Shown here piece after piece: positions 1 through 35,052 of a DNA stretch of 35,052 nt. The notes below the pieces were generated by a model, which did no database searches, had not been told where the DNA came from, and was given only the letters and a program-made list of their open reading frames with translations. Origin of the DNA: a virus; the IMG/VR virus record IMGVR_UViG_3300026292_000015, positions 1 to 35,052 of that record; one strand, 5' to 3'. Position 1 is the stretch's first letter, and every line of letters starts with the position of its first letter. Position numbers and translations under genes: made by a program.

Positions 1-4
1 GAGT

Positions 5-85
5 ATGATAATGCGGTATGTATTGTTCGTAGTATTATTTTCATTACTTACCTTGTCACTAATTGTTTTATTACTGCTGGCGTGA
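5..85 (+). CDS. Small hydrophobic membrane peptide
   Basis: A reading frame of 26 codons starts with ATG ATA ATG at the very edge of the window and ends with TGA at 83-85. Almost the whole product after the first residues is aliphatic or aromatic (Val, Leu, Phe, Ile), so it would be a single transmembrane helix with hardly any soluble part. It overlaps the next gene by 4 bases (GTGA), the arrangement seen between many genes here. Short one-helix peptides are common in cyanophage genomes, but no family is recognised. The start could be the ATG at 5 or 11, or lie upstream of the window. Confidence 0.4.
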   Translation: MIMRYVLFVVLFSLLTLSLIVLLLLA

Positions 86-375
86 TACGCCATTGGAATC
101 CTATGGGAATTGATACACAAGGAATGAGTGGACCTACTGATCCCAATTACAAAGGACCAGTCACACAACAAGAGTACAAACCTGCTACCATCAAACCTCG
201 AAGACTCTTCACCCCATCCTATGCAAGGGAGATGAAGATTCTAATCAATGAGGTACTGGATGAACGTGAAGGTAGGATGGATTATCAGACTTACTTTGAC
301 ACTGAACCCTTCAAGCACAGTGTAGAAGAGGAGGAGCCACCTTACAAAGGTTATCAATCTGACCTAGTGGGTTGA
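82..375 (+). CDS. Hypothetical protein, 97 aa
   Basis: This frame opens with GTG at 82, overlapping the stop of the small membrane peptide (GTGA); an internal ATG at codon 8 is an alternative start. The product is soluble, rich in Pro, Tyr and charged residues, with a helix-like stretch around residues 50-65 and an acidic cluster of four Glu near residue 83. No family is recognised. Codon use and dense packing with its neighbours support a real gene, probably early or middle expressed with the purine genes. Confidence 0.55.
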   Translation: MIRHWNPMGIDTQGMSGPTDPNYKGPVTQQEYKPATIKPRRLFTPSYAREMKILINEVLDEREGRMDYQTYFDTEPFKHSVEEEEPPYKGYQSDLVG

Positions 376-381
376 CTCAAG

Positions 382-390
382 TGCTATACT
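382..390 (+). promoter_or_regulatory. Extended -10 promoter candidate
   Basis: TGcTATACT is an extended -10 element (TGn followed by TATACT) lying just after the stop codon of the preceding gene. Transcription would start near 397, about 17 bases before the ATG at 414. No good -35 lies 16-18 bases upstream, so the call rests on the extended -10 alone. It would drive the small membrane peptide and purN. Confidence 0.35.
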
Positions 391-413
391 GGTACAGTTA
401 ATCCAGCACACCA

Positions 414-503
414 ATGCATCTTATCTTACCTATCATTTGCATCGCTTTAATATGCACAGTGATAGTATATTCAGTAATCCATCGTTACGATCCCCATTCT
501 TAA
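414..503 (+). CDS. Small single-helix membrane peptide, 29 aa
   Basis: A 29-codon frame from ATG at 414 to TAA at 501-503 fills the gap between the preceding gene and purN. The product starts MHLILPIICIAL, continues as one uninterrupted hydrophobic helix of about 20 residues, and ends with a short polar tail (HRYDPHS). Its stop is one base from the purN start (TAAaATG), which suggests translational coupling. It lies directly behind an extended -10 element. The role is unknown; membrane insertion is inferred from composition only. Confidence 0.5.
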   Translation: MHLILPIICIALICTVIVYSVIHRYDPHS

Positions 504-504
504 A

Positions 505-1020
505 ATGAGATTAGGAGTAATGTGCTCTGGCAACGGGAGCAACTTCGAGAACATAGTACACTCTTGTCCAGACCACGAGGTTGTATTAATGGTATACAAC
601 AAGAAGAAGGCTAAGGCTAAGAAGAGAGCGGATAGATTAGACATCCCATCCTGTTATAGTAAGGATGAAGATGAGATCATCGCTCTCTTTAATGCTTACA
701 ACATTGACCTTATTGTAATGGCAGGGTGGATGAGAGTAGTCAGCAAGAAGTTTGTTGACGAATTCTCAGGGCGGTTAATTAATTTACACCCCTCCCTCCT
801 ACCAAAGTACAAAGGATTGCACGCTATAGAGCAAGCAATTCAAGCAGGTGAATCAGAGACAGGATGTACAGTACACTTTGTCACTGAAGAGCTAGATAGT
901 GGTGCTGTTATCAAACAGCAGGTGGTCCCCATTCTTCCTGATGATAATGTTGATTCAGTTCAACGAGCAATTCAACAGGCAGAACATTATCTTTTACCCC
1001 TTGTGATCAATGCTTTCTAG
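505..1020 (+). CDS. purN: Phosphoribosylglycinamide formyltransferase (PurN)
   Basis: PurN transfers a formyl group from 10-formyl-tetrahydrofolate to GAR to give formyl-GAR, the third step of purine synthesis. The sequence shows the substrate-binding loop CSGNGSNF near residues 7-14, the catalytic segment INLHPSLLPKYKG with N93 and H95, and the later GCTVHF...ELDSG segment with D131. These match the Asn, His, Asp triad known for the E. coli enzyme. At 171 residues it is shorter than typical bacterial PurN (about 210), as phage versions often are, but all catalytic blocks are present. With purC downstream it would raise purine supply during infection, a theme known from T4-like cyanophages. 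The ATG at 505 follows the stop of the small membrane peptide by one base. Confidence 0.95.
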   Translation: MRLGVMCSGNGSNFENIVHSCPDHEVVLMVYNKKKAKAKKRADRLDIPSCYSKDEDEIIALFNAYNIDLIVMAGWMRVVSKKFVDEFSGRLINLHPSLLPKYKGLHAIEQAIQAGESETGCTVHFVTEELDSGAVIKQQVVPILPDDNVDSVQRAIQQAEHYLLPLVINAF

Positions 1021-1057
1021 TAGTTACAGATTAAAATTGACAGACATTTGCTGTAGG

Positions 1058-1189
1058 ATGATGACTACAGGAGGTGTACCAGTCACATTAACTGAGAGAA
1101 TTTGGATGAACAAATTATGTGACCACAATTCATCTGCAAAATCTCTCGTCGAATCTTTATTATGTCCTTACAAGTATGAACCTAGTTAA
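1058..1189 (+). CDS. Possible small ORF overlapping the purC start
   Basis: A 43-codon frame begins at a double ATG (1058, 1061), runs through the purN-purC gap and ends with TAA at 1187-1189, inside the first codons of purC. The product begins MMTTGGVPVTLTERIWMNKL; it is soluble and contains two Cys. An AGGAGG at 1069-1074 lies inside it, not before its start, so there is no clear ribosome site for it. It could instead be leader DNA for purC. No family is recognised. It is listed because it is open and otherwise fills a gap of about 150 bases. Confidence 0.25.
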   Translation: MMTTGGVPVTLTERIWMNKLCDHNSSAKSLVESLLCPYKYEPS

Positions 1190-1871
1190 TGAAGGCAAAG
1201 TAAAATCAGTTTACGATGTCGATGGTGATCCTGAAAGAGTGCTCATCAAATTCCACGACAAAGTTACTGCTGGCAATGGTAGAATGGTAGAGTTCCCTGA
1301 AGAGAAGGGTGCTACCTGTGCATTAATTTCTGCATTGCTTTTTGAGAAGCTAGAGAAGGCGGGTCTCCGTACTCACTTCATCGATCTTCCATCACTAGAT
1401 ACTATGCTGTGCCGCAAGTTGACAATTATTCCACTTGAGGTTATAGTAAGGAACGTTGCAGCAGGATCTATTGTTAAGAATACTACTTTAACAGAGGGTA
1501 CTCTTATACAACCTCCTATTGCTGAGTTCTTCTTAAAGGATGATAGTAAGAATGATCCTTTACTTACACCTGACCGTGTGAGGTTGATGGGATACGATCC
1601 ATACCCACTTATACATAGTGCACTGGATATTAATCATCAACTACAAGCACTCTTTACATTATGTGGGATTGATCTAGTTGACTTTAAACTAGAATTTGGT
1701 TATGATGCACACGGCAATCTCTATCTCGCAGACGAATTATCACCAGATAATATGCGTCTCTGGAAAAAAGATACGAAAGAACGTTTCGACAAGGATCTTT
1801 TCCGTAAGGATGAAGGAAACATAGTCGAAGCATACAAAAAGATACTGATGCAATTGCGTCAGTTCGCTTAA
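1176..1871 (+). CDS. purC: SAICAR synthetase (PurC)
   Basis: PurC joins aspartate to CAIR using ATP to make SAICAR in purine synthesis. Family blocks are clear: the N-terminal NEGKVKSVYD strand that starts the ATP site, the DKVTAGNG segment, the IPLEVIVRNVAAGS signature, and LADELSPDNMRLW toward the end, which corresponds to the DExSPDxxR motif. The frame is open from a GTG at 1119, giving 250 residues, but family members begin close to the EGKxK motif, so the ATG at 1176 (231 residues) is preferred. No strong Shine-Dalgarno stands before either start. With purN this is a two-gene purine module. Enzyme identity is very secure; the start is less so. Confidence 0.94.
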   Translation: MNLVNEGKVKSVYDVDGDPERVLIKFHDKVTAGNGRMVEFPEEKGATCALISALLFEKLEKAGLRTHFIDLPSLDTMLCRKLTIIPLEVIVRNVAAGSIVKNTTLTEGTLIQPPIAEFFLKDDSKNDPLLTPDRVRLMGYDPYPLIHSALDINHQLQALFTLCGIDLVDFKLEFGYDAHGNLYLADELSPDNMRLWKKDTKERFDKDLFRKDEGNIVEAYKKILMQLRQFA

Positions 1872-1925
1872 CTCTCACCCCAACCACCTACGGACGGGGC
1901 TTTACGCACTATCGCACCGAGAACT

Positions 1926-2963
1926 ATGAACAATGTACAAAGACCAGACGGGACACCCGTCGATTTTCGTGATGTTAAGGCTTGGGGAGTCATAGACTCC
2001 TACTGGATGCCTTACCAAGACTTCGCTGAACTACCTGAGGTATTCTGCCAGAGAAATACAGAAGCCAGGTTGAGTAAAGCAAGAAAACATTTAGCAGTGC
2101 TTCTGCCTGAGCATTGCATCGTCTTCGTAGCAAAGCTAACACAAGATGATGAGCTACAAGGGCAACGGTTTAGAGCAGGGTACCGTTGGAGGATAGACTC
2201 TAACACTCGTGCTTTAAACTGGTCTACTGCAGGATCAGATGTAATACCAAAGGATCTATTCGTGATCGAACTATCGTTCGCAGAGATAGATCGGATACAG
2301 TTCTCATATAATACCTTTGACTCAATGGATTCCGTAGAGAGGAACCAAGAAAAACTCTACGGTATACTACAGGGTCCATTCAAATTCACACCAGATTCTC
2401 CTAAGATCATCAAGGGACAGATTCTTTCTGCCTTGAATAAAGCTTGTTGCTTTATGTTCCCTGATCAGTGGAACCAACTTTCACCAAAACCTAATGAGTT
2501 ACCTGGACAGGTTGGTGCATTCATTGATGAGATTAGAGTCCTTGATGAGGTTCTAACTGATGCAAAAGCTTGGGATCAAGCACTTGTTTGTGCTGCATTG
2601 ATGGCACTTAGAAGGTGGGGTGAGAACGAAAGACTAATACAAGGTCTTACCTTAATCAATGACGGTTATATGAATACCGCACTGACATATAAGGGTAAGA
2701 AGAAGGCTAAGATCTGGGATGGTATCACTAAGATCAACGATGAGTGGATCAATGGTCTTAAGTTCCCTGATAAGACAACCAACTGGTTCAAGGAAGGTGG
2801 TATGAATAACACCGTATCATTTGCTTTGTATTGGTTAGAGAAGTGGATGAAAGATGAAACAGGAGAGAACACTCCTAAGGAATACAAAGAGGTTGCTCCC
2901 AACTGGAGGAAGAAGGGAGCAGTTGATGGATTGGTAGTTAGAGATGTTACTGCCCTCGTCTAA
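1926..2963 (+). CDS. ParB/sulfiredoxin-like domain protein, 345 aa
   Basis: The first 150 residues look like a phage member of the ParB N-terminal (ParB/Srx) fold. CQRNTEARLSKARKHLAVL (residues 41-59) resembles the helix that precedes the ligand loop. YRWRIDSNTRALNW (86-99) has the form of the xxIDGxhRxxAw motif with Ser in place of Gly. A segment with Ile-Pro and an FSYNTFDS stretch follow. Residues 160-345 are mostly helical, with a KGKKKAK patch, and are not recognised. ParB-fold proteins bind or hydrolyse nucleotides and some nick DNA; no activity can be assigned here. It is a single gene between the purine module and a large structural gene. The fold is an inference from motif shape. Confidence 0.6.
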   Translation: MNNVQRPDGTPVDFRDVKAWGVIDSYWMPYQDFAELPEVFCQRNTEARLSKARKHLAVLLPEHCIVFVAKLTQDDELQGQRFRAGYRWRIDSNTRALNWSTAGSDVIPKDLFVIELSFAEIDRIQFSYNTFDSMDSVERNQEKLYGILQGPFKFTPDSPKIIKGQILSALNKACCFMFPDQWNQLSPKPNELPGQVGAFIDEIRVLDEVLTDAKAWDQALVCAALMALRRWGENERLIQGLTLINDGYMNTALTYKGKKKAKIWDGITKINDEWINGLKFPDKTTNWFKEGGMNNTVSFALYWLEKWMKDETGENTPKEYKEVAPNWRKKGAVDGLVVRDVTALV

Positions 2964-2966
2964 ATA
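2959..2966 (+). promoter_or_regulatory. Variant late promoter
   Basis: TCTAAATA differs from the T4 late consensus TATAAATA by one base and lies 15 bases before the ATG of the 1069-residue structural gene, overlapping the preceding stop codon. The same octamer recurs at 7647-7654. Confidence 0.35.
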
Positions 2967-2981
2967 AAAGAAAGATCTTTT

Positions 2982-5900
2982 ATGTCAGGCGGACACGATA
3001 ACGGTTGGTTCCAGCAGAACTGTGACCCTTCTCCAGATACCACGACTACCGTAACAACGGTACCGTCTGGAGGGGGTCCAGTTAACACTGATGCTGCAGG
3101 AAATCCTGCACCTAGAACTGCTACACAAGTAATAGAAAACCTAGTTGGTCAGTGCTACCCTTCGCAAGCACCTCAGACCATAAGAAATTTTATACCTGAT
3201 GATGACAAGAGAACAGATACAGATCCACTTGAGTGGGACTTAGGATTTTTATACGATTCACTAATTGATTTGGGTATACCTGTAACAGGTTTACCATCTA
3301 AGGTTAAGGTAACATTCCCTGATGGTAAGGATGAAACGTCAGGTAAGGTATGTCTTAATGATCCTGATGATCCTAATTCAGAAGTAAATTGTGATGGAAA
3401 CTATGAGTACGAAGCGTGTATAAAAGAACATCTTAATTGTATATTCAAACCTTATGCTGGTGGTGCGTGGAAGCCACCCCAAGCAGACTGTGATACGTTC
3501 GTAGCTGAAGGTCAGTTTGGTATTACTAATAAGGTATGTGTTAGGAACTGTGTACACCCTAGAGTTCCCATATATCAGCACGAGAAGAACGATAATTCAA
3601 ACCACACATACACAATGACATCTGATACTCCTTCGGGGTACAGTAATACTAAGGTAGCTTGGTATGGTCACCAAGGAGAGACAGATAAAGCTATACCTGT
3701 GTATGTTTCATACTCATCGACAAACATTGATACAATGTTGACCACCGATCCAGCAGGTGAGAAGAGTACAATGGATGCTGCTGGTATGGGTGCCAGAGAT
3801 ACAGTAATGTTCTATGCTTATCGTGATCCTACCGAGATCATTGGTGCATTAGGTGAAGGTGAGCAGGGTACTCCATTGTACAGATACTATAACCCTATCA
3901 CTTTAGATCACAGGTATACTGTTACTCCTATTGGTGGTGCACCTATCAATCCTAACCTTGATAAAGGATACTATGATTTAACAGAGCAAGTTGATGCTGA
4001 TCTATTGATAGAATTCAACTGTGCTAGAGGTTCTGCAGGATATAAGAATACATTTGGATACTATCTGACCAGTGGGGCTGATATGGATCCTACTTTTGGT
4101 GAGATATTATTGTCTAATGCTACTGATGCTACAGGTTATAGATCATTTACTATACCTGCTGCTACTCTCAACCAGTATGCACCTTGTCGCTTAGGGTTTG
4201 TGTTGATCCCTAATGGATACCAAGTCAATGGTTCATCTGCTGTTGCAATCGGTACTGATTTAGCATTCACTACACTCAACACAGGGTGGACTACCATAGG
4301 ACTTGGCAGTTCCCAGTCAAATTATTCCCTGTTTTCAGAGTCGAGATTAAACCCCATAGTAAATGGTAGACACAAGAGAACTACTCGCTGGACATCACGT
4401 TGGTGGCAGTGGTGGGAAGATCTAGTAGATGGTGATGATGACTATGATGATGTTAAAATATCATATCGTTTGAACTATGCTGGTAGTAACTGGTACTATG
4501 AAGGTATACAGTGTCACGTCTTTAAAGAACTCGTTGAGCCAGAGTATATGGAACTCCGAGGTACAAATGATTGTGAAGATAGTTGGTTCACTCCAAGAGG
4601 ATTTACTGATGCAGCTCTTACTCGTCACGAGTGTGGACGTTTAGAAGAAGGAGAGTTTGGTTGTTCTAAATGTACTGGTGATTATTCTTTCAAGAGAAAT
4701 GCTACTCAAACTGTTACTGCTGTTAGATCAGGTACTGTATCTCTTAGATCACACGGTGGTATGACTGGAGGGTTTGGTGACTGTACTGTATTCACCTATG
4801 AACTATTAAAGAATGGTACACAGATACATATAGATTCTCCTGCTGTTCAAGAGTGGAAGAGTATAGGTGAGAAACTACACGAGTTTACTATTGCTAAGGG
4901 TGATGATATTACATTTAGAATTGTTAGTATAGATCAAGGACATTACAATGGATCAGTAACACCAGCTTTCTCTCTAAGAGATGAAGGTAGTGGTGCTATC
5001 TTCTGTCAATGGGGTGTACAACTTACAACTATTGCTCAGAATTATTCTGCTGCACAACAAGGACAGCCTGTAGGGTCTACAGGACCCTGTGGTATCGTTG
5101 GTTCCTTTAGTCTATATGATTTAACTGATGCGTCTAACACCACCTCTGCGTGGAGTACAGGTGGCGGTCTGACTAATAATATACTGACTGTTAATAGTAT
5201 ACCAGGTGCATTTGGTGATGATAATGATGTTGATGATGATACTTCAGGTGTAATGGTACGTGAGATAAAGAATGGTTTATCAGTTTCTATACAGTATGAA
5301 GTTAATCCAGGACTGGTACAGTATAAAGTCCTTGGTGTCGTTGACCACGGGGAAGGAGGATATCGTACGGGACAACTCTTAAGGTACTATGTTGGTACAA
5401 ATAAAGATACTGGTGAGAAGTTCTGGCAAGGTCTTCGTATTGATACTATTGATGGTACCAATTGTCCTACTACAGGTATTGTACAGTCACTATCCTTCCA
5501 GAGTATACTAGAAGACAATGAACTCAATCAGTATGGGTTACCACCTGCTAAAACATTGATGGTTGCTCAAGGTATACAATCATCCACTTACTATGATTCA
5601 CATCTCAGTACACTAGCAGAACATTTATTTACTATTGATCTAAAGGACACTGCTGATTCTGTTGAGTCATTACGTGGTGAACCTTGTACGTTGGTACAAT
5701 ATTGGCAGAGGAAGACTGCTGCTGGTGAACCAGTTAACTTCTATCACGATGTTAGATTGCCTAAGGGGTTGTATTCTATGAACTTTGTTGCTAGATTTAG
5801 AGCACAGTTGGTTTACAAACCTGAATTAACTAACACACCTGGCGTTCCAGAGAGTAGAGTAGGGTACACATTCAGTTGGTACTTGGATAGTATTATTGAT

Positions 5901-6191
5901 TATGGTATAGGGTATGAGGATGGACAGGAATATGCCTTCGTGTTCCCAGACCCACAAGCAGGTGACTCTGACGGTACTATGATTGAAACTCCGTACTTCC
6001 CTAACAACCATTTACTCCCCTCTAAGATCAGAATTAAGAACGCAGAGACTGGTTACGTCACACGTACTGCTAAGTGGGGTATCTACGAGCAGTCGCACAA
6101 CAAAAACTCTACTATATGGTATAGTAATATGAGTAAGGGCAAGACTGATCAGTTTAAAACTTACAACATTATTATTGATGACGCACAATGA
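2982..6191 (+). CDS. Large putative virion/tail fibre protein, 1069 aa
   Basis: This is a long, Gly/Thr/Tyr/Asp-rich protein with the composition of phage fibre or adhesin proteins. Two segments resemble the DUF5648 repeat: PIYQHEKNDNSNHTYTMTS near residue 197 and PLYRYYNPITLDHRYTVTP near residue 298, each followed by a Gly/Tyr-rich strand. Between residues 120 and 195 there are many Cys in pairs. A segment around 570-640 (TVTAVRSGTVSLRSHGGMTGG) has the alternating pattern of a beta-sandwich, possibly sugar-binding. No signal peptide is visible. A virion role is inferred from size, composition and a late-like promoter just upstream; host-receptor contact is possible but unproven. The ATG at 2982 is the first in frame, and the stop overlaps the next gene by ATGA. 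Confidence 0.6.
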   Translation: MSGGHDNGWFQQNCDPSPDTTTTVTTVPSGGGPVNTDAAGNPAPRTATQVIENLVGQCYPSQAPQTIRNFIPDDDKRTDTDPLEWDLGFLYDSLIDLGIPVTGLPSKVKVTFPDGKDETSGKVCLNDPDDPNSEVNCDGNYEYEACIKEHLNCIFKPYAGGAWKPPQADCDTFVAEGQFGITNKVCVRNCVHPRVPIYQHEKNDNSNHTYTMTSDTPSGYSNTKVAWYGHQGETDKAIPVYVSYSSTNIDTMLTTDPAGEKSTMDAAGMGARDTVMFYAYRDPTEIIGALGEGEQGTPLYRYYNPITLDHRYTVTPIGGAPINPNLDKGYYDLTEQVDADLLIEFNCARGSAGYKNTFGYYLTSGADMDPTFGEILLSNATDATGYRSFTIPAATLNQYAPCRLGFVLIPNGYQVNGSSAVAIGTDLAFTTLNTGWTTIGLGSSQSNYSLFSESRLNPIVNGRHKRTTRWTSRWWQWWEDLVDGDDDYDDVKISYRLNYAGSNWYYEGIQCHVFKELVEPEYMELRGTNDCEDSWFTPRGFTDAALTRHECGRLEEGEFGCSKCTGDYSFKRNATQTVTAVRSGTVSLRSHGGMTGGFGDCTVFTYELLKNGTQIHIDSPAVQEWKSIGEKLHEFTIAKGDDITFRIVSIDQGHYNGSVTPAFSLRDEGSGAIFCQWGVQLTTIAQNYSAAQQGQPVGSTGPCGIVGSFSLYDLTDASNTTSAWSTGGGLTNNILTVNSIPGAFGDDNDVDDDTSGVMVREIKNGLSVSIQYEVNPGLVQYKVLGVVDHGEGGYRTGQLLRYYVGTNKDTGEKFWQGLRIDTIDGTNCPTTGIVQSLSFQSILEDNELNQYGLPPAKTLMVAQGIQSSTYYDSHLSTLAEHLFTIDLKDTADSVESLRGEPCTLVQYWQRKTAAGEPVNFYHDVRLPKGLYSMNFVARFRAQLVYKPELTNTPGVPESRVGYTFSWYLDSIIDYGIGYEDGQEYAFVFPDPQAGDSDGTMIETPYFPNNHLLPSKIRIKNAETGYVTRTAKWGIYEQSHNKNSTIWYSNMSKGKTDQFKTYNIIIDDAQ

Positions 6192-6469
6192 CAGGACAAC
6201 GTGAAGCATTTTGGGATCGTCGCTTGGCAAAATCCCAAAGAGAACTCAAAAAGATTGCAAACATCCTCAAAAAACACGAGGATGATCCCGCTATGGTCAA
6301 GAAAAAGATTAAGAAAAACAAAAAGTATTTCAGAAGTGTACTCGGTGAGCTTGACCGCATCGACGGAACACTATATAATGTTAGTGAACAGACACACGAG
6401 GTAAATGTCAACCAAGGAACAGAAGCAAGCGGGTTGGACGATCCTGATGGAGAGTCTGCAGAAACCTGA
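6188..6469 (+). CDS. Hypothetical charged helical protein, 93 aa
   Basis: The gene starts inside the stop of the large structural gene (ATGA). The first 60 residues are rich in Lys, Arg and Glu with helix-forming spacing (KSQRELKKIANILKKHE and a following KKKIKKNKKYF), so a coiled coil or nucleic-acid contact is likely. The last 30 residues are acidic. No family is recognised. A strong sigma70-type promoter is embedded in its second half, and the next gene (6405) starts inside it in another frame. Confidence 0.6.
   Translation: MTGQREAFWDRRLAKSQRELKKIANILKKHEDDPAMVKKKIKKNKKYFRSVLGELDRIDGTLYNVSEQTHEVNVNQGTEASGLDDPDGESAET
6351..6379 (+). promoter_or_regulatory. Sigma70-type (early) promoter
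   Basis: TTGACC (6351-6356), a 17-base spacer and a perfect TATAAT (6374-6379) make a near-consensus host-type promoter inside the 93-residue gene. Transcription would start near 6386 and the next ATG is at 6405. It could serve the run of small metabolic genes from 6405 onward (oxygenase, glutaredoxin, thyX, phoH). Confidence 0.6.
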
Positions 6470-6584
6470 CAATAGACTCAGGAACTGTGCTCGCAACCAA
6501 GAATGTTATGATGAACTCTTACAGTACCGTGATGAGGTCGTATTATTCTGCCAAACTCGTTTAAAGGAGGTCCAAGATGATTAA
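6405..6584 (+). CDS. Hypothetical protein, 59 aa
   Basis: A 59-codon frame runs from ATG at 6405 to TAA at 6582-6584, overlapping the end of the 93-residue gene by 65 bases and the next start by 8 bases. The product (MSTKEQKQAGWTILMESL and onward) is a helical soluble protein with three Cys (in NCARNQEC and FCQ), and ends in charged residues. It fills what would otherwise be a gap of about 110 bases and contains the AAAGGAGG ribosome site for the following gene. It lies just behind a near-consensus promoter. No family is recognised. Confidence 0.65.
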   Translation: MSTKEQKQAGWTILMESLQKPDNRLRNCARNQECYDELLQYRDEVVLFCQTRLKEVQDD

Positions 6585-6807
6585 CTTAGATGAGAAGTTT
6601 CATAACTACTTGGAGAATGGTGGCAAAACCTTCAGAATAGATGGTGTTAATGAACCCTTAACAGGTTATGGATATAACTGTGATGGAAGTGACATCATAG
6701 GGTACTGGGTTAACACAACCAACTATAAATTATTCTATAATTTGAATGAACAATTTATCAAAATGGAATCGTTGAATGGAATTGTTTCCAATAAAAGTAC
6801 ATCCTAA
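6577..6807 (+). CDS. Hypothetical protein, 76 aa
   Basis: A strong Shine-Dalgarno (AAAGGAGG, 6563-6570) precedes the ATG at 6577, which settles the start. The product is a small soluble protein rich in Asn, Tyr and Gly, with a pattern of short beta strands (EKFHNYLENGGKTFRIDGV, then GYGYNCDGSDIIGYWV). No family is recognised. Its 3' end overlaps the start of the oxygenase gene by 32 bases, so the two are probably translated in tandem. Confidence 0.65.
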   Translation: MINLDEKFHNYLENGGKTFRIDGVNEPLTGYGYNCDGSDIIGYWVNTTNYKLFYNLNEQFIKMESLNGIVSNKSTS

Positions 6808-7396
6808 GGAGCACAAAGACAGTGAGATCGTTCAAGAGATTGATGATCTCATTTCTTTATTGAATGAGACCCAAGACTGGTCAAGCGTATCATATATGTC
6901 ACCCAATGCTATGCAGGAAACCATTCACGGTACGCATAGTAAGCAGCATCTTTTGCAGCTGTTTAAGAAGCATTTAATGCCCAAGCTAACGAGTTTTCTT
7001 GGGGAAGCGATAGAAGAATATCTTGAGTCAATCAAACAGCCAATACCAAACTCTGCGAGTGCATACATAGAACCGTTGAAGGGTGGCTGGGAAATCAGTC
7101 AGTCTTGGATAAATATTTGTCCTTCAGGGAAGAAATTTGAACGTCATACGCACGCAGGTCAAATAATATCTGGTGTGTATTACCACAAGACTCGACCTGA
7201 ACAGGGAGGAATTCTTTTTTATAACCCCAATCCATTTGCAAAGATGTGTCTCTGGGGAAGTGAGGAAGAGGGAATATACTTTGATCCTGTACCAGAATCT
7301 GTTATACTATTTCCGTCTTGGTTAGAGCACCAGACAGAACCTAACGGGACAGATGATCCTCGTTATTCCATTGCGTTTAATGTACACTTACCTTAA
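6776..7396 (+). CDS. Putative 2OG-Fe(II) oxygenase (TIGR02466-like), copy 1
   Basis: This protein belongs with the phage 2-oxoglutarate/Fe(II) oxygenases of the TIGR02466 / 2OG-FeII_Oxy_5 type. The metal-site pattern is visible: HTH at residues 124-126 in HTHAGQIISGVYYH, a distal H185 in LFPSWLEHQTEPN, and R196 in RYSIAFNVHL, the usual position for binding the 2-oxoglutarate carboxylate. The first motif is HxH instead of the common HxD. The N-terminus (LFPIKVHP) has the FP strand that opens this family. The substrate is unknown. Two more members lie in this window at 12934 and 29215. The ATG at 6776 gives the expected N-terminus. Confidence 0.82.
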   Translation: MELFPIKVHPKEHKDSEIVQEIDDLISLLNETQDWSSVSYMSPNAMQETIHGTHSKQHLLQLFKKHLMPKLTSFLGEAIEEYLESIKQPIPNSASAYIEPLKGGWEISQSWINICPSGKKFERHTHAGQIISGVYYHKTRPEQGGILFYNPNPFAKMCLWGSEEEGIYFDPVPESVILFPSWLEHQTEPNGTDDPRYSIAFNVHLP

Positions 7397-7402
7397 AGAT
7401 CT

Positions 7403-7651
7403 ATGGCAGCACCTAGAAACACAACCATCTATACGAAACCTGGTTGTCCTTTCTGTAGTAGGATTACAGAGTTATATAAGTTAAAAGGATGGCCGTACAA
7501 AGAGTACATCCTTGACAAGAATTTTACAAGAGAGCAATTCTATATGGAATTTGGACACGGTTCTACCTTCCCACAGTTAATAGTGGATGGGACGAACAGA
7601 GGTGGTTGTAATGAGACAATAAGTTACTTCAAGTCACAGCAACTTCTCTAA
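7403..7651 (+). CDS. grx: Glutaredoxin
   Basis: This is a classical small glutaredoxin of 82 residues. It shows a CPFC active site (C15, C18) in KPGCPFCSRI, the cis-proline loop TFPQLIV, and the glutathione-binding GGCNET motif near the C-terminus. T4-like phages use such proteins to reduce ribonucleotide reductase and other thiol enzymes. In this window it sits between an oxygenase and small membrane genes, in the block leading to thyX, which fits a role in deoxynucleotide supply. The CPFC sequence differs from the CPYC of standard glutaredoxins by Phe for Tyr. Which enzyme it serves is inferred. Confidence 0.92.
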   Translation: MAAPRNTTIYTKPGCPFCSRITELYKLKGWPYKEYILDKNFTREQFYMEFGHGSTFPQLIVDGTNRGGCNETISYFKSQQLL

Positions 7652-7654
7652 ATA
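7647..7654 (+). promoter_or_regulatory. Variant late promoter
   Basis: TCTAAATA overlaps the stop of the glutaredoxin gene and lies about 40 bases before the ATG at 7696. It differs from TATAAATA by one base and is identical to the octamer at 2959-2966. The stop codon TAA contributes to the match, so chance is possible. Confidence 0.3.
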
Positions 7655-7695
7655 GAAACAGAATTGAGGTTCCTTTTTGTTGTCAACTGTACTAT

Positions 7696-7947
7696 ATGGA
7701 GAGACCGATGTTCGAGGAAATGATCCAGTCATTGTACACTTTCGCTCTGTTCGGAGCATTTATTTTAGGAGGACTAGTCTCTTGGTTAACTAAGGACTAT
7801 GTTGATGCATACTTAGACAATGCAGCGTACGCTAAAGCGATTACGCACCCTGAAATGCTAGACGAACAAGGCAACGTTGATCAGACAGAGTTATTATACT
7901 TGTCATTCAACGAGCAAGATGATACAATAGAACAGGATGAAGATTAA
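7696..7947 (+). CDS. Small membrane protein, 83 aa
   Basis: The product has one transmembrane helix at about residues 12-31 (YTFALFGAFILGGLVSWL), followed by a soluble, acidic tail ending in DDTIEQDED. A second ATG at codon 5 is an alternative start. No family is recognised. It lies in the block of short genes between glutaredoxin and thyX and would sit in the host inner or thylakoid membrane. Confidence 0.6.
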   Translation: MERPMFEEMIQSLYTFALFGAFILGGLVSWLTKDYVDAYLDNAAYAKAITHPEMLDEQGNVDQTELLYLSFNEQDDTIEQDED

Positions 7948-7962
7948 ACCGTCAATTTAATT

Positions 7963-8400
7963 ATGAAATTATTAATCTCAGAGGTCCTTCAGAAAGCACA
8001 TAGTGCTAAGACTAAGGCAGAGAAGATCAAAGTTCTTAAGGCGAACAACAGTCAAACACTGCGTTCTCTATTCATTTGGAACTATGATGACTCTGTTAAG
8101 TCAGTACTACCTGAAGGTGAAGTGCCATACCGACCTAATCCAGCACCAATGGGTACAGAACATACTCGTTTGGAAACCGAAGGACGTAAATTCTATTACT
8201 TTATTGAAGGAGGTGCTGATAACCTCTCAATGATAAAGAAAGAGAATATGTTTATTCAACTGTTGGAAGGTCTTCATCCAGAAGAGGCAGAAGTAGTTTG
8301 CCTTGTAAAGGATAAGAAACTACAGTCTAAGTACCGTATTACTAAAGCAGTCGTAGATTCTGCGTTCCCCAGTATTAATTGGGGTGGAAGATCTAAATGA
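7963..8400 (+). CDS. Conserved-type phage protein, 145 aa, unknown function
   Basis: This soluble protein has a helical N-terminal third (LLISEVLQKAHSAKTKAEKI), a Pro-rich middle (VPYRPNPAPMGTEHTRL) and a C-terminal part with alternating strands and helices. The order of a short repeated-helix start and an aromatic FYYFIEGG core resembles proteins carried widely by T4-like cyanophages near their nucleotide genes, but this is memory of the class, not a family assignment. The stop overlaps the next start by ATGA. Function unknown. Confidence 0.65.
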   Translation: MKLLISEVLQKAHSAKTKAEKIKVLKANNSQTLRSLFIWNYDDSVKSVLPEGEVPYRPNPAPMGTEHTRLETEGRKFYYFIEGGADNLSMIKKENMFIQLLEGLHPEEAEVVCLVKDKKLQSKYRITKAVVDSAFPSINWGGRSK

Positions 8401-8684
8401 AGATACTCAAAACTAATTGTAAGCCTGAGGATGCTCAGGATACAACGCTACCTTACTCTGCCTACCTCGTAGAGTATGAACCAGAGGGTGAGGGGATATG
8501 CTATGATCTATGCATACCTCACACGCAGGTAGAGATGTTTGATTATTATTATGATAGATATAAAAAAGGTTTTAAAAACTTTAAACAAACTGATGGTAGA
8601 GTGAATCCAAATCTATGGCGAACCCAGACAGAACCCCCCAAGAAAAAGAGACGCAAGCGCAAGCCAGTGGAAGAAGAGGAGTAA
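8397..8684 (+). CDS. Hypothetical protein, 95 aa, with basic-acidic tail
   Basis: The gene starts inside the preceding stop (ATGA). The body (residues 1-75) is soluble and aromatic-rich (FDYYYDRYKKGFKNF). The C-terminus is an unusual tail: PPKKKRRKRKPVEEEE, a run of basic residues ending in four Glu. Such tails often contact nucleic acid or a partner protein; nothing more can be said. Its last bases encode the GAAGAGGAG that may act as ribosome site for the next gene. Confidence 0.6.
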   Translation: MKILKTNCKPEDAQDTTLPYSAYLVEYEPEGEGICYDLCIPHTQVEMFDYYYDRYKKGFKNFKQTDGRVNPNLWRTQTEPPKKKRRKRKPVEEEE

Positions 8685-8935
8685 TGTACACCTATACTAA
8701 GGGTGTCAAGCCTCCTGAGCCTCCTGCTGAGGAACCTAAGGTTGAAGAACCTAAAAAGGAACCTGTTATGACTTCTGAAGAAGCAGGTAAAGCTGCTGCT
8801 TCATTGTTTCTAACTCCTTTAGTTCTTATGTTTGTATGGAACTGGAGTGTACCTGCAATCTTTGGGTTGCAAACACTAAATTATTTACAGGCATTCTGCC
8901 TGATTGTTATTGGTAGGTGCTTTAAGAACGACTAA
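8684..8935 (+). CDS. Small membrane protein, 83 aa
   Basis: The chosen ATG at 8684 shares one base with the preceding stop (TAATG), the junction used repeatedly in this genome. The frame is open further up to an ATG at 8615, giving 106 residues, but the added part would overlap the upstream gene by 70 bases. The product has a Pro/Glu/Lys-rich N-terminal segment (PPEPPAEEPKVEEPKKEP) and two hydrophobic stretches (SLFLTPLVLMFVWNW and LQAFCLIVIG), consistent with two membrane helices. No family is recognised. Confidence 0.6.
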   Translation: MYTYTKGVKPPEPPAEEPKVEEPKKEPVMTSEEAGKAAASLFLTPLVLMFVWNWSVPAIFGLQTLNYLQAFCLIVIGRCFKND

Positions 8936-8938
8936 ATT

Positions 8939-9664
8939 ATGACAAAAGTATGCCTCGTTTCCGTCACTCCTGACGCTGAAAAAACTATAGGATACATCGC
9001 AAGAGTATCCAACCCTAAGAACCAAGAGAACCCTAACGTGGCTAAACTCTTGAGTTATTGTATCGAACACGGTCACTACTCTGTGTTTGAGCAAGCCCAT
9101 ATGACCCTAGAGATCAACACTACTAGAGGACTAGCAGCACAGATCTTAAGGCATAGAAGTTTTACATTCCAAGAGTTCAGTCAGAGATATGCTAACACTG
9201 AACTACTTGGTACCGCTATTGATCCACCTGAACTGAGAAGACAGGATAAAAAGAACAGACAGAACTCTATAGATGATCTCGATGAAACGCAGACGAAATT
9301 CCTTAAGAGCAAGATCTCAAGGTACTTTGCTGAAGGGGTGGATTTATACGATGAACTTATACGTGAGGGAATTGCGAAGGAATGTGCGAGATTTGTTCTC
9401 CCATTAGCAACACCTACTCGTCTCTATATGACTGGTAGTGCTCGTAGCTGGATGCATTACATTCAATTACGTACTTCTAATGGTACCCAGAAGGAGCACA
9501 TCGATGTCGCTAACCTATGTCGTGACCATTTCATTTGTAACTTCCCAATCATTGCCAAGGCACTAGGGTGGTGTCCCGATGCCGAAACGGATTGCGATTG
9601 CCAATATAAGGAGGAGTATCCAGACGGTTGGGGAGATATCCAACCGTGCCTAAGGATAGATTAA
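8939..9664 (+). CDS. thyX: FAD-dependent thymidylate synthase (ThyX)
   Basis: ThyX methylates dUMP to dTMP using methylene-tetrahydrofolate, with FAD and NADPH. The family signature RHRx7SxR is present as RHRSFTFQEFSQR, with R71, H72, R73, S81 and R83. Further matches include the HYSVFEQAHMT segment before it and the ARFVLPLATPTRLYMTGSARSWMHYIQLR block near residues 150-180, which forms the dUMP and flavin site. Length (241) is normal. Cyanophages commonly carry thyX to feed DNA synthesis. It follows the small membrane gene by 3 bases. The C-terminal tail contains CDCQ and several acidic residues beyond the core. Confidence 0.96.
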   Translation: MTKVCLVSVTPDAEKTIGYIARVSNPKNQENPNVAKLLSYCIEHGHYSVFEQAHMTLEINTTRGLAAQILRHRSFTFQEFSQRYANTELLGTAIDPPELRRQDKKNRQNSIDDLDETQTKFLKSKISRYFAEGVDLYDELIREGIAKECARFVLPLATPTRLYMTGSARSWMHYIQLRTSNGTQKEHIDVANLCRDHFICNFPIIAKALGWCPDAETDCDCQYKEEYPDGWGDIQPCLRID

Positions 9665-9677
9665 TGCCCTCTTTACT

Positions 9678-9685
9678 ACTAAATA
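9678..9685 (+). promoter_or_regulatory. Weak late promoter candidate
   Basis: ACTAAATA in the 30-base gap after thyX keeps the AAATA core of the late octamer but has two mismatches to TATAAATA. It lies 10 bases before the ATG at 9695. Support is positional only. Confidence 0.25.
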
Positions 9686-9694
9686 CTTAGAAAA

Positions 9695-9925
9695 ATGCCA
9701 AACTACGACTTTAAAAACACAGAGACTGGAGAGATCACCGAAGTTTTTATGTCTATCCACGACCTAGATAAATATAAAGAGGATCATCCTGAAATGGAAA
9801 GGTACTTCGGTAACCAGGTACCTAAGACAATGTATGGTAAACCCAAACAGTCCGATGGATTTAAGGACGTAATGTCTAAGATTCAGTCTGCTCATCCCAG
9901 AGCTAACCTATCCCGATTCACTTAA
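9695..9925 (+). CDS. FmdB-like small protein lacking zinc ligands, 76 aa
   Basis: The opening MPNYDFKNTETGEITEVFMSI follows the pattern of FmdB-type zinc-ribbon proteins (MPxYxFxCxxCG...), but the cysteines are replaced, so no zinc knuckle can form. The rest is charged and ends in a Ser/Arg-rich segment (AHPRANLSRF). The gene sits directly before phoH with a 2-base gap, so they are probably co-transcribed. Function unknown; the FmdB relation is an inference from the first 20 residues. Confidence 0.6.
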   Translation: MPNYDFKNTETGEITEVFMSIHDLDKYKEDHPEMERYFGNQVPKTMYGKPKQSDGFKDVMSKIQSAHPRANLSRFT

Positions 9926-9927
9926 TT

Positions 9928-10674
9928 ATGCCAGCAAGAAAGCGTAAGCCTGCTAACGGAAACGGATCCGCTAGAGTAATGAAGAGAAAGAAACCAATCA
10001 ATCTAGAATATCTTAAGACTATAGAACCCTTAACCGACAATCAGGAAAGGGTTTTTAAGTCTTATGCTGAAGGTAAGAACATCGTACTACACGGTGCTGC
10101 TGGTACAGGTAAGACTTTTATTAGTTTATTTCTTGCACTGAGAGATGTCCTAGAACCAACCTCATCTTATGAGAAGGTGTATATGGTTCGTTCATTGGTA
10201 CCAACCAGAGAGATTGGGTTCCTACCAGGTGATCACGAGGACAAGTCAAATCTATATCAGATACCATATAAGAATATGGTGAAGTATATGTTTGAGATGC
10301 CAGATGATGCATCATTTGAGATGCTCTATGATAATCTGCGTAATCAATCAACCATATCCTTCTGGTCTACAAGTTTTATACGTGGTACCACGTTTGATAA
10401 TTGTGTAATAATTGTTGATGAATTCAGTAACTTGAATTTTCACGAGTTGGATAGTATAATAACCAGAGTCGGTCAGAACTGTAAGATTATCTTCTCAGGT
10501 GATCACGCACAAACTGATTTACAAAAAACCAACGAGCGCAATGGTGTGCTAGAATTTATGCAGATTCTTAAAACAATGCCATCATTCGACTGTATCGAAT
10601 TCGATATACAAGATATCGTTAGATCTGGTTTTGTAAAAGAGTACCTACTTGCCAAAATCCAACTGGGAATGTAA
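9928..10674 (+). CDS. phoH: PhoH-like ATPase
   Basis: This is a P-loop ATPase of the PhoH family. Walker A is GAAGTGKT at residues 56-63, Walker B is CVIIVDEFSN about 100 residues later, and a SGDHAQTDL segment matches the conserved motif after it. The first 25 residues are strongly basic and glycine-rich. PhoH is one of the most frequent genes in marine phages; it is linked to phosphate stress in bacteria, but its biochemical role (possibly RNA or DNA helicase-type) is not settled. It lies between a small FmdB-like gene and a nuclease gene, all nearly abutting. Confidence 0.93.
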   Translation: MPARKRKPANGNGSARVMKRKKPINLEYLKTIEPLTDNQERVFKSYAEGKNIVLHGAAGTGKTFISLFLALRDVLEPTSSYEKVYMVRSLVPTREIGFLPGDHEDKSNLYQIPYKNMVKYMFEMPDDASFEMLYDNLRNQSTISFWSTSFIRGTTFDNCVIIVDEFSNLNFHELDSIITRVGQNCKIIFSGDHAQTDLQKTNERNGVLEFMQILKTMPSFDCIEFDIQDIVRSGFVKEYLLAKIQLGM

Positions 10675-10676
10675 TT

Positions 10677-11342
10677 ATGTTTAAGACTGTGGGACCACCA
10701 GTTCCACTAACTGAGATGAATGCCGTCCAACGTGACGGTCTTCGTTTATATAATGTTAGTGAAGGTAAATGGTATCCATCCGTCACTACAGTGACAGGAC
10801 ATCGAAAGAAGGATGGTATACTTAAATGGAGAAAGCGAGTAGGAGAGAAAGAAGCTAATCGTATTAGCTCTCTCGCAACAAATCGTGGCAATAGATATCA
10901 TTCTATGGTAGAGTGTTATCTGAAGAACGATCCAGTACCTTTTGATGATACGCATCCTCTTAGCACTTTTCTTTTTAAATCTACTAAGAAAATCTTGGAT
11001 CGGATCGACAATATACATCTTCTGGAAAGTCCTTTATACAGCGATTATCTTCGGGTTGCTGGTCGTGTTGACTGCATAGCAGAGTTCGATGGTGAACTAG
11101 CTGTTATCGATTTCAAGACTGCTACTAGAGAGAAGAAAGAAGAATGGATTGAGAACTATTTTGTACAAGAGACTGCTTATGCTGTAATGTACTATGAACG
11201 TTGCGGTGTTAAGGTTGACAAGATAGTAACTCTAATCGCTATTGAAGATGGTGCTACTCAAGTTATACAGAAGTATGACTTAGATTATTATCATACTTTA
11301 CTACAAGAGTACATCACCGAATTTATGAACTTATCTAAATGA
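10677..11342 (+). CDS. PD-(D/E)XK exonuclease (RecB/MGME1-like)
   Basis: The order of motifs fits a RecB-type nuclease domain: H75 in RGNRYHSMVE, D132 in GRVDCIAEF, D145 and K147 in VIDFKTA, and the QETAY box at residues 164-168. Together they form the metal-dependent nuclease site of the Cas4/RecB/MGME1-like group. Phage members act on DNA ends or displaced single strands during replication and recombination; the exact substrate here is not known. It lies between phoH and the gene 33 coactivator, overlapping the latter by ATGA, in a replication and transcription block. Confidence 0.88.
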   Translation: MFKTVGPPVPLTEMNAVQRDGLRLYNVSEGKWYPSVTTVTGHRKKDGILKWRKRVGEKEANRISSLATNRGNRYHSMVECYLKNDPVPFDDTHPLSTFLFKSTKKILDRIDNIHLLESPLYSDYLRVAGRVDCIAEFDGELAVIDFKTATREKKEEWIENYFVQETAYAVMYYERCGVKVDKIVTLIAIEDGATQVIQKYDLDYYHTLLQEYITEFMNLSK

Positions 11343-11584
11343 AAGACCTTCAAGACAAATTTATGACACAAGCAAAATTCTCTGGATTAGTAGAGGAGGT
11401 TGTGAAAAACAGTGACGGACTAGTTAACTACATTGATGCAGTTGTCGTAGTCTGTGATGAGTATGAGATTGAGGTGGAAACCGTAAACAAATTGATCTCT
11501 AGACCATTGAAGGACAAGATTAAATATAATGCACAGCAACTTAATTTCGTGAAGAAAACATCACGAGGAGTATTACCATTATGA
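11339..11584 (+). CDS. 33: Late-transcription coactivator (gp33-like)
   Basis: T4 gp33 binds RNA polymerase and the sliding clamp to stimulate late transcription. The 81-residue product fits the phage late-transcription coactivator family: FSGLVEEVVKNSDGLVNYIDAV, then a CDEYEIEVETVNKLIS helix pair and a PLKDKIKYNAQQLNFVK helix. It is shorter than T4 gp33 (112 residues) but close to cyanophage versions. The hydrophobic C-terminus (GVLPL) is in the place where T4 gp33 has its clamp-binding peptide. T4-type late promoters elsewhere in the window agree with this function. It overlaps both neighbours by ATGA. Confidence 0.8.
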   Translation: MKDLQDKFMTQAKFSGLVEEVVKNSDGLVNYIDAVVVVCDEYEIEVETVNKLISRPLKDKIKYNAQQLNFVKKTSRGVLPL

Positions 11585-11919
11585 GCGAAAGATTTTACGA
11601 ATCTGAAGTGGTCCGTAATGAGATGGGAGAGATGCAACAGCTCTATGAAGACCTGTACAATATCTCTCTAAAGTTCCCAACAATGGCTAAGGAGGACAAG
11701 AGAGAACATATCGAAAAAACGATGGAACTCATAGCCAAACAGAAGGTATTCTATGCTAGAATATCACTGTTAGCATTGGAGGATGAAGAAGCACGAGAGA
11801 TCAAGCTCAGACTGGATGAGATGACCAAAATATACAGTCAGGGAAAGGATATTAACGCTGTCCTGACTGATATGGAAATCAAGTTAAAACAGTGGAAAAA
11901 CGAGCTTGACAAGTCTTAA
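11581..11919 (+). CDS. DUF1825 family protein (cyanobacterial-type)
   Basis: The 112-residue product resembles DUF1825, a small helical family found in cyanobacteria. Matching features are the opening FYESEVVRNEMGEMQQLYEDLY, the KFPTMAKEDKREHIE segment, the KQKVFYARISLL stretch and the C-terminal MEIKLKQWKNELDKS helix. The family has no established function. In this genome it overlaps gene 33 and precedes gene 32 after a promoter gap, so it is placed among transcription and replication proteins. A host-derived origin is likely. An alternative reading as UvsY, which lies near this position in T4-like maps, fits the sequence less well. Confidence 0.8.
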   Translation: MSERFYESEVVRNEMGEMQQLYEDLYNISLKFPTMAKEDKREHIEKTMELIAKQKVFYARISLLALEDEEAREIKLRLDEMTKIYSQGKDINAVLTDMEIKLKQWKNELDKS

Positions 11920-11935
11920 TAGAGGCTTGACATTG

Positions 11936-11943
11936 TATAAATA
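11936..11943 (+). promoter_or_regulatory. Late promoter before gene 32
   Basis: A perfect TATAAATA lies 56 bases before the gene 32 ATG. TTGACA at 11927-11932 stands just upstream, with TACCCT 17 bases further on at 11950, so a host-type early or middle promoter may overlap the late element. The leader from about 11950 to 11998 holds an ACCC-TTAAT-GGGT inverted repeat and the AAAGGA ribosome site. Confidence 0.65.
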
Positions 11944-11998
11944 GTACGTTACCCTTAATGGGTAGTAAAAACATCTAAAACACTACAAAGGACTAATT

Positions 11999-12934
11999 AT
12001 GTCATTCGCAACACTAAAGAAGAAGTCTGGAAAGTTTCAAAATCTCACTAAAGAGATAGAGAAACTCAATAGCTCTGGTAAGCAAACCGACGAGAGACTA
12101 TGGAAACCAGGCGTTGACAAATCTGGTAACGGATTTGCTATTTTAAGGTTCATTCCTCAAGAGCAATCAGAAGAACTACCTTGGGCACAAGTTTGGAGTC
12201 ACGCATTCCAAGGACCTGGTGGTTGGTTGATTGAGAATTGTCCAACTACTAAGGGTGAAAAATGCCCTGTATGTGCTCACAACAGTACACTGTGGAACAG
12301 TGGTAGAGAACAGGACAAGGACGTAGCACGTAAGCAGAAGCGTAAGCTTTCTTACTATGCAAACGTTTATGTCGTTAAGGATCCATTAAATCCTGATAAT
12401 GAGGGACAAGTATTTTTATACAAGTTCGGAAAACGTATATTTGACAAGTTGTCTGCACGTATGCAGCCTGATGAGAATGATTACGATCCACAACCAGCGA
12501 TAAACCCATTTGATCTATGGGGAGGTGCTGATTTTAAACTTAAAATCAAGCAGGTAGCAGGTTACTGGAACTATGATGATTCTTGCTTCGCTGCTCCAGG
12601 TACCCTAGGTGGGTTCGATGATGAACGTCTAGAGGAGATCTTTAACAAGGCTCACTCACTCAAGGAGTTCACAGATGATTCGAACTTCAAAACTTATGAC
12701 GAGCTTGATGGTCGTCTTAAAGCGGTTCTGGGTCGAGCTGTCAAACCAAAAAGCTACGACGCAGAAACCGAGGAGTCCGAAGGAGAGATTAATGCCCTTG
12801 GATCCAATCCTGCTCCAGCAGCAGAAAGTTGGACAAAGGGGGTTGAAAACTTCTCAGAGACAAAAGCTGCAGTATCTGCACAATCGGAAGATGATGCATT
12901 GAGTTACTTTCAGCAATTAGCTGCAGAGGACTAA
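11999..12934 (+). CDS. 32: Single-stranded DNA-binding protein gp32
   Basis: gp32 coats single-stranded DNA during replication, repair and recombination. The N-terminal segment MSFATLKKKSGKFQNLTKEI corresponds to the basic cooperativity domain. The zinc site is visible as H68, C81, C89 and C92, which aligns with H64, C77, C87 and C90 of T4. The core follows with KLSYYANVYVVKDP. The C-terminus is acidic and ends EDDALSYFQQLAAED, like the T4 domain that recruits partner proteins. Length (311) matches T4 (301). The gene has its own promoter region and AAAGGA ribosome site, and shares TAATG with the next gene. Confidence 0.96.
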   Translation: MSFATLKKKSGKFQNLTKEIEKLNSSGKQTDERLWKPGVDKSGNGFAILRFIPQEQSEELPWAQVWSHAFQGPGGWLIENCPTTKGEKCPVCAHNSTLWNSGREQDKDVARKQKRKLSYYANVYVVKDPLNPDNEGQVFLYKFGKRIFDKLSARMQPDENDYDPQPAINPFDLWGGADFKLKIKQVAGYWNYDDSCFAAPGTLGGFDDERLEEIFNKAHSLKEFTDDSNFKTYDELDGRLKAVLGRAVKPKSYDAETEESEGEINALGSNPAPAAESWTKGVENFSETKAAVSAQSEDDALSYFQQLAAED

Positions 12935-13548
12935 TGCTACACGAACTTTTTCCAGTTCCTGTATGGGAAGAGAATATTGGGGTGCCTGACGGCACCCTTT
13001 CGTTTGTCGATGAAAAAATCAAGTATGAACGTATGGGTGCTCACGGTAACACCAAGAGCATATCGTGTAATAAGCAAATATTAAAGGAATTCCCAGAACT
13101 CGAAAATCATATATTTGAGGGTTTATCACGGTACCTTAGAAACCACCTTTTAGTCGCACCTAACGTAATTATCGAAATTGTGCGATCTTGGGTGGTTTTG
13201 CACTATCCTAAAGATTATTGCGATTTTCATACTCACTCTAATGCAATATGGAGTGGAATATTCTATATACAGACAGAACCGAACAGTGGAGACCTCCTAT
13301 TCGATAAAACGGGATTATATCCAAACTGTTTTCTACAAGTTTTAGAACCTGATACATTAGGTTACACTAACGCCACTGCAAAGCACCAGAGGTTCCAACC
13401 TAAGCCAGGTGACCTCTTTGTGTTCCCATCTCAGTTGATGCACAAGGCAGAATCCAACCAATCCACAAACTGTCGCTATTGCATAGCCTTTGATGTGTTT
13501 GTTCGTGGTACAATAGGTACAAGACACGGTAATGAGGTCACATTATGA
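12934..13548 (+). CDS. Putative 2OG-Fe(II) oxygenase, copy 2
   Basis: A second member of the TIGR02466-like oxygenases. The metal motif is HTH at residues 99-101 in CDFHTHSNAIWSGIFYIQ, with the distal H170 in FPSQLMHKAESN and R181 in CRYCIAFDVF. The N-terminus (LHELFPVPVWEENI) again shows the FP strand. It differs strongly in sequence from the copies at 6776 and 29215, so these are old paralogues or separate acquisitions. The gene starts one base inside the gene 32 stop (TAATG). An intrinsic-terminator-like hairpin occupies codons 16-22, so expression may depend on read-through from gene 32. The substrate is unknown. Confidence 0.82.
   Translation: MLHELFPVPVWEENIGVPDGTLSFVDEKIKYERMGAHGNTKSISCNKQILKEFPELENHIFEGLSRYLRNHLLVAPNVIIEIVRSWVVLHYPKDYCDFHTHSNAIWSGIFYIQTEPNSGDLLFDKTGLYPNCFLQVLEPDTLGYTNATAKHQRFQPKPGDLFVFPSQLMHKAESNQSTNCRYCIAFDVFVRGTIGTRHGNEVTL
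12980..12997 (+). terminator. Intrinsic-terminator-like hairpin after gene 32
   Basis: GGGTGCC-tgac-GGCACCC is a perfect 7-bp GC-rich stem with a 4-base loop, followed by TTTCGTTTGT. It lies 46 bases after the gene 32 stop but inside the next coding region. The T-tract is interrupted, so termination may be partial. Confidence 0.6.
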
Positions 13549-13859
13549 AATTTCTTCCACTTTTGGCAATTCCCTTCCTAGCAGCTCCAGTCCAAGCTCA
13601 CCACAAAACTACAAATTGGGTAAAACCAACTTTAGACGGAGCAGAGGTAGCTCCAACACATTGTGTTAAAGATCCTCAATTTGGATGGAATTGCTGGTAT
13701 AAACGAGTAGAACGTCGAAGGAGGCACCGTCACCACGATCATTGGGGTGAAACGCATTATTTACCTTGGTATCAATCGACACCAGTATTCAGACCTAACA
13801 AGTACAATCATCACGGAGTACCTTGTTACATCTATAAAGACGAAAATTGGTGTTTCTAG
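13545..13859 (+). CDS. Exported His-rich protein, 104 aa
   Basis: The N-terminus is a clear signal peptide: MKFLPLLAIPFLAAPVQA, with an Ala-X-Ala-type cleavage site after residue 18. The mature protein starts HHK and holds many His residues (RRHRHHDHWG, NHHG), a run of Arg, aromatic residues and four Cys (HCVKD, NCWY, PCYIY, NWCF). It would be exported to the periplasm, where the Cys could pair and the His could bind metal. No family is recognised. It overlaps the oxygenase by ATGA, and its stop overlaps the gp53 stop on the other strand. Confidence 0.7.
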   Translation: MKFLPLLAIPFLAAPVQAHHKTTNWVKPTLDGAEVAPTHCVKDPQFGWNCWYKRVERRRRHRHHDHWGETHYLPWYQSTPVFRPNKYNHHGVPCYIYKDENWCF

Positions 13860-14602
13860 GTTGAACCCTTACTTACAAGTGAGGTACTAGAACCACTACC
13901 AGACGCAGACCCAGTTGAAGCAGTGCTTTGGCTGGGTTTGTTGTATTTGGGTAACCCGATAAATTCTTCTGCAAGAGATCCCTGAGTCTTTTTGTATCCA
14001 TTCTCATCAACTTCTGCGTTGGGAAGGTACATTGCTAGTTTCTTGAACTCAGCGACGAAATCAGTCAAATATTGCGGGCGAAGCAGGTATATATTTCTCT
14101 TAGTTTCATTAATTTCGTTCTCGTATGCATAGTATGATACAGGTATGCGACTTGATGATGAAGGTACAATACTGCCATCAGGTTTGGTGTATTGGAAATC
14201 CTCAGGTACTTGATATCCTGATTTCAATAGTACACTACCATCAGTATGTAAGTATTCTAAAGTTTCATAGTGTCTAACACCTTCTACTGAACCATACTTG
14301 TCTTCAACGTACTTGAAGAGATCCTCACGGTTCATTGGCCAGTCTTGATTCACGTTGATCACATTGTTTACAAGCAATATGACCCAATCTAGACCAGAAT
14401 CCTTATAGAACTTATATGCTACTTGATCAGGTCTCTCATTCTCACCAATTTCATATTGGAGGAAACCTAACAGAGCACCTTGAAGTGAATCACGGATTTT
14501 GATCCTTCTGAAGATATTAACCGCAAGTTGGTAAGGTTGAAATCCATCAACCCTAGTCTTATTACGGACATATACCTTAGGTAGGTACTTAAAGTAAGCC
14601 AT
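13856..14602 (-). CDS. 53: Baseplate wedge protein gp53
   Basis: The segment ENERPDQVAYKFYKDSGLDWVILLVNNVINVNQDWPM (described in parts: RPDQVAYKFY and DWVILLVNN) is the hallmark of gp53, the wedge subunit that helps join baseplate wedges around the hub. The N-terminus (FKYLPKVYV) and the helix DLFKYVEDKYG follow the expected layout. The C-terminal 30 residues are Ser/Gly/Thr-rich and look like a flexible tail. Length 248 compares with 196 in T4; the tail accounts for most of the difference. The gene is on the minus strand, one base after gene 48. Confidence 0.88.
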   Translation of the reverse strand: MAYFKYLPKVYVRNKTRVDGFQPYQLAVNIFRRIKIRDSLQGALLGFLQYEIGENERPDQVAYKFYKDSGLDWVILLVNNVINVNQDWPMNREDLFKYVEDKYGSVEGVRHYETLEYLHTDGSVLLKSGYQVPEDFQYTKPDGSIVPSSSSRIPVSYYAYENEINETKRNIYLLRPQYLTDFVAEFKKLAMYLPNAEVDENGYKKTQGSLAEEFIGLPKYNKPSQSTASTGSASGSGSSTSLVSKGST

Positions 14603-14603
14603 A

Positions 14604-15656
14604 CTATCTTATTTCGTTTTTGGTGAGGAATGCAGTTTCATCGAAGTTTAAACTCAAGTTAAATGCAGCAGGACCATAATCCACACCACTATCATATTCA
14701 TCTTTCAATGAGTTGTAAGGACCATCAGGAGTAAGATCCATACTAAGGTTTGTTAATACACATTTCACAGGGAATTGCATAATTCTAGAGAGTCTTGCAG
14801 GTTGTCCTGCCATTAGATCTAGATCACCATCTTCATTGGGAGAACCTTCTACCCTTACGATACCTAGCCTCATATAGTCAGGTATCGTAAGGAAACGGTT
14901 ACTACCACCACCTGATTCACTACCTAGAATCGTTGCAGTCATATCAGACATTTCTTCATCATCATCGAATCCCTGCAGATCTTCAGGTGTACCATCATTT
15001 GTTCCAGGTAACATTGCTTTACGAAGGACGTGTATTATCCTATAAAGTTCTTTGGCTTCTTGCATATTCTTTGGCACACACTTAAAGTTAAAGTTGTGTG
15101 ATCTGTAAGTTGTACCTCTAAATGTTGTTTCTTGATATGGGTTAAAAATCTTTTTAGTTGTTAGTGCAGATATTGCGTTGGCATCTAAACCATCTGCCTG
15201 TAATCCTAATGCACTGTTCACAGTACCTATAGCAGATCCCACAGCATTCATAATAAATTCTGGTTTAGCAGCACCAGCAGTCTGTTGTAGTGCTTGAACC
15301 ATATTGCCTTGCATATCTGCTCTACCACCTGCATTACCAGCCATAGCAGAATTGACCATCTTCATAGCACCAAGACCAGCAGCACCTAGAGTAGTTCTTG
15401 CATACTCAGCACCGTATTCTTCTTTTAACCCTTGGGGTAAATACAAATAAATAGTTTTATATAGAGCACCTTCACCGCTACTGTTGCCACCAATGTGCTT
15501 GTAAGGGTTACCCTTATCTGAACTATATACTTTTATCACCAAGTAATCCACTACCTTAGTTTCATAGGAGTCTGCATCAGTAATGGCTGCACTGATTGAG
15601 TCCCCACCAGGTACTTGTGTTGGAATTGATCTTGGATATACTAATGGAGCTGCCAT
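14604..15656 (-). CDS. 48: Baseplate tail-tube cap gp48-like
   Basis: The 350-residue product fits the gp48 tail-tube cap family. It contains NPYQETTFRGTTYRSHNFNF, followed by PKNMQEAKELYRIIHVLRKAMLPG, the arrangement shared by tube-type baseplate proteins. The Ala/Gly-rich stretch at 90-150 (GAAGLGAMKMVNSAMAG) is helical. It is placed next to gp53, as cyanophages do. Its ATG is immediately next to the gene 4 ATG on the other strand (CATATG). A perfect minus-strand late promoter lies inside gene 4 at 15734-15741. Confidence 0.8.
   Translation of the reverse strand: MAAPLVYPRSIPTQVPGGDSISAAITDADSYETKVVDYLVIKVYSSDKGNPYKHIGGNSSGEGALYKTIYLYLPQGLKEEYGAEYARTTLGAAGLGAMKMVNSAMAGNAGGRADMQGNMVQALQQTAGAAKPEFIMNAVGSAIGTVNSALGLQADGLDANAISALTTKKIFNPYQETTFRGTTYRSHNFNFKCVPKNMQEAKELYRIIHVLRKAMLPGTNDGTPEDLQGFDDDEEMSDMTATILGSESGGGSNRFLTIPDYMRLGIVRVEGSPNEDGDLDLMAGQPARLSRIMQFPVKCVLTNLSMDLTPDGPYNSLKDEYDSGVDYGPAAFNLSLNFDETAFLTKNEIR
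15446..15453 (+). promoter_or_regulatory. Late promoter candidate for gene 4
   Basis: AATAAATA on the plus strand has one mismatch to TATAAATA and lies within the gene 48 coding region, about 204 bases before the gene 4 ATG. No free space exists at the head-to-head boundary, so gene 4 needs a promoter somewhere inside gene 48 or read-through. Confidence 0.35.
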
Positions 15657-16103
15657 ATGCCGAAGAGAAAAACTTACTCAGGAAGATTCAGACCTAGTAA
15701 CCCAGGCAAGTATAAAGGTGATCCTACAAACATTATTTATAGATCTTCTTGGGAGAAGAAAGTAATGCTTTGGTGTGATGTGAATTCTAACGTTGTAAAG
15801 TGGTCTTCAGAAGAGATAATTGTACCTTATATCTCACCTGTAGACAGGAGACCACATAGATATTTCCCAGATTTCTATGTTAAAGGTCGTTTGAGAGGCA
15901 AGGGTCTCAAGGAATATATTATAGAAGTTAAACCTGATAGAGAGACTAGAAGACCAAAACCTAAGGTAAAGGTAACTAAACAGTACCTTAACGAGATAAG
16001 AACTTATAGTATTAACCAGGCTAAGTGGAAGGCTGCTACAACGTATGCTAAAGACCGTAAGATGGAATTTGTGGTATTAACCGAGCACGATTTAGGGCTA
16101 TGA
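15657..16103 (+). CDS. 4: Head completion protein gp4 (nuclease fold)
   Basis: gp4 finishes the packaged T4 head before tail joining. The 148-residue product is of the normal size and has the nuclease-like fold: SSWEKKVMLWCD with E33, the PDFYV segment with D72, and IIEVKP with E90 and K92, forming an E-D-ExK site. A basic N-terminal tail (PKRKTYSGRF) precedes it. The family resembles TnsA-type endonucleases; whether it trims DNA is not shown. It starts at the base next to the gp48 start on the other strand and ends overlapping the next gene by ATGA. Confidence 0.88.
   Translation: MPKRKTYSGRFRPSNPGKYKGDPTNIIYRSSWEKKVMLWCDVNSNVVKWSSEEIIVPYISPVDRRPHRYFPDFYVKGRLRGKGLKEYIIEVKPDRETRRPKPKVKVTKQYLNEIRTYSINQAKWKAATTYAKDRKMEFVVLTEHDLGL
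15734..15741 (-). promoter_or_regulatory. Late promoter for genes 48-53 (minus strand)
   Basis: TATTTATA on the plus strand reads TATAAATA on the minus strand, a perfect late consensus, preceded on that strand by ATC. It lies inside gene 4, about 78 bases before the gp48 ATG, and would drive genes 48 and 53. Confidence 0.6.
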
Positions 16104-16570
16104 GCCTATTTGAAGACATAAAAGACTTAGCAGGAGGTAAATCTCAGAATCCATCTTGGTGGAGGAGCCAATTTCAGTACGGATTGGAGGGAATGACACC
16201 ATCTGCAGAACCTGGTTCTATTGGAAGGATGCTTTTCTTCACATATAGAGCAGAATATGGTGAGAAGTATAGGTTTTGGGATGTATATCCCTTGGTTTAT
16301 ATCTTAGGAGAAGACTCTACTCACTTCTGGGGTGGTAACTTACATTATGTTGAACCAGAGTACCGAACAATCGTTGGTGCAGACTTAGCTTCTGGTAATA
16401 AGATAGTACCCAACGAAACCTTGCATAAATACTTGAGAAAGAATGTTTTATCCGCTACTTATGACGTACCTAGTACTGAGTGGCCTGACGTGGGGTTGAT
16501 CCCCTGTGAACAGTTTGTTACTACTATTAATGGTAGGAATATACCAATTCCATCGAAACACGTTTACTAA
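16100..16570 (+). CDS. Conserved-type tail block protein, 156 aa, unknown
   Basis: The product starts MSLFEDIKDLAGG and is a soluble, aromatic-rich protein (FFTYRAEYGEKYRFWDVYPLVYIL, given in parts as YRAEYGEKYRFWDVYPLV). It lacks membrane segments and known catalytic motifs. The setting between gene 4 and a tube-like baseplate gene, with overlaps on both sides (ATGA and TAATG), marks it as part of the late morphogenesis operon, so a virion or assembly role is likely. No family is recognised by reading. Confidence 0.65.
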   Translation: MSLFEDIKDLAGGKSQNPSWWRSQFQYGLEGMTPSAEPGSIGRMLFFTYRAEYGEKYRFWDVYPLVYILGEDSTHFWGGNLHYVEPEYRTIVGADLASGNKIVPNETLHKYLRKNVLSATYDVPSTEWPDVGLIPCEQFVTTINGRNIPIPSKHVY

Positions 16571-17370
16571 TGGGAATTTCGTTTACAAGATTTAAAGATA
16601 CCGTTGCGACAGGAGCGTTTGAGCCAGCACGCTCAAATATGTACACGGTGATGATATCTATACCACCGTTTCTAGTCTATGATCTGAATGAATTTGGAGG
16701 AGCAAGTGATTATTATGAGGCTATAGACTTCTTTGCTGATCAGGTTACGGTACCATCAAGGAATATGATGTCTGGTGAAGTAACAAACTTTGGATCGATG
16801 AGGAGATATGCTACACAACAGACACCTACAGATTTAAATGTACAGTTTATAATAACAAAGAACCAATGGCATAGAAACTTCTTTGAAAGATGGATGAATG
16901 GTATTAGTAGAGATACTGAAAATAGAAGTATGTTCTATGATAAGTACACTTCAGATATTCTTATCAATAAGTATGAACCTGGATCTAACCTTGTAACAAG
17001 ATTTGTCGATGGTAATAAGAGAGTAGGACAGATAAGAGATAATAAGATAACAGCACAGTGGAGAGCAGTTGGTTGCTTCCCTTACAATGTTAGTACTATA
17101 CAGATGTCTAACGAACATACATCTTTAATGAAATTAGATGTACAGTTCTACCTAGAGAGATTCCGTCTTGGTACTACTGTCAAATCAGTTGCTGATTGGA
17201 CTACTGATGAGGTGACTGTCAGAAGTGCACGTAGTGTTGTTAATCGTCGTAATGCGAACGAGAACGTGGATACTTTAGATAGAGTCATTGATGCAGCTAC
17301 TGATATTGGTAATATCATTGGTAATAGGTCAATCAAGAAGTATACTTCCGATTGGAGCAGGTTGCTTTAG
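16570..17370 (+). CDS. 54: Baseplate tail-tube initiator (gp54-like / tube fold)
   Basis: Residues 50-110 match the tail-tube fold shared by gp19, gp48 and gp54: FADQVTVPSRNMMSGEVTNF, then QTPTDLNVQFIITKN and FFERWMNGIS, the pattern of loops and strands in tube subunits. The C-terminal half continues with FYLERFRLGTT and an Arg/Asn-rich helical tail. At 266 residues it is longer than a simple tube protein (163 in T4) and nearer to gp54 (320), the tube initiator. Its position near gp48, gp53 and gp26 supports gp54, but gp19-like cannot be excluded. It shares TAATG with the gene before. Confidence 0.7.
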   Translation: MGISFTRFKDTVATGAFEPARSNMYTVMISIPPFLVYDLNEFGGASDYYEAIDFFADQVTVPSRNMMSGEVTNFGSMRRYATQQTPTDLNVQFIITKNQWHRNFFERWMNGISRDTENRSMFYDKYTSDILINKYEPGSNLVTRFVDGNKRVGQIRDNKITAQWRAVGCFPYNVSTIQMSNEHTSLMKLDVQFYLERFRLGTTVKSVADWTTDEVTVRSARSVVNRRNANENVDTLDRVIDAATDIGNIIGNRSIKKYTSDWSRLL

Positions 17371-17402
17371 TGCCTAGATAGTATATGTAATATGATTTTA
17401 TT

Positions 17403-18074
17403 ATGGTCCGTGAAAAGATTGCTGATTTAATCAGGAATGCAGCTTTATCATTTGATGGAGTTGAACCTTTAGAATGTGACTGTAAGTGGATTGATTTTGA
17501 AGCAGGATGGATTAAAAATGAAATGTGGAAAGCACCAGGTTTCAGGAAGATCCATTTAGAAACTTCAGAAGTCAAGGGACTCGATGTACTGCATTGTGTC
17601 TTCTTTCCTGACTATAACTACAATATACCTATCTTCGGGTGTGATATTGTTGCTACTAAGACTGTGATAACTGCTGCTATTGTAGATATTTCTCCTGTTA
17701 GAGGGAGTGAAAAGATCTATGAGCAGATAGCACCTATTAGTAACGCATATATTTTCAAAGAAAAACGAGTTTTACCTTTGTGGGGTGATGATATTTTCTC
17801 ACCTCATTTTAAATTTGTTAGGATACGAGATGAAGAAGAGGTAGGTGAGTATATAAGGATACTGGAGGGTTACTTAAACACACTATGTGATTGGGTCAAA
17901 TCTGTTGAAAAAGAAGATAACTATGTTGATGCGATGCTGAGAATGGATGATCAGGTATGGTACTCTACTCAGCAAAGAAAGAACAAGAAAACAATAGCAG
18001 CACTGTCTAGTTGGTTTGACAAGGAGTGGGCTATAGATTACATACACAATATTCTATTTGACCTACCCAAATGA
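17403..18074 (+). CDS. pcyA: Ferredoxin-dependent bilin reductase, PcyA type
   Basis: PcyA reduces biliverdin IXalpha with ferredoxin electrons to phycocyanobilin. The 223-residue protein shows the central block FRKIHLETSEVKGLDVLHCV and then PIFGCDIVATKTVITAAIVDISP, which closely follow cyanobacterial PcyA. The residues equal to E76, H88 and D105 of the Synechocystis enzyme are all present as E53, H64 and D81, with matching spacing. This argues for an active enzyme and for PcyA over the PebS type. It lacks about 20 N-terminal residues compared with host PcyA. It is a host-derived metabolic gene inserted among tail genes; its stop overlaps the next start by ATGA. The related phage PcyX type, which makes phycoerythrobilin, cannot be fully excluded by eye. 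Confidence 0.92.
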   Translation: MVREKIADLIRNAALSFDGVEPLECDCKWIDFEAGWIKNEMWKAPGFRKIHLETSEVKGLDVLHCVFFPDYNYNIPIFGCDIVATKTVITAAIVDISPVRGSEKIYEQIAPISNAYIFKEKRVLPLWGDDIFSPHFKFVRIRDEEEVGEYIRILEGYLNTLCDWVKSVEKEDNYVDAMLRMDDQVWYSTQQRKNKKTIAALSSWFDKEWAIDYIHNILFDLPK

Positions 18075-18394
18075 ATCCTATATTTGACATAATATTTACT
18101 GCCACGTGGATAATCCTACTCGTTAGTGCTATAAGACTTATGTCACAAGGATGGAATATGGAACCCCCAAAACCCCCTAAGAAGAAATTTCAAGAACACC
18201 CTGAAATGTCAGAAGTTCAGGAGGGTGATGAACTATTAGTTGTAAATTTTACACCTGATCAGGAATTTACCGATAGGGTTAAAGAATCTGACAGCTTTTT
18301 ATCAGAGTCATTAAAAGATAGGATCGATGAATTAAACGATCCTTGGGATGATGATGAAGATGATGACGGTGACATTCTCGTAACACGGAAATGA
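18071..18394 (+). CDS. Membrane-anchored acidic protein, 107 aa
   Basis: One N-terminal transmembrane helix (FDIIFTATWIILLVSAIRLM) is followed by a Pro/Lys-rich linker (MEPPKPPKKKF) and an acidic soluble part that ends in a striking run of Asp and Glu (PWDDDEDDDGD). It overlaps pcyA by ATGA and is therefore probably translated with it. No family is recognised. The acidic tail would face the cytoplasm or lumen depending on orientation. Confidence 0.6.
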   Translation: MNPIFDIIFTATWIILLVSAIRLMSQGWNMEPPKPPKKKFQEHPEMSEVQEGDELLVVNFTPDQEFTDRVKESDSFLSESLKDRIDELNDPWDDDEDDDGDILVTRK

Positions 18395-18397
18395 CCG

Positions 18398-18405
18398 CAT
18401 AAATA
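18398..18405 (+). promoter_or_regulatory. Late promoter before gene 26
   Basis: CATAAATA has one mismatch (first base) to TATAAATA and lies in the 32-base gap before the gene 26 ATG at 18427. It would drive the hub and tape-measure block. Confidence 0.55.
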
Positions 18406-18426
18406 CTTGTACTGAATTGAATTACT

Positions 18427-19131
18427 ATGCCATTACCTACCCTGGTTGTACCAGAATATGAGTGCAACCTACCTTCTGGGAAGAAAGTGACCTATAGACC
18501 CTTCTTGGTTCGTGAGGAAAAGCTACTTTACGTAGCAATGGAATCACAAGACCAAAAGGAAATGGTTAAAGCAGTTAAAGAGATCATCAAAAATTGTACT
18601 AGCGTAAAGAATGTAGGTACACTATCTACATTTGACATCGAATTACTTTTCCTTCGTATTCGTGCTAAGTCAGTTGGTGAGATTAGTGAGTTTAAACTTA
18701 CTTGTCCTGATGATGGTAAGACTCAAGTTGATGTTGAAATTAACTTAGAAGAAGTGGAAGTTGTTATACCTCCAGAACATTCTAAGAAGATCAAGATCAC
18801 AGATGAAGTCACTCTTGTTATGAAGTATCCTTCTATTGATACTTTCGTAAAGAATAACTTATCGGAAAATCCTAATATTGATGATGTATTTGACCTTGCT
18901 GCTGATTGTGTAGATCAGATTGCAACAGGTGAGGATGTAGAAGATGCAAAGAACTATAAGAAGACAGAACTAGTCTCGTTCTTTGAAGGTATGAACTCCC
19001 AACAGTTCGCTATGGTACAGAGTTTCTTTGAAACTATGCCTAAGTTAGAACATACCTTAGAAGTCTTTAACCCTAAGACTGAAGTTAAAAGTGAGATTAA
19101 ATTGGAGGGTATGGCGGCTTTTTTCGAATAG
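18427..19131 (+). CDS. 26: Baseplate hub/assembly protein gp26
   Basis: The 234-residue product fits the T4 gp26 baseplate family. It starts with LPTLVVPEYECNLPSGKKVTYRPF, a beta-rich segment followed by REEKLLYVAMES, typical of these proteins; a long charged middle (DGKTQVDVEINLEEVEVVIPP) and helical end follow. T4 gp26 is needed for hub formation. The last codons read ATG GCG GCT TTT TTC GAA TAG and include a T-TTT-TTC heptamer. The -1 frame stays open beyond the stop and joins the small downstream gene, so a longer 297-residue product may also be made. Confidence 0.85.
   Translation: MPLPTLVVPEYECNLPSGKKVTYRPFLVREEKLLYVAMESQDQKEMVKAVKEIIKNCTSVKNVGTLSTFDIELLFLRIRAKSVGEISEFKLTCPDDGKTQVDVEINLEEVEVVIPPEHSKKIKITDEVTLVMKYPSIDTFVKNNLSENPNIDDVFDLAADCVDQIATGEDVEDAKNYKKTELVSFFEGMNSQQFAMVQSFFETMPKLEHTLEVFNPKTEVKSEIKLEGMAAFFE
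19119..19125 (+). other. Candidate -1 frameshift slippery site (gene 26)
   Basis: The heptamer T TTT TTC is read in frame 0 as GCT-TTT-TTC, two codons before the gene 26 stop at 19129-19131. A shift of -1 would continue as CGA ATA GCC CTA GCC CAC GAT TCT CTA ATG, with no stop, directly into the frame of the gene at 19152. This matches the X XXY YYZ rule exactly. No downstream pseudoknot was established by eye. Confidence 0.6.
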
Positions 19132-19151
19132 CCCTAGCCCACGATTCTCTA

Positions 19152-19319
19152 ATGAATCTGTTTGAAGTGAATTTTGCAATGATGCAATATCACAAATATA
19201 GTTTGACAGAGTTAGAGAATATGATTCCGTGGGAAAGGGATGTATACGTGAATCTGCTAATTCGTTATCTGAAGGAAGAAGAAGCCAAACAAGCGGCATC
19301 TAATCGTACCTCGATTTAA
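19152..19319 (+). CDS. Small assembly chaperone-like protein, 55 aa (gene 51 position)
   Basis: A 55-codon frame runs from ATG at 19152 to TAA at 19317-19319. The product begins MNLFEVNFAMMQYHKYSLTE and continues with LENMIPWERDVYVNLLIRYL and a Lys/Glu-rich end; it is amphipathic and helical. The place just after gene 26 and the ERDVYV-type segment recall the small baseplate assembly proteins encoded beside gp26 (gene 51 in T4), though T4 gp51 is much longer. The same frame is open upstream to the slippery site in gene 26, so the protein may be made both alone and as a C-terminal extension of gp26. Its stop shares TAATGG with the next gene. Confidence 0.7.
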   Translation: MNLFEVNFAMMQYHKYSLTELENMIPWERDVYVNLLIRYLKEEEAKQAASNRTSI

Positions 19320-21631
19320 TGGCACCACAAGTAAAAAAAGTTAAAGTAAGATCCTTCCTTGCTGTAAAAGATAAGGGTGGTACCGCTGGTGCTGGAAATG
19401 ATCCTATTAAGTCAATGACATTGGCATTTAATAGGATGGGTAATACGGTAGAGGATATTGGTAGGATAATAACTGATAGTTTAGAAGCAAAGGCACAGGC
19501 TGCAAGAGATGCAGCAGAAGCAAGTAGGTTACAATTAGTCAAAAAACAAGAGAATGACTACGAACAGAAGTTACTTGCTGATCCTAAGGATGTTAAAGAT
19601 GGTGTAGAGAAAGATAAACCAAAAGTAGATAAAGGTAAGTGGTCTTGGTTACAGAAGTTACTATCACCATTTACAAAGTTATTAAAGTTTGCTGCTACTT
19701 GGTTTGTCCTAGACTTTCTATCAAATCCTAAGAATAAGAAGATTATATCTGTAGGTTTTACAGTAATTGGTGGTTGGTTCAAGATATTATCTAAGGTAGT
19801 ACTGAAGAGCGTAGACTTTATACTGTCTGCATTTGGTGAGAAGAACCCTGTTATAGGTGCACTAAAATTAGTTGGTGGTATTGCTGGATTATTCTTAGCA
19901 GATCGTATCTTAAAGCCTTGGAAACTATTTGGTGATGCTAATAGGTTGCGTAAGTTTATACAAGGACAGATGAGGAGAGGTCTGGATCCTAAGAAACTTG
20001 CTGCACGACAGAGATTAGGTAAGTGGAAAAATATACGCAGAATGCGAAGGTTGAGATCCTTCGGTGGAAATATGGCACGGAGAGGTGGTGGACTTTTACG
20101 TGGTGGTGGAAAAGTATTAGCAGGTGGTGGTTTATCTGTAGCAATGGGTGTTGGTGCAGCATTCCGTCGTAAAGATGAAGGTGCATCAGTAGCAATAGGT
20201 GCTGGAGCAGGTGCAGTGATGGGTGGACTTGCTATGTCTGCACTGTTAACACCTATACTAGGTCCATTTGGTCCTATTGTAGGACAGTTTATAGGTAGTT
20301 TCTTAGGTGAACATATAGGTGCATTCATTGGTGATGCAATCAAACCTCTGTTTGAACCTATTAAGAGAGTATTTGGTGAGATATTGATGCCAGTACTTAA
20401 GTCATATTATGAAGGTCCTATGAAGGCATTCTCAGAATTCTGGCAGAGTCTGATACCAGCACTCGAAAAGGTATGGGACTTCTTAAAACCATTTGCTGAT
20501 GCTGCAATCGATAAGATCCAGCTTTGGTTGCAAAATCCTGCTATCAAGAATGCTGTAGCAAGATTGAAACGTTTTGTCGGGGCTGCAGGGGATCTGGTAG
20601 GTGGTGTACAATCTACTGCAGGTAAAGTAGCGAATGTATTTGGTTTAGAATCTGAGTTAGATACTGCTCAAAGAGAATTGGGAGATGAACAGAGAACTGT
20701 AAGACAGAAAGAGCGTGCTATTGAAGCTGCCAGAGAGAAGTTAGCTTGGTTACAAAAATTAGCAGCAGAGAAAGGAGGAGATAAGAAGGAACATTTCAGT
20801 CATAGGTACACTCTTAATGAAAGGATAGCTGAAGAGCTAGCATATATTCAGAGATTAACTGATGCTAGAGCTGATGCTGTCACTAGAGTACAGAATGAAC
20901 AGGAAGAATTGAATGCTCTCGAAGCACATCAAGCTGAGTCTGCAAGAATGATGGAAGCAGCACCTACTGGTCATAGTACTGGTAGTAAGATATTCCCTTT
21001 AAAGAATGGTCAGTTTGATGGTGAACCATCCTCTTGGTTTAAGAGTGCACCTGAAGCAGATGGTAAGGGTGATGGTATGGGTGTTGTACTCAAACCTAAA
21101 CCTGATACGAGTTTAACTCAAGCAGTTGTTGCTGCTGTTGGTGGTATTGTATCTGGATGGAATTTTAAGGGTGGTAAGGATAAGAATTCTCAACTCAAGA
21201 TAGAGGCTGAGGGAGATCCAGCGAGACATCATAGGTATCTCCATATGGAGCCTTTGGTTAAGAAGGGTGATAAAGTAAAAGCTGGTCAGATGATCGGTAG
21301 GTTAGTTGATCAAGGAGCAGATACTAGATTAAACTTCTCTGTATGGAAACCAAACTGGTCTTGGCCAGAGAATCCACATAAGGAATTACCTAAATTATTT
21401 GGTACTCCTATGGCTTCAGAGAATACTATTATTCCTCCTGAAATAAATAGTGCAGATACCGTAGCTGCAACTACCTCGGACGTTAATAGTACTAACCCTT
21501 CTAATACTGAAATTAAGACAGAAGGTAACACTGTTATTGTACAACCAATAGCTAGACGTACTACGGGTGGCGGCGGGGACAGCGGTTCAACAGTCGTTGG
21601 AGCATCAGCGGAGACAAGCATTAGAGGCTAA
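19319..21631 (+). CDS. Tape-measure-like tail protein with degenerate M23 domain, 770 aa
   Basis: The N-terminal third has helices and a basic region. A Gly/Ala-rich hydrophobic segment follows (GAGAGAVMGGLAMSALL at about residue 300), then long coiled-coil stretches around 450-540, as in tail tape-measure or hub-core proteins. Residues 560-690 resemble an M23/LytM peptidase: RYLHMEPLVKKGDKVKAGQ with H642, then IGRLV. The zinc and catalytic HxH (usually HLHF) is replaced by RLNF at 670-673, and no upstream HxGxD is seen, so the domain is probably inactive. The neighbour at 21631 is a paralogue. The exact T4 counterpart (gp28/gp29 region) is not certain. Confidence 0.7.
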   Translation: MAPQVKKVKVRSFLAVKDKGGTAGAGNDPIKSMTLAFNRMGNTVEDIGRIITDSLEAKAQAARDAAEASRLQLVKKQENDYEQKLLADPKDVKDGVEKDKPKVDKGKWSWLQKLLSPFTKLLKFAATWFVLDFLSNPKNKKIISVGFTVIGGWFKILSKVVLKSVDFILSAFGEKNPVIGALKLVGGIAGLFLADRILKPWKLFGDANRLRKFIQGQMRRGLDPKKLAARQRLGKWKNIRRMRRLRSFGGNMARRGGGLLRGGGKVLAGGGLSVAMGVGAAFRRKDEGASVAIGAGAGAVMGGLAMSALLTPILGPFGPIVGQFIGSFLGEHIGAFIGDAIKPLFEPIKRVFGEILMPVLKSYYEGPMKAFSEFWQSLIPALEKVWDFLKPFADAAIDKIQLWLQNPAIKNAVARLKRFVGAAGDLVGGVQSTAGKVANVFGLESELDTAQRELGDEQRTVRQKERAIEAAREKLAWLQKLAAEKGGDKKEHFSHRYTLNERIAEELAYIQRLTDARADAVTRVQNEQEELNALEAHQAESARMMEAAPTGHSTGSKIFPLKNGQFDGEPSSWFKSAPEADGKGDGMGVVLKPKPDTSLTQAVVAAVGGIVSGWNFKGGKDKNSQLKIEAEGDPARHHRYLHMEPLVKKGDKVKAGQMIGRLVDQGADTRLNFSVWKPNWSWPENPHKELPKLFGTPMASENTIIPPEINSADTVAATTSDVNSTNPSNTEIKTEGNTVIVQPIARRTTGGGGDSGSTVVGASAETSIRG

Positions 21632-23676
21632 TGGCAAGCACATCACCTAAAATTAGATTTTATAAGTTCGTTACAGCACCGAAGAGTAAAGGACTTACAA
21701 TATCCATTGGGAACAAGACAGTAGCAGGATCTGATTTTGGATCTGCTATCAATGCTATTAACTCACTGGGTGCTACTGTTAACAGTATCGGTGTAATGCT
21801 GCAGACTAGTCTTGCATCAGAGAAGGCAGCACAGCAAGAACTGCTAAGAAATCAGCAGTTAATGAGAGACCAAGCCCTTGGTAAGAATCTTAAACAAGGT
21901 GCTCAAGGTGTAGGGAAGAGAGTAGGTGGACTGTTATCTAAAGCTGCACCAACATTCTTAGAGTACCTGGGTAGATTATTAAAATCTCTACTAACATTTG
22001 GTGTATTAGATTGGTTAAGTAAGAAGGAGAATACAGAGAAACTAAAAGTAATGATGGACAGACTTGGTAAGTTTGTCAAGGGTATGGTGGGGTTTATTGG
22101 AAACGTTACCAAGTTTATAGGTGATGCGTGGAATAGTACGTTTGGTGATGGTAAAGATTGGATAGAGAGAATAACTGGTGCACTAAAATTGATAGGTGTG
22201 GGAGGTGCAGCCTTATTAGGCTTATCGTTCCTTAAGAATCCTATAGCAACGGTTAAGAATTTTGCTGGTGTTCTGAAGACAGTCAGTGGTGGTGTTATGA
22301 ACCTAGGTAGATTCCTAGGTGGTAATGCTATAGGTAGAGGAATCCAGGCTGCTACACAAGGTGTGATGGCATATCAGGATGTAATGCAGGATGAGTCTAT
22401 ACCTGAAGAGGATAGAAAAGCTGCTGCTGTAGGTGCTGGAGTTGGTGCTACTGCTGGTGGTATGGCACTGGGTGCTATAGGTAACAGTATTGCTGGACCT
22501 ATTGGAGGTATGATAGGTAATGCTTTAGGTGGTTGGTTAGGTAAGCATCTTGGTAAGTTCTTCGGTCCAGCATTAATGGACTGGGTAGAGAAGTTTACAA
22601 AGTTCTTTGATAAGGTAAAGGAAGCTGTTACTGCATTTATGAAACCAGTGACAGATGCTATAAGAGGTATATTTGAATCACTGGGTCCTGCTATCGATAA
22701 GGTAGTGGATATGATTAAGCCTCATCTGCCTAAGATAATGCAGATAGCCAATTTCATTGGTAAGGTTGTATTTGCACCATTAATAGGATTATTGAAAGGA
22801 TTGAAATGGTTGTTGGATATGTTTGTAGGATCTGATAGTGATAATGTTACAGAAACTAATGTATCTTCTGTCACTCCAAGACATTATGAAGATATGAGTC
22901 AAGAGGATAAAGACAAGTTTGATAATGTTGCGAATAATGCGGGATTCTCTAAAGGTGGTTACGTACGTACTGCACCGATATTTAATATACCTATGAAACC
23001 TATCCCAACCAGAAGTAAGGGTGGATGGATTTCTGGACCACAATCAGGTTACCCCGTATCACTGACGGGTAGAGGTGTTGACTTCATAGGTCACGGTACC
23101 GAGTATGTAGCACAAAGATCTGGTGGTGGTTATGTTGTACCCGTAGATACACCACATACCCGTAAAGATCCAGGATTAACTGCCAGGTCCCTGAAGAGTG
23201 CTATGCTCGCAGGATTTGGTGGACAGTTACCTGGTAGATCTAAGGGTGGTGTAGTAAGAGTCAAGGCACCACAGAGTAAATTGCCTGAGTTTGGATTAGG
23301 TGGTCTATTCTCTGCTGTTGGAGCTCAGGTTGCTAAAGCTGTTGGTGGTGCTCAACCTATCATCAATGCTATAACACCAGTTGCTAACGCTATATTACCT
23401 GGTGCTGGTGCTGCTGCAGGATTGGGTGCTAAGATCATTGCAATGGTTAAGACACTTGAACAGATCACAGCAGAGAGACAGGCAGCAAACATAGAGGGTG
23501 CTGCACAAGCAGTTGTACTTGATATGATAGAAATGCCTGGTCCTCCTGGAGGTGGTGGAGACGGTGGTGGTACACCTATTGTTATGCCACGTAAACAGAA
23601 TCCAGCAAATAGGTACTTACAGAGTCGCTTTGGATACCTAGGTGAAGGATCCACAATCAGCAGTAACTTCTTCTAA
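21631..23676 (+). CDS. Tape-measure-like tail protein, 681 aa
   Basis: The protein resembles its upstream neighbour: LLTFGVLDWLSKKENTEKLK parallels FAATWFVLDFLSNPKNKK there, and both carry a Gly/Ala-rich hydrophobic stretch (here GAGVGATAGGMALGAIGN). The C-terminal part contains repeated KGG motifs: SKGGYV, SKGGWISGPQSGYPVSLTGR, HGTEYVAQRSGGGYVVPV and SKGGVV, the pattern seen at the ends of tail tape-measure proteins. It would run through the tail tube or hub. Junctions on both sides are TAATGG. It carries no visible peptidase domain. Length is close to that of T4 gp29 (590). Confidence 0.7.
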   Translation: MASTSPKIRFYKFVTAPKSKGLTISIGNKTVAGSDFGSAINAINSLGATVNSIGVMLQTSLASEKAAQQELLRNQQLMRDQALGKNLKQGAQGVGKRVGGLLSKAAPTFLEYLGRLLKSLLTFGVLDWLSKKENTEKLKVMMDRLGKFVKGMVGFIGNVTKFIGDAWNSTFGDGKDWIERITGALKLIGVGGAALLGLSFLKNPIATVKNFAGVLKTVSGGVMNLGRFLGGNAIGRGIQAATQGVMAYQDVMQDESIPEEDRKAAAVGAGVGATAGGMALGAIGNSIAGPIGGMIGNALGGWLGKHLGKFFGPALMDWVEKFTKFFDKVKEAVTAFMKPVTDAIRGIFESLGPAIDKVVDMIKPHLPKIMQIANFIGKVVFAPLIGLLKGLKWLLDMFVGSDSDNVTETNVSSVTPRHYEDMSQEDKDKFDNVANNAGFSKGGYVRTAPIFNIPMKPIPTRSKGGWISGPQSGYPVSLTGRGVDFIGHGTEYVAQRSGGGYVVPVDTPHTRKDPGLTARSLKSAMLAGFGGQLPGRSKGGVVRVKAPQSKLPEFGLGGLFSAVGAQVAKAVGGAQPIINAITPVANAILPGAGAAAGLGAKIIAMVKTLEQITAERQAANIEGAAQAVVLDMIEMPGPPGGGGDGGGTPIVMPRKQNPANRYLQSRFGYLGEGSTISSNFF

Positions 23677-25076
23677 TGGCAGAATATCAACCCAAAGGTT
23701 ATACCCTGAATGAATTCTCTCTACTCGTCTCTGATGACGTAGTACCTACTGAGGATTTGTCTAGTCTTAGTTTTACTGGTGAGAATGCTTTCGATCTTCG
23801 TGGTATATGCTCTGCCTGGAACTATTATGAGTCATTAACTTCACCTTCAGTAAGGATGGAGTTTGTTTTCTATGATACTATTGATCTTGCAGCAAAATTG
23901 AATGGTAATGAGTATATTAAATTACGTATTACTACAGACTCATCACCTGATGAGGAGTTAGAAATTATACAGAAGACATTTAAGATTGGTGAAGTTACTA
24001 AGTCTGAGAGAGCACAAACTTACATAGTGTACAGTGCATCACCAGAAGTTACTTCTAATGAAGTTAATAGAGTATTTAAAACGTTCAAAGATCAGCCTGG
24101 TACAGAATCTATAAAAACTATACTGACTGATAACCTTAAGTTTGATAAGAAGGTGGATCGTTGGGAACCCAGTAGAGGTAATTTTAATTTCCTTTCACCT
24201 AACTGGAGACCATACGATGCCATTGAGTATATAACTGATAAGATAACAGGATCTGTATCTGGAAAGTCTGGATATATTTTCTGGGAAACTTATAAAGGTA
24301 AGAACCTATGTACAATAGATTTCCTATGTTCAGCAAGTAATGAAACATTTGGTGCTCCTGAGGTCTATACTTACTCACAGGCAAACGTAGGTAACGATGA
24401 TGTCAATGCTTTCAAGATAGAAACTATAAACTATCCTGATAGAGCAAATCATCTTGAGAAATTACGTACAGGAATGTATAGTACTTCAACCATAGGAATT
24501 GTTGCACCTGCTCTGACTAGTGGTAACTTACCTTCTGCAGGTGCTACTACAGAGGAAGGATCAACTGGTTCTGATGATGAGACACCCAGTGGATCTATTC
24601 AAGAACCTATTAACTTCACAGCACAGTCTGTGTTTGGTGAAGCAAATAAATTGAATCCAGATTTCCCATTCCCTAAAGTTAATAACGAATATTTCTCAGA
24701 GGAGAGACCCTCAAGAATAAAGATACGTGCACTGCCAAGTATGTTGTACTCTGAGAACGCACAAAACCCTGAGGGTAATGCACCTAATATGAAGACAGAT
24801 AGTGTTTTGGCTTCAGCATATGCAGCATCAAGATGGCAGTTGATGAATGCTTTTAACCTAGATATTACTGTACCTGGCAACGTTGCATTAACTGCTGGTG
24901 ATATAGTAGAAGTAAGGATTCCTGAATCTACTACCACAGAAGAGCAATCTGACAGGATTGAGTTGGATAAAACATATTCTGGCAAGTACCTCATTGTGGG
25001 TGTTATGCACGAATATACTGTAGAGGGTGTGACAACCATTTTACAGCTTGCCAAAGATAGCATTTCTAACTTATAA
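23676..25076 (+). CDS. 27: Baseplate central hub protein, gp27-like
   Basis: The 466-residue product has the layout of gp27-type hub proteins, which form the trimeric ring above the gp5 needle. SSLSFTGENAFDLRGICSAWNYYESL and VRMEFVFYDTIDLAAKL near the start (each given in part) correspond to the first tube-like domain. GNFNFLSPNWRPYDAIEYIT and GKSGYIFWETYKGKNLCTID near 170-215 match the central domain of hub proteins of this fold. The Thr/Ser/Glu-rich linker at 280-305 separates the C-terminal domain. It precedes the CP12-like gene and gene 5, the partner expected from T4. T4 gp27 is 391 residues. Confidence 0.78.
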   Translation: MAEYQPKGYTLNEFSLLVSDDVVPTEDLSSLSFTGENAFDLRGICSAWNYYESLTSPSVRMEFVFYDTIDLAAKLNGNEYIKLRITTDSSPDEELEIIQKTFKIGEVTKSERAQTYIVYSASPEVTSNEVNRVFKTFKDQPGTESIKTILTDNLKFDKKVDRWEPSRGNFNFLSPNWRPYDAIEYITDKITGSVSGKSGYIFWETYKGKNLCTIDFLCSASNETFGAPEVYTYSQANVGNDDVNAFKIETINYPDRANHLEKLRTGMYSTSTIGIVAPALTSGNLPSAGATTEEGSTGSDDETPSGSIQEPINFTAQSVFGEANKLNPDFPFPKVNNEYFSEERPSRIKIRALPSMLYSENAQNPEGNAPNMKTDSVLASAYAASRWQLMNAFNLDITVPGNVALTAGDIVEVRIPESTTTEEQSDRIELDKTYSGKYLIVGVMHEYTVEGVTTILQLAKDSISNL

Positions 25077-25099
25077 TACAAACGTCGCTTTTATTTTAA

Positions 25100-25327
25100 A
25101 TGACAACCATAGAACAACATATTGCCCACGACAAAGAGATCCTTGCGGATCCAACAACTAATCCACAGATGCGTAGGCATACTAAAGAAGAGCTCCACGA
25201 CCTTATAGAATATGAGGAGCACCATCACGACGAGATCGTAGCAGGAGACCACCACGATCCTAACTGTTTAGAACTATTTTGTGACCAACATCCAGACGAG
25301 CCTGAGTGTCTCGTGTACGATGATTGA
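25100..25327 (+). CDS. cp12: CP12-like Calvin cycle regulator
   Basis: CP12 ties GAPDH and phosphoribulokinase into an inactive complex and so slows the Calvin cycle. The C-terminal motif is clear: LELFCDQHPDEPECLVYDD, with C61 and C70 eight residues apart and the YDD end that enters the GAPDH active site. The N-terminal part has a EELHDLIEYEE helix and His-rich stretches (HHH, DHHD), in place of the host AWD_VEEL core, and no N-terminal Cys pair. Cyanophages are known to carry cp12, usually with other carbon genes; here it is found between baseplate hub genes. The GAPDH-binding half is intact; the missing N-terminal Cys pair suggests weaker binding to phosphoribulokinase. Confidence 0.82.
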   Translation: MTTIEQHIAHDKEILADPTTNPQMRRHTKEELHDLIEYEEHHHDEIVAGDHHDPNCLELFCDQHPDEPECLVYDD

Positions 25328-25334
25328 GTACCTG

Positions 25335-25342
25335 TATAAATA
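25335..25342 (+). promoter_or_regulatory. Late promoter before gene 5
   Basis: A perfect TATAAATA lies 25 bases before the gene 5 ATG, in the 40-base gap after the CP12-like gene. Confidence 0.7.
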
Positions 25343-25367
25343 ATTTCTGTAGAACACTGTATTATTA

Positions 25368-27800
25368 ATGCCTGAAGCAACGATTAACACGATAGGTAAA
25401 TCGGATGTGATGGGTCGTGATGGCTTCACCTGGTGGATAGGTGAAGTTGAAAAGATCGACGACCCTCAACAACTCGGTAGAGTTAAAGTCCGTGTTATCG
25501 GATGGTACACTGGTGGAAAGAGCAAGGAAGCATATGTTTCCACGATGCCCACATCGGATCTCCCGTGGGCACTTTGTCTTGGTCCGACAGATCAGGCTGG
25601 TATTAAGAATACAGGAACAAAAACTGAGCTGCAGGTCGGTGCTCAGGTATTAGGATTCTTCCTAGACGGGGAAGAAGCACAGATGCCCGTTGTTATGGGA
25701 TCTATGCGATCCTTTAAGAACACTGCTGACGCACAAACTGGAGAGACTGGTGCTGATACTGATCAACCAGCTACAGTAGTTGCTGACGGTACCGAAGCTC
25801 CAGAATTACCAGAACAATCTAAGGATGGTGCAGGTGCAGATGTACACGGTGGTGCACCATTTAATACAACTGGTGAAGCACCTGCAGATAATGCTGGTGG
25901 ATCAGCGAGTGACAGAGGAATTATATCTAAAGCAGAAAGAGAACTACCTGGTAACTATGCTACAAACCCGAAGGTAGTACCTACAGAGGCACAGGGTATT
26001 GCTAATGGTTCTGCTGGACCAGCGGGTGAGGGTTTTGAAAGAGATTTGAATCGGATGCTAACAGAGGTAGGGAATTTTTCTTCTGCTCTGGCAAAAGATC
26101 CTGCAGGTAACTTGATCTCTATCATTACTGGTAAGAAGGTCGATAATAAAATATTAGATAAGGCGATGAAGGGTATAAACAACTTCATTGCTAATGGCAT
26201 ATCAGGTATTATGTCTTGGATGAAAGAGGTACTGGCAAAGCAGATTGAAGCAATCATCAGCCAGATCACTCAATGGTTATCCAATGTTATACCGATGGGT
26301 GTTATAAATGCTGTGCTTGCACTAGCTGAGTTCATCTTTAGTCTCTTCTGTGGCTTCGAAGGGAAGTGGATCTTTAGTTTAGTAAAACAGGCGTTTAATG
26401 ATACTGCTGCCTTTGCCGAGAATATGGCAGGGATAATAGTATCCAAAGTGTACGATGCTATTCCTACTGGAGTTTTAGATACTGTTAACAGTATTGTAGG
26501 TAAGGTTAAGGGTGCACTTAACAAGGTGATGGAAGTAGCAAATGTACTTGTAAGTGCTATCTCTACTATCAAGAACCTTGCAGGTAAACTGAAGGATATG
26601 GCTAATAAGATCCAGTCTATCTTCCAGTTTGATTTCTCTAAGATTTCTTGGAGCAACATTGTAAGTTTAATACTCGCACTTCTTAAGATGTTAATTCCTA
26701 AGAAGGATTGCGGAAGGAAAATAAAACCTCCTAAACAGAAGTTCTGGCTACCCTTGTGGGGTACGTCAACTTGCGATACGGTACCTGAATTCTTTGAACG
26801 AGAAATAACTATCGATGGTGTAACCAGTGGTACTGGTAATAGTGTCACTGGGACTGATGTTATTTCATCGATGTATAATAACTTGAGTCCTTTCAAGATG
26901 GAAGTCCAGTCATTTATGAATGGTGCTTCTGTTATTCAGGATAACAATCCTGGAAAAGAAAAGACTATAACATCTGGTACTGGTGGACAAACTACCATTG
27001 ATGATAATCAAGGTAATACACACCGTAACCAACCAAATAATCTTACACAGATTATAGGTGGAGATTATTGTACTACAGCTAAAGGCGATGGAGTCCTTAC
27101 TGTAGAAGGTGATCTTAAGATACACGTGATGGGTGATCTAGACCTAGAGGTCGGTGGATCCTTCAACCAGCACCAATCAAATGGTGTAGGTGAGGATAAT
27201 GATAAGCAGTCTAAGTCTGCACAGACTATTGCTGCTGACCACGAGATCAACTATCAAGGTAACTGGGGTATACAGGCATCTAATATTACAATGAATGCCA
27301 TTAGTAACTTAGATCTAAATGCTGGATCTATTTCTACTAAAGCAACTTCATTGATGAACAGTATATCTGGTGAGATTGTTAACGAATGTGCTTGGGAAAC
27401 GAATCTAGTCAATAATGTCGTATTTAATATGGTTGCGATGCTTAATCCTATCCCTGGGGTTACAGGTCGCTTATCAATTCTAAAAGGTCCAGACATTACT
27501 CTCGTTGGTGAGGGTATACCTGGTACAAGTATTTTACCTGCTGCTCACGTCCGTATGGCTGTGAGTGCAGCACAACCTTGTGGTGTCGTTGATGTCATCA
27601 CTGGTACTACAGGTGGTAAAGCAACGGTTGTAACCACAGCTGCTGGTGGAATCGGTGAATTTGTAACAGCAGCAGGTGGGGCTATTGTAAATGCCGTAAC
27701 ATCTGGTACAATAGCATATAGTGTAGGTGCTGGTATTGCATCCTTTGGATGTGGTGTGGGTCCTACTCAAATTTACGGTCTACCCTTAATGCTCAACTGA
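25368..27800 (+). CDS. 5: Baseplate hub/needle protein gp5 without visible lysozyme domain
   Basis: Residues 18-115 are the gp5 OB-fold: FTWWIGEVEKIDDPQQLGRVKVR, then DLPWALCLGPT and VGAQVLGFFLDGEEAQMPVVMGSM (given in parts). Residues 560-670 have the gp5 beta-helix pattern (VEGDLKIHVMGDLDLEVGGSF), forming the cell-puncturing needle. In T4 a lysozyme domain lies between these parts. Here residues 220-450 are instead long hydrophobic helices (FIANGISGIMSWMKEVLAKQ and following), and no lysozyme motif was seen. The C-terminal 90 residues are Gly/Ala/Val-rich with two Cys and may form the needle tip. It follows gp27-like and has a perfect late promoter upstream. Confidence 0.85.
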   Translation: MPEATINTIGKSDVMGRDGFTWWIGEVEKIDDPQQLGRVKVRVIGWYTGGKSKEAYVSTMPTSDLPWALCLGPTDQAGIKNTGTKTELQVGAQVLGFFLDGEEAQMPVVMGSMRSFKNTADAQTGETGADTDQPATVVADGTEAPELPEQSKDGAGADVHGGAPFNTTGEAPADNAGGSASDRGIISKAERELPGNYATNPKVVPTEAQGIANGSAGPAGEGFERDLNRMLTEVGNFSSALAKDPAGNLISIITGKKVDNKILDKAMKGINNFIANGISGIMSWMKEVLAKQIEAIISQITQWLSNVIPMGVINAVLALAEFIFSLFCGFEGKWIFSLVKQAFNDTAAFAENMAGIIVSKVYDAIPTGVLDTVNSIVGKVKGALNKVMEVANVLVSAISTIKNLAGKLKDMANKIQSIFQFDFSKISWSNIVSLILALLKMLIPKKDCGRKIKPPKQKFWLPLWGTSTCDTVPEFFEREITIDGVTSGTGNSVTGTDVISSMYNNLSPFKMEVQSFMNGASVIQDNNPGKEKTITSGTGGQTTIDDNQGNTHRNQPNNLTQIIGGDYCTTAKGDGVLTVEGDLKIHVMGDLDLEVGGSFNQHQSNGVGEDNDKQSKSAQTIAADHEINYQGNWGIQASNITMNAISNLDLNAGSISTKATSLMNSISGEIVNECAWETNLVNNVVFNMVAMLNPIPGVTGRLSILKGPDITLVGEGIPGTSILPAAHVRMAVSAAQPCGVVDVITGTTGGKATVVTTAAGGIGEFVTAAGGAIVNAVTSGTIAYSVGAGIASFGCGVGPTQIYGLPLMLN

Positions 27801-27802
27801 TT

Positions 27803-27994
27803 ATGGAAGAAACAACTTATCTTGAGTATGTTTGGGTTGATTTCCCAAGACGTACTATCACTATTATGGACAATGAAGGGAGACAGGAGAAAGTACGGTA
27901 CAAATGGGATGAAGACGGTGCTGACGGTTTTCAGTCAGTCGTTGAGATGATCCAAAGGGATGTAGATCCTGAACATTGCCATTTTAAACTATGA
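27803..27994 (+). CDS. Hypothetical protein, 63 aa
   Basis: The ATG at 27803 lies two bases after the gene 5 stop; a longer frame from 27749 would overlap gene 5 and is not preferred. The product (MEETTYLEYVWVDFPRRTIT, then DNEGRQEKVRYKWDEDG) is beta-rich at the start and acidic. No family is recognised. The stop overlaps the next start by ATGA, so it belongs to the late operon with gene 5. Confidence 0.65.
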   Translation: MEETTYLEYVWVDFPRRTITIMDNEGRQEKVRYKWDEDGADGFQSVVEMIQRDVDPEHCHFKL

Positions 27995-28281
27995 TTAGAG
28001 TAACATTAGAAGAAATCTGTAAGAATACAGAATTTACATTAAATTTAGCAGCACGAGGTAACCCTTGTGTGGTAGAATTACCAGAAGGTAACGTGCTTAT
28101 CACACCTGTTGCCAACCCTCGCACAAAGGAAATAGAAATAGATAAAGAAATTGCTGCAATGGAAGCAGCAGCACAAGCAGCAGGAGCACCAACTCCTACA
28201 CCTGGCGTTAATTTACCAAGTGCAGCAGAGGTACAATCCTACGTTCACGAAACACTGGGTGAATTGAAACAACAACTCTGA
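27991..28281 (+). CDS. Hypothetical protein, 96 aa
   Basis: The N-terminal 40 residues (VTLEEICKNTEFTLNLAARG, then PCVVELPEGNVLITPV) have a helix followed by a two-strand hairpin that resembles Phd/YefM-type antitoxin heads in outline, but similarity is weak and no toxin gene is beside it. The middle is Ala-rich and helical with a Pro/Thr linker (GAPTPTPGVNLP). It overlaps the gene before by ATGA. Its last codons contain the -35 of the cpeT promoter. Function unknown. Confidence 0.6.
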   Translation: MIRVTLEEICKNTEFTLNLAARGNPCVVELPEGNVLITPVANPRTKEIEIDKEIAAMEAAAQAAGAPTPTPGVNLPSAAEVQSYVHETLGELKQQL

Positions 28282-28291
28282 CCTATATAAT
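28264..28291 (+). promoter_or_regulatory. Sigma70-type promoter of cpeT
   Basis: TTGAAA (28264-28269), a 16-base spacer and TATAAT (28286-28291) form a near-consensus host-type promoter. The start point would be near 28297-28299, right at the cpeT ATG at 28300, so the transcript would be leaderless or nearly so. Confidence 0.65.
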
Positions 28292-28299
28292 GCGAACCG

Positions 28300-28785
28300 A
28301 TGAATCAAGACCATTTTCTATCCTTTTTGGTACATCACTGGCATAATTTAAAGCAAGCCCAAATGTACCCTTCTGCCTTTGCTTATACCCACTATTGGTG
28401 GTATATGGAGGATGGGCAGTTGTATTCAAAGCAATGGTATGATTGGAATGGGGAGCTATACAGAGGTCGAAAGCATAACTTGCGTATTGAACCGCATCAA
28501 ATAGTAATAGAGACCTACGACAAATTCCTTAGAGTACCTGATCTAGTGTTCACTGAGTCCGAAACGTATCCTGGATATTTCGGTAGGACTCGTGGAGATG
28601 CAGAGAGGCACGATGGTGCCAAGGTACAAGCGAAAATCACGCTGACTTCTAGTGAGTTTACTACCCACGATAAGGGATGGGACGAAAATGGAAAACTGGT
28701 TTGGGGTGCTGAAAAAGGACCATTCGAATTCGAGAAATGTACCAAATCCATTCCGACTTCCATATCATCCATAATGTTGGATTAG
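28300..28785 (+). CDS. cpeT: CpeT-like T-type phycobilin lyase homologue
   Basis: CpeT-type lyases attach bilins to phycobiliproteins. The product matches the family at both ends: WHNLKQAQMYPSAFAYTHYWW near the start, YSKQWYDWNGELYRGRKHNL in the middle, and KLVWGAEKGPFEFEKCTKS at the end, corresponding to the WGxxxGPFxF signature. Length (161) is shorter than host CpeT (about 200), as known for cyanophage versions. A studied cyanophage homologue (from P-HM1) binds bilins but was reported to lack clear lyase activity. With pcyA in the same window this suggests phage handling of bilins. It has its own early-type promoter, unlike the late genes before it. Confidence 0.88.
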   Translation: MNQDHFLSFLVHHWHNLKQAQMYPSAFAYTHYWWYMEDGQLYSKQWYDWNGELYRGRKHNLRIEPHQIVIETYDKFLRVPDLVFTESETYPGYFGRTRGDAERHDGAKVQAKITLTSSEFTTHDKGWDENGKLVWGAEKGPFEFEKCTKSIPTSISSIMLD

Positions 28786-28790
28786 TTAAG

Positions 28791-28988
28791 ATGTGGTTTA
28801 TCAATGGTAAAGCATTTACCTTTGAAGAGATTGATAACCCAAGTGTAGAACTAATAGAGCAATGTGAAAATAAGTTACAATATACTATGGATGATATGTA
28901 CAAGATCAGTCAATACCTTATAATGGAAGAACTTCATCCTATTGTATTTTCAATGGATGATCTATGTACTGGAGAGATTCCTCTATGA
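28791..28988 (+). CDS. Hypothetical protein, 65 aa
   Basis: The ATG at 28791 lies five bases after the cpeT stop; the upstream open part of the frame overlaps cpeT and is discarded. The product (MWFINGKAFTFEEIDNPSVE, then CENKLQYTMDDMYKISQYLI) is helical and acidic, with two Cys. It overlaps the next small gene by ATGA. No family is recognised. Confidence 0.6.
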   Translation: MWFINGKAFTFEEIDNPSVELIEQCENKLQYTMDDMYKISQYLIMEELHPIVFSMDDLCTGEIPL

Positions 28989-29125
28989 AAAGAACTTACA
29001 CTATAGAAAAGAAAAACCCCCAACATAACCAGGAATGGTCGTGGGAGGAAACTCCAGAATTGTTGGATGCTCTAAAAGTATTAGAGCAATCTAGTCGGAT
29101 TGTTGACGAGAAGCGGATTTCTTAG
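28985..29125 (+). CDS. Hypothetical protein, 46 aa
   Basis: A 46-codon frame from ATG at 28985 (ATGA overlap with the preceding stop) to TAG at 29123-29125. The product (MKRTYTIEKKNPQHNQEWSW, then EETPELLDALKVLEQSSR) is charged and helical. It fills a gap after the 65-residue gene. Its last 35 bases overlap, tail to tail, the minus-strand gene at 29091-29237. Function unknown. Confidence 0.55.
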   Translation: MKRTYTIEKKNPQHNQEWSWEETPELLDALKVLEQSSRIVDEKRIS

Positions 29126-29237
29126 CCTTTTCTCTCCTTTTAACCATTTTTGCATATGCTACATCCTGTTTGGTATACCATTCAGGGTGTTTTTTTGCTT
29201 GTTTAATAATTTTTTTAGCTGCTTTTTTGTCCTTCAT
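29091..29237 (-). CDS. Small Lys-rich protein, 48 aa (minus strand)
   Basis: On the minus strand a 48-codon frame runs from ATG at 29237 to TAG at 29091-29093. The product (MKDKKAAKKIIKQAKKHPEW, then YTKQDVAYAKMVKRREKAKK) is very rich in Lys and helical. The long T runs on the plus strand here are its Lys codons. It starts inside the end of the oxygenase gene on the same strand (23-base overlap), which suggests coupled translation. It may bind nucleic acid; nothing firmer can be said. Confidence 0.6.
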   Translation of the reverse strand: MKDKKAAKKIIKQAKKHPEWYTKQDVAYAKMVKRREKAKKSASRQQSD

Positions 29238-29979
29238 TAGGGTTTGGCCAGTCTTGATTTAAAAATTTTGGAGGTGCCCATAGAAGAGAATGCTTGCCTA
29301 CCCATTGTCCTTCTAATGCGTATTCACCTGTTTTGTGTACTTTAATGTTTAATCCTATTGATGTCTTTTGTTCGTGTGATCCATTTGGTGTAGTAGAATG
29401 TTCTAACCAACCTGGAAATAGTAATAATGTATTTGGGAAAGATTCAACTGCTATATCCCTCTGTGTTGCAAAACACTCTAAATATGCTTGACTTAATGGG
29501 GAATGGAAGTTTATAATACCGTTATGTTGTCTGGTCCTATGATAATAGACACCAGCCAATTCCCATCCTGGATGTAAATGTTTCTCTTGACAGGTACCTT
29601 TAGGATACAGGTTCAACCAAGACTGAGGTATTTCGAAGTTATCGTGCCCTATGTAATGCGTACAGCATTCCTTAATAAAGTTCGTTAAATTCGGTACCCT
29701 ATCGGCATAACCACCAAGAAAATTACGTCTTTCTCCAGTTTCATATACTGGATCAACGTCAACGTTTATTTCTTGCTGTTCTTCTTCTCGAATGAAGTTT
29801 ATTACATCCTCTACTTCATCATCAATCGCTGGAAAATTGTGTTCGTAGCGTACCACAGTAGAAGGGAACAGATCCATTACGGTCTCATTGATCCCACCTA
29901 TTGTTAGCTTTTCAGCTCTTGCTTTTGCTACAATATCTTCCCCTCCACGTGAGGAGGTTGCACCTGTATTCTGTACCAT
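29215..29979 (-). CDS. Putative 2OG-Fe(II) oxygenase, copy 3 (minus strand)
   Basis: This third TIGR02466-like oxygenase has the metal pattern HLH at residues 134-136 in KHLHPGWELAGVYYHRTR, distal H194 in LFPGWLEHSTTPN, and K205 in EQKTSIGLNIKV at the place of the usual Arg. LFPSTVVRYEHNFP near residue 37 is the family start, after an extra 30 N-terminal residues. The frame is open from 30039, but a late promoter at 30000-30007 lies inside that part, and the ATG at 29979 is preferred. It is closest in its core motifs to copy 1 at 6776 (both GVYYH and WLEH). The gene is divergent from the one at 30018. The substrate is unknown. Confidence 0.82.
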   Translation of the reverse strand: MVQNTGATSSRGGEDIVAKARAEKLTIGGINETVMDLFPSTVVRYEHNFPAIDDEVEDVINFIREEEQQEINVDVDPVYETGERRNFLGGYADRVPNLTNFIKECCTHYIGHDNFEIPQSWLNLYPKGTCQEKHLHPGWELAGVYYHRTRQHNGIINFHSPLSQAYLECFATQRDIAVESFPNTLLLFPGWLEHSTTPNGSHEQKTSIGLNIKVHKTGEYALEGQWVGKHSLLWAPPKFLNQDWPNPNEGQKSS

Positions 29980-29999
29980 AATATAGAATCTACTAAAAT

Positions 30000-30007
30000 T
30001 ATTTATT
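30000..30007 (-). promoter_or_regulatory. Late promoter for the minus-strand oxygenase
   Basis: Read on the minus strand this is AATAAATA, one mismatch from TATAAATA, 20 bases before the ATG at 29979 and inside the divergent gap of 38 bases. It supports the shorter oxygenase start. Confidence 0.5.
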
Positions 30008-30017
30008 ACCTTTAGAA

Positions 30018-30242
30018 ATGGCTCTTTTTCAACAGACAAAAAAAGATGGGAGCGAATCTCCCACCTTAAAATGGTTAAAAAAACATCAGGTAAAGTCCAA
30101 GTGGTATTACTGGTTCTGGGGTATCTGTGCCGTTGCTGTTACAAGTGGTCAGGTCTATGTAGGTACGGGATACAGACAAATGGCAGATTCAGTTGATAGA
30201 CTGGGACTTTCTCTGAGTGAATTAATTAGGAAGTCAAACTAA
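30018..30242 (+). CDS. Small membrane protein, 74 aa
   Basis: The N-terminal 28 residues are polar and Lys-rich; one hydrophobic segment follows (YYWFWGICAVAVTSGQVYVG), then a helical soluble end (RQMADSVDRLGLSLSELIRK). A single membrane span is likely. It is divergent from the third oxygenase, and its stop overlaps the 3' end of the minus-strand twin-CX3C gene. No family is recognised. Confidence 0.6.
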   Translation: MALFQQTKKDGSESPTLKWLKKHQVKSKWYYWFWGICAVAVTSGQVYVGTGYRQMADSVDRLGLSLSELIRKSN

Positions 30243-30395
30243 CACTTCCTTACATAGTCGTCTGCAGTAACTCTGATTGTCGTCACACTCAATTAGGCAG
30301 TCGAAGTAGTCATTTATTTGATCGTCATTATCGTAACCATCTTCATCTACAGCGTTCCAATTTGCTAATTGGTTATGTGATAACAGGTTATGCAT
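30234..30395 (-). CDS. Small twin-CX3C acidic protein, 53 aa (minus strand)
   Basis: On the minus strand a 53-codon frame runs from ATG at 30395 to TGA at 30234-30236, behind a strong Shine-Dalgarno (ACGGAGG, about 9 bases before the ATG). The product begins MHNLLSHNQLANWNAVDEDG, has an Asp-rich middle, and ends with DCLIECDDNQSYCRRLCKEV, i.e. C-x3-C-x6-C-x3-C. Two CX3C turns on paired helices can form a disulfide-linked or metal-binding hairpin. It overlaps the plus-strand gene end by 9 bases. The ribosome site and the regular Cys spacing support a real gene. Function unknown. Confidence 0.68.
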   Translation of the reverse strand: MHNLLSHNQLANWNAVDEDGYDNDDQINDYFDCLIECDDNQSYCRRLCKEVLV

Positions 30396-30513
30396 TGAAT
30401 TTAGCCTCCGTTGAATGTTTGAATTGAAAAATTACAAAGTAATTTCAAATCATCTTGTTCTCCTTATGCTACACTATATAGGCTACAATATCCTCACTTG
30501 CTAACAAAAATTT

Positions 30514-30735
30514 ATGCCTAGTCCAGTTATTATTGATGAAACCGAGCACATCACAGTGGCGGTAGAGGGTGATAAATCACCTACAGAAATTTACAATGAT
30601 CTGATTTCTAGAATCGAAGATATCGGATCACGCAAACCAGAAGTTAGGCAAAAATGTATTGCTTTGCTCTGCTTAATTCGTGGAACTAATTTTGTATCTA
30701 ATAAAACACACCCTGCTGCCAGTTTAGGCAAATGA
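30514..30735 (+). CDS. Hypothetical protein, 73 aa
   Basis: The product (MPSPVIIDETEHITVAVEGD, then SPTEIYNDLISRIEDIGSRK) has two strands and two or three helices, with two Cys in IALLCLIRG. No family is recognised. The region from 30396 to 30513 upstream is non-coding on the plus strand and contains CTACACTATATAGGCTAC, a pair of GCTAC direct repeats around a CTATATAG palindrome, which may include a -10 element (TATAGG) with TTGTTC 16 bases upstream. Downstream lies a perfect late promoter for the fibre block. Confidence 0.6.
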   Translation: MPSPVIIDETEHITVAVEGDKSPTEIYNDLISRIEDIGSRKPEVRQKCIALLCLIRGTNFVSNKTHPAASLGK

Positions 30736-30742
30736 TACCGTG

Positions 30743-30750
30743 TATAAATA
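30743..30750 (+). promoter_or_regulatory. Late promoter of the fibre block
   Basis: A perfect TATAAATA lies 28 bases before the GTG start at 30779, in the gap after the 73-residue gene. Confidence 0.7.
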
Positions 30751-30778
30751 AAGTTGTACGAACTACTGCCTGAGCTAA

Positions 30779-32104
30779 GTGGGAACAAAAAGAATTTCAC
30801 AATTAGATACTCTGGCTGATGAGGTACTTACTGGCGAAGCAATTATGCCAGTCGTTATCTCTGATCCTTTGATTCCAAATAGGAAAGCAAAGATTAATCA
30901 GTTATTTAAAGGAGTGAGTGCGGGATCCCAGACGGCTCCTGGACTTTGTTTTGATTTGGACAGGGACACAGGTCTCTATCAATCCGCATATGATGAGATA
31001 GGTCTCGCTTTTGGTACATCATCAATGTACTATAGGAAGCAGGGAAACGCAGATGGATCTGCCACTATTAGATTGATTGCAAGTGATACAACCTCTGCTA
31101 ACGTTAACATTGATTTACGACCGCAGGGTTCTGGTAAATTCCTTGTTAATGGTCCAACAGAGTTAATTGATACGAACTTTTACATTGCTGACGATCAGAA
31201 CCCTGATAAGAAAGCAAAGTTTGAGGTATCTGCTGTATCTACTGGTGCTGGTATTCGTACGTTTGCTTTACCAAGTACAGGAAGTTTTACTTCTACTACT
31301 TTGATCGGTAATGATACCGCACAGACTATTAGTAATAAGACTATCATCATTCAGGATGGTAACCTACAGATTGTGGGTTCATCAAATGCTGGTAAGATAG
31401 CACTATTTGAAACTGACTCTTGGGAAGCACCTGTAACTCACATCTACAGACTCCCTGATTATGGTACTTCTGCATCTCAGAGTACAATACTTGATACTAT
31501 TACAGAACAGGACATAAGTAATAAGAATTTAATTAACCCTACTGTATCAGATATCGCTTCTGGTGATCCAAATAACCCGACACCTGAAGTATTATTAGAT
31601 GCTGGTGATCTCACCACTAACAGAATTGTAAAATTCCCAGACCAGTCTCTTACTATTGCTGGTACGGAATCTACACAAATTTTAAAGAACAAGACGTACT
31701 CTGGACCTTACTTTAGTAAGGAAGCAGATGCTACCGCTCGTGTTTATTTTGACCTGACGGAAGTTCAAGGTGCACAGACACTTAGATATGACTTCCCTAC
31801 TGCATCACTAAATACAAATATACTTTCAAATAACACACTTGTAACAACTAAAGCGACACAGGTACTCGAAAACAAGAGTATTAAGGAACTTAAGTTAATT
31901 GATGGTGTTGATGAAACGAAACAGGTATTCCTGGATCTAGGTAATCTTGAAGGTACAAGAACTATTAAGTTCCCTAATGCAGATGCTACACTCCTATCAA
32001 CAGAAAACGTTGGTAGTGTTGGTGTTGCATTCGGAGGTCCAATTTCGGCACCAGATCTGGGTGGCAGACTCAGAATACAACAACACTTTATAGCAGGTTG
32101 GTAA
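30779..32104 (+). CDS. Repetitive tail fibre/baseplate-associated protein, 441 aa
   Basis: The protein starts with GTG at 30779 (GTKRISQLDTLADEVL), the only suitable start behind the late promoter. From about residue 170 it contains repeated modules, each with a xFPxx or xLPxxG strand followed by an NKT/NKS/NKN turn: TISNKTIIIQDG, DISNKNLINP, ILKNKTYSGP and VLENKSIKEL. This LP...NKT repeat is typical of phage fibre shafts. The first 165 residues form a separate head domain. A fibre or baseplate-associated role is inferred; the T4 counterpart is not clear. Confidence 0.7.
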   Translation: MGTKRISQLDTLADEVLTGEAIMPVVISDPLIPNRKAKINQLFKGVSAGSQTAPGLCFDLDRDTGLYQSAYDEIGLAFGTSSMYYRKQGNADGSATIRLIASDTTSANVNIDLRPQGSGKFLVNGPTELIDTNFYIADDQNPDKKAKFEVSAVSTGAGIRTFALPSTGSFTSTTLIGNDTAQTISNKTIIIQDGNLQIVGSSNAGKIALFETDSWEAPVTHIYRLPDYGTSASQSTILDTITEQDISNKNLINPTVSDIASGDPNNPTPEVLLDAGDLTTNRIVKFPDQSLTIAGTESTQILKNKTYSGPYFSKEADATARVYFDLTEVQGAQTLRYDFPTASLNTNILSNNTLVTTKATQVLENKSIKELKLIDGVDETKQVFLDLGNLEGTRTIKFPNADATLLSTENVGSVGVAFGGPISAPDLGGRLRIQQHFIAGW

Positions 32105-32111
32105 TTAACAA

Positions 32112-34013
32112 ATGACAGCAGGAAGACTCGCTGCCGTATCCCCCGCAGCAACAACAAATACGGTACTATACAGTTCTCACATTGGAATAACCACCAGTGG
32201 TGTGTTACACGTAGCCAACAGATCTGGTTCTGGTATTACCTATAGAGTGGGACATAAGGATTACAGTCAAGTTTTAACACTTGATGCTAACACCTATGAC
32301 TTTAAGAAAGGTAACCCTATCACAAAGTATAAATTAGCACTCAATCCAGGATTGACGCAATCTACTGCGACACCAGGTTTGGGAGTTGTATCGGATCAAG
32401 GTAACTGGAGTGCACGTATAGGGGATGTTGTACGTACTACCACAACTACCACATATTCTACAAAGGTAAAGAGAACAGGAGACTTATTTATTGACTCCAC
32501 AACTGGTTCTGGAACATTCGTTGGTGGCGAGGCTATTACTGCTGGTACGTCTGGTCTAGCTGGAGTTTTCCGTGGTATTGGTACTTCAACAATATCACTA
32601 GAACTTGATGATATTGCTTCAGGAGATACTGCTATTAAATTTACAACTGCTGATAATATGGCAGTGAATGATTATATTGTGTTTGATGCTGATAATGCTG
32701 CTGCTGAAGTCGCAACCATTACTGGTATCGCATTCTATAACTCACCAACTAATACAGGAGGTGCTACCGTAACTGTTACTCGTGGTACATTTGGTACTAC
32801 TGCTGTAGCACATACACCTGGTCAATACCTTCAGGCATATACTCCATCTGGAACAACAACTACTATTAACGAGGGTCAGGTATATCAGTCTACTGACTTA
32901 ACAGTGACTGTTACTAATGGTACTACTGTAGTATCAGGACAGCATATACTTATAGGTAACGAAGTTCTACTTTGTACTGCTGTTGCTGGTAATGACCTTA
33001 CAGTTGAGCGTGCACAGTGGGGAACCACAGCAGCGAACCATAACGATGGTGCTACTGTTACACCATTGGTTGCTACTGCTGGTGCTACTGGTGCTGCAAA
33101 ATGGTTTACTGCTGAGGAAACATTAACTGGTGCTGGTGGTGCAACTATAGATACACCTCTCACATTAACTGTTACTTCTAACATTGGATTCCAGAGTAGA
33201 TTTATTTGGTCTGAAACAGCAGGAGAAGAAATAATACCTGATACTCAGTTTACTGTTGATAAGGATAGAACTTATCGATGGGACATATCAGACGCTAGTA
33301 ACTCTTCCTTAGCATTTAGATTCTCTGATGTTAACGAAGGTACAAACGCTACACCTACTGCTGGTACAGAATTTACTACAGGTGTAACGAAGGTCGGTAC
33401 CGCAGGATCTGGAGGTACAGCATATATTGAAATTTCAATAACTGCTAATACTCCTGACCCTCTATACTACTATGCTGATGGTACTGCAGGATATGCAGGA
33501 AACATTGATGTAGTACAGGATCCAGTCTTTGACTCAATATACGTTTATGACGTTGAAGGTGGTACACCTGTAACTGGTAACACATTTGTTGTTGGTACTG
33601 CAACTCAAACCTTAGGATCACCAACACCTGGTGCTTGGGGTTATGTTCAGAAATGGAACAAAGGTGTTTCTGCTGATCTGACGATTACTTGGGGTGGCAA
33701 CACTACACCTTTTGCTGGTAGTGACACCTTTGTTGATACTCCACCTATTCAAGGTATAGGTACAAGACAAGTAGCAACGGTTAGTTCTGTTACTGATGCT
33801 AATGCTTTAGTAAATGAAGATTACCTATTTTATGATAAGACTTGTGCTGCAAATGACACTAATGAGCACAAGGGTATTGTTATCGGACCTGGTTCACACA
33901 TAGTTGTGTACGCATCTGATACTAATGCTACTTTCCAACTTAATGGATTTGAGAATCAAGTTGGTGACTATAGTCAAACTCAATATCAACCCCCTGCAGG
34001 TAGCACTCCTTAA
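32112..34013 (+). CDS. Repetitive virion structural protein, 633 aa
   Basis: A Thr/Gly/Ala-rich beta protein follows the fibre gene with a 7-base gap. It holds at least two related modules: VTRGTFGTTAVAHTPGQYLQ near residue 225 and VERAQWGTTAANHNDGATV near residue 295, each preceded by a strand pair (VNDYIVFDAD..., SGQHILIGNEV). The N-terminal 110 residues form a domain of another type. The C-terminus ends in a polar tail. No enzyme motif or signal peptide is visible. A tail fibre or neck decoration role is inferred from composition and its setting between two structural genes. Confidence 0.68.
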   Translation: MTAGRLAAVSPAATTNTVLYSSHIGITTSGVLHVANRSGSGITYRVGHKDYSQVLTLDANTYDFKKGNPITKYKLALNPGLTQSTATPGLGVVSDQGNWSARIGDVVRTTTTTTYSTKVKRTGDLFIDSTTGSGTFVGGEAITAGTSGLAGVFRGIGTSTISLELDDIASGDTAIKFTTADNMAVNDYIVFDADNAAAEVATITGIAFYNSPTNTGGATVTVTRGTFGTTAVAHTPGQYLQAYTPSGTTTTINEGQVYQSTDLTVTVTNGTTVVSGQHILIGNEVLLCTAVAGNDLTVERAQWGTTAANHNDGATVTPLVATAGATGAAKWFTAEETLTGAGGATIDTPLTLTVTSNIGFQSRFIWSETAGEEIIPDTQFTVDKDRTYRWDISDASNSSLAFRFSDVNEGTNATPTAGTEFTTGVTKVGTAGSGGTAYIEISITANTPDPLYYYADGTAGYAGNIDVVQDPVFDSIYVYDVEGGTPVTGNTFVVGTATQTLGSPTPGAWGYVQKWNKGVSADLTITWGGNTTPFAGSDTFVDTPPIQGIGTRQVATVSSVTDANALVNEDYLFYDKTCAANDTNEHKGIVIGPGSHIVVYASDTNATFQLNGFENQVGDYSQTQYQPPAGSTP

Positions 34014-34018
34014 GGCGG

Positions 34019-34026
34019 GATAAATA
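34019..34026 (+). promoter_or_regulatory. Late promoter before the last gene
   Basis: GATAAATA has one mismatch (first base) to TATAAATA and lies in the 36-base gap, 23 bases before the ATG at 34050. Confidence 0.5.
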
Positions 34027-34049
34027 TAAACATAAGGTTCATTAAGTAA

Positions 34050-35052
34050 ATGGCATTAACCCGTCTTAAGAATATCATCACGTCGAGGACTGGTCGTATT
34101 ATATACGTCAACCCCGACGATTTTGATGCATCGGATGCATACGACAACCGAGGTAACTCTGCTTTGCGTCCATTTAAGACGTTACAACGTGCCTTTCTTG
34201 AAGTATCTAGATTTTCATATAGAGTTGGACTTAGTAATGACGAATTTGACGCATTTAGTATATACCTCTATCCTTCTGAGTATGTAATTGATAATAGACC
34301 TGGTACTGCACAGTACACTGAAATTACACCATTTGATGAAAATACAAATTTCGATCTAACCTCTTCTAACAATATTCTCCATAAGTTTAACTCAGTTAAC
34401 GGTGGAATCATTGTTCCCAGAGGTTGTTCTGTTGTTGGATCTGACTTACGTCGTACTAAGATAGTACCGAAATATGTACCATATCCTACAACACAAGCAT
34501 CACTTGGTATTACAACTGCTAACGAACCATCTGCCTCTGGTATATTCAAACTAACTGGTGGATGTTATTTCTGGCAACAGTCTTTCTTTGACGGTGACAA
34601 TAATGGAGTTTACTATCGTCCTGATATTGTTGACACTATTGCTCCAAACTTTTCTCATCATAAGTTAACTTGTTTTGAGTACGCTAATATTACAGACCTA
34701 GATCTGTACTATCAAAAGATTTCGAAGGCATACGCTACAATTCCTGATACTTCAGGTACTATCGCTCAAGACCAATTACAAGCAAGAGTTGAAGAGAACA
34801 GAATCGTTGGTCCAATTTCTGATGAATTTAGAGTATCTCAGATTATTAGAAATGGACAAACTGCTACAGCATTTACTGTTGACATTCAAGATAACCCGAT
34901 CAACCACGGTTTCTCTGTTGGTGTTGCAGTTAATATTGCTGGTGTTACTGGTCCAACTGAGGCAGACTCTAATCTTTATAATGGATCATTCCTTGTAACA
35001 TCTGCACAGGGTAACCAGTTTACCTATCAGATGTCCTCGGAACCAACAGGTA
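34050..35052 (+). CDS. Virion structural protein, pectin-lyase-like, 3' truncated by window
   Basis: The frame opens with ATG at 34050 and stays open to the end of the window (over 330 codons), so the gene is incomplete here. The product starts MALTRLKNIITSRTGRIIYV and continues with NSALRPFKTLQRAFLEVSRF, then a strand pair (FSIYLYPSEYVIDNRPG) and VPRGCSVVGSDLRRTKIVPKY. The layout of a short anchor, PFKTLQxA and GCSVVGSD-type turns is that of right-handed beta-helix (pectin-lyase-like) fibre or baseplate proteins of cyanophages. It follows two other structural genes with its own late promoter. Sugar-cleaving activity is not implied. Confidence 0.75.
   Translation, partial: MALTRLKNIITSRTGRIIYVNPDDFDASDAYDNRGNSALRPFKTLQRAFLEVSRFSYRVGLSNDEFDAFSIYLYPSEYVIDNRPGTAQYTEITPFDENTNFDLTSSNNILHKFNSVNGGIIVPRGCSVVGSDLRRTKIVPKYVPYPTTQASLGITTANEPSASGIFKLTGGCYFWQQSFFDGDNNGVYYRPDIVDTIAPNFSHHKLTCFEYANITDLDLYYQKISKAYATIPDTSGTIAQDQLQARVEENRIVGPISDEFRVSQIIRNGQTATAFTVDIQDNPINHGFSVGVAVNIAGVTGPTEADSNLYNGSFLVTSAQGNQFTYQMSSEPTG

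Follow-up and report, generated by a model that had tools for sequence, protein, structure and literature searches.

Genes 26 and 51 of a marine T4-like virus are very probably one recoded gene, from which -1 ribosomal slippage would yield a short and a long tail assembly chaperone. The window, the whole 35,052-base IMG/VR virus record that was analyzed, carries a slippery heptamer in the correct phase, a conserved coding -1 extension, a Shine-Dalgarno-like (SD-like) element upstream, the gene order of a chaperone locus, and homology of the joined product to T4 gp51. Coordinates are reported in Table 1.

Table 1. Features of the gene 26/51 locus and its tail gene neighbors in the window
Feature	Position	Strand	Details
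Tail tube protein gene	16570..17370	+	Upstream of gene 26; phrog_45 tail tube, E 2.9e-40
Gene 26 zero-frame ORF, short form (TAC-N, lambda G counterpart)	18427..19131	+	234 aa; Pfam T4_baseplate PF12322, E 6e-67; PHROG phrog_150, E 2e-73
GGAGGG, internal Shine-Dalgarno-like candidate stimulator	19104..19109	+	9 nt upstream of the heptamer
Slippery heptamer T TTT TTC	19119..19125	+	tRNA-Phe in P and A sites would re-pair on TTT TTT; 151 of 152 distinct relatives have an in-phase T TTT TTN
-1 frame extension (lambda T counterpart; corresponds to T4 gp51 C-terminus)	19119..19319	+	66 codons counted from the heptamer, adding 64 residues and ending at TAA (19317-19319)
Gene 26 zero-frame stop TAG	19129..19131	+	One codon after the heptamer; 0-2 codons after it in all relatives with the heptamer
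ORF of 55 codons, commonly given its own annotation as a "baseplate hub assembly catalyst"	19152..19319	+	Matches its families less strongly than the whole extension does
Tape-measure-like gene	19319..21631	+	phrog_167 tail length tape measure protein, E 2e-12; Peptidase_M23 domain, E 1e-7
Second tape-measure-like gene	21631..23676	+	phrog_167, E 4e-9; other long tail/endolysin families

Homology to the T4 gp26 family (PF12322) spans the whole gene 26 protein. In the zero frame the gene ends GAG GGT ATG GCG GCT TTT TTC GAA TAG, and GAA is the sole sense codon separating the heptamer from the stop. The -1 frame reads TTT TTT CGA ATA GCC CTA GCC CAC GAT TCT CTA ATG AAT ... from the heptamer, stays open to the TAA, and is translated as FFRIALAHDSLMNLFEVNFAMMQYHKYSLTELENMIPWERDVYVNLLIRYLKEEEAKQAASNRTSI. 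This is the G/GT-type layout of a short ORF with an overlapping -1 ORF as its C-terminal extension. A first-pass annotation, made from the letters alone, had placed T TTT TTC in the correct phase at the end of gene 26, a stop-free -1 frame into the 55-codon gene, and a shifted product of 297 residues. The coordinates and phase were re-read in the sequence and the length was recomputed (233 + 64 residues), with the same results. The predicted gp26-51 fusion would contain the junction-spanning peptide ...AAFFRIALAHDSL..., and on the frameshift reading the 55-codon ORF would be only part of the extension.

Relatives were drawn from IMG/VR plus named isolates (S-CRM01, S-B68, MED4-213, phiN3, DLP6, YB07, IC12, XG4, Melnitz-1, and Ah1). 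The divergent set consists of 41 clusters at ≤70% amino-acid identity, which are not fully independent. An in-phase T TTT TTN is found at the junction in all 41 clusters and in 151 of 152 distinct junctions (last base C in 105, T in 24, A in 21, and G in 1); Vibrio phage K361 is the sole exception. At every distinct junction bearing the heptamer, the -1 extension has no stop before a gp51-like end or the edge of the contig. All 145 complete extensions fall within 57-70 codons, and the remaining 6 run off contig ends. The first-pass annotation had held that a genuine frameshift would keep heptamer, phase, and open extension across relatives, and that stops before the small gene would speak against it. 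All three are kept across the canonical lineage, with no stop between the heptamer and the gp51-like core. Joined annotation of genes 26 and 51 was not found in the relatives' fetched records.

Elsewhere in gp26 of the 41 divergent clusters, in-phase TTTTTTN occurs at only 3 of 7,667 other codon positions. The codon preceding the first Phe ends in T in every cluster (AGT, GAT, TCT, GCT, AAT, CGT, or ACT), and the first Phe codon is always TTT, compared with 34% TTC among gp26 Phe codons. Given gp26 codon usage and assuming independent clusters, NNT TTT in 41 of 41 has a log10 P of -17.7. Excess synonymous constraint is strong only at the two heptamer codons (-1 and 0; z 7.2 and 9.0), and z is about -1.4 to 2.3 over the 29 codons upstream. 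In some clusters TTA or TTG follows the first Phe codon, which alters the amino acid and preserves the six T. Conservation of the heptamer appears to go beyond that of a Phe-Phe pair.

The -1 extension appears to code ahead of any start codon. Over codons 3-11 after the heptamer, heterozygosity at -1 frame codon positions 1, 2, and 3 is 0.52, 0.34, and 0.59, consistent with a coding signature that starts right after the heptamer. Within the first 12 extension codons, ATG is absent in 20 of 41 clusters, and ATG, GTG, and TTG are all absent in 14. The window itself has an ATG at 19152, a possible start of a separate protein. Read from the heptamer, the window extension matches phrog_634 at E 7e-28 (1e-23 for the 55-aa ORF alone). 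From its very first residue, it matches phrog_150 positions 231-280 at E 1e-5 (2e-3 for the ORF alone).

Candidate stimulatory elements flank the heptamer. The Glu codon in the SD-like element is GAG in 23 of the 31 clusters with Glu there, compared with 30% of gp26 Glu codons (p 3.7e-7). Scored with the general bacterial anti-SD sequence, the best duplex in the 24 nt upstream of the heptamer averages -7.4 kcal/mol, compared with -2.2 kcal/mol elsewhere in gp26 (p 2e-23); some divergent relatives have only a weak element or none. RNA folding peaks only 0-5 nt 3′ of the heptamer, where mean z is -1.9 and 41% of clusters fall below -2; mean z elsewhere in the region is about -0.7 to 0.2. A long stem at about +5, up to 11-12 bp, is common to 7 of 41 clusters, which form one group of relatives. 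Downstream structure in the window is weak (z -1.5, only a small hairpin), and single-strand folding found no pseudoknot or strong hairpin downstream of its heptamer. The first-pass annotation had suggested pseudoknot prediction after the heptamer; no pseudoknot is evident in the window, and a stem-loop is supported across the wider set only. Because downstream structure is weak there, the SD-like element is the likelier stimulator in the window. An Rfam search returned nothing above threshold.

A recoding review describes dnaX and many IS elements as having Shine-Dalgarno stimulators upstream of the shift site (PMC5009743). The locus resembles the Escherichia coli dnaX cassette in its slippery heptamer and upstream Shine-Dalgarno stimulator, which in dnaX lies about 10 nt upstream and here is GGAGGG with a 9-nt spacer. 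Part of the lineage also shares a stem-loop starting about 5 nt downstream. Unlike in dnaX, the heptamer encodes Phe rather than Lys, the frameshift product is the longer form, and the stem-loop of the window is weak.

T4 itself has separate genes 26 and 51, as the first-pass annotation stated, and they lie on opposite strands. Residues 13-203 of T4-type gp51 align with almost all of gp26, right up to its C-terminus (hhalign probability 98.9%), and in PHROGs T4-type gp51 (3-248) falls in the gp26 family phrog_150 (E 3e-88). The -1 extension profile matches T4 gp51 200-245 at E 5e-8, a small-database value from a two-sequence search; the homology claim is carried by the profile comparison and the PHROG results. 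T4 gp51 would correspond to the long form, an unbroken gp26-like domain followed by the -1 extension. The window extension is homologous to the gp51 C-terminal domain; in place of one unbroken ORF of ~250 aa, the window has its gp26-like and C-terminal parts in two frames joined at the heptamer. T4 apparently produces this pair of proteins from a gene for each: the protein families are the same, but its two genes lack the heptamer, where the window has one gene, apparently recoded. Phages with a separate gp51 of ~250 aa, T4 among them, provide a natural control in which most lose the T6 run. Their gp26 keeps a Phe-Phe end in several lineages, mostly as TTC TTT, and loses it in others; one phage arranged like T4 (L209) retains TTT TTT.

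In AlphaFold models, the structural elements of gp26 and gp51 follow one another in a similar order, and gp51 has three additional helices at its C-terminus, in the region of the extension. The gp26 model (pLDDT 89.7) had the HK97 tail assembly chaperone gp13 (2ob9) as its most probable PDB fold match, which was not significant (E 1.4, probability 0.38). Searching PDB folds with the model of T4-type gp51 gave nothing significant, nor did a PDB sequence search with the gp26 and extension profiles, where weak coiled-coil matches were chance helices. An NCBIfam search gave no useful match.

Lambda G/GT type tail assembly chaperones, made by programmed -1 frameshifting, were reportedly described by Xu, Hendrix, and Duda in 2004 and are reviewed in PMC5009743. 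The window locus is like lambda G/GT in its short ORF with a -1 extension, in its slippery site just before the short ORF stop, and in its place directly before a tape-measure-like gene and after a tail tube gene. It differs in its T TTT TTC heptamer with an upstream SD-like element and in its N-terminal part, which is of the T4 gp26 family. The first-pass annotation had called the next two genes tape-measure-like and had likened the arrangement ahead of them to G/GT. Both points were borne out, the former by phrog_167 matches and the latter by the order tail tube, 26/51, tape-measure-like, which is the usual G/GT place. The gene order and the makeup of T4 gp51, gp26-like with the same extension, support its further proposal that gp26/gp51 and G/GT are versions of a single system. 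The first tape-measure-like gene starts at 19319 and overlaps the stop of the extension. The chaperone locus of Pseudomonas phage Adele and Vandenendeviridae also has a conserved -1 shift in a myovirus chaperone gene, with a poly-T motif (GTTTTT); it belongs to another phage family and is likened here by locus description (PMC12846349).

A bilin reductase gene and a small ORF lie between the tail tube gene and gene 26. The former (17403-18074) encodes a ferredoxin-dependent bilin reductase (PF05996, E 5e-47) and is an auxiliary metabolic gene inside the tail cluster. The latter (18071-18394, 107 aa), just upstream of gene 26, has a weak match to phrog_275, of unknown function (E 3e-6). The Peptidase_M23 domain in the first tape-measure-like protein suggests cell-wall cleavage at infection.

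The heptamer is also found in some Straboviridae (Cronobacter phage LPCS28, Vibrio phage PC-Liy1 of the KVP40 type, and Aeromonas phages 65.2 and Ah1), in Agrobacterium phage OLIVR6, and in Nitratidesulfovibrio phage SRB7757. Ah1, LPCS28, and 65.2 lack gp51 in their annotation and encode unannotated gp51-like -1 extensions (L085:3229-3408, phrog_634 8e-15; L192 from 2217; and L199 from about 2178, respectively). Aeh1, the same kind of phage as Ah1, was reported to lack gp51 (PMC3037559), and an unannotated extension of the Ah1 type would account for this. Acinetobacter phage Ac42 and Aeromonas phage 50AhydR13PP are arranged like T4. An open, homologous gp51-like -1 extension without the T6 heptamer occurs in Ackermannviridae and Pseudomonas phage Cygsa01, whose gp26 ends [AC]TT TTC/TTT NNN TAA (L195, L196, L197, L087, L200, and L226-L235), as in the Ackermannviridae junction ATT TTC ATT TAA. 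Salmonella SFP10-type phages, which are Ackermannviridae, have no ATG near the junction and no annotated gp51. An extension without the heptamer makes another route possible in these phages, such as a single-codon slip or reinitiation. There is a serious, if slightly less than even, chance that a -1 frameshifted gp26-51 chaperone is ancestral to the T4-like superfamily, with three present solutions. These would be a dnaX-like cassette in cyanophages and in rhizobial, Stenotrophomonas, KVP40-, Aeh1-, and 65-type phages; two separate genes with the slippery site lost in T4 and relatives; and a third way in Ackermannviridae, where the homologous -1 extension is open and the heptamer gone.

In the proposed mechanism, most ribosomes would terminate at 19129 and make gp26 of 234 aa. 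A fraction would shift by -1 at T TTT TTC, with the two tRNA-Phe changing their pairing from TTT TTC to TTT TTT, and would make the 297-aa gp26-51 fusion. Pairing of 16S rRNA with GGAGGG 9 nt upstream would aid this shift. The two products would be the short and long tail assembly chaperones, in the roles of G and GT. Both would bind the tape measure via their shared part, and the helical extension of the long form would recruit the tail tube or an initiator protein. We infer the occurrence and rate of slippage, the chaperone function, and the binding partners from sequence features.

GenBank relatives are annotated as having gp26 and an independently started 55-aa gp51 as separate proteins, in which case the heptamer would be a by-product of a conserved Phe-Phe end. 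The ATG at 19152 suits this account, but the synonymous sites of the heptamer are fixed while their neighbors drift, and several separate-gene phages keep Phe-Phe as TTC TTT. The conserved extension also begins before any ATG in about half of the clusters, and the residues ahead of the ATG are conserved and strengthen the match to the family. We regard separate proteins as very improbable; a separate small gene as the sole product is disfavored by the synonymous constraint and the missing starts. It is unlikely, though less far-fetched, that the fusion is accompanied by independent translation of the small ORF, from 19152 or by reinitiation. An ATG is present there in the window and within the first 12 codons in 21 of 41 clusters, but its position varies between lineages, it is often absent, and the window has CTA where many relatives have ATG.

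Slippage of the polymerase rather than the ribosome could also give the -1 product, and the 9 of 41 clusters whose T runs are 7-8 long would favor it. The run is, however, exactly six T in the other 32, window included, which is short for polymerase slippage and disfavors this route; the conserved SD-like element and the structure downstream are signals to ribosomes. Transcriptional slippage is quite improbable. The frames are separated by a single-base shift, as they would be had a sequencing or assembly indel split one gene, but more than 140 other distinct contigs, and the genomes of named isolates as well, show the same architecture. These rule out an assembly error, and an indel is scarcely conceivable. 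Ribosomal frameshifting within one gene is the reading we prefer.

Vladimirov, Gautam, and Davidson 2022 (Virology 566:9), as quoted in citing papers, identified T4 gp26/gp51 as tail assembly chaperones (via PMC10885494 and PMC12846349). The citing passage in the PRFect paper credits that work with the use of a short gene and a longer fused gene by "some T4-like phages" (PMC10885494), and that in the Adele paper with poly-T shift signals in T4-like phages (PMC12846349). Because these passages cite it so, the core claim may already be in print. New as far as checked are the breadth, the dnaX-like cassette, the T4 control, and gp51 in Aeh1-type phages.

Atkins et al. 2016 describe G-T frameshifting as conserved in long-tailed phages "except T4" (PMC5009743). 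Our comparisons indicate that the wider family of this textbook exception to a near-universal chaperone frameshift has the standard mechanism, and that the two "hub assembly" proteins of T4 are its split short and long forms. The finding would correct the two-gene annotation in hundreds of cyanophage genomes and would give a natural before-and-after set in which a recoding signal is gained, kept, and lost.
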